In this document: positions 1-64,000 of the stretch, piece after piece | How the letters are laid out: each line of letters begins with the position of its first letter | Numbering within the stretch: position 1 is the first letter of the stretch | From: Tatumella sp. JGM118 | GTDB lineage: Bacteria; Pseudomonadota; Gammaproteobacteria; Enterobacterales; Enterobacteriaceae | NCBI RefSeq assembly: GCF_018257515.1 | Contig: NZ_JAERJR010000002.1 | Location: forward strand, 186,001-250,000 | Direction: 5' to 3' | DNA: 64,000 nucleotides | Position numbers and translations under genes: made by a program | The notes under the pieces: model-generated | The model's database searches: none | What the model was told of the DNA's origin: nothing | Seen by the model: the letters and a program-made list of their open reading frames with translations, nothing else

Positions 1-360
1 TTTACCGCCGTAGCAACCCGTTTTCTGCCGAAAACCGGTCACTATTCTCCGTGGCTGTGCGCTCTGCAACACAAACTAGGGATTACCAAACGGTATCGCA
101 CCCGTTATGACCACCTGATGCTGGGCTTACATGATGCCATGAAGTCGGATGCGGAATATCAGTTGTCCGGCCTGCAACTGGAGGTGCGCTTTCCGCCCGG
201 CAGCAGCTGGATTTGTTTCTCTGATCAGACACCGCATGCCGCTATGTCGGGACAGTTTATGCTGGAACAGACTTATGCACTGCCCGCAGAGGCGATGGCG
301 GACCCGCAAAGCTCCCCGCTGAAAATACTGGAAAAACTGACAGGGGCACGGCTGCTCTGA
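1..360 (+). CDS. kdoO: Kdo hydroxylase, C-terminal part (truncated by window edge)
   Basis: Open in frame 1 from the first base to a TGA at 358-360, giving the last 119 residues. The pattern (RFLPK near the start, RYDHLML, then a C-terminal FSDQTPHAAMSGQ with the likely last metal-binding His and a closing LEQTYALP) fits the Fe(II)/2-oxoglutarate-dependent Kdo hydroxylases, which hydroxylate C3 of the outer Kdo sugar of lipopolysaccharide at the cytoplasmic face of the inner membrane. The HxD part of the metal site lies outside the window. Its position next to the PmrAB lipid A regulators is consistent with an envelope role. The family call is from recognition only. Confidence 0.75.
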   Translation, partial: FTAVATRFLPKTGHYSPWLCALQHKLGITKRYRTRYDHLMLGLHDAMKSDAEYQLSGLQLEVRFPPGSSWICFSDQTPHAAMSGQFMLEQTYALPAEAMADPQSSPLKILEKLTGARLL

Positions 361-417
361 TCGCCGCCTTCCTGCCCGTCGCTGCCGGCGGGGAAAGCCT
401 GAACTGTGATCGGTGCA

Positions 418-457
418 GGAGTTAATCGAAATGTGACATGGTAACGTCGTTAACTCC
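418..457. repeat. 8-bp inverted repeat upstream of the phosphatase gene
   Basis: GGAGTTAA at 418-425 is repeated as its reverse complement TTAACTCC at 450-457 around a 24-base spacer. It sits between kdoO and the phosphatase gene and could be an operator or an RNA hairpin in the leader. It does not match the PhoP or PmrA box consensus. Confidence 0.35.
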
Positions 458-482
458 CACCGTTTCTTACAGGATGTTTCCT

Positions 483-1232
483 ATGGGCATAAAACTTTCA
501 GCGTTACTGGTCTCGGCATGGCTGCTGAGCGGGACTCTACAGGCCGCCATCCCGGCTGGCGATGATGCCACCACCCGGCCTGAACTCTACTACCTGACGA
601 ACAGTCAGGCGATTGACAGTCTGGCCTTACTGCCGCCGCCGCCCGCCCCCGGCAGCCTGATGTTTCTCAACGATCAGGCGATGTATGAACAGGGCCGGCT
701 GTTACGCGAGACGCCACGGGGTAAACTGGCCGCCGAAGATGCGAACCTCAGCAGTGGCGGGGTTGCCACGGCATTCTCCGGGGCGTTTGGTCGTGAAATC
801 AGTGCCACAGCCACCCCGCAGCTGTATAAATTACTCACCAATATGATTGAGGATGCCGGTGATCTGGCGACGCGGTCTGCAAAACAACACTATATGCGCA
901 TCCGCCCCTTTGCTTTTTATCAGGTAGCGACCTGTAATACGCGTCAGCAGGCAGAACTGGCGTCTAACGGCTCTTATCCTTCCGGACATACGGCCATCGG
1001 CTGGGCAACCGCACTGGTTCTGGCCGAAATCAACCCTGCGCGACAGAATGAGATCCTGAAACGCGGGTATGAACTCGGACAGAGTCGGGTAATTTGCGGG
1101 TATCACTGGCAGAGTGATGTGGATGCGGCAAGGCTGGTGGGGGCAGCGGTGGTGGCAACGCTGCATACGTCGCCGCAGTTTGCGGCTCAGTTACAAAAAG
1201 CGAAGGCTGAATCCGGCGGCCCTCAGGCCTGA
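483..1232 (+). CDS. Class A non-specific acid phosphatase (PAP2 superfamily), periplasmic
   Basis: A 249-residue protein whose first 21 residues form a Sec signal (positive start, hydrophobic core, TLQA before the cut). The three-part acid phosphatase signature is complete: K134-x6-R141-P142, P166-S167-G168-H169, and S201-R202-x5-H208-x3-D212; the H208/H169 pair forms and resolves the phospho-enzyme in this family. GSYPSGHT is typical of the PhoN/class A group. I chose ATG 483 because an ACAGGA ribosome site lies 8 bases upstream and the signal starts there; in-frame ATGs at 438 and 474 would add residues before the signal. It releases phosphate from organic monoesters in the periplasm. The neighbouring PmrAB system and PmrR-like peptide make an envelope-lipid role possible but unproven. 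Confidence 0.88.
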
Positions 1233-1292
1233 CCGGACTGCGTTCACTCTGTTTGCTGCAGGCAGGGTCATTGCCGGTGATTTTTTCACCGG

Positions 1293-1309
1293 CTTAATAT
1301 TAATTTAAT
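1293..1309 (+). promoter_or_regulatory. PmrA (BasR) box upstream of the small membrane peptide
   Basis: CTTAAT (1293-1298), five bases, then TTTAAT (1304-1309): both half-sites match the PmrA consensus YTTAAK with the correct 5-base spacer. It lies 44 bases before the ATG at 1353, and TACTCT at 1322-1327 could be the -10. pmrA itself is encoded 1.2 kb away. Confidence 0.75.
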
Positions 1310-1352
1310 CATTGCCTGAAATACTCTGCTGACACCCCCTGACAGGAGAGTA

Positions 1353-1457
1353 ATGATGGAGAATAAAGCGGCTTTTTCCGCAAGTGAACTCAGTGTGACC
1401 TTGCTCAGTCTGTGTACCGTGGCGCTCTTTCTGCTGGTCTGGTTTACCAGTTTCTAA
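1353..1457 (+). CDS. 34-residue membrane peptide, candidate PmrR-like LpxT modulator
   Basis: ATG ATG GAG AAT AAA ... TTC TAA encodes 34 residues: a short polar N-terminus (MMENKAAFSASE), one hydrophobic helix of about 20 residues, and a C-terminal VWFTSF. A GACAGGAGAG ribosome site sits just before the start. A PmrA box lies 44 bases upstream. Salmonella and E. coli PmrR is a PmrA-activated single-span peptide of about 30 residues ending in a similar aromatic IWFATY motif; it inhibits the lipid A phosphotransferase LpxT. Size, topology, ending and regulation all fit, but similarity over so short a peptide is weak evidence. The stop overlaps the convergent basS stop by 4 bases. The alternative is an unrelated small membrane protein. 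Confidence 0.6.
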   Translation: MMENKAAFSASELSVTLLSLCTVALFLLVWFTSF

Positions 1458-2557
1458 GCCGTAGTGTCTCCGCTTAACGGATAAATGACCGAGGCCCGGC
1501 AGCCCTGACGATCTGTCCGGTTAGTCAGGGTAAAACGGGCATGATGCAGCTGGCAGATACGGCTGACAATACTCAGACCCAGGCCACTGCCTCCGAAGCG
1601 GCTATCCATTCGCACAAATGCCCGGCTCAGTTCACTGGCCCGGGTTTCATCAATACCTGGCCCTTCATCTTCCACCGCCAGCTCAACCCCCGGTTTTCCT
1701 TCTTCTGTGACAGCAGGCTGCAGACTGATGCTCAGAGTACTGTGTTCCGGACTGTAACGATGGGCATTTTCGGTCAGGTTGCGCACAATCAATTGCAGTA
1801 GCGTCGGGTCGCCCTGCACGCTGAAATCACGGTCCCCGTCCGGCAGGATCAGTTGCTGGTGGCGTAATTTAATCATGGTCAGCAGACTGTCCCGTAACGG
1901 AAAAATTACGGTTTTACGCAGTAACACCGGCTGGTCATGGCCTTCCGTCAGGGACTGACTGATCCGCGCCAGTTGCAATAACTGCGACACGCTACTGGTC
2001 ATCTGATCCAGCCTCAGGATCAGCGAGGACATATCCAGTTTGTGCTGGCGTGCCATCAGTTCCAGATGGAGACGTAGCCCCGCTAATGGCGTGCGTAGCT
2101 CATGGGCCACGTCCGCGGTAAATAACCGTTCCCGGTTCAGGGTGTCGGTCAGACGGGCGACCATATCATTAATCGCATGGGTGACGGCGTCAATTTCGGT
2201 GATCCTGCTGTGGAATTCCAGCGGCCCGGCAGAAGACCCGGAGCGTTTCTCCAGTTGCAGACAGAGATCAGACAGGGGCTGAGTGATCCGTCGCACCGCC
2301 TGCCAGCAGAGCACCAGTGCCAGACTGATCATCACAACACTGGGGATCGCCAGGCTGGCCAGTGCTTCATGGATCTCTTTGTCCACATGCCATTGCTCAT
2401 TCTGGTGGTTCAGTACACCTTTCACCAGTAAATCTATCTGCTCTTTGCTTTCATGCCATAGCCACAGCACGCTGATGGCCTGACAAAACAACAATATCGA
2501 GCCTACGGTGATCAGCAGCCGGCGACGTAACGTGGTCGTTTTAGGCGATATGTTCAG
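1454..2557 (-). CDS. basS: Sensor histidine kinase BasS/PmrB, probable non-AUG start
   Basis: Inner-membrane sensor of the PmrAB system, which responds in relatives to Fe(III), Al(III) and mild acid and activates lipid A modification genes. Visible: N-terminal membrane span, short periplasmic part (WLWHESKEQ), second span, HAMP region, H-box [14 protein letters not shown]-box [11 protein letters not shown], and G boxes VEDEGPGID and GLGLSIVSR. No ATG, GTG or TTG precedes the conserved first span. A CTG at 2557, 7 bases after GAGGAG on this strand, gives a 367-residue protein in which the phospho-accepting His is residue 152, the number it has in E. coli BasS. The first conventional initiator (TTG, 2497/2494) would delete half of the first span. 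The start overlaps the end of basR by 17 bases, so the two are translationally coupled. Confidence 0.88.
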
Positions 2558-3239
2558 GATGCGGCTCCTCAGGACGGTTTTTATTCTTCATCAGGACATA
2601 GCCAAATCCACGCAGAGTCCGGATCGATGACCGGCCGATTTTCTTGCGCAGATTATGGATATGCACCTCCAGGGTGTTAGTGGCAGGCTCGCTGTCCCAG
2701 TTATAGATATCGTTATACAGGACTTCACGATGCACCGGCATGCCAGCCTTCATCATCAACCGGGACAGTAACGCGTACTCCTTCGGGGTCAGCTCCAGAC
2801 GTTCGCCTTCACGGAACACCTGACGATAGGTGACATCCAGCACCAGATCATTCACTATCAGACGATTATCGCTCTGATTATTATGCCGGCGGATCAACGC
2901 ACGGATACGTGCCGTCAGTTCCTCCAGCGCAAAAGGTTTAATCAGGTAGTCATCGGCACCGCTGTCAAGTCCGGAGATCCTGTCACTCAGCGTGTCGCGG
3001 GCAGTAAGCACCAGCACCGGTAATGCCATTTTTTCGCGTCTCAGGCGTAACAACAGTTGTAAGCCGTCTTCATCCGGTAAGCCGAGATCGAGGATCATCA
3101 GGCTGTATTGCGACGTTTTCAGGCTGTGTTCCGCACTCCGGGCGCTGCTGACACCATCACAGGTATAGCCTTCCTGTTGCATGGCCTGCATCAGTCCCTC
3201 AAGCAGCAGGGTATCGTCTTCGACAATCAGTATTTTCAT
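2541..3239 (-). CDS. basR: Response regulator BasR/PmrA (OmpR family)
   Basis: A 232-residue two-domain regulator. The receiver has the acidic pair VEDD, the phosphorylated D51 in [13 protein letters not shown], the T in LTARD and the K in YLIKPF. The C-terminal winged helix contains [11 protein letters not shown] and [15 protein letters not shown], the recognition helix of PmrA proteins, which binds paired YTTAAK half-sites. ATG 3239 is preferred over an in-frame ATG at 3269, because GGAG lies 6 bases before it and the protein then starts MKILIVEDD as in relatives. It precedes basS in one transcription unit. E. coli has eptA upstream; here no eptA is visible, only about 540 bases of apparently non-coding DNA ending in a PmrA box. 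Confidence 0.93.
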
Positions 3240-3876
3240 CCGTGGCTCCGGCAGAAGGCCGCCCGGCACGGCCAGTGTGGAGGGGATCTCCGGCCAAACC
3301 GACCGGACAGTGTCCCTGGCGGGCGCTTCTGCATATCTGTGTTGTTAATAACCCTTTTGCTGAAGGGTTTACTGATACGCTGACCCCGTCACCGCCTGAA
3401 ATTACGGTGATATCAGCAGATCAGCTTGTCATTCGGGGCGGGGGGCGCTCTGTGTCTCTGTGGCCCCGCATTCATCCTGCCATTGACGCTGACCGGTCAG
3501 CAATGCTGTTATGGATCTTTCAGTCCGGGGTTAGTCAGCCTGCGACGATGCCTGGCGGTCAGCAGAGGGCAGTGTTACCGCCGCAGGGCAGAATCCGGCC
3601 CCCGGGCCAGATATCGCAGATTAGCATCTGCATACCCGGCGTCGCAGGAGAAGGCGCGGAGAGTTCCGCCGGTATGAGGCCGGGCAGGTATCTGTCAGCA
3701 TAAATAATGTCGCTGTCAGTGCCGCGCCCGCGGGCTTACCGGCCACGACCCCGAACAACGCGGCTATTGTGCGGGGGAAGTATTAAGGAAACCTTAAGCT
3801 GATGTTACTTAGTCATCAGTGATGGCCGACAGTTCACTGCCGCTAGCCGCAGTTTGCCGTCAACAGAGGAGTGAAG
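3240..3876. other. Intergenic region between basR and vsr
   Basis: 637 bases separating divergent basR and vsr. It holds a PmrA box at 3782-3798 and a small hairpin (AACCCTT ... AAGGGTT, about 3352-3370). Reading frames here are short or have unconvincing composition, so I call no gene. In E. coli eptA occupies the place upstream of basR; I found no recognisable remnant of it. Confidence 0.5.
3782..3798 (-). promoter_or_regulatory. PmrA box between basR and vsr
   Basis: Read on the minus strand this is CTTAAG, five bases, CTTAAT: two perfect YTTAAK half-sites with the canonical spacer. It points towards basR, about 540 bases from its start, and could drive autoregulation. On the plus strand the first half-site (ATTAAG) is imperfect but the box lies 79 bases before vsr. 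Confidence 0.65.
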
Positions 3877-4368
3877 ATGGCCGATGTCCATAACCGTGAG
3901 ACCCGCAGCAAAAACATGCGGGCTATTCGACACTGTAATACCGGTATCGAACAGCGTTTACAGCAGTTACTGACGGAACTGGGGCTGGAAGCGCGGCTGC
4001 AAGCCCGGGATCTGCCAGGCCGGCCTGATTTTGTGCTGGACAGGGCGCGGAAGGTAATTTTCACCCACGGGTGTTTCTGGCATCAGCATCATTGCCACTT
4101 GTTCAAACCCCCGGCAACCCGCACGGATTTCTGGCTGGCGAAAATCGGCCGCAATCTGCAACGGGATAAAGAAAATCTGCTGGCGCTGCAGCAGCAGGGC
4201 TGGAAGGTACTGATCATCTGGGAATGTGCCCTTAAAGGCAAAACGCAATTGCCGGCGACCGCACTGGCGGAGCGACTGGAAGAGTGGATCTGTGCCGGTG
4301 AGTCTTCGGCAGAAATTGATCAGTTCGGGATCCGATGGCTGGAGATTGCGGAAAATCCGGCGACCTAG
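3877..4368 (+). CDS. vsr: Very short patch repair endonuclease Vsr
   Basis: Nicks 5' of the T in T:G mismatches formed by deamination of 5-methylcytosine, starting short-patch repair. The 163-residue protein starts with the typical ADVHNRETRSKNM and carries the catalytic residues of E. coli Vsr at identical positions: D51 in GRPDF, H64 in FTHGCFWH and H69. Zinc-binding Cys/His residues follow in the H-x-H-x-C region. ATG 3877 is chosen because AGAGGA lies 6 bases upstream; the GTG at 3871 directly follows the ribosome site. vsr normally overlaps or follows a cytosine-5 methyltransferase gene (dcm), but none is present on either side. Confidence 0.93.
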   Translation: MADVHNRETRSKNMRAIRHCNTGIEQRLQQLLTELGLEARLQARDLPGRPDFVLDRARKVIFTHGCFWHQHHCHLFKPPATRTDFWLAKIGRNLQRDKENLLALQQQGWKVLIIWECALKGKTQLPATALAERLEEWICAGESSAEIDQFGIRWLEIAENPAT

Positions 4369-4387
4369 CCGCCGGACTTGTGGGAGA

Positions 4388-5857
4388 CTACGATTTTTTC
4401 TGAGCCGCCGCCACACTGCTGGCAATACGGTCGCCGATACTCTGATCGATCTTCCGCCAGTAGTCGAACACCCGGGACAGTACCGGCTCACGGACGCCAT
4501 TCAGCAGGTGACCGGTGACATTATTGACCAGACGGTCACGGGCCGCATCATCCATGACCCGGGTGACCAGCGCATTGGCTTGTCCGAAATCATCATCTTC
4601 AGCGTGTAATGAATAAGGCTGACGCACCAGTGCGCCCTGGGTTTCCCAGGAGGAGTCGGTGGGGTAACGTTCGCCGTCAGCGACAGATCCGCCTTTCGAA
4701 TTCGGGGCATACACCGGGTCGCTGACCGGATTGATACGCATTGCACCATCTTTACTGTAGCTGTTCACCGGCGATTGCGGGGCATTGACCGGAATTTGCT
4801 TATAGTTAACGCCCAGGCGCGCCCGGTGGGCATCCGCGTAGGCGAACACCCGGCCCAGTAACATTTTATCCGGACTCAGACCGATACCCGGCACCAGGTT
4901 ATTCGGCTCAAACGCGGCCTGTTCGATTTGCGCGTGGTTATCGGTCGGGTTCTTATTCAGGGTGAGTTTACCCACTTTAATCAGCGGGTAGTCGCTGTGT
5001 GGCCACACCTTCGTCAGGTCGAACGGGTTGAAACGGTAGTTTTCCGCATCTGCGAACGGCATTATCTGCATATACAATGTCCATTGCGGAAATTCACCGT
5101 TATCAATGGCGTTGTACAGATCCCGGACGTGGAAATCACCGTCGGCCCCGGCCTGTTTATCCGCCTCGTCCTGAGTCAGGCATTCCACGCCCTGATCGGT
5201 TTTGAAGTGATATTTTACCCAGAATTTCTCACCTTCAGCGTTGACCCACATATAGGTATGGCTGGAGTAGCCGTTCATGTGCCGCCAGCTTTTCGGGATC
5301 CCGCGGTCACCCATCAGCCAGGCGACCTGATGCGCCGATTCGGGGGACAGCGTCCAGAAATCCCACTGCATGTCATTATCGCGCAGGTTGTTGTCTGCAC
5401 GGCGTTTCTGGGAGCGGATGAAATGCTGGAATTTCATCGGGTCACGGATGAAGAACACCGGCGTGTTGTTGCCCACCAGATCATAGTTTCCTTCGGTGGT
5501 ATAAAACTTCATGGCAAAGCCGCGCGGGTCACGCCAGGTGTCCGGACTGCCGCGTTCGCCCGCGACGGTGGAGAAGCGCATCAGGACGTCGGTTTTTACC
5601 CCTGGCTGAAACAGGGCGGCACGGGTGTAACGGCTGACATCTTCGGTCACTTCAAAATGACCAAAGGCACCGCTCCCTTTAGCATGTGGCTGCCGTTCAG
5701 GGATACGTTCGCGGTTAAAGTTCGCCATCTGTTCGATGAGATAGTGATCATGGAGAACCAGCGGGCCATCGGGGCCGACAGACAGCGAGTGCTCGTTACT
5801 GGCTACCGGTACGCCCCCATCGGTGGTGGTTATTTTTGGTTTATTATCATTGCTCAT
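4388..5857 (-). CDS. katA: Monofunctional haem catalase (small-subunit, clade 3 KatA type)
   Basis: Converts hydrogen peroxide to water and oxygen. The 489-residue length is that of small-subunit catalases, without the C-terminal flavodoxin-like domain of large ones. Active-site signature: H58 in [16 protein letters not shown], Asn in [11 protein letters not shown], and the haem-ligand Tyr in [17 protein letters not shown] 5857 has AAGGAGAAAGGC directly upstream and begins [10 protein letters not shown]; a longer in-frame extension to 5977 lacks family similarity. A Fur-like box lies 52 bases upstream. It is divergent from the MFS gene at 6086. Composition resembles the neighbours. Confidence 0.95.
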
Positions 5858-5908
5858 GCCTTTCTCCTTGATAAATACAGGGTTTAATTCCGCACCCGAT
5901 AAAGCATA

Positions 5909-5927
5909 GCTGATAATTATCATTACG
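5909..5927 (-). promoter_or_regulatory. Fur-like box upstream of katA
   Basis: On the minus strand CGTAATGATAATTATCAGC matches 14 of 19 positions of the E. coli Fur consensus GATAATGATAATCATTATC. It starts 52 bases before the katA ATG and 159 bases before the divergent MFS gene, so katA is the more likely target. Counted by eye. Confidence 0.55.
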
Positions 5928-6085
5928 CCGGGAGAATCCCTTCCTGCAGAAAAATGCCGTGCCCGCAGGGGATTCACGGGAGGGCGGAGGTCTTATGACC
6001 GCTGTTCATCACATTGGCTTGCCCGCAGGAATCAGTTATGCTGGCGGCCTAATAATAACGCTACTCATTTTTCCGGAGCACACTT

Positions 6086-7333
6086 ATGGACTCTTCTTCC
6101 GGGGAGCCTTCATCGCGCATTTTTCATCACACGGGGTTTCGAGCCTATGTGACGGCACAGACCTGTTCCTCACTCAGTTTTCAGATAATCTCACTCGCCG
6201 TCAGCTGGCAGCTGTATTCGATGACGCACAGTGCATTTATGCTCGGCATGATAGGGCTGATGCAATTCGTCCCTTCGGTGCTGCTGGCCTTACCGGCCGG
6301 CCATCTCGCCGATCAGTACAACCGAAAGTCGCTGATCCTCGGGGGGCAAAGTGTCGAGTTCCTGGCGGCTATCGGTCTGATCCTGATGTCATTTCTGATG
6401 CCCGGCAGTGCCGTGCTGCTGCTGTCGCTGGTATTTATCTTTTCGCTGGCCCGGGCGTTTGAAGGCCCGTCGATGACCTCGCTGTTACCGGCTCTGTTAC
6501 CCGCCAGTATGCTGTCAAAAGGTATGGCAACCAACCAGGTGTTTCGCGAGGCGATGGTGATTGCCGGGCCGATGGCCGGAGGGCTGTTATACGTGGTTTC
6601 CCCGGCGCTGGCCTATGGCACGGCGGCGGTCTGTTATCTGATTTCGTTACTGGTCATGATGCGGCTGAAATACCAGCATGAACCGCTCAAACCGTTACCG
6701 ATGACCCTTCGTAACCTGTTCGCCGGGCTGGATTTTATCGTTAAACGTAAAGATGTTCTCGGGGTAATATCGCTGGATTTATTCGCGGTACTGCTGGGGG
6801 GAGTTACCGCATTGCTGCCGGTATTTGCCCATGACGTTCTGCACACCGGGGCCTGGGGACTGGGCGCGCTGCGTGCGGCACCCTCCGTCGGTGCGCTGGT
6901 GACCGGGATCTGGGTCAGCCGCAACAGCTTTCACCGGCATACTGGTCTGATAATGTTTGGCTGTGTCGCCGGTTTTGGGGTGGCTACCGTGGTCTTCGCG
7001 TTATCCCATAATGTGGTTCTGTCGCTGCTGGCACTGGTTGCGCTGGGCGGCTTTGATATGGTCAGCATGGTGATCCGCGGCGCAATGGTCCAGCTGGATA
7101 CCCCGGACGCTATGCGCGGACGGGTGAATGCGGTGAATTCTATCTTTATTAACACGTCGAATCAGCTGGGTGAATTTGAGACCGGCGTGCTGGCCAGTGC
7201 CATCGGGGCCGTGCCGGCGTCGGTGATCGGTGGAGTGGGAACACTGGTGGTGGTTGGGCTATGGATGGTGATGTTCCCGCAGCTACGCCGTCGTCAGCAA
7301 CTTTCACACAGTGAAATGACAGAGAATGTCTGA
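6086..7333 (+). CDS. MFS exporter of the EntS-like (MFS_3) group
   Basis: A 415-residue transporter with about 12 hydrophobic segments. The loop 2-3 motif appears as AGHLADQYNRKSL, and the sequence AFEGPSMTSLLPALLP matches the EntS/enterobactin-exporter-like MFS_3 family. No siderophore synthesis gene is nearby, so the substrate is unknown; a drug or siderophore-like molecule is possible. The start has GGAGCACACTT upstream. It is divergent from katA, and a flavin reductase family gene follows 58 bases later. Confidence 0.85.
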   Translation: MDSSSGEPSSRIFHHTGFRAYVTAQTCSSLSFQIISLAVSWQLYSMTHSAFMLGMIGLMQFVPSVLLALPAGHLADQYNRKSLILGGQSVEFLAAIGLILMSFLMPGSAVLLLSLVFIFSLARAFEGPSMTSLLPALLPASMLSKGMATNQVFREAMVIAGPMAGGLLYVVSPALAYGTAAVCYLISLLVMMRLKYQHEPLKPLPMTLRNLFAGLDFIVKRKDVLGVISLDLFAVLLGGVTALLPVFAHDVLHTGAWGLGALRAAPSVGALVTGIWVSRNSFHRHTGLIMFGCVAGFGVATVVFALSHNVVLSLLALVALGGFDMVSMVIRGAMVQLDTPDAMRGRVNAVNSIFINTSNQLGEFETGVLASAIGAVPASVIGGVGTLVVVGLWMVMFPQLRRRQQLSHSEMTENV

Positions 7334-7391
7334 ACCTATGCCGGGTGCTGTAGGCCCGGTATTCTATTGTACCGGCTAATCAGGAGGGCCT

Positions 7392-8018
7392 GTGACAAAA
7401 GAACATTATACATACCAGCCCCGTCAGGGGCACGGTCTGCCACATGATCCCTTAAATGCGATTATCGGCCCGCGGCCAATCGGCTGGATAAGTTCCCATG
7501 ACGGGCAGGGGAATCATAACCTTGCCCCGTACAGCTTTTTTAACTGTTTCAATTATTCGCCACCGGTGATTGGCTTTGCCAGCAGCGGCTGGAAAGACAG
7601 TGTGGCCAATATCACCCGTACCGGAGAATTTGTCTGGAACCTGGTGACACGGCCGTTGGCGGAAGCGATGAATGCCAGTTCGGCCGCACTGGCGCCGGAG
7701 GGTGATGAATTTACCTATGCCGGACTAAAAACGCTGCCTTCTGTCGAGGTTGCGGCCTGCCGTGTCGCGGAGAGCCCGGTCCATTTCGAATGCCGTCTCA
7801 CGCAATGTCTGCGGCTGCAGGATGCGGACGGTCGTGAACTGGACAGCTGGCTGGTGCTCGGTGAAGTGGTGCGTATTCATATCGCTCCCCGTTTACTGAC
7901 CGATGGTGTCTATCAGACCAGTCAGGCACAGCCGGTGTTGCGTGCCGGCGGACCTTCAGCCTATTACGGGATCAGCGACGAACAGCGGTTTGATCTGTTC
8001 CGGCCACAAGTCCCGTGA
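7392..8018 (+). CDS. Flavin reductase / DIM6-NTAB family FMN-binding protein
   Basis: A 208-residue split-barrel flavoprotein of the family that includes flavin reductases and FMN-binding flavoredoxins. Typical blocks: AIIGPRPIGWISS near residue 25, NLAPYSFFNCFNYSPPVIGF, and FVWNLVTRPLAEAMN, which form the FMN pocket in this family. It starts at GTG 7392, preceded by AGGAGGG. The likely role is NAD(P)H-dependent flavin or Fe(III) reduction; the substrate cannot be told from sequence. It follows an MFS exporter but no promoter was resolved. Confidence 0.85.
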   Translation: MTKEHYTYQPRQGHGLPHDPLNAIIGPRPIGWISSHDGQGNHNLAPYSFFNCFNYSPPVIGFASSGWKDSVANITRTGEFVWNLVTRPLAEAMNASSAALAPEGDEFTYAGLKTLPSVEVAACRVAESPVHFECRLTQCLRLQDADGRELDSWLVLGEVVRIHIAPRLLTDGVYQTSQAQPVLRAGGPSAYYGISDEQRFDLFRPQVP

Positions 8019-8171
8019 GCCGCGTGACCATCCCCTGAGCGCTAAGTCACCGGCGGTGAATTGGAATTTCCGCCGGTTTGACGCTATACCTGTAGACTCA
8101 GGCGCGCATTGAGTCGTGGAGAATGCTTTCTGCATGGCTGAGTGCATCATTCACTGGAGTCAGGAGAATGC

Positions 8172-9536
8172 ATGCAACATCAACCGCAAGGGGCGACAGG
8201 TGCCCTCCATCCGTTAATTCGAAAACTCATGCATACCGCAGGTGTTCGCAGAGAAGAAGTCTCGCTGCTGCTCTGGAGTATGCTGTATATTTTCTGTGTA
8301 TTATCGGCGTACTATGTGATCCGTCCGATACGCGATACGCTGGGTATTGACGGGGGAGTGAATAATCTGCAATGGTTGTTCGCCGCCACCCTGGTTGTCA
8401 TGATCCTGCTGACCCTGCCATTCTCGGCGTTATCTTCCAGGCTTCCCCGACGGCGCTTTATTCCCTGGGTCTACCGGTTTTTTATCATCCACCTGCTTAT
8501 TTTTGCCGCGCTGATGATTTATCTGCCCCGCGGCGATCATCGCTGGCTGGGACGGGTATTTTTTGTCTGGGTCTCTGTCTTTAATCTCTATGTGGTGTCG
8601 GTCTTCTGGTCGCTGGTGGCCGATATCTTTACCCGTGAACGTGCCAGCCGGTTATTTTCGCTGATGGCTGCGGGGGCCACCCTGGGGGCGGTGATAGGTT
8701 CGTTGCTGACCACCACGCTGGTCCGCTGGCTGAATATGAGCGGACTTTTTCTGCTCTCAGCCGTGTTGCTTGAAGTCGCGGTCTTCTGTGTCCGTCAGTT
8801 GAATACGCAGGTGCGGAAAAATCCCCTGTCTGACACCGAAGATCCCGACAGGGCAGCGGCTCAGGCGGATGACGGCCCGGTGAAGGGCGGTATTTTCGAC
8901 GGCATATCGGCCATTGCCCGCTCCGGATATCTGCTGAACATCTGTCTGTATATGTTGCTTTTTTCTATCACCTCCACCTTTGTCTATTTCCGTCAGGCGG
9001 ATCTGGTGCATCAGATCTTCAAAAGTGATGAGAGCCGCACCACCTTTTTTGCCGCCAGTGATCTGTCGGTCAATATTCTGACACTGGTCAGCCAGTTACT
9101 GATCACTGGCCGCCTGCTCAGTCGCTACGGGACCCGGCGGGTCCTGGCGATCCTGCCGCTGGTCACGCTGGCCGGATTCCTGATGCTGAGTGTCTGGCCG
9201 ACGCTGGCGGGCCTGTTTATTTTCGCTGTCCTGCGTCGGGCAGGGAACTTTGCCTTTGCACGCCCGGCCCGGGAAGTCCTGTTTACCGTGCTTTCGCGGG
9301 AACAAAAGTATAAGGCGAAAAATGTCACTGACACCGTCGTCTACCGCGCCGGCGATCAGGCCGGCGCCTGGAGCTGGACGGCAATGAATGCGGTAGGTCT
9401 GAGCGGCAGCCTGATCGCCTGGCTGGCGATCCCGCTTTCTTTATTGTGGCTTATCAACAGCCTGTGGCTGGGGAAAAAACAGAAACTACTGGAAAATAAT
9501 CAACAACCGGGACGACCCCCGGTATCAGGAGGGTAA
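8172..9536 (+). CDS. MFS-type transporter related to the NTP/NDP exchanger (Npt) group
   Basis: A 454-residue multi-span membrane protein beginning MQHQPQG. Blocks such as SAYYVIRPIRDTLG, VSVFWSLVADIFTRERASRLF and RPAREVLFTVLSREQKYKAKN are characteristic of the proteobacterial MFS branch annotated as Npt1/Npt2-like; true nucleotide transport is not implied for free-living bacteria. ATG 8172 is chosen because CAGGAG lies 5 bases upstream. Its last 24 codons form the left part of a 128-bp direct repeat. The aldo/keto reductase start codon follows 2 bases after the stop in the left repeat copy, so the two genes were once adjacent. Confidence 0.82.
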   Translation: MQHQPQGATGALHPLIRKLMHTAGVRREEVSLLLWSMLYIFCVLSAYYVIRPIRDTLGIDGGVNNLQWLFAATLVVMILLTLPFSALSSRLPRRRFIPWVYRFFIIHLLIFAALMIYLPRGDHRWLGRVFFVWVSVFNLYVVSVFWSLVADIFTRERASRLFSLMAAGATLGAVIGSLLTTTLVRWLNMSGLFLLSAVLLEVAVFCVRQLNTQVRKNPLSDTEDPDRAAAQADDGPVKGGIFDGISAIARSGYLLNICLYMLLFSITSTFVYFRQADLVHQIFKSDESRTTFFAASDLSVNILTLVSQLLITGRLLSRYGTRRVLAILPLVTLAGFLMLSVWPTLAGLFIFAVLRRAGNFAFARPAREVLFTVLSREQKYKAKNVTDTVVYRAGDQAGAWSWTAMNAVGLSGSLIAWLAIPLSLLWLINSLWLGKKQKLLENNQQPGRPPVSGG

Positions 9537-9589
9537 TCATGCATACAGTGGCGCTGAATGGTCAGCAGCTTCCTGCCGTCGGCATGGGA
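9462..9589 (+). repeat. Direct repeat, left copy (128 bp) flanking the GNAT islet
   Basis: 9462-9589 is identical to 11021-11148 except for two bases (GAAACT against AAAATT near position 12-24 of the unit). The unit holds the last 24 codons of the MFS gene, the 2-base gap and the first 17 codons of the aldo/keto reductase. Weaker matching extends left to 9454. Confidence 0.95.
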
Positions 9590-9592
9590 TAA
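9539..9592 (+). pseudogene. 5' fragment of the aldo/keto reductase gene
   Basis: ATG 9539 opens the same 17 codons as the intact gene at 11098 (MHTVALNGQQLPAVGMG), then stops at TAA 9590-9592 where the islet sequence begins. It keeps the GTATCAGGAGGG ribosome site and may still be translated into a short peptide. Confidence 0.9.
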
Positions 9593-9654
9593 CCTTTTGT
9601 CAAGGGTCATCCTGAGCCGTCGCCTCCATACAACAGGAGAATGCAACAAGCGTA

Positions 9655-9742
9655 GCCAGTTTCTTTTTTTCGGGTAAGCGCTGTTGTTTTGGCCGTTGAG
9701 GCACAACGTGGCAGGGCTGCAATTCGGGTATCCGAAACTGGC
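9655..9742. repeat. Structured inverted repeat in the islet leader
   Basis: GCCAGTTTC (9655-9663) pairs with GAAACTGGC (9734-9742). Inside, GTTGT and ACAAC can form a second stem, and CGGGTA occurs twice. It could be a structured RNA or a terminator-like element ahead of the GNAT gene. It is not similar to a riboswitch I recognise. Confidence 0.4.
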
Positions 9743-9877
9743 GTCATTGCTGGTAATGTCACGCCCGGGTTACGTATTGTCGTTTCTCTGCACGCCCCGG
9801 AGCTGACAGAAAAGACGTTATCAACCCCATTCTTTCTATAAAACAGGCATCCCCGTGGAAATAAAAGGAATAAGTTA

Positions 9878-10777
9878 ATGCTTGATTATATGGTTGAGCA
9901 GTTCAGCTGGCTGCCTGTTGACTCCGGGTTACTCAGGAACGGCATGAAAGACTATATTGATGAACAGCTTCTCTGGTGCGAGGACAGCAATTTTTCATCA
10001 AACTTCCCTTTCCGGGAGACCGGGCTGCCTCAGGATTTTTTTCTCCAGAAAATCGTTTCCTGCGACGGTAATGACTACCTCACCGGACCACGATACAGAG
10101 GCGGCGATTTGAATAAGCCGTTCATTGATCTGGTCGCCAGCTCTGCTCCTCTGACCCGGCGTGCTATGGCCTCAATATTGGATGTATGGCATCCCATGGG
10201 CGCACATTCAGTCCGCGTTCTCCGGCCCGTGTCTGAGGATACGCGTGGCTGTGCCGATCAGTTTTTCTATGTCGGCAAAAGCATGCATGAAAAAAATGAA
10301 GCGGCTATCAGCGTCCAGACTGTCCGCATTGAGCGGGCCTGCCTGCAGTCAGTTGAATGGTGCCTTCAGGCTCTGGAACTGGCTTATGCCGGGACGTATT
10401 CCCGCTATCCTTTTCTGAAGGATAAGGTGTTTCCTGCAGATGAAGAAGACATTCGCGATGCCATTCAGGATGGAGGCCTGTTCATCATAGTTTATGAGGG
10501 GGCGCGTGCCGGTTTTATCATCTGTGAGAACGGACGGCGGGCTTTTGTATCCGGACTGTGGATCACCGAAGAGATTGTTATTCCGCGCTTTCGCGGAAAG
10601 CACGTTGCGGGTGCCGCACAACAGGCCTTACTTTCTTTTCTCAGCATACACCGCGCACCGGCATTGCTATGGGGAACCATTGAAAGTAGTAACTATCCTT
10701 CAATACGTGCCGCTGAGCGTGCCGGGAGAAAGCGGGTGATGGAGTATGCTTTTCTGGGGGGGAATGTGCATGATTAA
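9878..10777 (+). CDS. GNAT-fold acetyltransferase-like protein of unknown substrate (islet gene 1)
   Basis: A 299-residue protein. The first ~150 residues resemble nothing I know. The C-terminal ~130 residues look like a GNAT domain: GARAGFIICENG strand, a VIPRFRGKHVAGAAQQALL segment in the place of the acetyl-CoA-binding V-x-x-x-x-RG-x-G loop, then SNYPSIRAAERAGRKRV, the usual N-x-x-S-x-R-x-x-E-K-x-G closing motif. The G after RGK is replaced by H, which may weaken cofactor binding. The start has AAAAGGAATAAGTT upstream. The next gene overlaps its end. Possible roles include antibiotic or protein modification or conflict functions, but none is shown by the sequence. Confidence 0.65.
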   Translation: MLDYMVEQFSWLPVDSGLLRNGMKDYIDEQLLWCEDSNFSSNFPFRETGLPQDFFLQKIVSCDGNDYLTGPRYRGGDLNKPFIDLVASSAPLTRRAMASILDVWHPMGAHSVRVLRPVSEDTRGCADQFFYVGKSMHEKNEAAISVQTVRIERACLQSVEWCLQALELAYAGTYSRYPFLKDKVFPADEEDIRDAIQDGGLFIIVYEGARAGFIICENGRRAFVSGLWITEEIVIPRFRGKHVAGAAQQALLSFLSIHRAPALLWGTIESSNYPSIRAAERAGRKRVMEYAFLGGNVHD

Positions 10778-10985
10778 GAGCTTCCGGCATCTTACACTAT
10801 GTTTTTTCAGATTGTTGGCTACACGCGATTTTTGCCTTTATCTGGTTTTTTTCCTTTTATCTGCTGATACCGTCCTGCTTTTTCTTTTGCTTGCCTTTAA
10901 TGTTGAAAAAATACAGGTCGCTGCGATAAGGAGAAGTTCACTGCGCGAGTTGATTAGGGATGGGAAGGCCCTGCACCGGAATTAA
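10770..10985 (+). CDS. Small membrane protein of unknown function (islet gene 2)
   Basis: 71 residues starting MIKSFRHLTL at ATG 10770, which overlaps the end of the GNAT-like gene (ATG at 10770, TAA at 10775-10777). A hydrophobic stretch of about 30 residues (DFCLYLVFFLLSADTVLLFLLL and onward) is followed by a basic tail (IRRSSLRELIRDGKALHRN), suggesting one or two membrane spans with a cytoplasmic C-terminus. It is clearly more AT-rich than the surrounding genes. Translational coupling suggests it works with the GNAT-like protein. No family recognised. Confidence 0.6.
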   Translation: MIKSFRHLTLCFFRLLATRDFCLYLVFFLLSADTVLLFLLLAFNVEKIQVAAIRRSSLRELIRDGKALHRN

Positions 10986-11020
10986 CGGGCCTTTACTCTG
11001 TGCAGAGCCCCGTCAACGGG

Positions 11021-11148
11021 CTGTGGCTGGGGAAAAAACAAAAATTACTGGAAAATAATCAACAACCGGGACGACCCCCGGTATCAGGAGGGTAATCATG
11101 CATACAGTGGCGCTGAATGGTCAGCAGCTTCCTGCCGTCGGCATGGGA
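11021..11148 (+). repeat. Direct repeat, right copy (128 bp) flanking the GNAT islet
   Basis: Second copy of the 9462-9589 unit; offset 1559 bases. It supplies the ribosome site and first 17 codons of the intact aldo/keto reductase gene. The MFS part of this copy lacks its upstream coding sequence. Confidence 0.95.
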
Positions 11149-11934
11149 AGCTGGCGTCTGGGGCAGGGACGCCATGCCCGTCAGCAGGAAGCCGACGCAT
11201 TACGTTTCGGGTTATCTCAGGGGATTAGGGTGATCGATACCGCCGAAATGTACGGAGACGGCCAGTCTGAAACCCTGATCGGCGAAGCACTGAAGGGGAT
11301 CCGTGAGCAGGCATGGCTGGTATCCAAGGTTTATCCGTGGAATGCCTCACGCGGTACAATGCAGAAAGCCTGCGAGGATTCACTGCGCCGGCTGCAGACA
11401 GATTATCTTGATCTTTACCTGCTGCACTGGTCATCGGAACATCCGCTGGAAGAAATTATCGAAGGGTTCGAACGGCTGAAAGCGCAGGGTAAAATCGGGG
11501 CCTGGGGGGTATCCAACTTCGATACCCGCGCCATGCAGCAGCTCTGGCAGACGCCGGGAGGGGATCAGTGTGCGGTGAATCAGATTTTCTATAACCCGGC
11601 CGCCCGTGGGGTGGAATATTCATTGCTCCCCTGGTGCGCCGGACACGGGGTCACCGTGATGGGCTACTCGCCGCTCGGCGGGCATGGCAGTGAATTACTG
11701 CACGACCCGGTCGTGCAGGCATTGGCGGAGAAGTATCAGACAGGAAGTGCGGATATTTTGCTGCGCTGGGCTATCCGGCAGGGGAATATGCTGGTGATCC
11801 CTGAGTCCGGCAGTACTGAACATACCGCCATCAATGCTGCTGCCTTAACAGGCGAGCTGATGGACACGGACCTGCAATTACTGGAGAGACGCTTCCCTGC
11901 GCCACAGCGGGAAACCCCGCTGGAAATCCGTTAA
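11098..11934 (+). CDS. Aldo/keto reductase
   Basis: A 278-residue NADPH-dependent (alpha/beta)8-barrel oxidoreductase acting on aldehydes or ketones. The catalytic tetrad is visible: D47 and Y52 in RVIDTAEMYGDG, K77 in VSKVYP and H110 in YLLHW. VSNFDTRAM and the C-terminal IPESGSTEHTAINA (cofactor phosphate binding) are also typical. It resembles E. coli YeaE-type methylglyoxal-active reductases in length. Its start lies within the right-hand repeat, so expression now depends on a promoter inside the islet or read-through from the islet genes rather than the MFS gene. Confidence 0.92.
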   Translation: MHTVALNGQQLPAVGMGSWRLGQGRHARQQEADALRFGLSQGIRVIDTAEMYGDGQSETLIGEALKGIREQAWLVSKVYPWNASRGTMQKACEDSLRRLQTDYLDLYLLHWSSEHPLEEIIEGFERLKAQGKIGAWGVSNFDTRAMQQLWQTPGGDQCAVNQIFYNPAARGVEYSLLPWCAGHGVTVMGYSPLGGHGSELLHDPVVQALAEKYQTGSADILLRWAIRQGNMLVIPESGSTEHTAINAAALTGELMDTDLQLLERRFPAPQRETPLEIR

Positions 11935-11942
11935 TCAACGCT

Positions 11943-11966
11943 CTGCATCGCGGTTTAGCGGTGCAG
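11943..11966. terminator. Hairpin between convergent aldo/keto reductase and mqo
   Basis: CTGCATCGC, six-base loop, GCGGTGCAG with one G-T pair. It lies in the 37-base gap between convergent genes. No T-run follows on either strand, so termination strength is uncertain. Confidence 0.45.
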
Positions 11967-11971
11967 GGCCC

Positions 11972-13615
11972 CTATAGAGCCATATCCTGTTGCGGACTGG
12001 CCGTGTGTTCTGCTGACGGGGTTGATGTCTGCGCGGCGGCCGGGGCGGCGATCACCGGCGGTTTGGTCAGTTGTAACGTCTGAGCCGTTTCATCCCACAC
12101 CTGCTGAGTCAGCGCCACATCACCGTTCAGCTTACGGCCATAGCTCGGTACAATGGCACGGATTTTCTGCTGCCATTCCGGCGTCTTCACTTTATCGCTG
12201 AACAGCTTTTCGATCACATTTAAGGTGATCGGTGCGGCTGTTGACGCCCCCGGAGAAGCCCCGAGCAGCGCGGCCAGCGTATTCTGCTGATCGGTGACGA
12301 TCTCGGTGCCCAGTTTCAGCACGCCGCCTTTACTGGCATCTTTCTTCACGATCTGCACCCGCTGACCGGCCTGCCACAGACGCCAGTCTGACGGTTTCGC
12401 GTCAGGGTAGTACTCTTTCAGCGCGGCAAAACGGTCTTCATCAGACAGCATGACCTGGCCTATCAGATATTTCACCAGATCGAAGTTATCAATCCCCACA
12501 TGCGCCATTGGCATGAAATTGTGAACAGTGGTCGCATTCAGCAGATCAAACAGCGAACCGTTCTTCAGATATTTGGTCGAGAAGGTCGCGAAGGGCCCGA
12601 ACAGGACCACTTTTTTACCGTCCAGATTGCGGGCATCCAGATGCGGTACGGACATCGGTGGCGCACCGACCGAGGCCTGGCCATACACTTTCACCGGATG
12701 ATGTTCGGTAATGGCCGGGTTTTCTGTCACCAGGAAAGAGCCGCCGACCGGGAAACCGCCATAGTTTTCTGCTTCCGGAATTTTCGTCTGCTGCAATAAC
12801 TTCAGTGAGGCCCCGCCCGCACCGATAAAGACATAGCGGGCATCAATTTCATGGGTCGTATTGGTTTTACGATCATTGACGGTCACATGCCAGGAATTAT
12901 CGGCATTACGTGAGAATCCGGTCACTTCAGTAGAGAGTTCCAGACTGAAATTAGGCTGTTTTTTCAGGCTACTAACCAGCTGACGGGTAATCTCTCCGTA
13001 GTTGACATCGGTCCCCAGCGGTGTCCAGGTGGCGGCCACTTTTTGCGCAGGGTCACGGCCTTCGATGATTAACGGCGCCCACTGACGGATCTGATTCTGG
13101 TCGGTAGAAAATTTCATTCCCTGGAACAGGGTACTGGTCTGCAGGGCCTCATAGCGTTTATGCAGATAATCCACATTGGTGTCGCCCCAGACAAAGCTCA
13201 TATGCGGCGTGGAGTTTATAAAGGAGTGCGGGTTATTCAGTACCCCTTGTCTGACCAGGGAAGACCAGTATTGTCTTGAAATCATGAAGGATTCATTGAT
13301 TTCCAGTGCCTTACTGATATCGATGCTACCGTCAGCACGTTGCGGCGTATAGTTCAGCTCCATATTCGCAGAATGGCCGGTACCGGCATTGTTCCAGCCA
13401 TTCGACGACTCTTCGGCCACACCGTCCAGTCGTTCCACCATGATCTGCTGCCAGTCCGGTTGCAGTTCATGCAACCAGGTCCCCAGCGAAGCACTCATGA
13501 TGCCGCCACCTATCAGCAGGACATCGGTTTTTTCGGTGGCTGCGGCCACACTTTGGCTGAAGGTGGCCGCGGATAACAGGGTAAGACTGAAAGCAATTTT
13601 CTTTGAATACATCAT
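11972..13615 (-). CDS. mqo: Malate:quinone oxidoreductase
   Basis: FAD enzyme at the inner membrane that oxidises malate to oxaloacetate and passes electrons to quinone, bypassing NAD-malate dehydrogenase. The 547-residue protein has the dinucleotide-binding [15 protein letters not shown] and the Mqo blocks [34 protein letters not shown] and [15 protein letters not shown] hydrophobic N-terminal segment ahead of the FAD motif ([16 protein letters not shown]) is an enterobacterial feature. A poorly conserved Ala/Pro/Ser-rich tail of about 30 residues follows. The start at 13615 (ATG ATG TAT) has CAGG upstream; ATG 13630 lacks a ribosome site. Confidence 0.95.
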
Positions 13616-13949
13616 AATACGCCTGGTCATTGGTAAAAACTGGCCGAAGTGTAACGCCTAATGTGACCAAATGTGAATGGTTTTGTGTAATAATATTGAA
13701 TTAAATCTGTTATTTAATTGTGGGGTAACTGGCAACTTGTTGATTGTATTATTAAATATACCAGACATTAAAATGGAAAGGCAGGTAAATATTTAACATG
13801 TGTAATGCCGGGCGACCTGAATGTAACAGTAAGTGATTAAATACTACACCGCAGCGGGGGGGCGTGCGGGGAGAGGGATGGCAATTTCTGAGGTCAGACT
13901 TGAGAATTATTGTATAATCGTCAGACCGCTAACCACCGCCGACATCCGC

Positions 13950-14867
13950 ATGATTATCCGAAAACCTCAGCACTGGTTTATCCGCTTATTTGACTGGCAT
14001 GGTTCAGTCCTTTCAAAGATCTCGTTCCGTCTGAGCCTGAATGTACTGATGTCCCTGCTGGCCTTACTGAGCCTGCCCTGGTATGAGAGTTTGAACGTGC
14101 GACTGACTACGGCACCGTTCAGCCTGCTGGGCATAGCCATCGCGATATTCCTGGGCTTTCGCAACAATGCGAGTTATGCCCGCTTTCTGGAAGCTCGTTT
14201 ACTCTGGGGGACACTGCTGATTAACAGCCGTATTATGTTACGTCAGCTTCATTCCCTGTTACCGGCCAATGCCCCGGAATTAATCAGCTTTTCTCAATTA
14301 TTATCGGCCTATGCGTATGCGCTGAAGCATCAGCTCAGGGGCAACGACCCGGGACCGGATTTACAACGTCTGCTGCCGGAAGCAGTGTATCAGCAGGTGA
14401 TCCGTAGTCCTTTTCCCGCCAACCGGGTGTTGCTGTGTCTGGGGGAGTCACTCGGAAAAATGCGTCGTGAAGGGAAACTGTCAGATATTCTGTTCGCTGA
14501 ACTGGACAAGCCGTTGCGTAAACTCGAGAGCATACTTGGGGGATGTGAACGGCTGGATAACACCCCGATCCCTTTTGCCTATACGCTGATCCTGCACCGC
14601 ACCGTCTATCTTTTCTGTACCCTGTTACCGTTCTCGCTGGTGACAGAATTGCATTATATGACCATTCTGGTGTCGGCATTTATTTCCTATACTTTTCTTT
14701 CACTGGAGTCGCTGGCCGAAGAACTGGAACGGCCGTTCGGCACAGCCTCTAATCAGTTACCGCTGGATGCGATCTGTCTGACCATTGAACGCCATATGCT
14801 GGAAATGAACGACCTGTCGCCTTTGCCCCCGGCGTTACAGCCGGACCGGCATTTTAAACTGACCTGA
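13950..14867 (+). CDS. yneE: Bestrophin-family membrane protein YneE
   Basis: A 305-residue protein, close to the 304 residues of E. coli YneE. It begins MIIRKPQHWFIRLFDWHGSVL and contains the bestrophin-like block AIFLGFRNNASYARFLEAR followed by LWG, with four hydrophobic segments and the late PFGTASNQLPLD. Bacterial members form pentameric ion channels in the inner membrane. A longer frame from 13833 is open, but its extra residues have no family match; no strong ribosome site precedes 13950. Confidence 0.88.
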   Translation: MIIRKPQHWFIRLFDWHGSVLSKISFRLSLNVLMSLLALLSLPWYESLNVRLTTAPFSLLGIAIAIFLGFRNNASYARFLEARLLWGTLLINSRIMLRQLHSLLPANAPELISFSQLLSAYAYALKHQLRGNDPGPDLQRLLPEAVYQQVIRSPFPANRVLLCLGESLGKMRREGKLSDILFAELDKPLRKLESILGGCERLDNTPIPFAYTLILHRTVYLFCTLLPFSLVTELHYMTILVSAFISYTFLSLESLAEELERPFGTASNQLPLDAICLTIERHMLEMNDLSPLPPALQPDRHFKLT

Positions 14868-15136
14868 TCGGTACGTGCAGAAGCTGACGGCTGATCGATA
14901 CTCTGTACCGGCTCAGCAGGCCAGTTAATATGCCGTGCTGAGTGGTGACCTGAGTTGATAGCGGGGTGCATCTCCGTCCGGGGAACCTGCGGCCTGGCGG
15001 GGATGCTATTCGTTATGGAACAGCCCACCGGGTTTATTTTTTACAAGGCTCATTACGTTAATGCTGATGAATGCCCCGACAGGACTCCGCCGTTAGCAGG
15101 GTACAGATCTGCCGAAGTAAACTGAGGCCCGACGGG

Positions 15137-15382
15137 GCTGAGTTCGTGACGGGACCGAAACACGGCTCACTTATCTTTTACGACGCGTAATGCCCGGAAC
15201 GCCTGGTGCGGGTCAGCAAGCCTGAGCTGGTGGCGGGGCGCATCTCTCGCCGGGGCTGAGTTCGTGACGGGGCCGAAACACGGCTCACTTATCTTTTACG
15301 ACGCGTAATGCCCGGAACGTCTGGCGCGGGTCAACAAGCCTGAGCTGGTGGCGGGGCGCATCCCCATCTGCGGCCCGACGGG
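15137..15382. repeat. Intergenic tandem repeat, family 1 (unit about 118-128 bp)
   Basis: The unit beginning GCTGAGTTCGTGACGGG at 15137 recurs at 15255 with only scattered changes, and a third copy begins at 15383 before fading near the mdtG stop. A more diverged version may precede it from about 14930. It fills the spacer between the convergent yneE and mdtG genes (14868-15432). No reading frame or protein motif is evident. Confidence 0.85.
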
Positions 15383-15432
15383 GCTGAGTTCGCTACGGGG
15401 CTGCAACCTGCCCGGCTTATCTCTGACGGTAT

Positions 15433-16647
15433 TTATTCGGCTTCTTTCAGCGTGCCAGCCCGGCCGGCGCGCCGGAAGGTCAGGCTAAGGTAAATCAGGT
15501 TCAGCAGGATCACCACCGCCGATGCCAGAAAGACCCAGCGCATTCCCAGCGATGCGGACGTTACGGCACCCAGCAGCGGGCCGGTAACATTCCCCAGGTT
15601 CATAAAAGACTGATTGTAACCAAATACCCGCCCGGAAATTTTGGCCGAAGAGTGACGCAACAGCAGCGACTGGATGGCGGGAAACATGGCGCCGTCGGCA
15701 AAGCCCAGCAGAAAACGCAGCAGAGAAAATTGCGTCACACTACTGACCAGAGACATCAGGGTCAGCAGCAGGATAAACATGATAAAGGCGACAGAGATGA
15801 TCCGGCGGGGGCCCAGAGTATCGCTCATTCGTCCCCAGACAGGGGCGGAGATCAGGGCCGACATCCCCGGCAGAGCCGCGATAAACCCGCTGATAAAAGC
15901 AATATTATGGCTGTCGGGGGAGAGATGCTGAACATAAAGAAACAGGATAGGGTTTACCGACCCGTTACATAACTGAACCGACAAGGTGCAGAACAGCAGG
16001 CTCAGTATCACGCTGGCAGAAGGGACGGTCTGCCAGACAGAAGGCGGTTTACTGACCGTGTTCTTCTGCCGCGGGGGTTGCGGCTCTTCTTTGATCAGAA
16101 AAAAAGTCACCAGCGTGGCAATGACCAGCAAGCCGGTCGTCACCTGAAACACCGGGCGCAGACCAATGGTATCTGCCAGATAACCTCCGAGTAACGGCCC
16201 GCAGAGAAAACCGCTGATCTGGGCGGTAGAAAGAATGCTGAGTGCCCAGCCACTCCTGCCTTTCGGCGCCTGAGAGGCGACCAGTGCCATGGCATTCGGG
16301 ATATAGCCGGAAGCCAGTCCCATAATGCCGCGCCATAAAAACAGCTGCCAGACATGGGTCACCAGTCCCTGGAAGAAAATAGCGATCGCCATGCCGATAG
16401 CCGCCCGGATCAGCATCAACTTGCGGCCCTTGCTGTCTGCCAGTCGTCCCCACATAGGCGAGACGATAGCCGACACCAGAAAGGTAATACTGAAGGTCAG
16501 GCCTGACCACAGGGTGAGGTCCGCCGTGCTGTAGTGACCGAGTTGTGAAATGTAGAGCGGCAGAAAGGGCAGAATCTGGCTAGTACCTAAACCTGTAATA
16601 AAACATCCCAGCCAGAGGGAAAACAGGTTCTTCTTCCAGGAGATCAT
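15433..16647 (-). CDS. mdtG: MFS multidrug efflux transporter MdtG
   Basis: A 404-residue, 12-span drug:H+ antiporter. Close to E. coli MdtG (408 residues) in WKxNLxxxWLGCFxTG, the loop 2-3 motif WGRLADSKGRKLMLIR, and FADGAMFPAIQSLL and FGYNQSFMNLGNVTGPLLGA. MdtG raises tolerance to fosfomycin and bile salts in E. coli. I start at ATG 16647 (MISWKKN), which aligns with the family; the frame stays open further upstream without similarity and without a good ribosome site. Confidence 0.9.
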   Translation of the reverse strand: MISWKKNLFSLWLGCFITGLGTSQILPFLPLYISQLGHYSTADLTLWSGLTFSITFLVSAIVSPMWGRLADSKGRKLMLIRAAIGMAIAIFFQGLVTHVWQLFLWRGIMGLASGYIPNAMALVASQAPKGRSGWALSILSTAQISGFLCGPLLGGYLADTIGLRPVFQVTTGLLVIATLVTFFLIKEEPQPPRQKNTVSKPPSVWQTVPSASVILSLLFCTLSVQLCNGSVNPILFLYVQHLSPDSHNIAFISGFIAALPGMSALISAPVWGRMSDTLGPRRIISVAFIMFILLLTLMSLVSSVTQFSLLRFLLGFADGAMFPAIQSLLLRHSSAKISGRVFGYNQSFMNLGNVTGPLLGAVTSASLGMRWVFLASAVVILLNLIYLSLTFRRAGRAGTLKEAE

Positions 16648-17272
16648 AAGCAGAGGGCGATTATCTAAGCAGTCGGAGGAAAAAGTATACGCCAGCCGAC
16701 GGCACAATGGCAGCCTCAACCGGTAATAACCCGTTGAAATTACGGGTGCCGGAGCAGAATTCGCATTTTTGATCCGCCTGCAGCCATTGTCCGTACGGCC
16801 GGTCACCCTCCCGGAATAACGTCTTTCTGTGATCAGGCAAGGTCATATCGGTCAGATTATTTTCCATAATCTCACTACCCCTGACGGACAGGAAAAAGGG
16901 TAATTATTTTTCAACAGTTGCGCGGGATGGAAATATTCTTATTTACCGTTCAGTTGACTATGACCGCAGTCACAATACTGAGTGAACAAAGCAAAATACG
17001 CTTTCACTCATTCCGCCGGGTGATACAGTGAGCAGACGCGAGGAGTAGCCTCTATTCAGTGGGTTACGTAAAATCGCTGTGCCTGAACACAGTCTCCGCC
17101 AGCTTTCTGAGGTATGCGAATACGCAGTAAAACCGCCTGACGCAGAGGCAGTGATATCGCTGCGTATTGACTTCGTTAGCTGGCGTTATTACTGGATATT
17201 GTTAATTCGGGCTTTAGTGTTATAGCACCGTCAATGGATAACGGATAACGGATAATCTTTCAGGATGAGAAT
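16648..17272. other. Intergenic region between mdtG and the porin gene
   Basis: 625 bases between divergent genes, expected to hold both promoters. It contains a perfect 9-bp inverted repeat AATACGCAG (17119-17127) / CTGCGTATT (17160-17168), a possible regulator site for the porin, and a heptamer repeat at 17236-17256. I see no gene. Confidence 0.5.
17236..17256 (+). repeat. GGATAAC heptamer repeated three times in the porin leader
   Basis: GGATAAC GGATAAC GGATAAT ends 16 bases before the porin ATG, next to its ribosome site. GGATAAC also recurs at the start codon. Copy changes could alter leader length. Confidence 0.7.
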
Positions 17273-18625
17273 ATGGATAACTCAGGGAAATACGGCCCTT
17301 TTAAACCTTCAGTCATCATTACGGCATTATTTTTATCTTCTTCAGCGCTGGCAACCGTCCCGGATTACAGCGTTCTGGGGTTTGAAGCGCCCCGGGAAGG
17401 CTTGCTTGGCGATTTGGGAGGCCTGCGTTCGGGACTGCAAGCCCGCGGCTTTACTTATTCTCTCGGCTACCTTAGCCAGACAGCGGTCAATATGGCGGGC
17501 GGCTATAACAGCCACAGTAAAGCGGAATATATTGATCAGTTCTCACTGACCTTTAACCAGGATCTGCAAGCCCTGACCGGTATTCCGGATGCAGCGATTG
17601 AAGGGAACATCGTCAATCGTAACCATAACAGTAACCTGACCGTCTCGCGTCTGCAAAATCCCTCGATTCCCTTTAACGACCTGGCTCAGGAAAGCTGGGG
17701 CGGGCAGTCGATAACCCGTCTTGGCTGGCTGACGTTCTCGCGCAGTTTCCTGGACCACCGGCTCTCCTGGCGGGTGGGGCTGATCAATAAGGTTCAGACC
17801 TTTGACCAGTCTATCCCGTGTGATTTTCAGGTATTAAGTCAGTGCGGCGGGAAATCCGCCAATGCCATGCTGTGGAATAACTGGAATGTTCATAGCTGGG
17901 GCACCACACTGGCTTATAAACTGACACCGGAGTGGACCCTGAAAGCCGGGGTGATGGAACAGAACCCGCGTGTGGCGGATCGCAGCCATGCCTGGAGCTG
18001 GTCAACCCGGGGCAGCCGCGGGGCATTATTCCCGGTCGAGGCGGAACTGAGAACGCAGGTCAACGGACTGCCCGGCGTCTACAATCTTGGGGCCTTGCTG
18101 ACTAATGCCCGTCAGCAGCATCTGTCCCGGGGCGTGTCGCAACAGGATGGCAGCCGCGACCCTCAGGGCTACCTTTCGTACAGTACCACCGGGTTTATCT
18201 GGGCATCGGCAAACCAGCAGGTTACCCGTCACCCGGATGATGCGGCCCGCGGGATGAGCGTTTCCTGGAGTGGCAGCTTTTCGGATCAGCGGACTAATCG
18301 TGTGCGTATGAGCACTTCTGTTTCGATGCGTTATCGCGGGTTACTGGATGCGCGTCCCGAAGACTGGCTGGGTCTGGGCGTCAGTTACATTAAAATGAGC
18401 GGTTACGCGAACGAGCAGTTACGGTTTGCCAGTCAGGGACTGCCTCCGGGCGTAAACGGATATCCGGCGATCGGTCATTCGGTGAACGCCGAGCTGTATT
18501 ATCGTATCCGCGCGACATCCTGGCTGGAACTGCAGCCGGATATTCAGTACTGGCATAATCCGGGCGGTGCCGGCAGCACGCCGGATGCCTGGGTAGCCGG
18601 GCTGAAAACGGTGGTGTCTTTCTAG
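17273..18625 (+). CDS. Carbohydrate porin, OprB family
   Basis: A 450-residue outer-membrane beta-barrel. N-terminal signal (FKPSVIITALFLSSSALA), then LGFEAPREGLLGDLGGLRSGLQARGFTYS, the opening pattern of OprB porins, which let glucose and other sugars through. The body alternates short polar and aromatic strands and ends in VVSF with a C-terminal Phe, the outer-membrane assembly signal. A two-Cys pair (IPCDFQVLSQCGG) probably forms a disulfide loop. AGGATGAGAAT precedes ATG 17273. It has its own promoter region and a hairpin after the stop. Confidence 0.88.
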   Translation: MDNSGKYGPFKPSVIITALFLSSSALATVPDYSVLGFEAPREGLLGDLGGLRSGLQARGFTYSLGYLSQTAVNMAGGYNSHSKAEYIDQFSLTFNQDLQALTGIPDAAIEGNIVNRNHNSNLTVSRLQNPSIPFNDLAQESWGGQSITRLGWLTFSRSFLDHRLSWRVGLINKVQTFDQSIPCDFQVLSQCGGKSANAMLWNNWNVHSWGTTLAYKLTPEWTLKAGVMEQNPRVADRSHAWSWSTRGSRGALFPVEAELRTQVNGLPGVYNLGALLTNARQQHLSRGVSQQDGSRDPQGYLSYSTTGFIWASANQQVTRHPDDAARGMSVSWSGSFSDQRTNRVRMSTSVSMRYRGLLDARPEDWLGLGVSYIKMSGYANEQLRFASQGLPPGVNGYPAIGHSVNAELYYRIRATSWLELQPDIQYWHNPGGAGSTPDAWVAGLKTVVSF

Positions 18626-18632
18626 AGTGATA

Positions 18633-18657
18633 TCTCCCGGCCAGCCCTGCCGGGAGA
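18633..18657 (+). terminator. Hairpin after the porin gene
   Basis: TCTCCCGGC, seven-base loop, GCCGGGAGA: a perfect 9-bp stem starting 8 bases after the porin stop. No T-run follows, so it may be a terminator or an mRNA-stabilising hairpin. Confidence 0.6.
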
Positions 18658-18822
18658 GCCGAATCTCTTCTCCATGCTTAGCCGTTTCCTGTCCGGACAG
18701 AGCTACCCTCAGCTCTGCCGGACAGAATTTTTCCCGGGAGTATCTCTGCCGGAGGCGCAGGCCTTGCGGGATCCCCGTAACGGCGATCGGCCATCCTGTG
18801 CCGCCCGCTATTTCTGTTCGTC

Positions 18823-19257
18823 CGCGGCAACCCTCTGTCTGTTATCCACCCTCGCTTCCGTACAGTGCGGGCAGACAGGCACCAGGTGCTCAGTCGTTAC
18901 CCCCGGCAGGTTACCCGGCGGCAATCCTCTGTCTGTTACCCACACAGTGCTTCCGGACAGCGCAGACTGACAGGCACCAGGGCGCTTAGCCATCAATCCT
19001 GGCAGTTTACCCGGCGGCAACCCTCTGTCTGTTATCCACACAGTGCTTCAGGACAGCGCAGACTGACTGGCACCAGGGCGCTTAGGCGTTACGTTACCCC
19101 CGGCAGTTTATCCATGGGCAATCTTCTGCCTATTATCGGCATGTGCTTCCGGACAGTGCAGACAGACAGGCACCAGGGCTTAGCCGTTACTCCCGCCAGT
19201 TTATCCGTGGGCAATCTTCTGCCTATTATCGGCACAGTGCTTCCGGACAGTGCTGAC
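18823..19257. repeat. Intergenic tandem repeat, family 2 (about 4.6 units of 92-101 bp)
   Basis: Units start near 18823, 18915, 19011, 19112 and 19205. Each runs GGCAA-CCTCTGTCTG-TTATC-CAGTGCTTCCGGACAG-CAGAC-GACAGGCACCAGGG and ends in a GGCAGTTTA block. CCTCTGTCTG and CAGACAGG within a unit can pair, so each unit may fold into a hairpin. Neighbouring copies differ by point changes and small indels. It fills the spacer between the convergent porin and fhuB genes; short open frames inside are produced by the repetition. Confidence 0.9.
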
Positions 19258-19263
19258 CGGTTA

Positions 19264-21228
19264 TCACCCGTTGCGTTTTCTGCCACATAGCAACCCGATA
19301 AACAGCGGAGTACCGAGTAACACCGCCATGATCCCGGCCGGGATCTGAAAAGGAAAAATCACCAGCCGGCCGAGGGTATCGGCCACCATCATCAGTACCG
19401 CGCCTGTCACTGCCGCGACCGGCAGCGCTACCGTCATCGAACGCAGACCCGTCTGGCTTACCATCCGCGGCGCCAGTAAGCCGATAAAGCTCATCGGCCC
19501 GAGCAACAGTGTGGCGCAGGCACTGAGTACCGCACAAAAGATCAGCAATACCGCGGTGACCGGCTGCAGGGCAATGCCCAGCGAGGAGGCGACCTCACGT
19601 CCCAGCGTCAGAAGGGTCAGCCAGCGGGAAAAGAGCAATGCCACCGGCAGAGCGACCACCAATAGTAACAGTCCGGTCAGTGCCATCTGCGGCATTGCCC
19701 CCCAGGAAGAGCCCGACAGCCAGCTGATGATCTGGCTGGCATTCGGCGCACCACTTGCCAGCAGGATGCTGATAACGGCTGCCGACAGTGCACTCAGCGC
19801 GGTGCCGGCCAGCAGGATCCGCGAAGAAGAGGTCTGCCTGCCCAAAGCAAAGCAGATGATGATCCCCAGGCTCAACAGTGCGCCGGCGAGTGCCGCCGGG
19901 AACATGGCTATCCCGGCCGATGCCGGGAAGAACAGCAGCATCAGTACCACCCCGCAGGCCGCACCACTGTTTACCCCCAGCACTTCCGGACTGGCCAGCG
20001 GGTTAGCGGTCAGGCGCTGCAGGATAACCCCGGCAATGGCTAATAAACCGCCACAGCTGCCGGCGACCAGGGCCCGCGGCCAGCGGAAAGCCAGCGGATC
20101 CTGGAGACTGAAGGTCAGTCCGCTGGCATTTCGTTGCACAGCAAAACAGAACAGTGCCACGCCGACCATCAGCAGTACCAGTAGCGTAACCTTTTTACCG
20201 TTCATCGACAGTGTCCGGCGGATCGGTGTCTGCAGGTCCGGCGCGGTCACAAAACGCGCCCGGGCGATGATCCACAACATCAGCGGAATACCGCCGATAG
20301 CCGTGATATTGCCGGCCGTAAACTGATATCCCGCCGATTCCGCCAGTATCGATAGCTGATCGCAGATCAGCAAAATCAGCGCGCCAAACAGCATCACCCG
20401 GAGCATGTGACTGATAAACCGTTGATGCGGGTATAAGCGACAAATCTGCGGGGCAAACAGGCCAATAAACCCGATGATTCCGGCCTGACTGACCGTCCAT
20501 CCGCTTAACAGTGTCACCAGCGCTAACCCGCCCAGTCGTATCTTCTGACTGCTGCCCCCCAGACTGTCGACGAGGGTATCGGAAAGACGCAGCAGGTTCA
20601 GCGCCCGGGAAAACAGTAGTGCTACTAAAGTGGTCAGGACCAGCACCGGTGCCAGTCGGCGCGCTACCGACCAGTCGTTCTGTGCCAGGTTACCGCTGCT
20701 CCAGATAAACAGATCCTGCAATTGTTCATGCCGGAACAAGGTCAGCCCGTTTTGCAGGGCAGAGCAGAACAGGCCGATCAGCAACCCGGTCAGTAACAGG
20801 GTCAGGGTGGATAACTGACGCTGACGGCTGAGTGCAAAAATAATCAGCATACTTACCGTGGCCCCGGCCAGCGAAAATCCCTGACCGGCCAGCACGCCGC
20901 CACCCAGCAATGTGGCCAGGGTCAGCCCCAGCTGGGCACCGGAGGCAATCCCCAGCGTGGCCGGTTCCGCCAGCGGATTTTTCAGCAGTAACTGGCACAG
21001 CCAGCCGGCAAGGCCCAGCGCGGCCCCGGCCAGCAGAGCAACGGCGATACGCGGCAGAAAGCTGTACTGAAACAGCAGATGCTGTTGCAGCAGAAGATCG
21101 GCGGCGGCCGCTGGCGTGAGTTGTGTCATTCCGGCCGGGTGAATGTAATGCAGGGTATTGGTGAGCAATAAGCCCGCGGCACTCAGACACAGCAGAAAAA
21201 TAAGGAGGATCCCGACAGGTTTACGCAT
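19264..21228 (-). CDS. fhuB: Fe(III)-hydroxamate ABC transporter permease FhuB
   Basis: Inner-membrane channel of the ferric hydroxamate importer. At 654 residues it has the FhuB double-length design: two BtuC-like halves of about 10 spans each. Repeated blocks are NPLAEPATLGIASGAQLG in the first half and NPLASPEVLGVNSGAACG in the second, and GFIGLFAPQICR matched by SFIGLLAPRMV, the coupling regions that contact FhuC. ATG 21228 overlaps the fhuD stop by 8 bases, so translation is coupled. A longer open frame upstream overlaps fhuD and is not used. It is the last gene of fhuF-fhuC-fhuD-fhuB. Confidence 0.95.
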   Translation of the reverse strand: MRKPVGILLIFLLCLSAAGLLLTNTLHYIHPAGMTQLTPAAAADLLLQQHLLFQYSFLPRIAVALLAGAALGLAGWLCQLLLKNPLAEPATLGIASGAQLGLTLATLLGGGVLAGQGFSLAGATVSMLIIFALSRQRQLSTLTLLLTGLLIGLFCSALQNGLTLFRHEQLQDLFIWSSGNLAQNDWSVARRLAPVLVLTTLVALLFSRALNLLRLSDTLVDSLGGSSQKIRLGGLALVTLLSGWTVSQAGIIGFIGLFAPQICRLYPHQRFISHMLRVMLFGALILLICDQLSILAESAGYQFTAGNITAIGGIPLMLWIIARARFVTAPDLQTPIRRTLSMNGKKVTLLVLLMVGVALFCFAVQRNASGLTFSLQDPLAFRWPRALVAGSCGGLLAIAGVILQRLTANPLASPEVLGVNSGAACGVVLMLLFFPASAGIAMFPAALAGALLSLGIIICFALGRQTSSSRILLAGTALSALSAAVISILLASGAPNASQIISWLSGSSWGAMPQMALTGLLLLVVALPVALLFSRWLTLLTLGREVASSLGIALQPVTAVLLIFCAVLSACATLLLGPMSFIGLLAPRMVSQTGLRSMTVALPVAAVTGAVLMMVADTLGRLVIFPFQIPAGIMAVLLGTPLFIGLLCGRKRNG

Positions 21229-22147
21229 GCCACTCTCCGGCGCTGCGGGCCAGTGCTCCGGCGAAACGCAGGGCAGAACAAAGGCCGCCATACAGCCATA
21301 CCGGGTCCAGCAAATAGCGCCGGTGCTGCTGATTAAACGGCATCTGCTGCCAGAGAGGTGAACCGGCAAGGGCGGAGGTGACCGATGCATCATTGTGTGA
21401 AAACTGTAAAGCAATATCCGCCTGACAGGTCAGTAACTGTTCGGTCCCGACAATCACACTGCCCCACAGGCTGGTGGCACCCTGCCAGGCACATTCCAGT
21501 CCGGTGGCGGCAAGCACTTCCCCGAACAGGCTGTCCTGTGTCAGCACCAGAACCTGACGCGGAGAAATCAGGGTGAACATCAGGATCTTTTTCCCCGCCA
21601 TCGGTGCCAGCTGTTGCCGGTATCCGGCCATCTGCTGCGCGAAACCGGCAAGGAACTGTTGTGCCTGAGCCTCCCGGTGAAGGCGTGTGGCCAGTTGCAG
21701 GATATTATCCCGGGCAGCATTAAGCAGACTTTTACCCGCCACACGGAAGGCATATTCCCATACCGGAGCAATCTGCTGCAGGCGGGAGACAGGCAATGGC
21801 GAGTGTTCCGGCAGGATCAGCAAATCCGGGGCGAGGCTGGCCAGCAGTTCCAGATTCGGTTCGGTACGTAACCCGAGTTCGGCCACCTGTGGCGGCAGAA
21901 CCGGTGCCCCTACCCAGTCATCATAGCCCTGAATATCGCTGACAGCGACAGGAGTGAGCCCGAGCGCATACAGGGTTTCGACGGCCGACCATTCCAGCGC
22001 GGCCACCCGTGGCACAGCTGCCGGAGGGGCTGCAGCAACAACGCCGGCGGGGAGGGCGGCTGCGGCCAGTAACAGCGCCGATTGGCCCAGCATCTGACGG
22101 CGGGTCAGCATCGGTGTGTGGTGGTCAGGCAGGTGATTATCTGACAT
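21221..22147 (-). CDS. fhuD: Fe(III)-hydroxamate-binding protein FhuD
   Basis: Periplasmic binding protein that carries ferric hydroxamate siderophores to FhuBC. A 308-residue protein with a twin-arginine-type signal (MLTRRQMLGQSALLLAAAALP) and the helical-backbone binding fold: RVAALEWSAVETLYALGLTPVAVSD, ELLASLAPDLLILPE, and a long central helix. ATG 22147 overlaps the end of fhuC, supporting the start. Order fhuC-fhuD-fhuB is that of E. coli. Confidence 0.95.
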   Translation of the reverse strand: MSDNHLPDHHTPMLTRRQMLGQSALLLAAAALPAGVVAAAPPAAVPRVAALEWSAVETLYALGLTPVAVSDIQGYDDWVGAPVLPPQVAELGLRTEPNLELLASLAPDLLILPEHSPLPVSRLQQIAPVWEYAFRVAGKSLLNAARDNILQLATRLHREAQAQQFLAGFAQQMAGYRQQLAPMAGKKILMFTLISPRQVLVLTQDSLFGEVLAATGLECAWQGATSLWGSVIVGTEQLLTCQADIALQFSHNDASVTSALAGSPLWQQMPFNQQHRRYLLDPVWLYGGLCSALRFAGALARSAGEWHA

Positions 22148-22937
22148 AACTGATGAGATCCCCGTTCTCCGGCTGGCTGATGATGCCCATGGCAACACCA
22201 TAGATGTGTTCCAGTTGCTGTTCTGTCATCAGTTCACTGACACCGCCCTGGAAGATTTTTTCGCCCTGGCGCAGCGCAATAAATTCATCACAAAAGCGTG
22301 CTGCCATATTGATATCGTGCAGCACCATGATCACGGTTAACTGCCGCTGCCGTGAGAGATCGCGGATGACGGACAGCACCTCTTTCTGATGGGCAATATC
22401 CAGCGCCGACGTGGGTTCATCCAGCAGCAGGCAATGGCTGCCCTGAACCACACACATGGCAATCCAGGCCCGCTGCCTCTCCCCGCCGGATAACTGCTCG
22501 ATCGGATGGCTGGCCTGCCGGGTCAGCGATACGCTTTCGATGGCCCGGGCGATGATCTCTCTGTCTTCATCGGTGACCCGGCCGAGCGCCCCGTGCCAGG
22601 CATAGCGCCCCAGAGCTACCAGTTCAGTGACGGTCATCCCTTCAGTTACCGGCAGGTGTTGGGGAAGATAGGCCACCTGACGGGCGAATTCGCGGGCACC
22701 CCACTGGTGAAGGGGTTTGCCCCGCCAGCTAATCTCCCCGCCGAAGTCCGGATTCTGCCGGCTCAGCAGTTTAATCAGGGTCGATTTCCCGGAGCCGTTA
22801 TGACCGATTAAACCGGTTACTCGCCGGGGGGTAAATTCCAGGGACAGGGGGCTGAGTAACTGCCGGTTATCCATCGATACCTGGGCCTGATGCAGGCGAA
22901 ATGTCGCTTCCGGCTGTGCCGGGGGGATACTTTTCAC
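22137..22937 (-). CDS. fhuC: Fe(III)-hydroxamate ABC transporter ATPase FhuC
   Basis: Cytoplasmic ATPase driving FhuB. 266 residues with Walker A GHNGSGKST (G45-T53), Q-loop YLPQHLP, signature LSGGERQRAW, Walker B CLLLDEPTSALD and switch His in VLHD. The start is GTG 22937, five bases after GGAGAG. It follows fhuF by 15 bases and overlaps fhuD by 11, so the four genes form one operon. Confidence 0.95.
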   Translation of the reverse strand: MKSIPPAQPEATFRLHQAQVSMDNRQLLSPLSLEFTPRRVTGLIGHNGSGKSTLIKLLSRQNPDFGGEISWRGKPLHQWGAREFARQVAYLPQHLPVTEGMTVTELVALGRYAWHGALGRVTDEDREIIARAIESVSLTRQASHPIEQLSGGERQRAWIAMCVVQGSHCLLLDEPTSALDIAHQKEVLSVIRDLSRQRQLTVIMVLHDINMAARFCDEFIALRQGEKIFQGGVSELMTEQQLEHIYGVAMGIISQPENGDLISYVR

Positions 22938-22952
22938 GGGGTCTCTCCGGAA

Positions 22953-23624
22953 TTAATGTTTACCGCATTTTTCCAGCGGGCAGGAGGCACATTTACTGTG
23001 TTCATCCAGCCGGAAGATCAGACAACAATGGCGGCGTTCGGTTTTATCTCCGCCGTCAGGCGTTTTCACCGTGCGTAAGGGGGCTTTCAGGCGGTTAATA
23101 CTGCCGTCGGCGAAATGGCTGGCAGAAAACAGATTCTGTAATATCCGCACATCGGCCGCTTTACTGTCGGCCTGCTGCATACCCTGCCATAAGCGCACCG
23201 CGGCATTGCTCCAGAACACCGTCAGATTATTCCCCGCCAGCGAAGAGAGGGTCTGACACACCGGGGCAATAAACTGACAGATTAACTGGTCCGTCAGCTG
23301 ATGTTGCTGAGCCGATGTCAGCCCGCACAGCGGTTCCCCCCGCAGGTGCCAGCGTTCCGGACAACCCGCGGCATTCAGCGCCAGCTGACCATTAAACTCC
23401 CACAGCGGGCAGGCCTGCTGCTGACTGCATAATTGGTCGGCCCAGCTGATCAGTGCATCCGCAAAAAACCATTGCGACCACAGCGACAGCCAGGCGACTT
23501 TACGGGCAGGGGCGCTGGCCGCCCAGTCGCCCGGAAGCAGGGCCTCAAACTGATGCGGGTGGCAGAGAATACTGGCCGGAACGTCAGTCAGTGCTGCGCT
23601 CGCAGAAGTGTGGGGTAAAGGCAT
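22953..23624 (-). CDS. fhuF: Siderophore-iron reductase FhuF
   Basis: Cytoplasmic 2Fe-2S protein that reduces ferric hydroxamates so that iron is released. 223 residues, somewhat shorter than E. coli FhuF (262). The C-terminus carries the diagnostic cluster C200-C201-x10-C212-x2-C215; a further Cys at 220 is extra. Other family blocks: WLSLWSQWFFADALISW and LTVFWSNAAVRLW. In E. coli fhuF is apart from fhuCDB; here it is the first gene of the operon, directly downstream of the Fur-like box. Confidence 0.88.
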   Translation of the reverse strand: MPLPHTSASAALTDVPASILCHPHQFEALLPGDWAASAPARKVAWLSLWSQWFFADALISWADQLCSQQQACPLWEFNGQLALNAAGCPERWHLRGEPLCGLTSAQQHQLTDQLICQFIAPVCQTLSSLAGNNLTVFWSNAAVRLWQGMQQADSKAADVRILQNLFSASHFADGSINRLKAPLRTVKTPDGGDKTERRHCCLIFRLDEHSKCASCPLEKCGKH

Positions 23625-23658
23625 GACGTTATTCCATCACTGACGGTAAATATCCCGG

Positions 23659-23677
23659 AATAATAATGCAAATGATA
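23659..23677. promoter_or_regulatory. Fur-like box between fhuF and the receptor gene
   Basis: AATAATAATGCAAATGATA matches 11 of 19 positions of the Fur consensus. It lies in the 166-base space between divergent fhuF and the TonB-dependent receptor, where an iron-responsive operator is expected. Confidence 0.5.
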
Positions 23678-23790
23678 AAGAGTTACATTACTATCTTGGC
23701 GTTTACAGCACTTTTCAGGGACTTTGTCGTGGCGGGACGCCCCCGGACGACAAAATATTTTCCAAAACATCCAGTTCGCAGGTTGAAACA

Positions 23791-25983
23791 ATGTACAAAA
23801 ATTCCCCGTTCTTCCGCCCGCATGCCCTCCGTCAGGCGATGCTGATTGCACTGATACCGGTCAGTCCCCAGGTTCTGGCCGCCGGTAGCGACACGCAGGC
23901 CCGGCCTCAGACCCTGGTCGTGACCGCCAGACCGCAGGCCGTGGGGACGAATAACGGGCAGGATCCGGTACCGGCGTTCCTGGACGGGGGGATTGCCAAC
24001 GGTGCAAGGCTGGGGGTGCTGGGAGAACAGAAATCGCTGGATGTTCCTTTCAGTGTGATCAGCTATACCTCGACGCTGCTGGACGCTCAGCAGGCCCGCA
24101 CGCTGCAGGACGTGGTGAAGAATGACGCCTCTGTCCAGAGTGTGCGTGGTTATGGAAACTTTTCACAGGGCTTTCGTATCCGTGGATTTGATCTGTACGG
24201 GGATGATATCAGCCTGAACGGGTTATATGGCGTTTTACCCCGGCAGATCCTGCCGCTGGAGGATGTGGACAGGGTGGAGCTGATAAAAGGGGCCAGCACC
24301 TTTATGAACGGTGTCCCGGCCGCCGGGACCGGGGTCGGAGGGATCATCAACATTGAATCGAAACACGCCACGGCCTCTCCTGTCCGTCGCCTGAATGTGG
24401 ACTATAACTCGCGCAGTCAGCCCGGGATCAGTGCCGATGTCGGTCAGCGGTTCGGGGACAATGACCAGTTTGGCGTCCGGGCGAATGTGGTTCACCGGGA
24501 AGGCGAAACCGCAATCCGTCATGAAAAAGACCGGACCACGGCCGCTTTTCTGGGCCTGGATTACCACGGCGACAGGTTCGACAGTTCACTGGACCTGGGG
24601 TATGTGGAGTCGACGATCCATAATGGTCGTGCCGGGATCAAACTGGATGAGACCATGACCTCGTTGCCGGCGGCACCGGACCCGCGAACCAACTATGCAC
24701 AGCGCTGGAATTATGCCGACCTGACCACCCGTTATGCGATGCTGAAAAATGACTATCACCTGACGCCGGACTGGGTGTTCTACAGTGCCATTGGCGGCAG
24801 CCACACCAACGAATGGTCCGCCAGTGCCTCTCCGGTGGTCTATAACCTGGCCGGTGATTCTAAGATGTCCCTGCTGAATACTCATTACACCGCAGATACC
24901 CTCAGCGGGATGGCCGGTGTGCGCGGGAAATTCCATACCGGCGACGTCAGTCACCAGGTCAACCTCGGGTATTCCGGGATCTATAACCGGGCAGGTAATG
25001 CTTACCAGATGACCGGGAACTTTACCGGGCCGAATATTTATCATCCGTCTGAGGTGGAACCGACCGGAATTATTTATACCGGCGGCAATATGTCGGCGCC
25101 TTCGGTCCGCAGCCGGACGGCGAATAACGGTATGTCGTTCTCCGATACCGTCGGGGTGCTGGATGACCGCCTACTGTTCACTGCCGGGGCCAGATACCAG
25201 AAATTACGTATCCGCAACTATGAATATACTGGCGCAGAAGACCCGAACGCCGCATTCGACGCGCACCGCTGGTCGCCGGTGTATGGTGCGGTCTGGAAAG
25301 CCCGTGACTGGTTATCGTTGTATGCAAACCATATCGAGGCCCTTCAGGCCGCGAATGCCGCGCCTTTTAATGCCTCCAATGCCGGGAAGATCACCGGTAT
25401 CGGCCGCACCCGGCAAAATGAGGTCGGGCTGAAAGTTCAGGGTGACCGGTTCGGTGGCAACCTGGCGCTGTTCGATATGCGCAAAATGGCCGGCGTGCTG
25501 GGCAGTGACGGGGTGTACCGTCTGGCCGGAGAGCAGCGTAACCAGGGGGTGGAACTGAATGTCTTCGGTGAACCGGTGCTGGGCTGGCGGGTGAATGCCG
25601 GCACGACCTGGCTGAAGCCGGTAATGAATAATATTTACGGACCGGCAAACGGTAAGGATGCGGTGGGTGTACCGCGTAACCAGTGGCGGCTATATACGGA
25701 GTATGATGTGCCGGGTCTGCAGGGCGTGACGGTTAACGGCACCCTGATGCATACCAGCCATCAGTATGCGGACAGTGAGAATAACCTGCGTATGCCGGCC
25801 TGGACGCGGCTGGATCTCGGCGTTCAGTATGCGATGCCGTGGCAGCAAACACGCCTGACCTGGCGTGCCGGGGTAGAAAACGTCACCAATGCGAAATACT
25901 GGCAAACCATTGGTCAGGACAGTGGCTATCTGACCCAGGGTGGCCCTCGTACCCTGAAGTTATCGCTGAGTGTGGATTTCTGA
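23791..25983 (+). CDS. TonB-dependent siderophore receptor (ferric hydroxamate type)
   Basis: A 730-residue outer-membrane receptor. N-terminal signal to about residue 31 (VLA/AGSD), then the TonB-box-like QTLVVTA, the plug domain (LDVPFSVISYT, DVVKNDASVQSVRGYGNFSQGFRIRGFDLY, VELIKGASTFMNG) and a beta-barrel ending LKLSLSVDF with a terminal Phe. GVGGIINIESKHA is typical of siderophore receptors. Divergent from fhuF-CDB, it most probably imports a ferric hydroxamate such as ferrichrome. Whether it is FhuA, FcuA or FhuE-like cannot be settled here. Confidence 0.92.
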   Translation: MYKNSPFFRPHALRQAMLIALIPVSPQVLAAGSDTQARPQTLVVTARPQAVGTNNGQDPVPAFLDGGIANGARLGVLGEQKSLDVPFSVISYTSTLLDAQQARTLQDVVKNDASVQSVRGYGNFSQGFRIRGFDLYGDDISLNGLYGVLPRQILPLEDVDRVELIKGASTFMNGVPAAGTGVGGIINIESKHATASPVRRLNVDYNSRSQPGISADVGQRFGDNDQFGVRANVVHREGETAIRHEKDRTTAAFLGLDYHGDRFDSSLDLGYVESTIHNGRAGIKLDETMTSLPAAPDPRTNYAQRWNYADLTTRYAMLKNDYHLTPDWVFYSAIGGSHTNEWSASASPVVYNLAGDSKMSLLNTHYTADTLSGMAGVRGKFHTGDVSHQVNLGYSGIYNRAGNAYQMTGNFTGPNIYHPSEVEPTGIIYTGGNMSAPSVRSRTANNGMSFSDTVGVLDDRLLFTAGARYQKLRIRNYEYTGAEDPNAAFDAHRWSPVYGAVWKARDWLSLYANHIEALQAANAAPFNASNAGKITGIGRTRQNEVGLKVQGDRFGGNLALFDMRKMAGVLGSDGVYRLAGEQRNQGVELNVFGEPVLGWRVNAGTTWLKPVMNNIYGPANGKDAVGVPRNQWRLYTEYDVPGLQGVTVNGTLMHTSHQYADSENNLRMPAWTRLDLGVQYAMPWQQTRLTWRAGVENVTNAKYWQTIGQDSGYLTQGGPRTLKLSLSVDF

Positions 25984-26007
25984 TCACTGCATTGATTATC
26001 CTTTCTC

Positions 26008-26039
26008 TTCCCGCCCGCCTGTGCTGGCGGGAATTTTTT
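26008..26039 (+). terminator. Rho-independent terminator after the receptor gene
   Basis: TTCCCGCC, ten-base loop, GGCGGGAA, then TTTTTT. Perfect 8-bp stem with a T-run, located 25 bases before the yojI start, so yojI is probably reached only by read-through or its own promoter. Confidence 0.85.
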
Positions 26040-26063
26040 GCAGAAGACTATGTTATTACTTAA

Positions 26064-27698
26064 ATGTTGTTACTTAAATCGGTTCTGAAACATCATCTGC
26101 CGGCGATGACCGGGATTATCCTGCTAAATCTGCTCAGTGCCTGTCTGGGTATTTTTACCATCTCATATATTAACCAGTCGCTGGTGCAGGAAAGCTCACC
26201 ACAAACCGGGCTCGCAAAACTGGCTGGCTTACTGATCGCCTTATTGCTGGTGACGCTGGCGGCCCAGTGGACACTGACCGCACTGGGACACCACTTTATC
26301 TGGAAGAAACGCAGCCGGATGGTCCTGCAACTGCTGGGCATGTCTCCGGACAGGCTGGAGCAACAGGGCCACGGCGAGTTGCTGTCGATGCTGGGGCCGG
26401 ATATCCGTAACATTACGCTGGCATTTGTCCGTCTGCCGGAGCTTATTCAGGGGATCGTACTGGGGGTCGTCGCTATCGGCTATCTCGGCTATCTTTCTCT
26501 GCCGGTGCTGGCCATTGTCATGGTCTGGATGGGGCTGACCTTTTATTCCGGTTACCGGATGGTGGCGCGGGTTTACCTGCACCTGCGGGAAGTACGCAAC
26601 TATGAAACCGATCTGCAGGATGTCTTCCAGGTGGTGATCCACGGTAATAAAGAGCTGGCGCTCGATCCGGCCCGGGCCCGGCATTTCTATGAAAACGACT
26701 ACCAGCAGGCGGCGCTCGGCTACCGGCAGCATATTATCCGTGCCGACAGCTTCCACCTCTCGGCCATTAACTGGTCCAATATCATGATGCTGGGGTTGAT
26801 AGGCCTGATCTTCCTGGCTTCACAGGCCATGGGCTGGATTTCCGGCACCGTGGCAACCTCGTTTTCCCTGACGGTATTATTCCTGCGCTCTCCGCTGCTG
26901 CAGGCTATCGGGGCCTGGCCGACATTACTGAGCGGTGAACTGGCATTTAAAAAAATTGGCGGGATGCTGGCAGCGGATCAGGAAACACTGCCGGACACAG
27001 ACGTGTCGCTGCCTGCCGGCTGGCAGACCCTGCGCTGGGAGAATCTGAGCTGGCATTACCCGCAATCCGGTTTCAGTGTCGGGCCGGTCACGACCCGGCT
27101 GAATCGTGGTGAAATCGTGTTTATCATCGGGGCCAACGGCTCCGGAAAATCGACCCTCAGTCAGATGCTGACCGGCTTGTATGCCAGCCCCGGGGCCGGC
27201 GTGTGGCTGGATGATCAGCCACTGACTACCGCAGCGCTGAAATCCTTGTTTTCGGTGGTATTTACCCGGCCTTATCTGTTTAGAACCGTGTTTGTGTCGC
27301 CGGAAAGCGAGGATGACGCGTCAGCTGAACTGTGGCTGGATAAACTCGGCCTGGCGGGAAAGGTCAGTATTGAAAATAATCAGCTGTCCACGCTGGACCT
27401 GTCGCAGGGCCAGAAGAAGCGGGTGGCGCTGTTGCTGGCCCTGGCCGCCCGCCGCGATATCCTGTTTCTTGATGAATGGGCCGCCGAGCAGGACCCGCAG
27501 TTCAGACGCTATTTTTACCGCGAGTTATTGCCCTGGTTCCGGGCGCAGGGCAAAACCCTGATGATTATCAGTCACGACGATGATTATTTCGATGTTGCCG
27601 ACAGGGTCCTGGAAATGCATCAGGGGCAGTTACGTGAACTGACGGCGGAACAGCGGGACAATGCCTCGCGGGACGTGATTTCTCAACTGGGGCGATAG
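26064..27698 (+). CDS. yojI: ABC exporter YojI (fused membrane and ATPase domains)
   Basis: A 544-residue half-transporter (E. coli YojI has 547). N-terminal six-span domain with the YojI blocks RNITIAFVRLPELVQG-like RNITLAFVRLPELIQG, HIIRADSFHLSAINWSNIMMLG and LTVLFLRSPLLQAIGA. The ATPase has Walker A GANGSGKST, signature LSQGQKKRVALLLALA, Walker B ILFLDEWAAEQDP and switch His ISHDD. E. coli YojI exports the peptide microcin J25 with TolC and is grouped with cyclic-peptide/siderophore exporters such as PvdE. Standing just behind a siderophore receptor, it may export a peptide or siderophore-derived molecule. Confidence 0.9.
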   Translation: MLLLKSVLKHHLPAMTGIILLNLLSACLGIFTISYINQSLVQESSPQTGLAKLAGLLIALLLVTLAAQWTLTALGHHFIWKKRSRMVLQLLGMSPDRLEQQGHGELLSMLGPDIRNITLAFVRLPELIQGIVLGVVAIGYLGYLSLPVLAIVMVWMGLTFYSGYRMVARVYLHLREVRNYETDLQDVFQVVIHGNKELALDPARARHFYENDYQQAALGYRQHIIRADSFHLSAINWSNIMMLGLIGLIFLASQAMGWISGTVATSFSLTVLFLRSPLLQAIGAWPTLLSGELAFKKIGGMLAADQETLPDTDVSLPAGWQTLRWENLSWHYPQSGFSVGPVTTRLNRGEIVFIIGANGSGKSTLSQMLTGLYASPGAGVWLDDQPLTTAALKSLFSVVFTRPYLFRTVFVSPESEDDASAELWLDKLGLAGKVSIENNQLSTLDLSQGQKKRVALLLALAARRDILFLDEWAAEQDPQFRRYFYRELLPWFRAQGKTLMIISHDDDYFDVADRVLEMHQGQLRELTAEQRDNASRDVISQLGR

Positions 27699-27895
27699 GG
27701 CAGACTGCCCGACAGGCGATATCCTCCCGGCCGGAGGGCGTGGCGACGGCGGCTTCCGGGAGGGATCAGAGCCCGGAGGCTATCAATATAACCCCCTCAG
27801 AGCGATAAATATTAAAATCATGGGTCAGACAGATTACACTGCCGGGGTAAGGCTTTGACGTCCTGTGTTTTAGCCAGATCCGGAGAGAGTGCTTA

Positions 27896-29152
27896 TTGCT
27901 TAAAAAATTTGTCTATCCATTCTTACTCTATCGGGGATTACCGACCGATATCTATTTCCTCGCGCTGGCAAGATTTATACTGGGGCTGGGTAATTTTATT
28001 ATCCCCTTTCTCTTCCTGTTACTTACCCTGACGCTGGGTTATTCAGCGACAACCGCCGGGGAATTAGCGATGGGGGTAACGTTATTCTATTTGATCGGCA
28101 ATTTTTCAGGGGGGAAGCTTTCTGATGCCCTGGGCCATAAAATCGTTATGGTGTCTGGCGAATTCACCGGTTCGGCGGTACTTATACTGAGCAGTTTTTT
28201 CCATGACTGGCATCTGATGCTGCCTGTCTGGCTTTTTATCAGTTATTTTTTCTTCGGAATTGCACTTCCCGCGAGTAATGCGCTGGTGGCAGATTTATCG
28301 ACCGCGGAAAACAGAAATGCCGTGATATCTTTAAGCTACCTTTCTTATAATTTAGGTTCGGGAGTGGGACCCGTCGTGGCGGGGTATCTGTTCCGCAGTC
28401 ATCCGGGCTGGATTTTTTTCGGCAATGGTTTGGCCGGAGTCATCGGTATTTTGATCGTTTTATTGGGTGTCAGTCGGCGACGCGATCCTCAAATGACACC
28501 CGGCTCAGACCCGGCAGACCCTGAAAAAGCGATCGGGGGGCCGGTATGGCAGGTATTAAAAGCGCGGCCCTGGCTACTGGTTTTCGGCGTTTTGTGCACT
28601 TTTCTCTGGTTTACCTTAAATCAGATGACGATAACCACCCCGCTTTTTCTGGCCCATCGTTATGGTGAGAACGGTCCCTTGTTATTTGGTCAGCTGATGA
28701 CCTTTGCCAGTCTGCTGGTGGTGATTATCACTCCGGTGCTGATAAGAATGACCCGGAATACATGCGAAATAAAAAGCCTTGCGGTTGCCGGTATTCTTTT
28801 TGCCGCAGGCTACTTACTCGTCATGTTATTTAGCCCGATCGCGATGCAGTTTGTGGCATGGTTTTTCCTCTCTGCAGGTGAAGTGTTGCTGTTAACGAAA
28901 GAGGGCGTGTATTTAGCTAATCAATCCCCGGTGAGTCATCGCGGGCGTATAAACAGCATAATGACGACGATGCGGAGTTTAGGATTGATGCCTGCCTGCA
29001 TTCTCATGGGGGCCTGCATTCAATATTTCGGATATATTGCGACCTGGTGGGTGATCATCATCATTGCTCTGATTACAGCGGCGGCTTTACTTCTGTTGTC
29101 ACATCATCAAAAACAATCCGGATCTGCCGGTTCGCCGGAAGATGTTAATTAA
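27896..29152 (+). CDS. MFS transporter, unknown substrate
   Basis: 418 residues with about 12 hydrophobic segments. Loop 2-3 motif is GGKLSDALGHKIVM, and a second-half loop has SHRGRINSIM. TTG 27896 is the likely start, preceded by GGAGAG 7 bases away; no ATG exists nearby. It uses more T/A-ending codons (ttt, tta, att) than its neighbours, which may point to separate acquisition. It stands before an M20 amidohydrolase gene with a 250-base gap, so a joint role is not established. Confidence 0.8.
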   Translation: MLKKFVYPFLLYRGLPTDIYFLALARFILGLGNFIIPFLFLLLTLTLGYSATTAGELAMGVTLFYLIGNFSGGKLSDALGHKIVMVSGEFTGSAVLILSSFFHDWHLMLPVWLFISYFFFGIALPASNALVADLSTAENRNAVISLSYLSYNLGSGVGPVVAGYLFRSHPGWIFFGNGLAGVIGILIVLLGVSRRRDPQMTPGSDPADPEKAIGGPVWQVLKARPWLLVFGVLCTFLWFTLNQMTITTPLFLAHRYGENGPLLFGQLMTFASLLVVIITPVLIRMTRNTCEIKSLAVAGILFAAGYLLVMLFSPIAMQFVAWFFLSAGEVLLLTKEGVYLANQSPVSHRGRINSIMTTMRSLGLMPACILMGACIQYFGYIATWWVIIIIALITAAALLLLSHHQKQSGSAGSPEDVN

Positions 29153-29404
29153 CCGGAATACGGTGATGTCATCAGTAATACCGGCCTCGCTGAGTAACAT
29201 TGAAATTACTGCGGATGAGGGTCGGAAATATCCTGCCCTCTGTCATAGGTTTTTCTTCTGACGACGCGTGGCTCATCTGCCGGTAGCTGGATAACTTTTC
29301 TGATCCCCCCCCCTCAGACTGACAAATTGTTCTTACGTTTTTATCGCGGACTGTTATTGTGAACCGGACAGAAAAACAGAAAGATCATTCTAAGAGAGAG
29401 CACA

Positions 29405-30580
29405 ATGTCTGAAAATATCATCCCGGGAATCAAAGCGTACGAAGACGAAATGGTGGCCATACGCCGTCATCTCCATGCACATCCGGAACTGAGCCTGCAG
29501 GAATTTGCCACCAGCCAGTTTGTAGCAGATAAACTCAGCGAATGGGGTTATCAGGTCACCCGGGAGATAGGGAAAACGGGGCTGGTGGGAACGCTGAAAA
29601 AAGGGACTTCCGATAAGGCCATAGGGTTACGTGCGGATATGGATGCGCTGCCGATCCATGAAACCACGGGGCTAAGTTATGCCAGTACCCGGCCGGGCGT
29701 GATGCATGCCTGCGGACATGACGGTCATACGACGATTTTACTCTCGGCCGCCCGGTACCTGGCCAGTGCGGAATGTGAGTTCAATGGTACCGTTCATCTG
29801 ATCTTTCAGCCGGCAGAAGAGGCCATCGGCGGTGCAGATTTAATGATCCGCGACGGACTGTTCAGTCGTTTCCCCTGCGATGCGGTCTATGCGCTGCATA
29901 ACCGCCCGGGTTTACCGGCGGGGAAACTGGGGTTCTATGCCGGTCACTTTATGGCGTCTGCTGATACGGTGAAAATTATCCTGAACGGCAAAGGTGGTCA
30001 CGGTGCTCACCCGGCAGGGACCATTGACCCGATCGTGGTGGCGGCATCACTGGTGATGTCGTTACAGACGATTGTGTCACGTAACGTTACCCCGGGAGAG
30101 ACGGCGATTGTCACGGTCGGTACCCTGCATGCCGGCATTGCCTCCAACGTGATCCCGGAAACTGCCGAAATGGAACTGACGGTCAGGGCGATGAAGCCCG
30201 AAATCCGCGACCTGCTGATCCAACGGATACACACCCTGGCCACCTCAACGGCGCAAAGTTTCGGGGCGACGGCGACGGTGGAAGTCTATGAGTCCTATCC
30301 GGTGCTGACCAACAGTGAAAAAGAGACGGCAGACGCCCGGGCATTAGCCATTGAAGTTTTCGGTCCGCAGGCCGTGGAAGAGTCTATCCGGCCTTCCACC
30401 GGCAGTGAGGATTTTTCGTTTATGCTGGAAAAACGGCCGGGCACTTATTTCCTGCTGGGGAATGACGGGGAAGAGAAACAAGGGTGCTTTTTGCATAATT
30501 CCGGCTACGACTTTAATGACGGGATCATCTCTGTAGGGGCCACGTTCTTTGTCAGCCTGGTTCGTCAGCACTGCCGGTAA
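29405..30580 (+). CDS. M20-family amidohydrolase (HipO/IAA-amino acid hydrolase type)
   Basis: 391-residue cytoplasmic metallohydrolase that cleaves N-acyl (or hippurate-like) amino acids. Metal ligands: HACGHDGH near residue 100, E-E in FQPAEEA, H in ALHNRPGLP, and the late STGSEDFSFML with HNSGYDFND. RADMDALP is the usual signature. AAGAGAGAGCACA precedes the ATG. A second gene of the same family lies at 49425. The gene is followed by a strong hairpin and is probably monocistronic. Confidence 0.92.
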   Translation: MSENIIPGIKAYEDEMVAIRRHLHAHPELSLQEFATSQFVADKLSEWGYQVTREIGKTGLVGTLKKGTSDKAIGLRADMDALPIHETTGLSYASTRPGVMHACGHDGHTTILLSAARYLASAECEFNGTVHLIFQPAEEAIGGADLMIRDGLFSRFPCDAVYALHNRPGLPAGKLGFYAGHFMASADTVKIILNGKGGHGAHPAGTIDPIVVAASLVMSLQTIVSRNVTPGETAIVTVGTLHAGIASNVIPETAEMELTVRAMKPEIRDLLIQRIHTLATSTAQSFGATATVEVYESYPVLTNSEKETADARALAIEVFGPQAVEESIRPSTGSEDFSFMLEKRPGTYFLLGNDGEEKQGCFLHNSGYDFNDGIISVGATFFVSLVRQHCR

Positions 30581-30598
30581 TACCTCCGGGAACGGGCA

Positions 30599-30630
30599 CT
30601 GGCCAGCCACCGTTTCGTGTGGCCGGCCAG
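30599..30630. terminator. Hairpin after the M20 gene
   Basis: CTGGCCAGCCAC, eight-base loop, GTGGCCGGCCAG: near-perfect 12-bp stem between two converging coding segments. No T-run immediately follows on the plus strand. Confidence 0.65.
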
Positions 30631-30635
30631 GACTA

Positions 30636-31067
30636 TTACATTTTCGGGTAGACGCTGAACGTAAAGTATTTCTTCTCGATACGCTGATACTCCCCGTTGC
30701 TATGGATTGCAGCGATGGCATTATTAATCAGTGTCATGCGTTGAGTATCCCCTTTGCGAAGCCCGACACCGGAACCTGTGCCGAAAAAGGTTTTATCATC
30801 AGGCTGTGCGCTGACGATGAAGCCTTTGCCCTGCGGGGTGTTCAGAAAACCGGTATCTGCCGTGACGGCATCGGTCAGGGTGCCGTCCAGCCGGCCGGCC
30901 AGCAGGTCAGGGTAGATCTGCCCCTGGTTCGGGTAAGAGACCACCTGTACGCCTGCCGGAGCCCATTTCGCCTTCGCCCAGGCCTCCTGGGTGGTGCCCT
31001 GGGCGACACCGATAGTTTTACCTTTCAGGCTTGCCAGGTTATCGGTGATATTGCTGCCTTTAGCGAC
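30636..31067 (-). pseudogene. 3' remnant of a polar amino acid ABC binding protein gene
   Basis: On this strand 144 codons remain, reading NITDNLASLKGKTIGVAQG, TTQEAW, YPNQGQIYPDLLAGRLDGTLTD, GTGSGVGLRKGD and ending KKYFTFSVYPKM. This is the C-terminal half of a HisJ/ArgT-type periplasmic binding protein (SBP_3 family). The N-terminal half including the signal peptide is gone, and an in-frame TAG (31070-31068) stands exactly where similarity stops. Tandem repeats begin at the same point. No permease or ATPase gene is adjacent, so the remnant is presumably inactive. Confidence 0.85.
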
Positions 31068-31069
31068 CT

Positions 31070-31430
31070 AACGGTTTAATGGCCCGGTTTTCGAAAAAGA
31101 GAAAGCTGTCCGTATTCACAGACCGGGGGGGTATTAAGCGCGATCAGCCTGAATGACAGCCGGTCATGGCTAACGCGGTATTTGTTCCGGAGAGATTAAT
31201 AACGGTTTCGCGGCCCGATGATCGAAAAGAGAAAACTGTCCGGAGTCACAGGCCGGGGTTATTGAGCGCGATCAGTCTGAATGACTGCCAGCCTAACGCA
31301 TTACTTATTCCGGAGAGGTTAATAACGGTTTCATGGCCCGATGATCGAAAAGAGAAAGCTGTCCGTATTCACAGACCGGAGGTTATTAAGCGCGATCAGC
31401 CTGAATGACAGCCAGCCATCGCTGCCGTGT
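31070..31430. repeat. Intergenic tandem repeat, family 3 (three units of 123-131 bp)
   Basis: Units begin AACGGTTT at 31070, 31201 and 31324 and share GGCCCG, TCGAAAAGAGAAA, CTGTCC, CACAG-CCGG, GCGCGATCAG and TGAATGAC. The first unit starts at the broken end of the binding-protein remnant. No protein motif is present; short open frames differ between copies. Confidence 0.9.
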
Positions 31431-31780
31431 TGATGATTACCGCGTTTAAGTAACAGGGCAAAGTGGTGTTGTACCCGGAAGATTGACTGACGGTTCGGTC
31501 AACAGGATGTCACCGTGCGTCATTCCGCGGCCCGGCACCGTTATCTGTTCGCGCCAACGGTATAAAATACAGTGTTACTGCGGTATAGGGAGACGCTATA
31601 CAGACCGTAAACCCCATACCCGGGATACCGGAAAACCCGGCGCGGAGTATAACGCCCCGGGTCTGGCACCGGAATCGCGGGCCGTATAAGCTGCTGTCAG
31701 CGGGCGATAAAGAGAGCTTTCCTGATCCGGATCCCACGCGGAGCCAATCTCTCCGCGTGGAGTTCGTCACAGACTCTGAC
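31431..31780. other. Intergenic stretch after the family 3 repeats
   Basis: About 350 bases up to the end of the cytochrome c gene. Short open frames are present on both strands but none shows protein-like composition, a ribosome site or similarity. I see no gene. Confidence 0.45.
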
Positions 31781-33136
31781 TTACCGATGCCGGCGACGTG
31801 ACTTCAGTATCCCGCCGCCGATCACCAGCAGAATAACCACCACCAGCAGGGCGATCATCCCGCCTTTCGCTATCGCCAGTAACGGGGAAGTCGCCCCCCC
31901 GTTACGCAGTGTGTTCACCCGTTCCGGCGTGGTCCGGACGCCGGCATCCCCGTCATTTTTAAATAAATAATTCACCAGTGTTGCCACTTGCTGATCATTC
32001 ATGACCGTTCTGAAGGCCGGCATGGCTTGTCCGCTGGCGGGCGTTAATCCGTCGAGGATCGCCATTACCGCATTATCCGCGACGGGGCGGTGAAAGGCAG
32101 CATTATTGTACAGCGCCGGTAATCCGTGACTGCCCTGACCAGACACCTGATGACAGGTGGAGCAATGTTCCGCATACAGTCGGGCGCCTTGCGATGCGCT
32201 CCCGTTCATCAGTCCGACATCAGAGATCAATGGCTGCGTGGCAGCAAGGCGTCCCGGGGGCGCATTGGCAGACTGCGGCTTCACTCCTTGCAGATAAGTG
32301 ACGATCGCATGAATATCGGCGGCGGATAATTTGCTGAAACTCTTATCAATGGCTTCCAGCATCGGGCCACCTGCCTGCGACCCGGTTGGCGAGCGTCCGG
32401 TCTGCAGGTAGCTGGCAATATCACCGGCTGACCACTGACCGATCCCGGCCTGTTTATCGGGGGTGATATTGGGGGCAAACCAGGTGCCCAACGATGCCCC
32501 TGCCAGTGCCTGACCGGACTGTTCAGCCATCAGGAAATTCCTGGGGGTATGGCAGGTTGAGCAGTGTGCCAGCCCCTGAACCAGGTAGGCTCCACGGTTC
32601 CATTCGGCAGAGTGACCTGCATCGGCCACAAAGGGCGCGGCCCGGGCATACAGACTATTCCACACGGCCATAGAGAACCGGAGATTAAACGGAAAAGGCA
32701 GGGCGGTTGTCTGTGGACGGACGTCAACCGGCGCAACGCCCTGCATAAAATAGGCATACAGTGCTTTCATGTCACCGTCGGTGATCACCGCATAGGAGGT
32801 ATAAGGCATTGCCGGATAGAGATGAGCCCCGTCGCGGCGTATTCCCTGACGGACCGCCCGTTCAAAGTCGGTCAGTGAATACCGGCCGATACCGGCCGCC
32901 TGCGAAGGGGTGATATTGGTACTGATAATGTTACCTATCGGGGTGTTAATCGCCAGACCGCCGGCAAAAGGTTTACCTCCCGGGGCGGTGTGACAGGCGG
33001 CACAGTCCCCGGCGACCGCGAGGTATTCTCCCTGTTTTACCAGAGCCTGACCGTCGTTATCCGCCGCACCGGCGGGTTGCCCGAACAGGATCCCGCTCAG
33101 TGCGGCGGCAATACTCAGAGAAAGCAATTTTTTCAT
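31781..33136 (-). CDS. Tri-haem cytochrome c subunit of a membrane-bound sugar(-acid) dehydrogenase
   Basis: 451 residues with a Sec signal (MKKLLSLSIAAALSGILFGQPAGA) and three CxxCH haem sites: C45-C48-H49, C192-C195-H196 and C325-C328-H329. The C-terminus has one membrane span (MIALLVVVILLVIGGGIL) and a basic tail. It accepts electrons from the partner flavoprotein and passes them to ubiquinone on the periplasmic side of the inner membrane, as in gluconate, 2-ketogluconate, sorbitol and alcohol dehydrogenases. It is the third gene of the operon, 11 bases after the flavoprotein gene. Confidence 0.92.
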   Translation of the reverse strand: MKKLLSLSIAAALSGILFGQPAGAADNDGQALVKQGEYLAVAGDCAACHTAPGGKPFAGGLAINTPIGNIISTNITPSQAAGIGRYSLTDFERAVRQGIRRDGAHLYPAMPYTSYAVITDGDMKALYAYFMQGVAPVDVRPQTTALPFPFNLRFSMAVWNSLYARAAPFVADAGHSAEWNRGAYLVQGLAHCSTCHTPRNFLMAEQSGQALAGASLGTWFAPNITPDKQAGIGQWSAGDIASYLQTGRSPTGSQAGGPMLEAIDKSFSKLSAADIHAIVTYLQGVKPQSANAPPGRLAATQPLISDVGLMNGSASQGARLYAEHCSTCHQVSGQGSHGLPALYNNAAFHRPVADNAVMAILDGLTPASGQAMPAFRTVMNDQQVATLVNYLFKNDGDAGVRTTPERVNTLRNGGATSPLLAIAKGGMIALLVVVILLVIGGGILKSRRRHR

Positions 33137-33147
33137 CGGAGCCTCCC

Positions 33148-34752
33148 TTAAATTTTGCCGAGAATCGCGTCTGCGGTACGTAACCCCAGCGCACAGGCGG
33201 TGAGTGTCGAATTGGCGGTGGCGACGGTCGGCATCACCCCGGTAGAGACCATATAAAGATTGTCATACTCCCAGGCCCTGCCGACCGGGTTGGTAACCGA
33301 TGTCCGTTCATCGCTACCCATCGCCAGCGTGCCGGTAATGTGCTGGTTATTGCTATAGACCCCGGGCGCGGAATAACGCACATTAGTGGCCCCCAGCATG
33401 GCGGCGATATCCGCATATACCGCCAGCGAGTGCTGCATACCTTTATGCACATAATCATCGAAGGAATAGGAAAATGCCGGCACAGGCAGGCCGAGTGCAT
33501 CCTTTTTGCGGGTGCTGAGCAGAGTACGGTTTTTCGGGTCCGGCAACTGTTCCAGTACATTTTTAATACTCAGTTCATGGGAGGCGCGGTAAGTGATCGC
33601 GTTGTCCAGTGCTGCACCGGTCAGCCCCTCCTTAATAGCCCCGGCGGTGACACCGGCCACCCGGGACGAGTTAGAAATATCGATACGGAAAGCCGCAGAG
33701 TCGGTACGGAAGGCCCCGTCACGCAGTTGCTGGATAGATGACGGGCTCATCGGACCGCGGCCCGGCCACAGAGGTTCATCCACATAAAATGTTGCTGAAT
33801 TGGAGGGGTGATCCATCAGATGACGGCCGAGCTGATCGTTGTTGTTACACAACCCGTTAGGATTGCGGGCGTCTGCCGATAACATCAGAATACGCGGGGT
33901 TTCGATAGCGTTCGCCGCCAGCACAAACACTTCGGCCTCAACCCGATGTGAAACCTTATCCCAATCGTAATAGTGCAGTGCGGTAATCTTCCCTTTATCG
34001 TTATGCTCCAGTTTGTACACCACGGCATGAGTTTTCAGTGTCACTCCGGCCATTTCAGCCGCCGTCGCGGCGATCCCGCCATGGTATTGGGCATCGATCG
34101 GGCAGATGGGCATACAGTTATTATTACCGCAACACTGCGGCCGGCCGTCATAAGGGACGGAATTACGGCCGGTGGTATTCGTCAGCACTTCATACTTAGG
34201 GGCCAGTCGTGCCATGACCCGCTGTTCCAGATAAGAGGGGGTCACCCCCTCCATAGGATAAGGATGTTTGCGCGGTGAATATTTTGCCATTGCTGCCGGC
34301 CCCGAGACGCCCCACAGCAATTCCGCCTCGTAATAATAGGGTTCCAGATCCTGATAACTGATAGGCCAGTCACGGCCCACCCCGTATTGAGATTTAATGC
34401 GGAAATCATTCGGGACTAAGCGCCAGGCCTGGGCAGCCCAGTGCCAGCTGGTTCCCCCGACGACGCGCAGATATTCCGGTTTATAGTCCTCCGGCCCGGT
34501 TTGATCCAGATAGCCATTATCCTGCGGTTTGTAATCGGGAAACGGGGCGATTTCTGAATTCGGGTAGGGGGCGACAAGGTCATCCTTACGGGCGGAATGA
34601 CGAAAGTTAGTGACAATCTGGTCGCGCTGGATACGTGGCCCGGCTTCCAGCATCAGTACCTGCCGGCCGGCGAGGGCCAGTTTTCTTGCGGTCAGTGCCC
34701 CGACAACACCGGAGCCGACAACAACAACATCGGTTGAAAGAGTTTCAGACAT
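33148..34752 (-). CDS. GMC-family FAD dehydrogenase, large subunit of a membrane-bound sugar(-acid) dehydrogenase
   Basis: 534 residues. N-terminal FAD fold DVVVVGSGVVGALTARKLA, FAD-adjacent VGGTSWHWAAQAWR, a Cys-rich stretch CCGNNNCMPICPIDAQ that may hold an iron-sulfur cluster as in fructose and gluconate dehydrogenases, and the C-terminal catalytic His and Asn in NQHITGT and TANSTLTACALGLR. It oxidises a sugar, polyol or sugar acid (gluconate, 2-ketogluconate and sorbitol are the known possibilities). It has no signal of its own, so export probably relies on the Tat signal of the small subunit. Confidence 0.9.
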   Translation of the reverse strand: MSETLSTDVVVVGSGVVGALTARKLALAGRQVLMLEAGPRIQRDQIVTNFRHSARKDDLVAPYPNSEIAPFPDYKPQDNGYLDQTGPEDYKPEYLRVVGGTSWHWAAQAWRLVPNDFRIKSQYGVGRDWPISYQDLEPYYYEAELLWGVSGPAAMAKYSPRKHPYPMEGVTPSYLEQRVMARLAPKYEVLTNTTGRNSVPYDGRPQCCGNNNCMPICPIDAQYHGGIAATAAEMAGVTLKTHAVVYKLEHNDKGKITALHYYDWDKVSHRVEAEVFVLAANAIETPRILMLSADARNPNGLCNNNDQLGRHLMDHPSNSATFYVDEPLWPGRGPMSPSSIQQLRDGAFRTDSAAFRIDISNSSRVAGVTAGAIKEGLTGAALDNAITYRASHELSIKNVLEQLPDPKNRTLLSTRKKDALGLPVPAFSYSFDDYVHKGMQHSLAVYADIAAMLGATNVRYSAPGVYSNNQHITGTLAMGSDERTSVTNPVGRAWEYDNLYMVSTGVMPTVATANSTLTACALGLRTADAILGKI

Positions 34753-34800
34753 GCTCAGTTCTCTGTTTAATCAGAAGAGGACGCGGCGAAAGAGGCAGCG

Positions 34801-35301
34801 TCAAAAAGGTTTGGCCGCCCAGCTGCCATACGTACCGTAGGCGTAGGTCGGCGGATTCAGGACGGGGGCGACATCCTGATTGGCCAGTGCGCTGGTATAA
34901 GCCACACAAATTGCCCGGGCACCGCTACCGGCAATCCCCAGGTACCAGCCGGTCAGAATGAGTGCCGGCAATCCCGCGAGGTCGCTGACCTGACTGTCTG
35001 CCGGTAACCGGCGGCTGATCTCTGCCGCCGGAACAGAATTGCGGGTGATCCACTGATTCAGCCGGCTAAGCTGTTGCGGAAAATCAGCATCGATTTTCAC
35101 AAATGCATCAAACAGTGCCGTACCGAAATCGTCAGGCAGGGTATTTCGCCCGGTCAGATAGCGGGAAATAAGCGCAAAATCATCATTCACAGGACCGGCT
35201 GCGTACGCCGGTAACATCCCCGCGGGCAATAATGCAGTGGCGGCCAGTGCGCCCATACCCTGTAACATTCGCCGTCGCGACAGATGTGCTAAAAATTCCA
35301 T
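34801..35301 (-). CDS. Small subunit of FAD sugar(-acid) dehydrogenase, Tat signal
   Basis: 166 residues beginning with a twin-arginine signal (LSRRRMLQGMGALAATALL) cut near AYA/AGP. The mature part (DFALISRYLTGR, LTGWYLGIAG, NPPTYAYGTYGSWAAKP) resembles the FAD-sorbitol/2-ketogluconate dehydrogenase small-subunit family. It chaperones and escorts the folded flavoprotein through the Tat pathway. First gene of the three-gene operon; 48 bases before the large subunit. Confidence 0.85.
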   Translation of the reverse strand: MEFLAHLSRRRMLQGMGALAATALLPAGMLPAYAAGPVNDDFALISRYLTGRNTLPDDFGTALFDAFVKIDADFPQQLSRLNQWITRNSVPAAEISRRLPADSQVSDLAGLPALILTGWYLGIAGSGARAICVAYTSALANQDVAPVLNPPTYAYGTYGSWAAKPF

Positions 35302-36043
35302 GATCAGGACCCCTGAGTCAGCTAAGGTTAAATATTAAAATAATTAATGACGCGGCATTTATCAGCGGGCTAATAATTCCCACAAAAATAGTCACCATTA
35401 AAAGTATAAGCCCCCCGGAAGCGTGAGGTTATTATTTTGTTAACACAGTAGCCGTCCTGACAGGTCCGGATGAGAATGGATACCATCCTGCAGGGAGAGG
35501 GCATTGCCGGGAAAAAAACCTTTCGGGGAATTATCTGATAAAAATAAGAGAGTTAATCTGACAGGTGTCATGGGTGTCTTCCGCTACCATAACGGGGAGA
35601 CAGCACCGCAAGCAGTTAATAAAAATGTTACATTTCATTGCCGATCCGGTCATAACAGTGGGATTGACCGTCTGGTACTCGCTGGAAAAAATTCATACCG
35701 ACGGCATATCAGGCCGTTAACGTTAACACTCCTGTTTGTTATTTATAAATTAACCTTAACAATATATGCGGGATATTGATGCGAAAGGTACCAGCGCCGG
35801 GCGCCTTTGGTATAGAAATTCTGTGCTAAGAGCAGGCTGCCCCTGCGGCGGACACAGAAACGGAGCCAGGATGACAAGATGATAGCCGGCAGGCGATGGC
35901 GCAGATCCAACCGCAACACATTCTGTCACAGAAGGCAGATAGCAGATGATTCAACTCCGCCAGAGAATGACCAACGGGCTGCACGCGACTACAAATTCAG
36001 CGGTACCCGGCAGCAGATAAATTGTAAATATTGAGGAACAGTA
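35302..36043. other. Intergenic region upstream of the dehydrogenase operon
   Basis: 742 bases between divergent genes, AT-rich close to the operon (35330-35430). It must contain the operon promoter, but no clear -35/-10 pair or operator was identified. Open frames such as 35504-35779 (+) lack credible composition. No gene called. Confidence 0.45.
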
Positions 36044-36877
36044 TTGAAACTTTTCGACTATCTGAAAATGGTCATTCCGGATCTGACCCCTGACAACAGT
36101 AAAGTACATCTTGCGCAACTGAATGATTATAAAGAGGACCCTCTGGTTAAATTCCGTGAGGGGACTTTCGATGCCTGGCAATGCTGGCAGAAGCGCTTAG
36201 AGTTTAGCCGCAGATATGTCGTCTCACTGATCCGTGTACCGGGAACCGGGACCTGGTTGTTTGCGGGCGTATTCCTGCAGATCGGTCATTCTGAAAAACA
36301 GGCCTGTCCGGACCGTGAAGAACGGTATTATCAGTACCGTCTGCAAAATGTTCCCGCGGGTGAGGAATATGCGGGAAGAATGTATATCAGTTTCAGGAAC
36401 ACAGCCCGCAACTTTATTCGTCGTGGTGAAAGTATTGATAACGATCTGATCGTCAATGAAATCTCTCCGGTACGTCTGACCTTCGGTGAATTCCCCGGTT
36501 ACCGGAATGTGATCTTGGATATGAACAGTATCGGTGCAATCCTCCGCCTTAATCTGCAATCCTGGCGTACTGCACTCTCTGTGGTTAAAGGCATCTATGT
36601 ATTGACCGACAGGGACGAGGGAAAGCTCTACATAGGGCAAGCCGGAGGAAGCGAAGGGATTTGGGGCAGGTGGAAAGACTATTTTGCTTCCGGGCATGGC
36701 GGGAATGTCGGGCTTAAGGAAACATTCGGGCCACGTGATGAACAGCGCCTGCAGAATATCACCTTTGCAATCCTGGAAGTACTCGATCCTAATGCTGAAG
36801 ACGGCGAAATCAACCGTCGCGAAACGCACTGGAAACAGATCCTGTTATCGCGGGAGTTTGGCCATAACCGTAATTAA
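36044..36877 (+). CDS. GIY-YIG domain nuclease family protein with uncharacterised N-terminal domain
   Basis: 277 residues from TTG 36044, preceded by GAGGAACAG. Residues 183-277 form a GIY-YIG domain: G183-I-Y, Y196-I-G, the catalytic Arg in IWGRWKDYF, and a late RRETHWKQ with the metal-binding Glu, then SREFGHNRN. Residues 1-175 have no motif I recognise and probably bind a partner or DNA. GIY-YIG domains cut DNA in repair, restriction and homing. The gene stands alone between long non-coding stretches, with no methyltransferase or helicase beside it, so it could be a solitary defence nuclease or a regulator. Confidence 0.75.
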   Translation: MKLFDYLKMVIPDLTPDNSKVHLAQLNDYKEDPLVKFREGTFDAWQCWQKRLEFSRRYVVSLIRVPGTGTWLFAGVFLQIGHSEKQACPDREERYYQYRLQNVPAGEEYAGRMYISFRNTARNFIRRGESIDNDLIVNEISPVRLTFGEFPGYRNVILDMNSIGAILRLNLQSWRTALSVVKGIYVLTDRDEGKLYIGQAGGSEGIWGRWKDYFASGHGGNVGLKETFGPRDEQRLQNITFAILEVLDPNAEDGEINRRETHWKQILLSREFGHNRN

Positions 36878-37443
36878 GCGGGTGAAGATAGTTTACTGAG
36901 TATTCAACCTATCCTGGCACCTGTGCCTGAGGCTACCGCAGGTCATGCCTGTTGCGGGTGGCGGACAGATAATCCTGACGAAACCTCCGGCACCGGTTAC
37001 CCTTATCTCCGGTAAAAGGCGGCAGGGTCTTTCCATGAAGGATTCCTTCAGAGCCATCATATCCTCTGACGACCTATGATGATGACTCCTGTCCGGGCTG
37101 GCGGTTAATCCATCGTCCTGTCCTTGTTGACCAGGCAACCGGATGAGATGAAATTTCCGTCAGACAATGCCCGGAAGAGCACAATGCACACCCCCTGGTA
37201 TATATTTCCCCCTTATTTCCCCGCAGAGAACGGTAATAACCGCTCAGGACCCACAGCGATAGTAAATTCTTATCTGTGAACCGTTATATCAATCTTTAAT
37301 CTGCGGGGGAGTATGTCCGGTAGCAGGCGGTTTAACGGCCCACAGGGGCGTTTAATTATTTTCCGGGCAATAAGCAACGCACAGATACTTTTCTTATTTA
37401 TAAATCCTCATTCTCGACGAATTTTTCTGCCGACAGGCCACAG

Positions 37444-37460
37444 CGCACCCTGCCGGTGCA
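37444..37460. promoter_or_regulatory. NtrC-type enhancer site
   Basis: CGCACC-N5-GGTGCA matches 11 of the 12 fixed bases of the NtrC operator TGCACC-N5-GGTGCA known from glnA. It lies about 155 bases upstream of the -24 element, a normal enhancer distance. Confidence 0.65.
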
Positions 37461-37613
37461 GTGTTGCACAATGTGCTATCAGATGATGATTTTAAAAATA
37501 ATATAAAAATCATCAGCTTATAAATAGCTAAAAATTTACCGTTAACTGGCTTCAGGATTCGGCATTAAATTTTTTTTCACCGGGGGGGAAACGCATTAAA
37601 TTTTTTTAAATAG

Positions 37614-37630
37614 CTGGCATGCCTTCTGCA
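37614..37630 (+). promoter_or_regulatory. Sigma-54 (-24/-12) promoter
   Basis: CTGGCATGCCTTCTGCA fits YTGGCAC-N5-TTGCA with two mismatches and keeps the invariant GG and GC ten bases apart. The expected transcript start is near 37641, 60 bases before the aldehyde dehydrogenase ATG. Confidence 0.7.
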
Positions 37631-37700
37631 TTAATCACAGGGAAGACAGCGGCGTAATGAATTCTCACTTTCATCTCCTGTTTAAAATAAAGGTAAATAT

Positions 37701-39173
37701 ATGCTGAGTTTTGATCCGGATAAAATTGATATCCCTGAAGGGAATTTTATTGGCGGCGAATACCTCAAAATGAAAGAGGGCAGTCTCGCGGTCAATCGTC
37801 CCTCAGATGGCAAAACTTATGCCTCACTGTCAGAAGCCGGAATTAACGACGTCGATGATGCGGTGAATATTGCCGAAAATGTCCGTCAGCAAAGTGGCTG
37901 GTCGGCCTGTTCCCCCCGTGAACGCGGTGCGGTGATGCGCCGCTGGGCCGATCTGATTGAGCAGGACAGCGAGTATTTAGGGCAACTGGAGGCGGCAGGA
38001 TCCACCCGCCCGGTGACGGAGGTGATGCAGCATGAAATCCCGTTTACTGCGGCGGCTATTCGCTTCTATGGTGAATGCGCCGACAAATTCAGTGGCGACC
38101 TGGTGCCAACCGCCAGCCACACTCTCGGCATGATCATTCCTGAGCCTTACGGGGTGGTCGGCGCGATCACTCCCTGGAACTTTCCATTATCGATGGCCTC
38201 CTGGAAATGCGGGCCGGCCCTGGCGGCGGGCAACGCCGTGGTACTGAAACCGTCTGAGCTGACCCCGTTTTCGACCGCCCGGATGGCAGAACTGGCCGTC
38301 AGGGCGGGGATCCCGGCCGGGGTGCTGAATATCGTTCAGGGGCGTGGTCATCTGACCGGCAGCGCGCTGGTGAAGCATCCGCTGGTCAGAAAAGTCTCCT
38401 TTACCGGGTCGACCGCCACCGGCGCACGGATAATGAGCGATGCGGCGATGCATGGTATGAAACCCGTCACCCTCGAACTGGGCGGCAAAAGTCCGCAACT
38501 GGTGTTCGATGATGCCGGGGACCCGCAAGCCATCGCACTGCGCATCTTCCGCGGATTTACCGCCAACGGCGGTCAGGCCTGTGTTGCCGGGACCCGGCTG
38601 ATCATTCAGCGGGGTATCGCGCCGGCGGTCACGGATCATCTTATCCGGTTATGCCGTCAGGTGACGCCGGGCAATACCTGGCTGGAAAGCAGCCGCTATT
38701 CCCCGTTAATCGATCAGCGTCAGGGCGAAAAAGTTGCCGGAATTGTGGCCCTCGCCCGGCAACAGGGGGCCGAGGTGCTGGCCGGCGGTGAGCGATTTGA
38801 CGCTACCGGCGAAGGCTGGTTTTACCAGCCCACGCTGCTCAGCAGGGTCAATGCCGGAAATTGCGCGGTGCAGGAAGAGATTTTTGGTCCGGTACTCACC
38901 CTGCAGTTGTTTGACGATGAAGAAGAAGGGCTTGCGCTGTGCCGGCACGAGATTTATGGCCTCTGTGCCGGCGTACATACCTCAAACCTGGCGGTCGCGA
39001 TGCGCGCCATAAAATCACTGGATGCCGGCACCGTCTGGGTCAATCGCTACGGCCGGAGCGGAGACTTCATTATTCCGACCGGCGGTTTTATGGGCTCCGG
39101 GATAGGTAAGGACCTGGGTAAGCAGGCTTTCCAGGCCTGTCAGCGGCAAAAAAGCGTTTTAATCGATTTCTAA
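37701..39173 (+). CDS. NAD(P)-dependent aldehyde dehydrogenase
   Basis: 490 residues. Oxidises an aldehyde to the acid. Visible: cofactor block ITPWNFPLSMASWKCGPALAAGN, LKPSELTP, SFTGSTATG, the general base Glu in LELGGKSP and the nucleophile Cys in NGGQACVAGTRL, then EEIFGPVLT. It most resembles the PuuC/betaine-aldehyde branch, acting on amino-aldehydes, which suits the amine oxidase genes beside it. First gene of the cluster, 60 bases after the predicted sigma-54 transcript start; weak AAAATAAAGG ribosome site. Confidence 0.93.
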   Translation: MLSFDPDKIDIPEGNFIGGEYLKMKEGSLAVNRPSDGKTYASLSEAGINDVDDAVNIAENVRQQSGWSACSPRERGAVMRRWADLIEQDSEYLGQLEAAGSTRPVTEVMQHEIPFTAAAIRFYGECADKFSGDLVPTASHTLGMIIPEPYGVVGAITPWNFPLSMASWKCGPALAAGNAVVLKPSELTPFSTARMAELAVRAGIPAGVLNIVQGRGHLTGSALVKHPLVRKVSFTGSTATGARIMSDAAMHGMKPVTLELGGKSPQLVFDDAGDPQAIALRIFRGFTANGGQACVAGTRLIIQRGIAPAVTDHLIRLCRQVTPGNTWLESSRYSPLIDQRQGEKVAGIVALARQQGAEVLAGGERFDATGEGWFYQPTLLSRVNAGNCAVQEEIFGPVLTLQLFDDEEEGLALCRHEIYGLCAGVHTSNLAVAMRAIKSLDAGTVWVNRYGRSGDFIIPTGGFMGSGIGKDLGKQAFQACQRQKSVLIDF

Positions 39174-39199
39174 CTCACTACCTCAAGCAGGAGAATATC

Positions 39200-39868
39200 A
39201 TGGGCGTTTTTAAACCTAAATTTATCACGTTTGATTGTTATGGCACGCTGATTAATTTCGATATGGCCGGGGCCGCCTCACGGCGATTCGCCGACAGAGT
39301 CCCGGCGGAGGTGATGCCTGCCTTTATCCGCGATTTCTCCTCCTACCGGCTGGATGAAGTTCTCGGGGCGTGGAAGCCCTACTACGATGTGGTCAGCCAG
39401 GCCCTGCAGCGTGCCTGCAGAAAGTGGGGCGTCGACTGGCAGCCGGCAGATACCGATTACATCTACAGCGACTGTGCCACCTGGGGGCCGCATCCGGATG
39501 TGCCGGAAGGGCTGGCGGTACTGGCGAAAGAATTCCCGTTAGTTCTGCTGACCAACTCTATGAAAGACCTGATCCCGCACCATATCCCCCGGCTGGGCGC
39601 GCCGATCCATATGGCGATCACCGCGGAAGAGACCGGTGCCTATAAGCCACATATGCAGGGCTTTGAATACATGCTGAATAAACTGGGCTGTGGTCCGGAA
39701 GAAATCCTGCACGTTTCCTCCAGCTTACGTTACGACCTGATGACGGCGGATGACCTGGGGATCACCCACAAAGTCTTTGTTAATCGCGGACATGAACCAG
39801 GTAATCCGGGCTACCGCTACACAGAAATCAATGGCATCAACGAACTGCCTGCGGTCGTTGGCATGTAA
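39200..39868 (+). CDS. HAD-family protein of the haloacid dehalogenase type II group
   Basis: 222 residues. Nucleophile D12 in TFDCYGTL, motif II LLTNSMKD, motif III Lys in GAYKPHMQGF and acidic motif IV region SSSLRYDLMTADDLG. True type II enzymes hydrolyse L-2-haloacids; members in amine-catabolic clusters may act as phosphatases or on other leaving groups, so the substrate is open. GCAGGAGAATATC precedes the ATG. It lies 26 bases after the aldehyde dehydrogenase and 15 before the flavoenzyme gene. Confidence 0.82.
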   Translation: MGVFKPKFITFDCYGTLINFDMAGAASRRFADRVPAEVMPAFIRDFSSYRLDEVLGAWKPYYDVVSQALQRACRKWGVDWQPADTDYIYSDCATWGPHPDVPEGLAVLAKEFPLVLLTNSMKDLIPHHIPRLGAPIHMAITAEETGAYKPHMQGFEYMLNKLGCGPEEILHVSSSLRYDLMTADDLGITHKVFVNRGHEPGNPGYRYTEINGINELPAVVGM

Positions 39869-39883
39869 ACCGGGAGCTGACTG

Positions 39884-41161
39884 ATGAAACTGGAATCTTT
39901 CTGGCAGGCCAATGCCCCGGTATTTAAAGGGGCAGCACAAACGCCTTTGCCTGAACGGGCGGATGTCGTGATCATCGGCGGAGGATTCAGCGGGATCTCT
40001 GCGGCCCGGAGTCTGGCGAAGCAGGGGATTGATGTCGTGGTGCTGGAAAAAAGCCGCATTATGAGCGAAGCCTCGGCCAGGAATGGCGGCCATTGCAACA
40101 GCGGTGTTGCTAAAAGCTTCGCCGACCTGGTGGCCAGAAAAGGACTGGAAAAAGCCTCTGAAATGTACCGCGCCTACGATGCTGCGGTGAATTATGTCAG
40201 CGGGATCGTTAAAGAGGAAGGCATTGACTGTGACTTCAGGTTTTGCGGAAAACTCAAGCTGGCCAGTAAACCGGCCCATTTCGACGGATTACGGGCAGCC
40301 TTTGAGCTGATGCGTAAAACGGTGGACCCGGAGATCGAGCTGATCTCCGCGGCAGACATTGGCCGGGAAATTGACAGCAAGGTGTTCCACGGTGGCTTGC
40401 TGCAACAGCGCGGCGCCAGTATGCATATGGGTAAGTTTGGGGTCGGTCTGGCAGAAGCCGCTGTCCGCCACGGCGCACGTATCTATGAGCATCACGCGGT
40501 CACGGCAATGACCCGCCTTTCCGGTCAGCGCCACCGGATTTCCACCGCCCGGGGGGAGATAGTTGCCGATAAAGTCTTACTGGCTACCGGCTGTTCATCT
40601 GACGGGCCTTTCCCCTGGGTACAGCGCCGTATCGTGCCGGTGGGCAGCTTTATTATTGTGACCGCGCCGCTGGCGCCGGATCTGCTGCACCGATTGCTGC
40701 CTCATGACCGTACCTACGTTAACTCAATGAATATCGGCAATTATTTCCGAACTACTGCCGATCACCGGCTGGTATTCGGTGGCCGGGCACGCTTTGCCAT
40801 CAGTAATCCGGCCTCAGACAGCCGTAGCGGAGAGATATTGCGCAGTGCGATGGGCAAGGTCTTTCCGGCACTGGCCTCTGCACCGGTGGATTACTGCTGG
40901 GGCGGGATGGTGGATATGAGTGCCGACAGGCTGCCTCATGCCGGCGAAGAAAACGGTGTGTATTACACCATGGGGTACAGCGGCCATGGCACACAGATGT
41001 CGGTGTGGATGGGGAATGTCATGGCAGACCTTATCAGCGGCCGCGCAGATAACAATCCCTGGAATGATAAACCCTGGGCCCCGGTGCCTGGCTATTTCGG
41101 CAAACCCTGGTTTCTGCCACTGACCGGGCTGTATTACAAAGCGAAAGATCGCCTGTTCTAA
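39884..41161 (+). CDS. FAD-dependent oxidoreductase of the DAO family (PuuB-like)
   Basis: 425 residues. N-terminal ADVVIIGGGFSGISAARSLAKQG binds FAD; SARNGGHCNSG is the covalent/close FAD region seen in PuuB/OrdL-type amine oxidases; C-terminal GYSGHGTQMSVWMG is typical of that group. These enzymes oxidise a C-N bond in a secondary amine or amino acid, yielding an aldehyde or oxo-acid plus the amine. With the aldehyde dehydrogenase two genes upstream it makes a two-step amine oxidation. Start supported by CCGGGAGCTG upstream. Confidence 0.88.
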   Translation: MKLESFWQANAPVFKGAAQTPLPERADVVIIGGGFSGISAARSLAKQGIDVVVLEKSRIMSEASARNGGHCNSGVAKSFADLVARKGLEKASEMYRAYDAAVNYVSGIVKEEGIDCDFRFCGKLKLASKPAHFDGLRAAFELMRKTVDPEIELISAADIGREIDSKVFHGGLLQQRGASMHMGKFGVGLAEAAVRHGARIYEHHAVTAMTRLSGQRHRISTARGEIVADKVLLATGCSSDGPFPWVQRRIVPVGSFIIVTAPLAPDLLHRLLPHDRTYVNSMNIGNYFRTTADHRLVFGGRARFAISNPASDSRSGEILRSAMGKVFPALASAPVDYCWGGMVDMSADRLPHAGEENGVYYTMGYSGHGTQMSVWMGNVMADLISGRADNNPWNDKPWAPVPGYFGKPWFLPLTGLYYKAKDRLF

Positions 41162-41190
41162 CTGAATCGTTCCAATTGCGGAGAGAGTCG

Positions 41191-42795
41191 ATGAGCAAAG
41201 ATGATAAAGATTTTCCGAACCAGCATTCCTTAACACGTTCCCTGAACCGGGGATCACTTTCCCGGCGTGACCTGATCAAGCTCCTCTCTGTCGGTGCCGT
41301 GGTCGGCAGCGGTCTGCCAGGTTTCTCTGCCAGTGCCCTGGCGGCAGAAGTGCCGGTCAAAGGCGGCAAAATGCGGGCGGCGATGTCGAACTCGTCGGCG
41401 ACCGATACGCTGGACCCGGCGAAAGCCAATAACAGCGCAGACTATACCCGTCAGTTTATGTTTTATAACGGGTTAACCGAAATTAACCAGACATTAGTCG
41501 CCACACCGGCGCTGGCGACCGCACTGCAATCGGATGACGGCATTCGCTGGCAGATTACCCTGCGTAAAGGGGTCACCTTCCATAACGGTAAAAGCCTGAC
41601 CGCGGACGATGTTATCTGGTCTTTATCCCGGCATAAGGATCCTTCCGTCGCTTCCAGCGTGTTCAGCCTGGCGCAACAGTTTAAAACGCTGACCGCCGTC
41701 AATCCGCAGCAGGTCGAGATTGTCCTGCAGGGGCCGAATTTTGACCTGCCGCTGATGCTGGCGATGCCGGCGTTCCTGATCGTACCGGCAGAGACCACCG
41801 ATTTTAACAAAGGGATCGGCACCGGGCCGTTTATCTGTCAGGCGTTCACCCCCGGGCTGCATACGCTCGGAAAACGTAATCCCGGCTACTGGAAACCCGG
41901 ACTGCCTCATCTTGACGAAATCGAACTGCTGGGGGTCCCGGATCAGGCTGCCCGCGTTAACGGGCTGATGTCCGGTGATTTACATGTCTGTTCAGCGATC
42001 AGCGCGGACTATGCTCAGCGGTTAAAAAACAGTGGCGGTCAGTTTGGCGTGCTGGAAAGTAAATCGGGCATGTATACCGACCTGATTATCCGCACAGATA
42101 TCACCCCCGGCAAAAATGAAGATTTCGTGATGGCGATGAAATATCTCCAGCCGCGGGAGATGATGGTCAATACCGCGTTACTCGGCTACGGGACTCCCGG
42201 CAATGATACCCCCGTCCCGCCCTGGCACCCGCTTTATAATGCCGACCTTAAGCCACGGCCGATCGACACCGATAAAGCCCGCTTCTATCTGAAGAAAGCA
42301 GGCATGAGCGGGGCCAGTGTTGAAGTGGTTACCGCACCGACCCTGGACGGGGCCGTGGAAGGGGCCCTGATGATGCAGAATATTGCCCGTAACGCCGGTC
42401 TGAACATTAATGTGCGCCGCGTCCCTTATGAAGGCTACTGGTCGACACACTGGATGAAGGATCCTATCGGCTACGGATCCGTTAACCCGCGTCCCACGGT
42501 CGATCTGCTGTTTTCTCAGTTTTATCTCTCGACGGCAGCCAATAATGAATCGAAATGGCATAACCCGCAATTTGATCAGCTGGTAGTGGCCGCGCGCGCC
42601 GTTCGTGATCCGGCGAAGCGTAAACAGATGTACGGCGACATGCAGACGTTGATCTACAACCATTGCGGCACTCTGGTTCCCGCGTTTGTCAGTTCACTGG
42701 ATGGTTACAGCCACCGGGTGAAAGGGCTGTCATCCAGCCCGTCGGGCATGATGATGGGATACCGTTTCCACGAAAATGTGTGGCTGACCGCCTGA
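41191..42795 (+). CDS. ABC transporter substrate-binding protein, SBP_5 (dipeptide/oligopeptide) family, Tat-exported
   Basis: 534 residues. A twin-arginine signal (LSRRDLIKLLSVGAVVG) ends near LAAEVP. The mature part has the SBP_5 signature LRKGVTFHNGKSLTADDVIWSL and later RNPGYWKP and PYEGYWSTHWMKDPIGYG. It captures a peptide or similar solute in the periplasm for the two permeases that follow. Tat export is less common than Sec for this class and is a shared trait of binding proteins for amine-like solutes in some proteobacteria (recollection). ATG 41191 with GGAGAGAG upstream. Confidence 0.9.
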   Translation: MSKDDKDFPNQHSLTRSLNRGSLSRRDLIKLLSVGAVVGSGLPGFSASALAAEVPVKGGKMRAAMSNSSATDTLDPAKANNSADYTRQFMFYNGLTEINQTLVATPALATALQSDDGIRWQITLRKGVTFHNGKSLTADDVIWSLSRHKDPSVASSVFSLAQQFKTLTAVNPQQVEIVLQGPNFDLPLMLAMPAFLIVPAETTDFNKGIGTGPFICQAFTPGLHTLGKRNPGYWKPGLPHLDEIELLGVPDQAARVNGLMSGDLHVCSAISADYAQRLKNSGGQFGVLESKSGMYTDLIIRTDITPGKNEDFVMAMKYLQPREMMVNTALLGYGTPGNDTPVPPWHPLYNADLKPRPIDTDKARFYLKKAGMSGASVEVVTAPTLDGAVEGALMMQNIARNAGLNINVRRVPYEGYWSTHWMKDPIGYGSVNPRPTVDLLFSQFYLSTAANNESKWHNPQFDQLVVAARAVRDPAKRKQMYGDMQTLIYNHCGTLVPAFVSSLDGYSHRVKGLSSSPSGMMMGYRFHENVWLTA

Positions 42796-42812
42796 GTCAT
42801 AAGGAGAAGCCC

Positions 42813-43769
42813 ATGAACCGTTTTATGATGTTGCTGATCGCCCGACGGGTCGGGTCGGGCATTCTGACGCTGATCATCGTTTCTATGGTGGTGTTTTTTA
42901 TCACCAGTTTACTCCCCGGTGATGCTGCACAAATGATCCTCGGACAAAATGCGACACCTGAGACGGTGACGGCTTTACGCCACCAGTTAGGGCTGGATCA
43001 GCCCTTGCCGGTGCGCTATTACCACTGGTTTACCGGACTGATGCAGGGGAACTTCGGGCTCTCTTTCGCCAGCCGGTTACCGGTTTCTCAGCTGATTGCC
43101 TCGCGGATCCCGGCCACGCTCGAACTGGCCGCGGTCACCACCCTGGTCTCTGTCCCGCTGGCGCTGTTTATCGGTTTTACTGCCGCGATGCAGCGTGATA
43201 AGTGGATCGATAAGGCGCTGGTCACCTGCACTATGGCGACGGTCGCAGTGCCTGAGTTCCTGATAGCCACCGTCGCGGTGATGGTGTTTGCCGTCAGACT
43301 GCACTGGGTTTCCGCCATGTCGTTCGGCAGCCCGAATGTGGATTTGTTAAGTTTCATTCAGGCCTACGCGCTGCCGGTGCTGACTTTATGTTGTGTACTG
43401 ACGGCGCAGATGGCCAGGATGACACGTTCGGCAATTATCAGTCAGCTCGACAGCCCCTATGTGGAGATGGCGTTACTCAAAGGTGTCTCTCCGGCCAGAG
43501 CCGTGCTGCGCCATGCCTTGCCCAATGCGGCCGGGGCTATCGCGAATGCCATTTCCCTCAGCCTCTCTTACCTGTTTGGCGGCGTGATCATTATCGAGAC
43601 GATCTTTAATTATCCCGGACTGGCCAGTCAGCTGGTGGATGCGGTCAGTAACCGGGATCTGCCGGTGGTACAGGTCTGCGTCATGCTGTTTGCCGCCTGT
43701 TATCTGCTGTTGTTGCTGGTGGCGGACATCATCACTATCGCGTTTAACCCGAAGTGGAGGAGCTCATGA
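42813..43769 (+). CDS. ABC transporter permease, DppB type
   Basis: 318 residues, six spans. N-terminal RRVGSGILTLIIVSMVVFFITSLLPGD and LGLDQPLPVRYYHWFTGLMQGNFGLS are the DppB opening; EMALLKGVSPARAVLRHALPNA is the EAA loop contacting the ATPase. ATG 42813 has AAGGAGAAG 3-9 bases upstream; it follows the binding-protein gene by 17 bases and its stop overlaps the next ATG. Confidence 0.93.
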   Translation: MNRFMMLLIARRVGSGILTLIIVSMVVFFITSLLPGDAAQMILGQNATPETVTALRHQLGLDQPLPVRYYHWFTGLMQGNFGLSFASRLPVSQLIASRIPATLELAAVTTLVSVPLALFIGFTAAMQRDKWIDKALVTCTMATVAVPEFLIATVAVMVFAVRLHWVSAMSFGSPNVDLLSFIQAYALPVLTLCCVLTAQMARMTRSAIISQLDSPYVEMALLKGVSPARAVLRHALPNAAGAIANAISLSLSYLFGGVIIIETIFNYPGLASQLVDAVSNRDLPVVQVCVMLFAACYLLLLLVADIITIAFNPKWRSS

Positions 43770-44623
43770 AATACCTTTCCACCGCATGGTCTTTTTTTCA
43801 GTCGCTCCGGTTTTCCGGAAAGCTGGGGTTACTGATCACGTTGTTCTGGATAGTGATGGCGCTGGTGGGCAGTAACATCGCCCCGTATCCGGTGAATGAT
43901 ATCGGTGGCGGGCCACTGTTCAGCGGCTTTTCGGCCAGGTTCTGGCTGGGGACCGATTATCTGGGGCGCGATATCCTGACCCGCATCCTGTATGGCAGCC
44001 GCTATACGCTCGGGCTTGCCCTGACGGCGGCCGTACTGGCCAGTGCGGTGGGTACCTTACTGGCACTGCTGGCGGCGGTCAGTGGCCGCTGGCTGGAAGA
44101 GATCCTCGGACGGGTCAATGATGCCTTACTGGTTCTGCCGGGCAAGGTCTTGTCGCTGATGATTGTCGCCGTCTTTGGTTCATCGTTGCCGATGCTTATC
44201 ATCACGGCGGTATTTACCTACTGGCCCGGCGCTTACCGGATAGCCTTTGCTCTGGCAAGCCAGTTACGGACCATGGACTATGTCAGGGTGTCGCAGTTAC
44301 GCGGAGAAAGCCGGGCCTATATCGCGCTTTTTGAAATTCTGCCGAATATGATCCATCCGATGCTGGCAGATTTTGGCCTCAGATTTATTTATATCGTCCT
44401 GCTGCTGAGCGGGCTCAGCTTCCTGGGGCTGGGCGTACAGCCCCCCCAGGCCGACTGGGGCACGCTGGTCCGCGAAAACATGCAGGGATTATTTGACGGT
44501 TCACCGGCGGTCCTGATGCCGGCGCTGGCGATAGCCAGTCTGACCATCGGGGTTAACCTGTTTATTGACAGTCTGCAAAGCCGGCGTCCGGCGGCGCTGA
44601 CGCTGGCGAAGGAGGGGGTATGA
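43766..44623 (+). CDS. ABC transporter permease, DppC type
   Basis: 285 residues with a cytoplasmic N-terminus, six spans, FWLGTDYLGRDILTRILYGSR (DppC signature) and the EAA loop YVRVSQLRGESRAYIALFEILPNM. ATG 43766 overlaps the previous stop (ATGA); the next gene overlaps by 4 bases as well. Confidence 0.93.
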   Translation: MKYLSTAWSFFQSLRFSGKLGLLITLFWIVMALVGSNIAPYPVNDIGGGPLFSGFSARFWLGTDYLGRDILTRILYGSRYTLGLALTAAVLASAVGTLLALLAAVSGRWLEEILGRVNDALLVLPGKVLSLMIVAVFGSSLPMLIITAVFTYWPGAYRIAFALASQLRTMDYVRVSQLRGESRAYIALFEILPNMIHPMLADFGLRFIYIVLLLSGLSFLGLGVQPPQADWGTLVRENMQGLFDGSPAVLMPALAIASLTIGVNLFIDSLQSRRPAALTLAKEGV

Positions 44624-46290
44624 CAGTGTCTTTCTATCCTGAAAATGCGGTCGTGTCGGTGGATAACCTGCAGGTGTGTGCCATCAACCATGGCGTGGAA
44701 ACCGGACTGGTCAGCGGGATCAGTTTCTCAGTCAAAAAAGGTGAAGTACTGGCACTGATCGGTGAATCCGGCTCAGGCAAAACGACCATCGCCATGGCAC
44801 TGATGGGCTATGCCCGCCAGGGGTGCCGCGTCACCGAAGGAACGGTCCGGGTGGCAGGCAGTGATGTTCGTGCGTTGTCACCGGCACAATTACGGGCCTT
44901 TCGCGGGGATAAAGTGGCTTATATCGCGCAAAGTGCCGCCGCCTCGTTTAACCCGGGCATCAGGATTATCGACCAGGTCACCGAACCGGTGCTGATCCAC
45001 GGAAAAATGAGCAAAGCGCAGGCGCGGGAAAAAGCGATTGCGTTGTTCCGGGAGCTCGCCTTACCGGACCCGGAAACTATCGGTCAGCGCTATCCGCATC
45101 AGGTATCCGGCGGGCAGCTCCAGCGTTTAATGACGGCTATGGCTCTGATGGTTGACCCTGAGGTGATTATCCTCGATGAGCCGACCACCGCACTGGACGT
45201 GACTACCCAGGTGGAAGTGTTGAAACTGTTTCGCCGGATCGTCTCCGCACGGCAGATGACGGCCATTTATGTCAGCCATGATCTCGCGGTCGTCGCGCAG
45301 ATGGCGGACCAGATTATGGTTTTGCAGCGCGGAAAAATCGTCGAATACGGCCCTGCCGCACAACTGCTCAGCCATGCCACCCAGCCCTATACCCATCAGC
45401 TGATGGAGGCTGCACAGCAGGCAGAGCGGCCCGGCGGCTGGCGGCGGGATCACGGGGATGTGCATCCGTTACTGGAGGTGCGTGATTTGTGTGTCGGTTA
45501 CGGGCCACGGAATAATGAAGGTGTCCCGAAAATCCGCATCAGTGAGAATATACAGCTCAGGCTATGGAAGGGTCAGGCCGTGGGGATCATCGGTGAATCC
45601 GGGTCCGGCAAAACAACCCTGGCACAGGCCATCGCCGGCATTAATCCGGCCTGGTCCGGGCACCTGCTGTTTAATCATCATTACATATCCCGTGACCTCG
45701 GACAGCGCAGTCTGCAGGAGTTACAGCAGATACAGTATGTTTTTCAGATGGCGGACACGGCCCTGAATCCGGCACAGACCGTGGCCGCGATCTTAAGTCG
45801 TCCGTTACAGTACTTCTTTAAGCTGCGCGGGGAGGCACTGGAGCAGCGGATCTCGGAATTACTGGCGCTGGTCAGACTGCCGGAGTCCGTACGCCATCGC
45901 AAACCTGCTTCACTGTCAGGCGGTCAGAAGCAACGGGTCAATCTTGCCCGTGCGCTGGCCGCCAGGCCGGAAATCATCATCTGCGATGAAGTGACGTCAG
46001 CCCTGGACACCGTGGTGGCGGCAGCGATCCTGGACCTGATCGCCGACCTCAGACGCCGGTTTAATCTGTCGGTGTTGTTTATCAGCCATGATATGCATGC
46101 GATCCGGGCGGTATGCGATGACATTGTGGTGATGCAGCAAGGCAGAATTGTGACGCAGATTGCCGGAGAGGATTACGCAAAACCGTCCTCTGAACTCTAT
46201 TTTGAACGGCTGAAACGGGCTGTCCCGGAACTTCGCCAGGGCTGGCTGGATGACCATCAGGATGTCGTCAAAAGCGGTGTAACGGCTTAA
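44620..46290 (+). CDS. Fused dual ABC ATPase (DppD-DppF type, GsiA-like)
   Basis: 556 residues with two complete ATPase domains in one chain. Domain 1: Walker A GESGSGKTT, signature VSGGQLQRLM, Walker B VIILDEPTTALD, switch YVSHD. Domain 2: Walker A GESGSGKTT, signature LSGGQKQRVN, Walker B IIICDEVTSALD, switch FISHDMH. The fusion replaces separate DppD and DppF subunits. Completes a binding protein, two permeases and ATPase importer in overlapping genes. Confidence 0.93.
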   Translation: MTVSFYPENAVVSVDNLQVCAINHGVETGLVSGISFSVKKGEVLALIGESGSGKTTIAMALMGYARQGCRVTEGTVRVAGSDVRALSPAQLRAFRGDKVAYIAQSAAASFNPGIRIIDQVTEPVLIHGKMSKAQAREKAIALFRELALPDPETIGQRYPHQVSGGQLQRLMTAMALMVDPEVIILDEPTTALDVTTQVEVLKLFRRIVSARQMTAIYVSHDLAVVAQMADQIMVLQRGKIVEYGPAAQLLSHATQPYTHQLMEAAQQAERPGGWRRDHGDVHPLLEVRDLCVGYGPRNNEGVPKIRISENIQLRLWKGQAVGIIGESGSGKTTLAQAIAGINPAWSGHLLFNHHYISRDLGQRSLQELQQIQYVFQMADTALNPAQTVAAILSRPLQYFFKLRGEALEQRISELLALVRLPESVRHRKPASLSGGQKQRVNLARALAARPEIIICDEVTSALDTVVAAAILDLIADLRRRFNLSVLFISHDMHAIRAVCDDIVVMQQGRIVTQIAGEDYAKPSSELYFERLKRAVPELRQGWLDDHQDVVKSGVTA

Positions 46291-46307
46291 CAGAGGATAA
46301 TTTTTTC

Positions 46308-47639
46308 ATGCCCGCATTTATCAGATATGTACAGGACAGCGCCCATTTTCCGGAGAGCGCCGATGTGGTGATTATCGGCGCCGGTATCTCCGGTTCGGCG
46401 GCGGCCTGGGAATTAACCCGCAAGGGACTGAAGGTAGTGATCATCGAAAAAGGGCTGGTCGGGGCCGAACAATCCAGCCGTAACTGGGGCTGGTGTCGCC
46501 AGCAGAACCGCGATGAACGGGAGTTACCGTTGATCATTCATGCGTTACAGCGCTGGCAGGAACTGAATGCGGAAACCGGCGAAGAGCTCGGGTTCCGCCG
46601 CTCGGGGCTGGTGTATGCCAGCCGTGACCCGGCAGAAATTGCCGCCTGGGAAGACTGGGGAAAAATGGCCCGCAATTATGATATCCGCAGCCACATTCTC
46701 GACGCCGCCGGGGCGAAAGCCCTGACCCCGGGCAGCACGACATCCTGGCTGGGGGGCGTCCACTCACCCGACGACGGCTATGCGGACCCTTCACAGGCCG
46801 CCCCGGGACTGGTGATAGCGGCCCAGCGCCAGGGCGCGCAGGTGTTTCAGCAATGTGCGGTACGCGGTCTGGATATTTCTGCCGGTAAAGTCAGCGGCGT
46901 GATCACTGAGCGGGGACTGATCAAAACCCGGGCCGTGATCTGTGCCGCCGGGGTCTGGACCTCGCTATTTTGCCGCCGGCATGGCCTCGAATTGCCGCTG
47001 GGGAATGTGATAGGCACGGCTTTCCGTACCCATCCCATTGACCAGGTGGTGAAAGCACCGTTTTATACCGGCAGTTTCGCCTGCCGGCCACAGGCGGATG
47101 GCGGTTATACCGTCTCTGTCTCCGGGAAAGGGCGGCTGGAACCGGGTTTCCAGGGGCTGAAGTACAGCCGGCAGTTCCTTCAGACGTTCCGCGCACGCCG
47201 TAAAAATTTAACCGTCTCGCCGGGGTTGTCTGCGTTTATCCGCGGTCCGGAAACCCTGGCGCGCTGGTCAATGGAGGCGGTCTCACCGTTTGAGGCCGTC
47301 AGGATCCTCGATCCGCAAGCCGATCATGACATGGTCAGACAAGGGCTGGCGGCGATGGTCAAAGAATTTCCTGCCTTACAGGGGCTGCGTGTGTCACAGT
47401 CCTGGGGCGGGATGATAGACAGTACCCCGGATGCTATCCCGGTGATCTCAACCGTCAGGCAGATCCCGGGGCTGGTCCTTTCCGCCGGCTACAGCGGCCA
47501 CGGCTTCGGTATCGGTCCGGGCGCGGGCCGGCTGGCTGCCGATTTAGTGACCGGGGATACCCCGATTGTTGACCCCGCACCTTATCGCTACTCACGTCTG
47601 GTTGACGGCAGTGATCTTGATGCACCGGGAATGATGTAA
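46308..47639 (+). CDS. Second FAD-dependent oxidoreductase (DAO/DadA-like)
   Basis: 443 residues. ADVVIIGAGISGSAAAWELTRKG binds FAD, SRNWGWCRQQNRDERELPL follows where amine oxidases show SxRNGG, and the C-terminus has PVISTVRQIPGLVLSAGYSGHGFGIGPGAG. It differs strongly from the flavoenzyme at 39884 (SRNWGWC instead of ARNGGHC), so the two probably act on different C-N bonds. The start has CAGAGGATAATTTTTTC upstream. Confidence 0.88.
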   Translation: MPAFIRYVQDSAHFPESADVVIIGAGISGSAAAWELTRKGLKVVIIEKGLVGAEQSSRNWGWCRQQNRDERELPLIIHALQRWQELNAETGEELGFRRSGLVYASRDPAEIAAWEDWGKMARNYDIRSHILDAAGAKALTPGSTTSWLGGVHSPDDGYADPSQAAPGLVIAAQRQGAQVFQQCAVRGLDISAGKVSGVITERGLIKTRAVICAAGVWTSLFCRRHGLELPLGNVIGTAFRTHPIDQVVKAPFYTGSFACRPQADGGYTVSVSGKGRLEPGFQGLKYSRQFLQTFRARRKNLTVSPGLSAFIRGPETLARWSMEAVSPFEAVRILDPQADHDMVRQGLAAMVKEFPALQGLRVSQSWGGMIDSTPDAIPVISTVRQIPGLVLSAGYSGHGFGIGPGAGRLAADLVTGDTPIVDPAPYRYSRLVDGSDLDAPGMM

Positions 47640-47648
47640 GGAGAAAGA

Positions 47649-48494
47649 ATGAGCATTGTATTGCGTCAGATGAATGAAAACGATACGGAAACCGGCTACC
47701 AGCTGAGTCAGCAGGTGAAATGGCCCCACCGCCGGGAAGACTGGCTGCAGGCGTACCGGTTAGGGGAAGGGCTGGTGGCAACCGAGGCCGGTAAAACGGT
47801 CGGCTGTGCCCTGATCTGGCACTGGGGCGGATCTCATACCCTCGGGCTGGTGATTGTCGACCCTCTGTGTCAGGGGCGTGGCATCGGTAAATTATTGATG
47901 GAGGGGTTACTGGAGAAAGCGCCCGGGGGCATGGTCCGGCTACATGCAACCGAAATGGGTAAAGGTCTGTACGAAAAATACGGGTTCAGGCAGCAGTCAC
48001 CCATGCATCAGCATCAGTCAGCCTCTTTACCGCCGTTTCCGGCCGCGACCCTCGCGCCCGGGCAGCGGTTACGGGCGGCGACTGCCGATGATTTACCCCG
48101 TCTGATTGACTATGACTACAGTGCCCACGGATTACGGCGGACAGCACTGTATGAGGATTTAGCCGGCTCTGCAGAATTCATCACCGTACTGGAGAGCGGA
48201 GATGAGATGGCAGGCTTTGCTGTGGTCAGACGCTTTGGCCGGGGTTACGTGGTCGGTCCACTACTGGCCCGTGACGAAGCCGCCGCCAGAACCCTGTTCT
48301 GTGACTGTGCCGCCAGATTACAGGATGAATTTGTACGTATCGATACGCAGGGCGAATGGCCGTTCTCCCTCTGGCTGAAGGCTCAGGGGATGCCGGTGGT
48401 GGATGCACCGGTGATGATGATCCGTGGTACCCCCTGGCAGAAGCAGCCGGATGCCTTTCTCGATTTTGGACTATTTTCACAGGCGTTGGGCTAA
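47649..48494 (+). CDS. GNAT N-acetyltransferase, two-domain (YitH/HsaT-like)
   Basis: 281 residues. The N-terminal GNAT domain shows the acetyl-CoA loop VDPLCQGRGIGKLLMEGLL and the closing YEKYGFRQQSP. A second C-terminal domain of about 140 residues (FAVVRRFGRGYVVGPLLARD) corresponds to the Acetyltransf_18 type. It may acetylate an amine substrate or intermediate before the M20 amidohydrolase acts, or detoxify one. GGAGAAAG precedes the ATG; the stop overlaps the next start by one base. Confidence 0.85.
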   Translation: MSIVLRQMNENDTETGYQLSQQVKWPHRREDWLQAYRLGEGLVATEAGKTVGCALIWHWGGSHTLGLVIVDPLCQGRGIGKLLMEGLLEKAPGGMVRLHATEMGKGLYEKYGFRQQSPMHQHQSASLPPFPAATLAPGQRLRAATADDLPRLIDYDYSAHGLRRTALYEDLAGSAEFITVLESGDEMAGFAVVRRFGRGYVVGPLLARDEAAARTLFCDCAARLQDEFVRIDTQGEWPFSLWLKAQGMPVVDAPVMMIRGTPWQKQPDAFLDFGLFSQALG

Positions 48495-49420
48495 TGAGTA
48501 TTGTCTATTATTCAGATCAACAACGCGGCCTTATCTGGAAAGCCTGGCTGGCGGAGCACGCACCGGATCTGCCATTTTATCTCTGGCCTGAGACCGGCGA
48601 CCCGCAACAGGTCAGTTATCTGGTGACCTGGACGGTGCCGGAAAACCTGAGTGAGCGTTTCCCGAACCTGAAAGTGATTTTCTCGGTGGGCGCGGGGGCG
48701 GATCAGTTTGATTATTCCCGTCTGCCCCCGGACGTCCGCGTCGTCAGGATGATTGAACCTGGCATCGCACAAAGTATGACGGCGTATATCACTTTCTCGG
48801 TACTGGCGCTGCACCGTGAAATACCGATGTATCTTCGCCAGCAGCAAAATAGGGAATGGAAAAAAGGACGGATCCTTCCGACAGAGACCCGTCGGGTCGG
48901 TATTATGGGGCTGGGGACTCTGGGGGAGGCCGCCGCCCGGCAACTGCTTTCTCTGGGGTTTCACTGTTCAGGCTGGAGCCGGACACCGAAGTCGGTCAGC
49001 GGGGTGACCTGCTGGTCGGGCGATGATCAGCTGCAGCCATTTCTGGCAGAGAGTGACATCCTGGTTTGCCTGTTACCGCTGACTTCCCGTACCCGCGGTA
49101 TACTCAACAGCGATGTCTTTCATCAGTTACCGGCGGGGGCCGGGCTGATTCATGCCGGTCGGGGTCAGCAACTCAATCATCAGGATTTGCTGGCCGCACT
49201 GGACAGCGGCCAGCTCAGTCAGGCGATTGTGGATGTCACCGACCCGGAGCCCTTACCGGAAGATCATCCGTTCTGGACGCATCCGGCGCTCTGGTTAACC
49301 CCGCATATCGCCAGCGAAACGCAACCGGAAACCTCGGTCAGGGTATTACTGGAAAATATCCGCTGTCATCAGCGGGGAGAGCCGATAGCAGGCCTGATCG
49401 ATCCGCAACGGGGGTATTAG
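48494..49420 (+). CDS. D-isomer-specific 2-hydroxyacid dehydrogenase (GhrA-like)
   Basis: 308 residues (E. coli GhrA 312). NAD(P) loop VGIMGLGTLGEAAARQL, catalytic Arg in HAGRGQQLN, Glu in DVTDPEPLPEDHP and His in LTPHIAS are all present. Interconverts 2-oxo acids such as glyoxylate or hydroxypyruvate with hydroxyacids. In this cluster it may reduce the oxo-acid left after amine oxidation. Confidence 0.9.
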   Translation: MSIVYYSDQQRGLIWKAWLAEHAPDLPFYLWPETGDPQQVSYLVTWTVPENLSERFPNLKVIFSVGAGADQFDYSRLPPDVRVVRMIEPGIAQSMTAYITFSVLALHREIPMYLRQQQNREWKKGRILPTETRRVGIMGLGTLGEAAARQLLSLGFHCSGWSRTPKSVSGVTCWSGDDQLQPFLAESDILVCLLPLTSRTRGILNSDVFHQLPAGAGLIHAGRGQQLNHQDLLAALDSGQLSQAIVDVTDPEPLPEDHPFWTHPALWLTPHIASETQPETSVRVLLENIRCHQRGEPIAGLIDPQRGY

Positions 49421-49424
49421 TGCA

Positions 49425-50555
49425 ATGACGACAGACAAATGGCGACAGCTCCGGCAAAGGCTGCATCAGCATCCTGAAACCGGCTTTAAAGAGTTTCAGA
49501 CCTCAGAGATCATCGCTGACCAGCTGAATCGTCTGGGGATAGAGGTTTACCGGAATATCGGTAAGACCGGCGTGGTCGGTCTGCTGAAGGGGCGTGACGG
49601 GCCGCGGATGATTGGTTTGCGCGCCGATATGGACGCCTTACCGATGAATGACGAGGGGAAACAGCCCTGGGCCAGCCGGCAGCCGGGGGTAGCCCATGCC
49701 TGCGGGCATGACGGACATACGGTGATGCTGCTGGCCGCTGCCGAAGCCCTGGCGGCGGAACCGGACTTTACCGGCAGCGTCTGCTTTATATTTCAGCCGG
49801 CAGAGGAGGGACTGGCCGGGGCCAGAGCGATGATCGAAGACGGTCTGTTTGAACGATTCCCGTGCGATGCCGTATACGCTATCCATAACTGGCCGGAATT
49901 ACCGGCCGGGGAGTTCCGTAGCCGGGCCGGGCCGATCATGGCTGCCGGTGACCGGTTTGATATCACCCTCAGCGGGACCGGAGGACATGCGGCGCAGCCT
50001 CACCTGACCCATGATACGTTACTGGCGATCAGTGAACTGGTGGTGGCGCTGAATACCCTGGTCTCACGGGCATTAGCGCCCTATGAACCGGCGGTATTGA
50101 CGGTGACCCGGATTCAGGGCGGGCATTCGCATAATATGATCCCCTCAGAGGCCTCGATCACCGGTACGGTCCGCACGTTCAGCCCCGGGGCGCAGGACAT
50201 TATCGAGCGCCAGTTACGGCAGATGACCGGACATATCAGTGCGGCCCACGGGCTGACGGCTGAGGTGAATTACCTTCGTTATTATCCGGCCACCTGCAAC
50301 AGTGCCCGGGAAGCCGGAATCGCTCTGCAGGCTGCAAAAGCCATCGGCCTGTCCACAGAAACTGCGGAATACCCGGCGCTGACCTCTGAAGACTTCTCCT
50401 TTATGTTGCAGCAAAAACCGGGGGCCTATGTCTGGCTGGGCTCGGGTCCCGGCCCGGCATTACATCAGGCAGAATATGATTTCAATGATGACGTGATCCC
50501 CTATGGTGTCCGCTGGTGGCGGCAGCTGGTCGCGCTCGAGCTGGGCGGAGAATAG
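49425..50555 (+). CDS. M20-family amidohydrolase (HipO type)
   Basis: 376 residues. Metal site HACGHDGH, FQPAEEG, IHNWPELP and SEDFSFML are complete; RADMDALP is present. It hydrolyses the amide bond of an N-acyl amino acid or dipeptide-like compound. It starts 4 bases after the hydroxyacid dehydrogenase stop. The paralogue at 29405 shares order and length but is clearly diverged. Inside the cluster it most likely opens the imported compound. Confidence 0.92.
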   Translation: MTTDKWRQLRQRLHQHPETGFKEFQTSEIIADQLNRLGIEVYRNIGKTGVVGLLKGRDGPRMIGLRADMDALPMNDEGKQPWASRQPGVAHACGHDGHTVMLLAAAEALAAEPDFTGSVCFIFQPAEEGLAGARAMIEDGLFERFPCDAVYAIHNWPELPAGEFRSRAGPIMAAGDRFDITLSGTGGHAAQPHLTHDTLLAISELVVALNTLVSRALAPYEPAVLTVTRIQGGHSHNMIPSEASITGTVRTFSPGAQDIIERQLRQMTGHISAAHGLTAEVNYLRYYPATCNSAREAGIALQAAKAIGLSTETAEYPALTSEDFSFMLQQKPGAYVWLGSGPGPALHQAEYDFNDDVIPYGVRWWRQLVALELGGE

Positions 50556-50673
50556 GGTTCCGGTCGGATATTTTCAGGCACAGGATCTCTGCCGTATGCA
50601 GGACAGCGCGGAGTTCCTGAGAGCATTTTGTCATCGTTCTGACGGGTGACTCATCAGTCGGGGGAAACAGGAT

Positions 50674-51963
50674 ATGAGCGAAGTAATGACCGACTTTCAG
50701 GCCAGTAATGAGCACTGGCTGGATGCGCACCACAGAGAAATTCCCGCCGGACTCCTGACCGCCCATCGGCTGGTGATCGAAAAGGGCCGCGGGGCCGAGG
50801 TGTGGGATGTCGAGGGCAGCCGTTATCTCGATTTTGCGGGCGGAAGCGGGGGACTGAATGTCGGGCATAATCACCCGGCCGTCGTCTCGGCCATTACCCG
50901 GCAACTGAACGAATTCACCGGTGACTGCTTTCGTGTGGCGGCCAGCCCCGCGTATATCCGTCTGGCCTGCCGGCTTAATCAGCTGGTGGGTGACGGCGAG
51001 GCTTTTCAGACGGTGTTCTTTAATTCCGGGGCTGACGCGATGGCGCAGGCGATTAACAGCGCCCGCGCGTTTACCGGACGTCACGGTATCATCACCTTCG
51101 AGGGGGCGTCTCATGGTCATTCTCTGGCAGACTGCCGGCTGACCAGCCATAGTCCGCCCGGGCAGGCGGATTCAGCACAAGGGGCCAGCGATATCCGTTC
51201 ACTGCCGTATCCGGATATTTCCAGAGGGATTACGGAAGCAGACTGCAGGGCGGCCCTGCAACACTGTCTGCGGGGCGGAGACCAGGCCGGTGCCGCGATT
51301 CTTCTGGAGCCTGTTCAGGGGGAGGGGGGGATCATCCCGGCCCCGGCCTCGTTTATTCAGTACCTGCAGCGGATATGCAGGCAGTACGGTATGTTACTGA
51401 TTTGCGATGAACTGCAGAGCGGTTTTGGTCGCACCGGCGAGATGTTTGCTTATCAGCAGTCAGGGATCAGGCCGGATCTGGTGATCAGCGGAAATTCCGG
51501 CGCAGGGTTACCGATAATGGCCGTTACCGGGCGTACCGCGGTGATGAGTGCCCCCCGGCCGGTCAGTCCTCAGGGGGGAAGTGTCCTGGCCTGTGCTGCC
51601 GCACTGGCGGTCCTGGATGTCCTGGGTAAGGAAGACCTGCTGAACCGCAGTCTGATGCTGGGTGAACGGTTGTATCAGCGGTTAGTACAAATGCGCGAAA
51701 AATATGCCTGCCTGCGGTATGTGCGTGGTCGCGGTCTGATGCTGGCGGTCGAAATCATTAACCCCGAGACCGGTAAACGGGATGCCGCGCTGGCGCAGGC
51801 TATTCTGGATGCGGCCTGTATCGAAGGATTATTGCTGATCCGTTGCGGAATAACCCGGAATGTTATCCGGTTTCTGGCGCCGCTGGTCACCACCAACGCC
51901 CAGCTGGAAGAAGCCTTTCACCTGTTCGAACTCGCGCTGGCCCGGGCAACAGGGAGGTTATAA
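50674..51963 (+). CDS. Class III aminotransferase homologue lacking the PLP lysine
   Basis: 429 residues with the class III fold: NVGHNHPAVVSAI, FFNSGADAMAQAINSARAFTGR, D245-E246 in ICDELQSGFGRTG, and GRGLMLAVEI. Several active-site positions are abnormal. Where the family has the PLP-binding Lys before G-G-x-P, this protein has GNSGAGLP with N274 (AAT at 51493-51495). The aromatic residue before HG that stacks on PLP is S146 (GASHG). The GGT[FY]GGNP phosphate loop is shortened to QGGSVLA (300-306). I infer it cannot perform standard transamination and may be a binding or structural pseudoenzyme. It lies 118 bases after the M20 gene. Confidence 0.8.
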   Translation: MSEVMTDFQASNEHWLDAHHREIPAGLLTAHRLVIEKGRGAEVWDVEGSRYLDFAGGSGGLNVGHNHPAVVSAITRQLNEFTGDCFRVAASPAYIRLACRLNQLVGDGEAFQTVFFNSGADAMAQAINSARAFTGRHGIITFEGASHGHSLADCRLTSHSPPGQADSAQGASDIRSLPYPDISRGITEADCRAALQHCLRGGDQAGAAILLEPVQGEGGIIPAPASFIQYLQRICRQYGMLLICDELQSGFGRTGEMFAYQQSGIRPDLVISGNSGAGLPIMAVTGRTAVMSAPRPVSPQGGSVLACAAALAVLDVLGKEDLLNRSLMLGERLYQRLVQMREKYACLRYVRGRGLMLAVEIINPETGKRDAALAQAILDAACIEGLLLIRCGITRNVIRFLAPLVTTNAQLEEAFHLFELALARATGRL

Positions 51964-52060
51964 CGTTATGATTTTCATATTTAAAACAGTAGCCCTCCTG
52001 CATTAAGGCGTGGTATATCAGTAGTGACAGATAGCGCCTGATGGACACGCAGAGGATTTT

Positions 52061-52588
52061 ATGAACGGCTTACTGAAACTGGATCGCCTGGATATTGCTA
52101 TTCTTTCACACCTGCAAAAAGACGGGCGGATCAGTAATGTGAATCTGGCCGAGGCGGTAGGGTTATCTCCCAGCCCCTGTCTGCAACGGGTAAAACGGCT
52201 GGAAGCCGCCGGATTTATTGCCGGCTATGAGGCCCATATTAATCTGGCGAAAATCACCGGGTCGGTCAGCGTTTTTACCGAAGTGACGCTGGCCGGACAC
52301 CGTCGGGAAGACTTTCAGCGTTTTGAGCAGCGTTTAGCGCAGGTCAGAGAAATCATGGAATGCCATGTGATCACCGGGGGATACGATTACCTGCTACGTT
52401 TTATGACCCGCAGCATTGAGCACTACCAGCAGGTGATTGAGGGATTACTGGATGATGATATCGGAATCGAAAAATACTTCAGTTATATCGTGATTAAATC
52501 ACCGATCCTCAAAAGCAGTATGCCGTTGCAAGATCTGCTGGGACATCCGGAAAAGGCGGATAACGAGGAAAGCCCTGCCGGCCGCTAA
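52061..52588 (+). CDS. Lrp/AsnC family transcriptional regulator
   Basis: 175 residues. N-terminal helix-turn-helix KLDRLDIAILSHLQKDGRISNVNLAEAVGLSPSPC, then the RAM ligand domain with ITGGYDYLLRF. A C-terminal tail of about 20 residues is longer than usual. It probably senses an amino acid or amine from the cluster. It is 97 bases after the aminotransferase homologue and ends at a hairpin that closes the cluster. Confidence 0.92.
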   Translation: MNGLLKLDRLDIAILSHLQKDGRISNVNLAEAVGLSPSPCLQRVKRLEAAGFIAGYEAHINLAKITGSVSVFTEVTLAGHRREDFQRFEQRLAQVREIMECHVITGGYDYLLRFMTRSIEHYQQVIEGLLDDDIGIEKYFSYIVIKSPILKSSMPLQDLLGHPEKADNEESPAGR

Positions 52589-52601
52589 ACGACCGGCTGA
52601 C

Positions 52602-52630
52602 GGACACCGGCCAGTGGCTGACCGGTGTCC
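52602..52630. terminator. Bidirectional hairpin between the Lrp-type gene and DUF1330 gene
   Basis: GGACACCGG, 11-base loop, CCGGTGTCC: perfect 9-bp stem between convergent genes. It lacks a long T-run. Confidence 0.65.
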
Positions 52631-52638
52631 CTCCTGAA

Positions 52639-52929
52639 TCAGGCAATTCCCTCGGTCAGAACGACCCGGTATTTTGCACCTTTCAGACGATGCTCTTTAG
52701 CGGCCTGGTAAGCCGGGCTGTGATACCAGGCGCGGGCGGCAGCCATATCCGGGAAGCTCAGCAGCACAACCCCTTCTGCTGCCGGGCCTTCCAGCCCTTC
52801 GGCCTGACCATAGAAGGCCAGCGGGGTTATCGGATGATCGCCACGCGCTTCTGACGCTTTTTGCGCATATACGTCCATCTCATGCTGATCCAGCGTTTCA
52901 TCGCGGATAAAAATAATATATGCACTCAT
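52639..52929 (-). CDS. DUF1330 family protein
   Basis: 96 residues, a ferredoxin-like small protein (MSAYIIFIRDETLD, FPDMAAARAWYHSPAYQAAKEHR) of the DUF1330 group, whose biochemical role is unknown. The key block AR-WY-SPAYQ is well conserved. Last gene of curA-DJ1-DUF1330, four bases after the DJ-1 gene. Confidence 0.88.
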   Translation of the reverse strand: MSAYIIFIRDETLDQHEMDVYAQKASEARGDHPITPLAFYGQAEGLEGPAAEGVVLLSFPDMAAARAWYHSPAYQAAKEHRLKGAKYRVVLTEGIA

Positions 52930-52933
52930 ACGG

Positions 52934-53614
52934 TTAGCCTTTCAGTGCCTGCAGCAGAGCCCGGGCCGTTGCGGCAGAAGACCCCGGGTTCTGACCGGTG
53001 ATCAGCAGACCGTCGGTCACCACATAAGATCCCCAGTCCGGGCCTTTACTGTATTCAGAACCGTTTTCTTTCAGCATATCTTCCACCAGGAAAGGCACGA
53101 CATCGGTCAGTTGCACGGCGGCTTCTTCGCTGTTACTGAACCCGGTGGTACGCAGACCACGAACCAGGGGTTCACCGTCCGGCTTTTTGACGTCACGCAG
53201 TACGCCCGGGGCATGGCAGACCGCTGCGACCGGACGTCCCTTCGCCAGGGTCTGTTCGATCGCGCTAATGGAGTCTTTATCGGTAGCCAGGTCCCATAAC
53301 GGGCCGTGACCCCCCGGGTAGAAAATAGCGTCGAATTCGTCGACGTTGACCGACTTCAGCGCGACAGTGTTCGCCAGCGCGGCTTTTGCGGCCTCGTCAC
53401 TTTCAAAGCGATGGGTGTCGTCGGTCTGAAAATCAGGCTGATTACTTTTCGGATCCAGAGGTGGTTGTCCGCCGAGAGGCGAGGCCAGCGTCAGGTCCGC
53501 ACCGGCATCTTTGAAGACATAATAGGGCGCGGCCAGCTCTTCCAGCCAGAATCCGGTTTTTTCGCCGGTATTACCCAGTTTATCGTGCGAAGTCAGTACA
53601 ATCAGAATTTTCAT
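52934..53614 (-). CDS. DJ-1/PfpI superfamily protein (glyoxalase III / Hsp31-like)
   Basis: 226 residues with the type 1 glutamine-amidotransferase-like fold: YPGGHGPLWDLA, nucleophilic Cys in VAAVCHAPGVL, and an Glu upstream in KTGFWLEELA. Such proteins convert methylglyoxal or protect proteins from glycation. Located between curA and the DUF1330 gene with 41 and 4 base gaps, it is probably co-induced by reactive carbonyls. Confidence 0.88.
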   Translation of the reverse strand: MKILIVLTSHDKLGNTGEKTGFWLEELAAPYYVFKDAGADLTLASPLGGQPPLDPKSNQPDFQTDDTHRFESDEAAKAALANTVALKSVNVDEFDAIFYPGGHGPLWDLATDKDSISAIEQTLAKGRPVAAVCHAPGVLRDVKKPDGEPLVRGLRTTGFSNSEEAAVQLTDVVPFLVEDMLKENGSEYSKGPDWGSYVVTDGLLITGQNPGSSAATARALLQALKG

Positions 53615-53654
53615 CGTTTATCCTTTTAAGCGGGTTCAGTCATCGTATGCAGGT

Positions 53655-54689
53655 TTAATCATCCGCCAGCCGGATCACCAGCTTACCGAAGTTGTGACCC
53701 TGTAACATTCCGCTGAGTGCCCCCGGGGCATACTCCAGGCCATCGATAACCTGTTCGCGATAATGAATTTTTCCCTGACGGATCCAGTCCGTCATCAGCG
53801 TGCGGAACGCCGGGAAATGCGGGGCATAATCATCAAAAATGATAAAACCCTGCAGACGAATACGTTTTTTAAGCAGCGTACCGATAAAAGCCGGCAGGCG
53901 ATCCCCGCCTGCAGCGGTACCGGTGTCGTTATAATGCGCCACCGTGCCACACAGGGGGATACGTGCTTTCGGGTTGAGTAGCGGTAGCACAGCCTCAAAG
54001 ACCGCACCGCCAACGTTTTCAAAGTAAATATCAATCCCGTCCGGGCAGGCAGCTTTCAGCTGCTCTGCAAAGTCAGGATCTTTGTGATTCAGGCAGAGAT
54101 CAAATCCGGCGTGTTCAACGGCATCGCGGCATTTATCTTCACTTCCGGCGACGCCCACCACACGACAGCCCTTTAACTTCGCTATCTGTCCGACGGTACT
54201 GCCGACGGGACCGGTCGCCGCGGCGACGACCAGCGTTTCCCCGGCAACAGGCTGCCCGATATCGGTCAGCCCCATATAAGCGGTAAAACCGGGCATGCCG
54301 GTCACCCCCAGCGATAGGGATGGCTGCTGCGGATGCGCGCCCAGGTTAATGACGCCTTTACCGTCGGACAGGGCATAGTCCTGCCAGCCACCGTAAGCCA
54401 GTACCCAGTCATCTTTTTTAAATTCCGGATGCAGCGAACTCACCACACGACTGATGGTGGCACCGACCATCACATCACCGATGGCAACAGGTGCTGCGTA
54501 AGAAGGCGCATCACTCATGCGGCCGCGCATATAAGGGTCGAGAGACAGATACACGGCACGCAGCAGCATCTGTCCTTCAGCCGGTTCAGGCAGTTCGGCA
54601 TTTTCGAGGCGGAAGTTTTCCGCCGTCGGAATGCCGACAGGACGCGAGGCCAGTACCCAGCGGCGGTTTGTGTGAGCTGTTTGTTGCAT
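53655..54689 (-). CDS. curA: NADPH-dependent curcumin/alkenal double-bond reductase CurA
   Basis: 344 residues (E. coli CurA 345), a zinc-free medium-chain dehydrogenase. Cofactor loop AAATGPVGSTVGQIAKLKG, SLDPYMRGRM, YGGWQDYA and FENVGGAVF fit the CurA/leukotriene B4 reductase family, which reduces C=C bonds of alpha,beta-unsaturated carbonyls. First gene of the operon; two near-identical inverted repeats lie upstream. Confidence 0.93.
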   Translation of the reverse strand: MQQTAHTNRRWVLASRPVGIPTAENFRLENAELPEPAEGQMLLRAVYLSLDPYMRGRMSDAPSYAAPVAIGDVMVGATISRVVSSLHPEFKKDDWVLAYGGWQDYALSDGKGVINLGAHPQQPSLSLGVTGMPGFTAYMGLTDIGQPVAGETLVVAAATGPVGSTVGQIAKLKGCRVVGVAGSEDKCRDAVEHAGFDLCLNHKDPDFAEQLKAACPDGIDIYFENVGGAVFEAVLPLLNPKARIPLCGTVAHYNDTGTAAGGDRLPAFIGTLLKKRIRLQGFIIFDDYAPHFPAFRTLMTDWIRQGKIHYREQVIDGLEYAPGALSGMLQGHNFGKLVIRLADD

Positions 54690-54711
54690 ATCTGTCTCCG
54701 GAGATTAAATC

Positions 54712-54724
54712 AGACCTGTCGTCT
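54712..54724. promoter_or_regulatory. Predicted TetR operator 1 upstream of curA
   Basis: AGACCTGTCGTCT, dyad AGAC/GTCT, followed by GGAT. It sits 23 bases before the curA start and would block transcription or translation initiation when bound. Confidence 0.7.
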
Positions 54725-54800
54725 GGATATTAAAAGGGCAGCCGTCATCAGTGTGGAAACCTGAAATACAGTTAAACAGTTTTTCACCGGACCTGAAATT

Positions 54801-54813
54801 AGACCAGTCGTCT
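54801..54813. promoter_or_regulatory. Predicted TetR operator 2 upstream of curA
   Basis: AGACCAGTCGTCT followed by GGAT: same dyad as operator 1 with one base changed, 89 bases away. The AGACC...GTCT form resembles NemR-type boxes. Confidence 0.7.
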
Positions 54814-54881
54814 GGATGGTAAAGTAAAACTGAGTCACTGATAAGAGAAGCCTCCCTGAAACGCACATATTAATAAAATGA

Positions 54882-55478
54882 TTATAGCTGCAATAAGCGT
54901 TTTGTCAGGGGCATCGCCGAGGCTAACGGAGAAAGGCTGCCGGTCATTTTCCCCATCAGACTGGCCCCCAGCCACAACTGATACAAGGCCCCGGCAAACA
55001 CCAGGCAACCTTCCGGCGGGGGGACGAAGCTGTTTTCCGCCGCCATCCGTTCAAGCTGCCCGGCCAGCCGTTGCACAATACGGGTGGTGCCTTGTTCCAG
55101 CGCCAGGCGCATCGGTTCGGATAAATCGCTGACCTCGGCGCCCAGTTTTACCGCCAGGCACTGATATCCTTTGGGAGTAGGGCCATCGTCGGTAGCGGTC
55201 CAGCTGTGCCAGTAGTTCATCATGGCCTGTGTGGCATCGGGGACAGAGCTGAGCAGTGCTTCCATCGTCTCCAGATAGCGCGCGAAGTAGTCTTCCAGCA
55301 TCTGAGTGCCGAACGCTTCTTTGGAGGCGAAGTAATAATAAAACGATCCTTTGGGGATCCCGGCGGCAGTCAGGATCTCATTCAGGCCGACGGCAGAGAA
55401 TCCTTTGCGGCTGATAATTTTTCTGCCGACCTCGATGACCCGCTGGCGATTATCGTTAAGAGTGCGTGATGATTTCAT
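54882..55478 (-). CDS. TetR-family repressor
   Basis: 198 residues from ATG 55478. N-terminal helix-turn-helix VIEVGRKIISRKGFSAVGLNEILTAAGIPKGSFYYYFASKEAFG; the C-terminal domain contains a Cys in KGYQCLAVKLGAE that aligns with the region used by NemR/AcuR-like regulators to sense electrophiles. It lies upstream of and parallel to curA, and the intervening 192 bases hold the two operators. The frame is open further upstream to 55514 without similarity. Confidence 0.9.
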   Translation of the reverse strand: MKSSRTLNDNRQRVIEVGRKIISRKGFSAVGLNEILTAAGIPKGSFYYYFASKEAFGTQMLEDYFARYLETMEALLSSVPDATQAMMNYWHSWTATDDGPTPKGYQCLAVKLGAEVSDLSEPMRLALEQGTTRIVQRLAGQLERMAAENSFVPPPEGCLVFAGALYQLWLGASLMGKMTGSLSPLASAMPLTKRLLQL

Positions 55479-56251
55479 GGCAGGGGTATCCCGTCTGAGC
55501 CGTGGGCTAATCACCGTCTGCCGGCGGGCAGGCGGTAAGAGTGGTTAGTATAAAGAGCGCCCCGGAATTCATCTACCCCCGGCAGGGTTTCGCCACTGCG
55601 CCAGGTTCGGAGGTGGTGCGAAGGGATGTGGGCTCAGAAGAGAGGGGCAACAGTAATTGAAGCGGATAACCGGATAAACCTGGAAAAGGAATAAGGTCGC
55701 GTCACTGCCTCCGGGCTGACGGGGGTTTAAACTTTAAGACAGCTCCGGTGAATTAAATGGCTGAACAGAGGCAGTTGCTGGTATTAAAGAGGAAAATGCA
55801 TACCGCATTTACTGCTCTGAAAAATAAATGAGCAGACCTGATTGAGTGGCTATTAATTAGTACCGGGTCAGGCACCATCCTCTGACTTCAGATCCGGGCT
55901 GGTTAAATGTACGCGCAGGCCTGATATAAAGTTACAGTGTAACTCTGTGTCATGAAATGCAAAAAGTGTAATGATAACCTGCCATCGCAATGATCTGCGT
56001 CGCGGCAGAAATGCTGCGGCGTGAAGAGAAGTCGCTAACAACGTCGCGCCAGCGAGACTCAATATCTTTATCCTTACCCCCTGAAATAACTTCAGAAAGC
56101 TGATGCAAATCTGTCATAGTTCACGCGCCAGCCGGGTTCTGGTTGAAAAATGCCTGTCATTATCTCTTAAGGACTCAGGGACTATCATGGCAGAAAATGA
56201 CTGAGGGCACCGTTTACGGTGCCTCAATGCCCCGGCTAACCGGGCTGTTAC
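55479..56251. other. Intergenic region between the TetR gene and the second importer operon
   Basis: 773 bases. It contains the tetR promoter side and, near 56203, the importer operon terminator. I see no conserved frame and no RNA gene. A short frame at 55868-56062 (-) is not convincing. Confidence 0.45.
56203..56225 (-). terminator. Terminator of the second importer operon
   Basis: On the minus strand GAGGCACCG, four-base loop, CGGTGCCCTC followed by AGTCATTTT. It starts 27 bases after the permease stop. Confidence 0.6.
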
Positions 56252-58039
56252 TCATTGCATGCGTGCAGGTTTCCTGGCGATGAAGCCGGCCAGACTCACC
56301 CCCATGACCGATAAAACAGCCAGCGCGCTCGCCGGAGCCAGCACAACCCAATACGCGCGTTCAAGATAAGACATGCCTTCTGCAAGCACCCGGCCCCATT
56401 CAGGCGCAGGGGGAGAAGCCCCCAGTCCCAGGAATCCCAGTGAAGCTAATGCCAGTGCGATGCCGGGTAACCGTAACATGGCATGGCGGAAGAGAGGCCC
56501 GATAAGGGCTGGAAAAACGTAAACAATATTTTGACGCAACCCGCCAGTCCCTAAAACGGGCAACAGACTGATGTACGATCGGGCCCGGATCTCGGAGGCC
56601 AGTGCGGCAGTGTGTGTCGCCAGAGGAGCCCAGCCGACAGCCGCTATCGCAATAGCCGCGCCCGCACTACCGGTACCGCTGACGGAAACGACAAGCAGGC
56701 CAGCGATAACAGGCGGTAATGCATTCGCTATCTCGGTTGGCCCGACAAATACACGCGGAAAAAGGCCAATCACTAACCCCAGAACCAGACAAACGAGCGA
56801 GACAATCAGCGCCAGAATGCAAGTATGCACAGTGCCGTGTGCAACCCTCGCCAGTAAATCGCGTCCCATGGCGTCGGCACCAAACGGCAGTGAAGAGGAC
56901 GGTGGAGCCAGCCGGAGAAAATCGGACGCGTAAGGATCACGGGGTAAGCCGGTCAGCAGAAGTACGGCCAGCGCGACGGCACAGATCACCGGCAACACAA
57001 TCCACCTCCGCCGGGAACTGTTGCCCGGTTCATTTGTGACCGGCAGAGAGGATGTCAGTAACGCCCGACCAAGAATGAGGTATCTGATCCCCGTCGCCAG
57101 AATGCCGGACATAAATGCCATGATCAGCAGGAAGAGAATGCCGGTTTGCAGTGTGGGAAGATCCCGGGCAACAACCGCTCCAAGCGTGGCTCTGCCCAGT
57201 CCGGGGATGGCAAACACTTTCTCGACCGCCACGGCGCTCCCCGTCAGTGATACCAGAATAAGGCCGAGCAGTGGCATTACCGTAGATAAGGTCCGCCGGA
57301 GTACCGCACAAAGAATATGCCAGCGCGAAATCCCTGAGACTATCCAGGTAATCACCCAGTTTTCGCTGAACGTCGCGGCTAACGCGTCCGAAAATATCCG
57401 GCCCAGATATCCTCCCGCAGGGATCCCCATGGCCAATGCGGGTAATACAGCATAGTGCATACCGTTCCAGCCATAAGGAGGAAACCACTTCAGCCAGACC
57501 GCGCCGACAACCAGTAAAAAGGAGGCCAGAAGAAAGTCGGGTAAGGACGTCAATATGGACGCCAATACTCCTGTTGAACGGTATGGCCGGCCCTGCAGTC
57601 CGCGCCGGAACGTCGGCAGACAAATCATCGCTGCCAGTATCAGTGCCACCGCAGCAGACATCATCATCAGCGTCAGCGATACTTGTGCTGCCTGCAGCAT
57701 CCCGGGCAGTACCGGACGACCTGAAATCCAGGAGTTGCCGGCATCCCCCTGCAGAAGGCCACTGAGCCAGTTAATAAGCAGGTTAACGGGACCCTGATCA
57801 AGCCCCAGTGACTGACGGATCGCTGCCAGGGCTTCCGGCGTCGCTTCCTGTTCGGCAGAACGGGCACGCAGCAATGCCATTGCCGGATCGCCACCCGAAA
57901 GCCACGGCAGCATCCCGATCAATACAATGATGCCTGTTAATGTCATAAGCCGCGACATTAACGCCATCAGTAAACCATGTGGCAGGTAACTCGCCCGTTG
58001 AATTCCGGCGCGGGTTCTGCAGTACAGGGATTCTCTCAT
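56252..58039 (-). CDS. Fused ABC permease (DppB and DppC halves in one chain), SBP_5-type importer
   Basis: 595 residues, about twice a normal permease. Residues 20-320 read as DppB: LLMALMSRLMTLTGIIVLIG, LGLDQGPVNLLINWLSGLLQGDAG, and EKVFAIPGLGRATLGAVVARDLP. After a linker near 330-345, residues 345-590 read as DppC: LPFGADAMGRDLLARVAHGT, GWAPLATHTAALASEIRARSYI and LASLGFLGLGASPPAPEWG. Separate genes are the rule for this family. I find no frameshift or internal stop, so it appears to be a genuine fusion. It follows the binding protein by 20 bases. Confidence 0.88.
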   Translation of the reverse strand: MRESLYCRTRAGIQRASYLPHGLLMALMSRLMTLTGIIVLIGMLPWLSGGDPAMALLRARSAEQEATPEALAAIRQSLGLDQGPVNLLINWLSGLLQGDAGNSWISGRPVLPGMLQAAQVSLTLMMMSAAVALILAAMICLPTFRRGLQGRPYRSTGVLASILTSLPDFLLASFLLVVGAVWLKWFPPYGWNGMHYAVLPALAMGIPAGGYLGRIFSDALAATFSENWVITWIVSGISRWHILCAVLRRTLSTVMPLLGLILVSLTGSAVAVEKVFAIPGLGRATLGAVVARDLPTLQTGILFLLIMAFMSGILATGIRYLILGRALLTSSLPVTNEPGNSSRRRWIVLPVICAVALAVLLLTGLPRDPYASDFLRLAPPSSSLPFGADAMGRDLLARVAHGTVHTCILALIVSLVCLVLGLVIGLFPRVFVGPTEIANALPPVIAGLLVVSVSGTGSAGAAIAIAAVGWAPLATHTAALASEIRARSYISLLPVLGTGGLRQNIVYVFPALIGPLFRHAMLRLPGIALALASLGFLGLGASPPAPEWGRVLAEGMSYLERAYWVVLAPASALAVLSVMGVSLAGFIARKPARMQ

Positions 58040-58059
58040 CGTTCAATAGCCTTAATTAA

Positions 58060-59586
58060 TTACAGTGCGCCCGTATTCTGGTCGCCGGAGACTAACTGCG
58101 TCTTGCCGTCGATGAGCGTACGTTCGCGCGGGTCGCGTTGCGCATTTTTTAGTACCGCGCTTTCCCCCTGAATAACCCGCTCATGCAGCAACGGAATGGT
58201 GGCATCACTGGCCAGAATAAGGTTTTCAGCCTCCATAATGGCCTGACGACGGGCCTCACCGGCAGGTATTTCACCGGCTTTGATTAACGCAGCATCAATT
58301 TCAGGGCGGCATAACTGAGAAATATTGAACGAACCTTCGCAGGAAAAATCGCTGTACATATAGGCGACCGGGTCACCGGAATCAAGGACAGTTGCCCTGG
58401 AAAGAATAAACGCATCGAACTTTCCAGCCAGCGCGTCCGCTTCAATCTGAGCATATTCACGAACCACTTGTTTCACAGTAAAGCCGGCAGCGGCCAGTTG
58501 CTGCGCGAGGTAGACCGCGACCTCTGGTAATTCCGGGCGATCGCTGAATGTTGCCAGCGTGAGGGAAGCCCCGTCGGGCGTACCCGCAGTTCCCGGGTCT
58601 GCCACCGGTTTACGGAGTTTAGCCGCCCAGGGTAATGCCGGACCCAGCAGTCCCTGAGCAACATCGGCGTGATGTTCATAGACATTATCGACAAGTTGCT
58701 GGCGGTTAACCGCGTCGCGTACCGCGGCACGCATCGCAGGATCTTTCATAACGCCCCGGGCCGTGTTGAGATACAGCGTATTGGTTCTTGGCATGGGCAC
58801 TTCATGCACCAGCGACGGTTCCAGCAGCGGAGCCTGAGAGACCGGGATCGCTTCAACGACATCCGCCGTACCGGTACGTAATGCGGCCGCGCGCGCGGTC
58901 CCGTCCGGGACAAAACTGGCGTCGATCCCGCTTGCCTTCGCCTTTTCACCCCAGTAGCCCTCAAAACGGTCAAGTGATGCACTGCTGGTGCCATCCACGC
59001 GTCGTAAAATAAATGGCCCTGTCCCGGTATTAACCGGATCCACCACGCTATTTTCTTTGTAGGCATTCAGAGACAAGATCGCCAACTGAGGGCTGGAAAG
59101 ACGTTGAGGCAGAAGGGCATCTTTGTTCGCCGTTGTCACCAGTACTGTGCTATCCCCCTCTGCTTTTGCCGTAAGTTTTACACCATCAAGGATACGGGGT
59201 TTTGGTGTGGCGTTGGCAGCAACGTTCAGGGCATTTGCAACCACCTGCGCAGTCAGTGTGCTGTCGTCATGAAACCTGACGTCCGGGCGCAGTTCAAAGC
59301 GCCAGGTTGTATCATTTATTGGCTGCCATTTTGTCGATAGTGCCGGCTGCGCCTCACCGGCACTGTCGAGGACGACCAGCGTCTCCGCTGTGCTCCAGCG
59401 CGATAACTTAAACGCATCATCACTGAGCGGCGTCAGGCCGGAACGAGGTGGCTGAAGATGCGCCACTCTGATCCTGCCTTCGTTGCCACTGACCGGTTCA
59501 TCCTGCGTTTCATTAAAACAGCCGGTAAGTAATAAGGTTGCAGACAAGAGCCCGCAAACAGGCCGGAAGGTTTTACCCGTATTCAT
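58060..59586 (-). CDS. ABC transporter substrate-binding lipoprotein, SBP_5 family
   Basis: 508 residues with a lipoprotein signal (SATLLLTGC, lipid-modified Cys about residue 22). SBP_5 blocks include TTWRFELRPDVRFHDDSTLTAQVVANAL, TGTGPFILRRVDG, RFEGYWGE and LNTARGVMKDPAMRAAVRDAVNRQQL. The class includes peptide, nickel and opine-metallophore binding proteins. It overlaps the upstream ATPase gene by 14 bases. A Zur-like box on the operon suggests a metal-related ligand, but no metal-binding motif is obvious. Confidence 0.88.
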   Translation of the reverse strand: MNTGKTFRPVCGLLSATLLLTGCFNETQDEPVSGNEGRIRVAHLQPPRSGLTPLSDDAFKLSRWSTAETLVVLDSAGEAQPALSTKWQPINDTTWRFELRPDVRFHDDSTLTAQVVANALNVAANATPKPRILDGVKLTAKAEGDSTVLVTTANKDALLPQRLSSPQLAILSLNAYKENSVVDPVNTGTGPFILRRVDGTSSASLDRFEGYWGEKAKASGIDASFVPDGTARAAALRTGTADVVEAIPVSQAPLLEPSLVHEVPMPRTNTLYLNTARGVMKDPAMRAAVRDAVNRQQLVDNVYEHHADVAQGLLGPALPWAAKLRKPVADPGTAGTPDGASLTLATFSDRPELPEVAVYLAQQLAAAGFTVKQVVREYAQIEADALAGKFDAFILSRATVLDSGDPVAYMYSDFSCEGSFNISQLCRPEIDAALIKAGEIPAGEARRQAIMEAENLILASDATIPLLHERVIQGESAVLKNAQRDPRERTLIDGKTQLVSGDQNTGAL

Positions 59587-60481
59587 GTGTATCCCTATTA
59601 ATATGCAAAGGCGTGTTATTAAAGCTCACGCCAGACTCTGATGTGTATTCAATCCCGTCCGCGGGAAGGGCCGGAGAACACAGACCAGGTACCGCGTTCA
59701 GGAGCTGGCGCGTATGCGGATGATGGGGCAAATACAGCATTTCCGGAGTTGGCCGATCCTCAATAATTTCACCCGCCTCCATGACCAGCGTTCTGTCACA
59801 TAACCCTGCCAGCAAAGAAATATCATGGGAGACAACCAGCAGCCCCATGCGGTTCTCTTCAGTCATTCGAAAAAGCAACGATTTGATTTGTTCCCGCAGA
59901 GGAAGGTCAAGTCCACTGACCGGCTCATCGGCCAGTAGAAAATCGGGCTGAATGATCAGCGCCCTTGCCAATGCGACCCGCTGGGCCTGGCCACCTGAAA
60001 GAGCGCCTGCTTGCTTATCGAGGATCTTCGGGCTTAGCTCCACCTGTTCAAGCGATGCGGAAAGATCGGTAGGCGCGTGACGACGATGGCCTAAATGTCT
60101 CAGCGGCTCATTGAGGATATCCCGGACGCGCATTGCCGGAGGCAACGTGCTGGCGGGTTCCTGGGGAAGGTACTGGACCTGCCGGCGATACCAGCGTAAT
60201 GTGCGGGCTGGACCCGGTCTGACCCGATTTCCGTTGCAATATATTGCTCCGCTATCGACAACATCGAGCGCCAGGATAGCTCTGAGTAGCGTTGATTTTC
60301 CGCATCCCGAACACCCGAGAAGACCCACACGTTCATGCTGGTGCAGCGTTAATGAAAAATCATCAAGAATAGCGTTTGCAGATGTGGCCTTCTGCCAGGG
60401 AAATACGTGCCGGTTGCGGTAACGGGAAATCCTGTCGACCTGGATGAAAGCGGGAGAGGCCGTATCTAACGTCGTGCTCAT
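59573..60481 (-). CDS. ABC transporter ATPase, DppF type
   Basis: 302 residues: Walker A GCSGCGKST, signature LSGGQAQRVA, Walker B FLLADEPVSGLD, switch VVSHD. The position before signature and FALDV-like block indicate a DppF/OppF subunit of a peptide/nickel importer. It overlaps both neighbours (4 bases with the upstream ATPase, 14 with the binding protein). Confidence 0.92.
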   Translation of the reverse strand: MSTTLDTASPAFIQVDRISRYRNRHVFPWQKATSANAILDDFSLTLHQHERVGLLGCSGCGKSTLLRAILALDVVDSGAIYCNGNRVRPGPARTLRWYRRQVQYLPQEPASTLPPAMRVRDILNEPLRHLGHRRHAPTDLSASLEQVELSPKILDKQAGALSGGQAQRVALARALIIQPDFLLADEPVSGLDLPLREQIKSLLFRMTEENRMGLLVVSHDISLLAGLCDRTLVMEAGEIIEDRPTPEMLYLPHHPHTRQLLNAVPGLCSPALPADGIEYTSESGVSFNNTPLHINRDTHEYG

Positions 60482-61287
60482 CCGGCGAGTGCCTCACCGG
60501 GATGTACTTTCAACACCCGTTCAGCCGCGCGTGCTGCCTGTAACAGTTTGCGTGTATACGGATGTTGCGGCGCATTCAGAAGCTGAGCCATTGTGCCACG
60601 TTCCACAATCTGACCCTTCTCCATCACGAGACCACGCTCGCACAACTGCGTAGCCACGGCGATATCGTGAGTAATAAAGAGCAGAGCAGGGGGATCAACC
60701 AGGGCTGCACGGTGGCTCAGTACCTGCAGAACGTGCTGCTGGCTGATCACATCCAGCGCCGTCGTCGGTTCATCAGCAATCAGTAAACGGTTATTTGCCA
60801 TCAGAGCCATGGCGATGCAGATGCGCTGACGCTGCCCCCCGGAGAGCTCCGCAGGATAACGGGAAAGTAACTGCGGAATATCGCTCAGCTGTAGCGCATC
60901 CAGTAGTGATGGCAGCTTAGCTTTATCCTCCTCGTTTAGTGCCAACTTAAGCTGGGAGCCCACGGGCATCAACGGATTCAGCGCGACAGATGAGTCCTGA
61001 AAGACGGCTGAAACCCGTGCGTGTTGAGGTCTTCGCGAGGGGTGAACTCCGCCGACACCGGCTCCGTTAATACGGATACTTCCCTGAAAGGTTAGTTCTG
61101 CGGACAGGGTACCGATAATAGCCTTCGCAGTCAGCGACTTACCCGAGCCGGATGAACCAATAATACATACGCGTTCGCCCCCATAGAGGCAAAAACTGCA
61201 TTCGTTGACCAGTACATCATGACCACTGGAGATTTTGACGTTTTCGACGTCAAGAACGGGGATCGCATCCGGGGAACGGTTATTCAT
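60478..61287 (-). CDS. ABC transporter ATPase, DppD type
   Basis: 269 residues starting MNNRSPDAIPVLDVENVKI. Walker A GSSGSGKSL, signature LSGGQRQRIC, Walker B LLIADEPTTALD, switch FITHD, then PQHPYTRKLLQAAR, the oligopeptide/dipeptide ATPase C-terminal motif. The frame is open to 61443, but family similarity begins after 61287, and the Zur-like box would otherwise lie inside the gene. First gene of the four-gene importer operon. Confidence 0.9.
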   Translation of the reverse strand: MNNRSPDAIPVLDVENVKISSGHDVLVNECSFCLYGGERVCIIGSSGSGKSLTAKAIIGTLSAELTFQGSIRINGAGVGGVHPSRRPQHARVSAVFQDSSVALNPLMPVGSQLKLALNEEDKAKLPSLLDALQLSDIPQLLSRYPAELSGGQRQRICIAMALMANNRLLIADEPTTALDVISQQHVLQVLSHRAALVDPPALLFITHDIAVATQLCERGLVMEKGQIVERGTMAQLLNAPQHPYTRKLLQAARAAERVLKVHPGEALAG

Positions 61288-61307
61288 CGAAGACCATAGA
61301 GAGTGTT

Positions 61308-61329
61308 GTGTTATGTAATAACATAACAC
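61308..61329. promoter_or_regulatory. Zur-like palindrome over the importer promoter
   Basis: Nine-base arms GTGTTATGT and ACATAACAC around AATA. The inner 15 bases TGTTAT-GTA-ATAACA (61309-61323) fit the dyad TGTTAT-N3-ATAACA of enterobacterial Zur boxes. On the minus strand TTGCAA (61349-61344) and TATGTT (61325-61320), 18 bases apart, could be -35 and -10, so the palindrome would cover the -10. It ends 21 bases before the operon ATG. Confidence 0.6.
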
Positions 61330-61721
61330 TACTGCGCGCCTTGTTGCAAATAGCGACGAGTTGTAAGTTTTTGTATATCCAGGCGCTATCGCTGATATGA
61401 AAATACCGCCATGGCGTGTCAGCAAGCCATTATGTGAAGTCATCCATTCTTTAATAGACGATTTCCATGCAACTGAATGAATTCCGGGGCGAAATCTAAG
61501 CCGCTAATGACTGACCAGGGACTGATTTGTTCCCCCGGCCGGTGACGCTATCGGGTCTCCGGTGAGCCACTCTGTACGATTATAGTGGGTACCATTGAAC
61601 CGACAGACAGGCGGGTGCTGAGGTAAAAGAGGAAGGGGACGGGTGACCCCGGGAAGGATCACCGTAAATCTCAGACAGTAAACCCGGAACCCTGGCAGGA
61701 TACTGCGCAGAGACCGGTAAA
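61330..61721. other. Intergenic region upstream of the importer operon
   Basis: About 390 bases. It carries the likely -35 at 61344-61349; beyond this I see no gene, and short frames near 61504-61765 (-) are not credible. Confidence 0.45.
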
Positions 61722-62114
61722 TCACTCCGCACAGTAAAACTCGATACGTATCCCGCCGGGTTCATAGCACATCATATGCATTGCTGGCCCTTCTCCCAGG
61801 AGCGTGGGTTCAAATTCTATTTCGATATTATTTTCCTTTAATATCGCATAAATCCGCAACAGTTCCTCTCTGCTGTTAACCCTTAAGGCCAGGTGATGCA
61901 ATCCGATGTTTGTTTTACGGTTAAAGTTAACGGGCTCTTCAGTCTGCGTTTTCCACAGCGTAATCATTATCTCATTATCTTTTACAAAGATGGCCGGATA
62001 ATCGTCCCGTCGTTTTACTACCACCCAGCCGAGCAGGCGGGTGAAAAATTCAGCGCTTTCTTCGGGGTCAGCTACCGTTAAACCAATGTGATGTACGCCG
62101 GTGGTCAAAGTCAT
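61722..62114 (-). CDS. VOC-superfamily (glyoxalase/bleomycin-resistance type) protein
   Basis: 130 residues, one VOC module of two beta-alpha-beta-beta-beta repeats: GVHHIGLTVADPEESAEFFTRLLGW and GLHHLALRVNSREELLRIY, ending EPGGIRIEFYCAE. Candidate metal ligands are H9, H73 and E125-126. The substrate (lactoylglutathione, antibiotic or aromatic) cannot be told. GGAGAG precedes the ATG on this strand. Confidence 0.88.
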   Translation of the reverse strand: MTLTTGVHHIGLTVADPEESAEFFTRLLGWVVVKRRDDYPAIFVKDNEIMITLWKTQTEEPVNFNRKTNIGLHHLALRVNSREELLRIYAILKENNIEIEFEPTLLGEGPAMHMMCYEPGGIRIEFYCAE

Positions 62115-62424
62115 GATGATGGCTCTCCTTCAGAGGCTGATGCAGCGAATCATCACTATGAGCTAAACCTTTTTCACTCTGCAACAGCAAATAGTGCCCG
62201 CATGGAAAAACGTATCGGGTCACAACTGCCGCGGGCAGATCTTTCAGCGCATGAGACAGATTTTTCCGTAATCCTTGCTCGGGGTGACAGCCGGCTGTCA
62301 CTCAGACAACGATATCTTGAGGGGGTAGTCAGTGCCTGATACCGGCGTTCGCCGGTTTCAACAGAAACAACGGCGGTTAAATGATTAGCCTGACATTACC
62401 GACTGGCAGCAATATTTTTCCCGT

Positions 62425-62503
62425 AAACAGCAAACAGCAAACAGCAAACAGCAAACAGCAAACAGCAAACAGCAAACAGCAAACAGCAAACAGCAAACAG
62501 CAA
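62425..62503. repeat. Heptanucleotide tandem repeat (AAACAGC, about 11 copies)
   Basis: Perfect head-to-tail AAACAGC units across 79 bases. It lies in the 736-base spacer 62115-62850 between the VOC gene and the MFS gene, in which I find no gene. Such tracts change length by slippage. Confidence 0.97.
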
Positions 62504-62550
62504 CCCGTAACCCACAACCCGTAACCCACAACCCGTAACCCACAACCCGG
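62504..62550. repeat. 14-bp tandem repeat next to the heptamer tract
   Basis: About 3.3 copies of CCCGTAACCCACAA, directly following the heptamer array without a gap. Confidence 0.93.
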
Positions 62551-62850
62551 TAGCCCGGGCTGGCACCGGAGATTATCAGCGTACAGACGTTCAGAGGGGC
62601 GTGAGCCTCCCCGCCAGACTCTCTCCGTGAACGGACTACTGTTTATAACAGCAGTAATCACCGAATTTTAATGGCGACCTGATCGCTTCCCCTACATTGC
62701 TCTTCCAACAGTAACCTTTACCGTATTATCGGGTGAATCAAACCGGACACTTATATTTGTATTGCGGGCGATGGGGAATAATCTTATTAATATTGAGTGG
62801 GTTATTCGTGGCCGTACTCTGGCAAATTAAAATTATAAAAAGGATAGATT

Positions 62851-64000
62851 ATGACAACCAGTTCTGCGGCTGAAGAGGGGCCGGCGCCTGGATTATTCCG
62901 GACGCTGAAAACTTTTCCGCTGGCTGTTCACTCGCTGCTCTTTTTCACGCTGGTGATCCGTTTCAGCTATTTTATGGCCTGGCCGTTTATCGCAGTGATC
63001 ATGACACGGAATTATCATATGTCGCCGATCGCCATCGGTCTGGCAATGACCAGCAGCGCACTGTTCTCGGCGGTGCTCGGTATGTACGGTGGGCATATTT
63101 CTGACCGGCTCGGGCGGCGGGTTATCCTGATGCTGGGCTGTGCGTTTTCTGCGCTGGGATATATCCTGCTTGCTCAGGCAAACGGCATCGTGCTGTTTAT
63201 TATCGGCCTGATGATCATCGGCGTCTCGTTTGCATGGGTCGACCCGCCGTTGCGGGCACTGATGAGTGATTTACTGGGGGATCGCCGTCGTCGTGCACTT
63301 GCCCTGCAACTGCGCTATTACCTGATCAATATCGCGGCCGTTTTTGGCCCGCTGGTCGGGATTGCCTTTGGACTGACCTCTCAGAAAGGGACATTCCTGA
63401 TCACCGGACTGTCGTATGTTCCGTTCTTCGTCTATGTGCTGCTGTTTATCCCTGCGGGTAAATTACAGAAGGGCTCACAACAGGACAGCGGCGTGACGAT
63501 TAAACTCCATACCGTCACAGGGATTATTGCCAGGGATAAAATCTACATTGCCGCGCTGCTGTGCAGTATTTTGTGCAGTATCGTGTTCATGCACTACGAA
63601 GCCATACTGCCACAGTATATCCTGCGATTTAACAGTAATGCCGCGGTCAGGCTGATCACCCTGATCCTGGTCACGAACGCCTGTACTGTGCTGTTTTTCC
63701 AGACCTTTATGACGCGATTTCTGACAAATATACCGCTGCCGAAACGTATTCTTTTGGGCGGAGCCATATTTGCGGTGTCACAACTCTGTTTCTTTTGTGT
63801 ACGTACGCCGGATATCTGGCCCTGGCTGATGGTGACCGCGGTGTTCAGTGTCGGAGAAGCGATCCTGATGCCGAACCTGAACATTTTGCTCGATCAGCTG
63901 GCACCTTCAGAATATCGGGGGGCTTATCTCGGCGCATCAATGCTGTCGACATTAGGCATTGCTGCCGGGCCATTAATCGGCGGGGTCATGCTGGCGTTAA
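62851..64000 (+). CDS. MFS transporter of the MdtH-like drug-exporter type (truncated by window edge)
   Basis: At least 383 residues, open to the end of the window. Loop 2-3 motif GGHISDRLGRRVILMLG and the MdtH-like VDPPLRALMSDLLGDRRRRALALQLRYY are visible, as is APSEYRGAYLGASML in the second half. About 11 hydrophobic segments precede the edge, so only the last span and tail are missing. AAAAAGGATAGATT precedes ATG 62851. The substrate is unknown; a drug or metabolite exporter is likely. Confidence 0.85.
   Translation, partial: MTTSSAAEEGPAPGLFRTLKTFPLAVHSLLFFTLVIRFSYFMAWPFIAVIMTRNYHMSPIAIGLAMTSSALFSAVLGMYGGHISDRLGRRVILMLGCAFSALGYILLAQANGIVLFIIGLMIIGVSFAWVDPPLRALMSDLLGDRRRRALALQLRYYLINIAAVFGPLVGIAFGLTSQKGTFLITGLSYVPFFVYVLLFIPAGKLQKGSQQDSGVTIKLHTVTGIIARDKIYIAALLCSILCSIVFMHYEAILPQYILRFNSNAAVRLITLILVTNACTVLFFQTFMTRFLTNIPLPKRILLGGAIFAVSQLCFFCVRTPDIWPWLMVTAVFSVGEAILMPNLNILLDQLAPSEYRGAYLGASMLSTLGIAAGPLIGGVMLAL

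Follow-up and report, generated by a model that had tools for sequence, protein, structure and literature searches.

A class III aminotransferase homologue lacking its PLP lysine in Tatumella, probably retained as a pseudo-transaminase

The window, a 64,000-nucleotide stretch of DNA from Tatumella sp. JGM118, carries on its plus strand, as do all window features given below, a class III aminotransferase homologue that lacks the PLP lysine (50674..51963). This gene is probably a retained pseudo-transaminase of single origin. In the explanation we favour, an ordinary GabT/PuuE-like class III aminotransferase belonging to an uptake-and-catabolism operon lost its PLP lysine and its Thr-bearing phosphate loop once, after which the fold, as modelled, was kept and purifying selection, as judged from dN/dS, continued. 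Loss of the PLP lysine followed by continued selection presents a clean natural case of the passage from enzyme to pseudoenzyme. Lys-bearing orthologues are present in the same operon of two other Tatumella species, which makes the states before and after the loss directly comparable.

Family membership and fold

The ORF at 50674-51963 encodes 429 amino acids in frame, with no internal stops, and the gene is intact as described in the initial annotation. A profile search scored it at 305.2 bits against PF00202, the class III aminotransferase family, above the curated cut-off of 30.5 and over the full length (profile positions 11-403 of 403); the protein of T. ptyseos scores 311 bits against the same profile. 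The top NCBIfam matches, TIGR00700 and NF005692, are models of 4-aminobutyrate transaminases, and both score under their cut-offs (335.1 against 506.65 and 345.4 against 724 bits, respectively), so the protein does not qualify as a GabT equivalog. Among solved structures, PuuE and GabT come closest in sequence. With E. coli GabT and PuuE-type enzymes (1sf2, 7jh3, 6wj8) the protein shares its fold and length and, along almost the entire chain, 37-38% identity; it also retains the ring Asp, Gln and His and the substrate Arg. It differs from them by loss of the Lys, of the Thr in the loop and of the residues matching Ile50 and Arg141. This is a warning for annotation: the Pfam class III profile fits, at ten times its cut-off, a protein that very probably does not work as a transaminase.

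Fold modelling, proposed as a check in the initial annotation, gave an intact class III fold. The model of the window protein, built from a 27-row alignment, reached pLDDT 83.2 and pTM 0.86, and was superposed on GabT (1sf2) with Z 48.4 and rmsd 2.5 over 407 residues. The alignment of 27 rows adds relatives from viral contigs, and the model leans mostly on distant relatives; the model obtained from the two Asn-bearing proteins alone has pLDDT 32.6. Some of the stretches modelled less well (151-170, 291-300 and 81-90) coincide with or lie near the stretches of accelerated change described below. The model supports, without deciding, that the fold was kept while the active site was lost.

Loss of the PLP lysine

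Sites were assigned by aligning the protein with GabT, and the roles of residues such as I50, R141, E211, R398 and T297 are those we take from GabT structures. HMMER aligns N274 of the window protein (codon AAT, 51493..51495) with K268 of E. coli GabT (1sf2), and in the MAFFT alignment this column holds Lys in all 15 orthologues and in two paralogues from the same genome. The alignment with GabT that had been suggested thus bears out the first reading of Asn at the position of the catalytic lysine. T. ptyseos has Asn in the same column, and both Asn-bearing proteins lack one residue directly downstream of N274/S275 compared with the 15 orthologues. Looking for the same Asn in orthologous clusters, another check proposed at the outset, therefore succeeded in T. 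ptyseos but not in the 15 orthologues, all of which carry Lys. To the set of orthologues an order-wide search of 394 genomes contributed just two, both Lys-bearing. The 17-protein count excludes L001 (the window), L010 and L033 (the T. ptyseos genome again).

A different lysine in the PLP site had been named as the finding that would speak against this assignment. Alignment revealed none there, and no substitute at the PLP column was found among all lysines of the window protein (37, 319, 343 and 368) or of the T. ptyseos protein (37, 345 and 370). At the three columns where the two proteins share a lysine, the 15 orthologues that possess the PLP lysine also have mostly Lys or Arg (at 343, all Lys), and the shared lysines are for this reason no likely substitutes. 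Judged by alignment, not by an experimental structure, the window protein has no PLP Schiff-base lysine. Lysine loss was also considered in two paralogues of the same genome, L003 and L008, where A and L are printed at the column. This is an alignment slip, as a lysine is located within 1-2 residues (SKAVGG, AKGLGGG), and these paralogues were not scored as lysine losses.

Phosphate loop and other site residues

In class III enzymes the phosphate loop is cross-subunit, and its Thr is supplied to the site by the partner subunit. In the window protein this loop (V297-S303, VSPQGGS; 51562..51582) is three residues shorter than in 15/15 orthologues and has lost T-Y in the alignment: residues 300-306 read QGGSVLA, and the 15 orthologues have PGGLGGTYGGNALA at that place. 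The T. ptyseos protein shows the same three-residue shortening and also lacks the Thr, so that the shortened loop noticed in the initial annotation is common to both species.

Other changes concern Ser58 (50845..50847), located at the GabT Ile50 position, where both Asn-bearing species carry the change (I58S), and the segment Ser146-His147-Gly148-His149 (51109..51120), in which the equivalent of GabT Arg141 is lost (H149 in the window, Ser in T. ptyseos). At position 146, for which the loss of the PLP-stacking aromatic had been claimed, Ser is real in the window protein but T. ptyseos retains Phe, so this was not part of an ancestral coordinated loss. Of the three coordinated losses proposed, two (Asn274 and the loop) are thus common to both species and Ser146 is not, while the losses at S58 and at the Arg141 position had been omitted.

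The residues that hold the cofactor ring are preserved. Asp contacts the pyridine nitrogen and Gln contacts O3' in class III enzymes, and the corresponding D245 and Q248 (Asp245-Glu-Leu-Gln248; 51406..51417) are invariant in 19/19 alignment rows. Both Asn-bearing proteins retain, in addition to these two, Gly119-Ala120, His147, Glu212 and Arg399. Retention of site residues could stem from fold stability alone.

Origin and distribution of the Asn-bearing form

The search for close relatives returned a single locus, that of T. ptyseos ATCC 33301, whose protein is 86% identical to the window protein. In the tree, the two Asn-bearing proteins form one group (support 100/100), which a split supported at 97/91 places with two other Tatumella orthologues, a placement taken from the tree without outgroups, as 11 of 16 inner forks are open when two distant outgroups are added. 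From this grouping beside Tatumella orthologues it follows that divergence of the pair most likely postdates the loss. All 15 Lys-bearing orthologues, two of which come from other Tatumella, keep both the Lys and the loop. From alignment and tree, with the Asn state known from two species only, there was a single loss of Lys and loop, in the ancestor that the window species shares with T. ptyseos. A different source of the gene, through transfer or a paralogue taking its place, was rejected in view of the tree (split 97/91, on the Tatumella side) and the syntenic operon.

Compared with the Lys-bearing orthologues from Tatumella, the Klebsiella plasmid and other family members, the window protein has the same gene order around it in the six regions read (one of them without the M20 gene) and 54-58% identity, but it differs from them in lacking the Lys and the GGLGGTYGGN loop, which they keep in 15/15 cases. 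Among six genomes of Tatumella (Erwiniaceae) searched, that of the window included, two yielded the GabT paralogue alone at the threshold applied.

A sequencing or assembly error here has a negligible probability, and nothing found speaks for it. The same Asn and both deletions are found in the independent T. ptyseos record (L009), and N274 and the deletions are therefore inherited and not errors, an argument that does not extend to the window-only S146.

Excess change at invariant columns

The 15 Lys-bearing orthologues are invariant at 228 columns. Of these, 62 are altered in both Asn-bearing proteins; the window protein alone differs at 10 and that of T. ptyseos alone at 12. A leave-one-out control gave 0-7 changes for each of the 15 orthologues. 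Altered columns are densest at 151-180 (10/17) and 271-300 (12/22), and sparse at 241-270 (0/15) and 361-390 (1/13). With a smaller reference set, 77/268 reference-invariant columns (28.7%) are altered in both species, 72 of the 77 to the same residue. For seven other operon genes of the same two genomes (perm1, perm2, atp, gnat, hadh, m20 and lrp; five or six reference species each) the proportion altered in both is 1.7-4.8%. Values for had (21.2%), fad1 (11.9%) and sbp (5.9%) are based on one to three references only and are not comparable. The column count leaves out aldh and fad2, and gene copies whose coverage of the window query is below 90% entered neither the rate nor the column counts.

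Selection after the loss

Divergence between the window species and T. ptyseos (the crown) gave dN/dS 0.173 in a codon likelihood model, with dN/dS of 1 rejected (2dlnL 118). Pairwise estimates for the same two species are 0.16-0.17 (NG86/YN00), the highest of 11 genes compared, followed by perm2 (0.106-0.119) and lrp (0.105-0.137). NG86/YN00 were mostly undefined for pairs beyond these two, and our own codon likelihood model was used instead. Six pooled neighbour genes have a crown dN/dS of 0.074, which makes that of the aminotransferase about twice as high. This raised ratio, along with the 22 columns changed in a single species, indicates at the level of sequence a constraint weaker than that on a working enzyme.

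A model with three classes fits better than a single ratio (lnL -5446.15 vs -5454.35). With free branch lengths, dN/dS on the stem is 0.14, compared with 0.155 for m20, 0.152 for lrp and 0.136 for the pooled neighbours. When synonymous lengths are fixed to those of the neighbours it becomes 0.40, with a worse fit (lnL -5457.6 vs -5446.2). We are unsure of the stem value; taken by itself, the ratio estimated with free lengths does not stand out. The stem is a long branch, 1.87 vs 0.34-1.75 in five neighbours, and since the ratio on it is not raised, the burst shows up as the number of altered conserved columns, not as a higher dN/dS on the stem.

Neutral evolution was simulated with point changes only, along two branches of 0.2 changes/site. 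Identity had a mean of 0.455 and a maximum of 0.515, compared with 0.86 observed, and 9/2000 single branches of 0.2 changes/site were free of stop. Low dN/dS and identity far above neutral together indicate that the gene is constrained, below the level of a working enzyme yet far from neutrality. Loss of a catalytic residue, with frame and purifying selection kept across species, as in a pseudoenzyme, is found here in two species only. The opinion that the gene is a pseudoenzyme and not a product of decay, put forward in the initial annotation, gains support from the same loss in the second species, from the rejection of dN/dS of 1 and from identity above the neutral maximum.

Slow decay is rather unlikely as an alternative. 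It supposes that the enzyme became dispensable, that the site was lost under relaxed selection, and that the frame lasts through lag and through the need of the downstream regulator for read-through. It would accommodate the crown dN/dS above that of the neighbours, the extra site changes in a single species, such as S146, and the absence of the gene, at the threshold used, from 2/6 Tatumella genomes. The frameshift of fad2 in T. ptyseos also agrees with it and counts against a retained pseudo-transaminase, since the operon there may be in trouble. The need for read-through would, however, preserve frame and not hold dN/dS at 0.17, and conserved stretches such as 241-270, along with the rejected ratio of 1 and the point-change simulation, which never reached the observed identity, argue against decay.

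Operon and neighbouring genes

Gene families suggest that the operon serves amine or amino-acid uptake and catabolism. It starts with an aldehyde dehydrogenase, a HAD hydrolase and a further DAO-family oxidoreductase (37701..41161), which follow the same order in L029 and L033. Next come the genes of an ABC transporter with a family 5 solute-binding protein, two permeases and a double ATPase (41191..46290), the permeases being named by synteny from the annotation of L028, and a DAO-family FAD oxidoreductase, fad2 (46308..47639), intact in the window. They are followed by a GNAT acetyltransferase (47649..48494), a GhrA-like D-2-hydroxyacid dehydrogenase (48494..49420), an M20 amidohydrolase (49425..50555) and, downstream of the aminotransferase homologue, an Lrp/AsnC-type regulator (52061..52588) that is also found beside Lys-bearing versions.

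The order from transporter to regulator is the same around Lys-bearing versions in all six regions read (G087 without M20). These are G200, G201, G146, G087 and G064, the last three being other genomes of the family, and the Klebsiella plasmid; several of the six are cut by the extent of the stretch compared. The idea of a role with the Lrp-type regulator, raised in the initial annotation, found no specific support: lrp adjoins Lys-bearing versions in the six regions, and 2/118 of its reference-invariant columns are altered in both Asn-bearing species, which means no matching change.

Operon copies differ in some details. In T. ptyseos ATCC 33301, a frameshift splits fad2 into two overlapping ORFs (L009:3640-4972), which may be a sequencing error. 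The best match to fad2 in G146 (L031:7245-8668) spans only residues 129-443 of the fad2 product of the window, and this copy may be interrupted too. G087 (L032:4519-4948) has no M20 match separating the hydroxyacid dehydrogenase from the aminotransferase, in contrast to the other operon copies read. An IncFIB Klebsiella pneumoniae plasmid carries this catabolic operon near IS elements (L028:1-10957), its aminotransferase being Lys-bearing. Relatives were detected in 22 plasmid records, 14 of them typed as conjugative (tblastn, E 1e-80); the site was read in H1 only.

GabT paralogue in the same genome

The genome that contains the window also encodes a Lys-bearing GabT paralogue with 39% identity to the window protein. 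This paralogue, with Lys and loop kept, is present in all six Tatumella searched, the relatives showing 38-40% identity. The copies of the window species and of T. ptyseos are 98% identical, and no burst was detected: among the 328 columns that do not vary in four other Tatumella, four are altered in both species. The Lys-bearing GabT may cover the lost reaction.

The window protein might alternatively be a non-catalytic subunit paired with an active aminotransferase, for instance its own GabT, in the way LCB1 is paired with LCB2 in serine palmitoyltransferase. We consider this quite improbable. A Lys-bearing GabT is at hand in each of the six Tatumella, but a heterodimer with it would predict a matching change, which the four altered columns do not show, and the window protein would not supply the loop Thr that class III sites take from their partner. 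The precedent itself comes from LCB1/SPTLC1, which according to the source is not thought to bind cofactor and is important for complex stability (PMC5519370). It is likewise a relative of PLP enzymes, and differs from the window protein in belonging to another aminotransferase class, in being eukaryotic and in having a known partner.

Possible roles of the retained protein

By established class III chemistry, a protein without the lysine would be incapable of forming the internal aldimine and of normal transamination. The class III lysine has the same role in water and proton steps as that of classes I, II and IV. Its participation in these steps is described for class I, II and IV enzymes (PMC9309667). 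Ordinary transamination by the window protein is very unlikely because, as far as sequence can tell, there is no lysine and hence no internal aldimine, and the lysine also serves the water and proton steps. The available record of 5m4d, a K241A mutant of a class III racemase, describes a site holding an external aldimine, and ligand binding therefore appears to be still possible after the lysine is lost.

We propose that the retained pseudo-transaminase would act as a dimer which keeps much of the half-site for a small ligand (S/T-Gly119-Ala120, His147, Glu212, Asp245, Gln248 and Arg399) and binds an amino or keto acid of the pathway. The ligand might be held with or without free PLP/PMP, and the protein could serve as a buffer, chaperone or modulator for neighbouring enzymes. 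If the gene is a pseudo-transaminase, a ligand-binding or modulatory job is quite possible, falling just short of probable; a scaffold, or a partner of another enzyme, is a possibility we hold with less confidence, and residual lysine-independent chemistry is unlikely. In a bolder and unlikely form of the proposal, the dead transaminase would be a dedicated modulator: by non-covalent binding of an amino or keto acid of the pathway, or of its PLP adduct, it would tune neighbouring enzymes or the regulator of the operon. If true, a modulator of this kind would be the class III parallel, in bacteria, to PLP-fold pseudoenzymes already known, and Lys-bearing orthologues from the same genus are available for comparison.

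There is a slim chance that the protein, in place of being a pseudo-transaminase, catalyses a new reaction in which PMP or an external aldimine is used, no Schiff-base lysine is needed and another residue acts as the base. Retained D245, Q248, H147 and Arg399 would be consistent with this, as would the external aldimine in the 5m4d mutant, so far as its record goes; the Thr-bearing phosphate loop and the Arg141 position are lost, however, and the replacement residue, Asn, is a poor base.

Retained aminotransferase relatives without the ancestral activity have been described. Yeast ScAlt2 has lost alanine transaminase activity and still forms the Schiff base (PMC5960717). The window protein would resemble ScAlt2 in being retained without the ancestral activity, and differs in being class III, bacterial and without the lysine. 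Among the open-access papers listed in our search, none dealt, by title or the start of the abstract, with the window protein or with a class III pseudo-transaminase.

Among more distant class III relatives, an IMG/VR contig (L066:1001-2113) has GDK at the PLP lysine, where other rows of its type have GKK. The sequence points to a possible second loss of the lysine, or to use of the next lysine.
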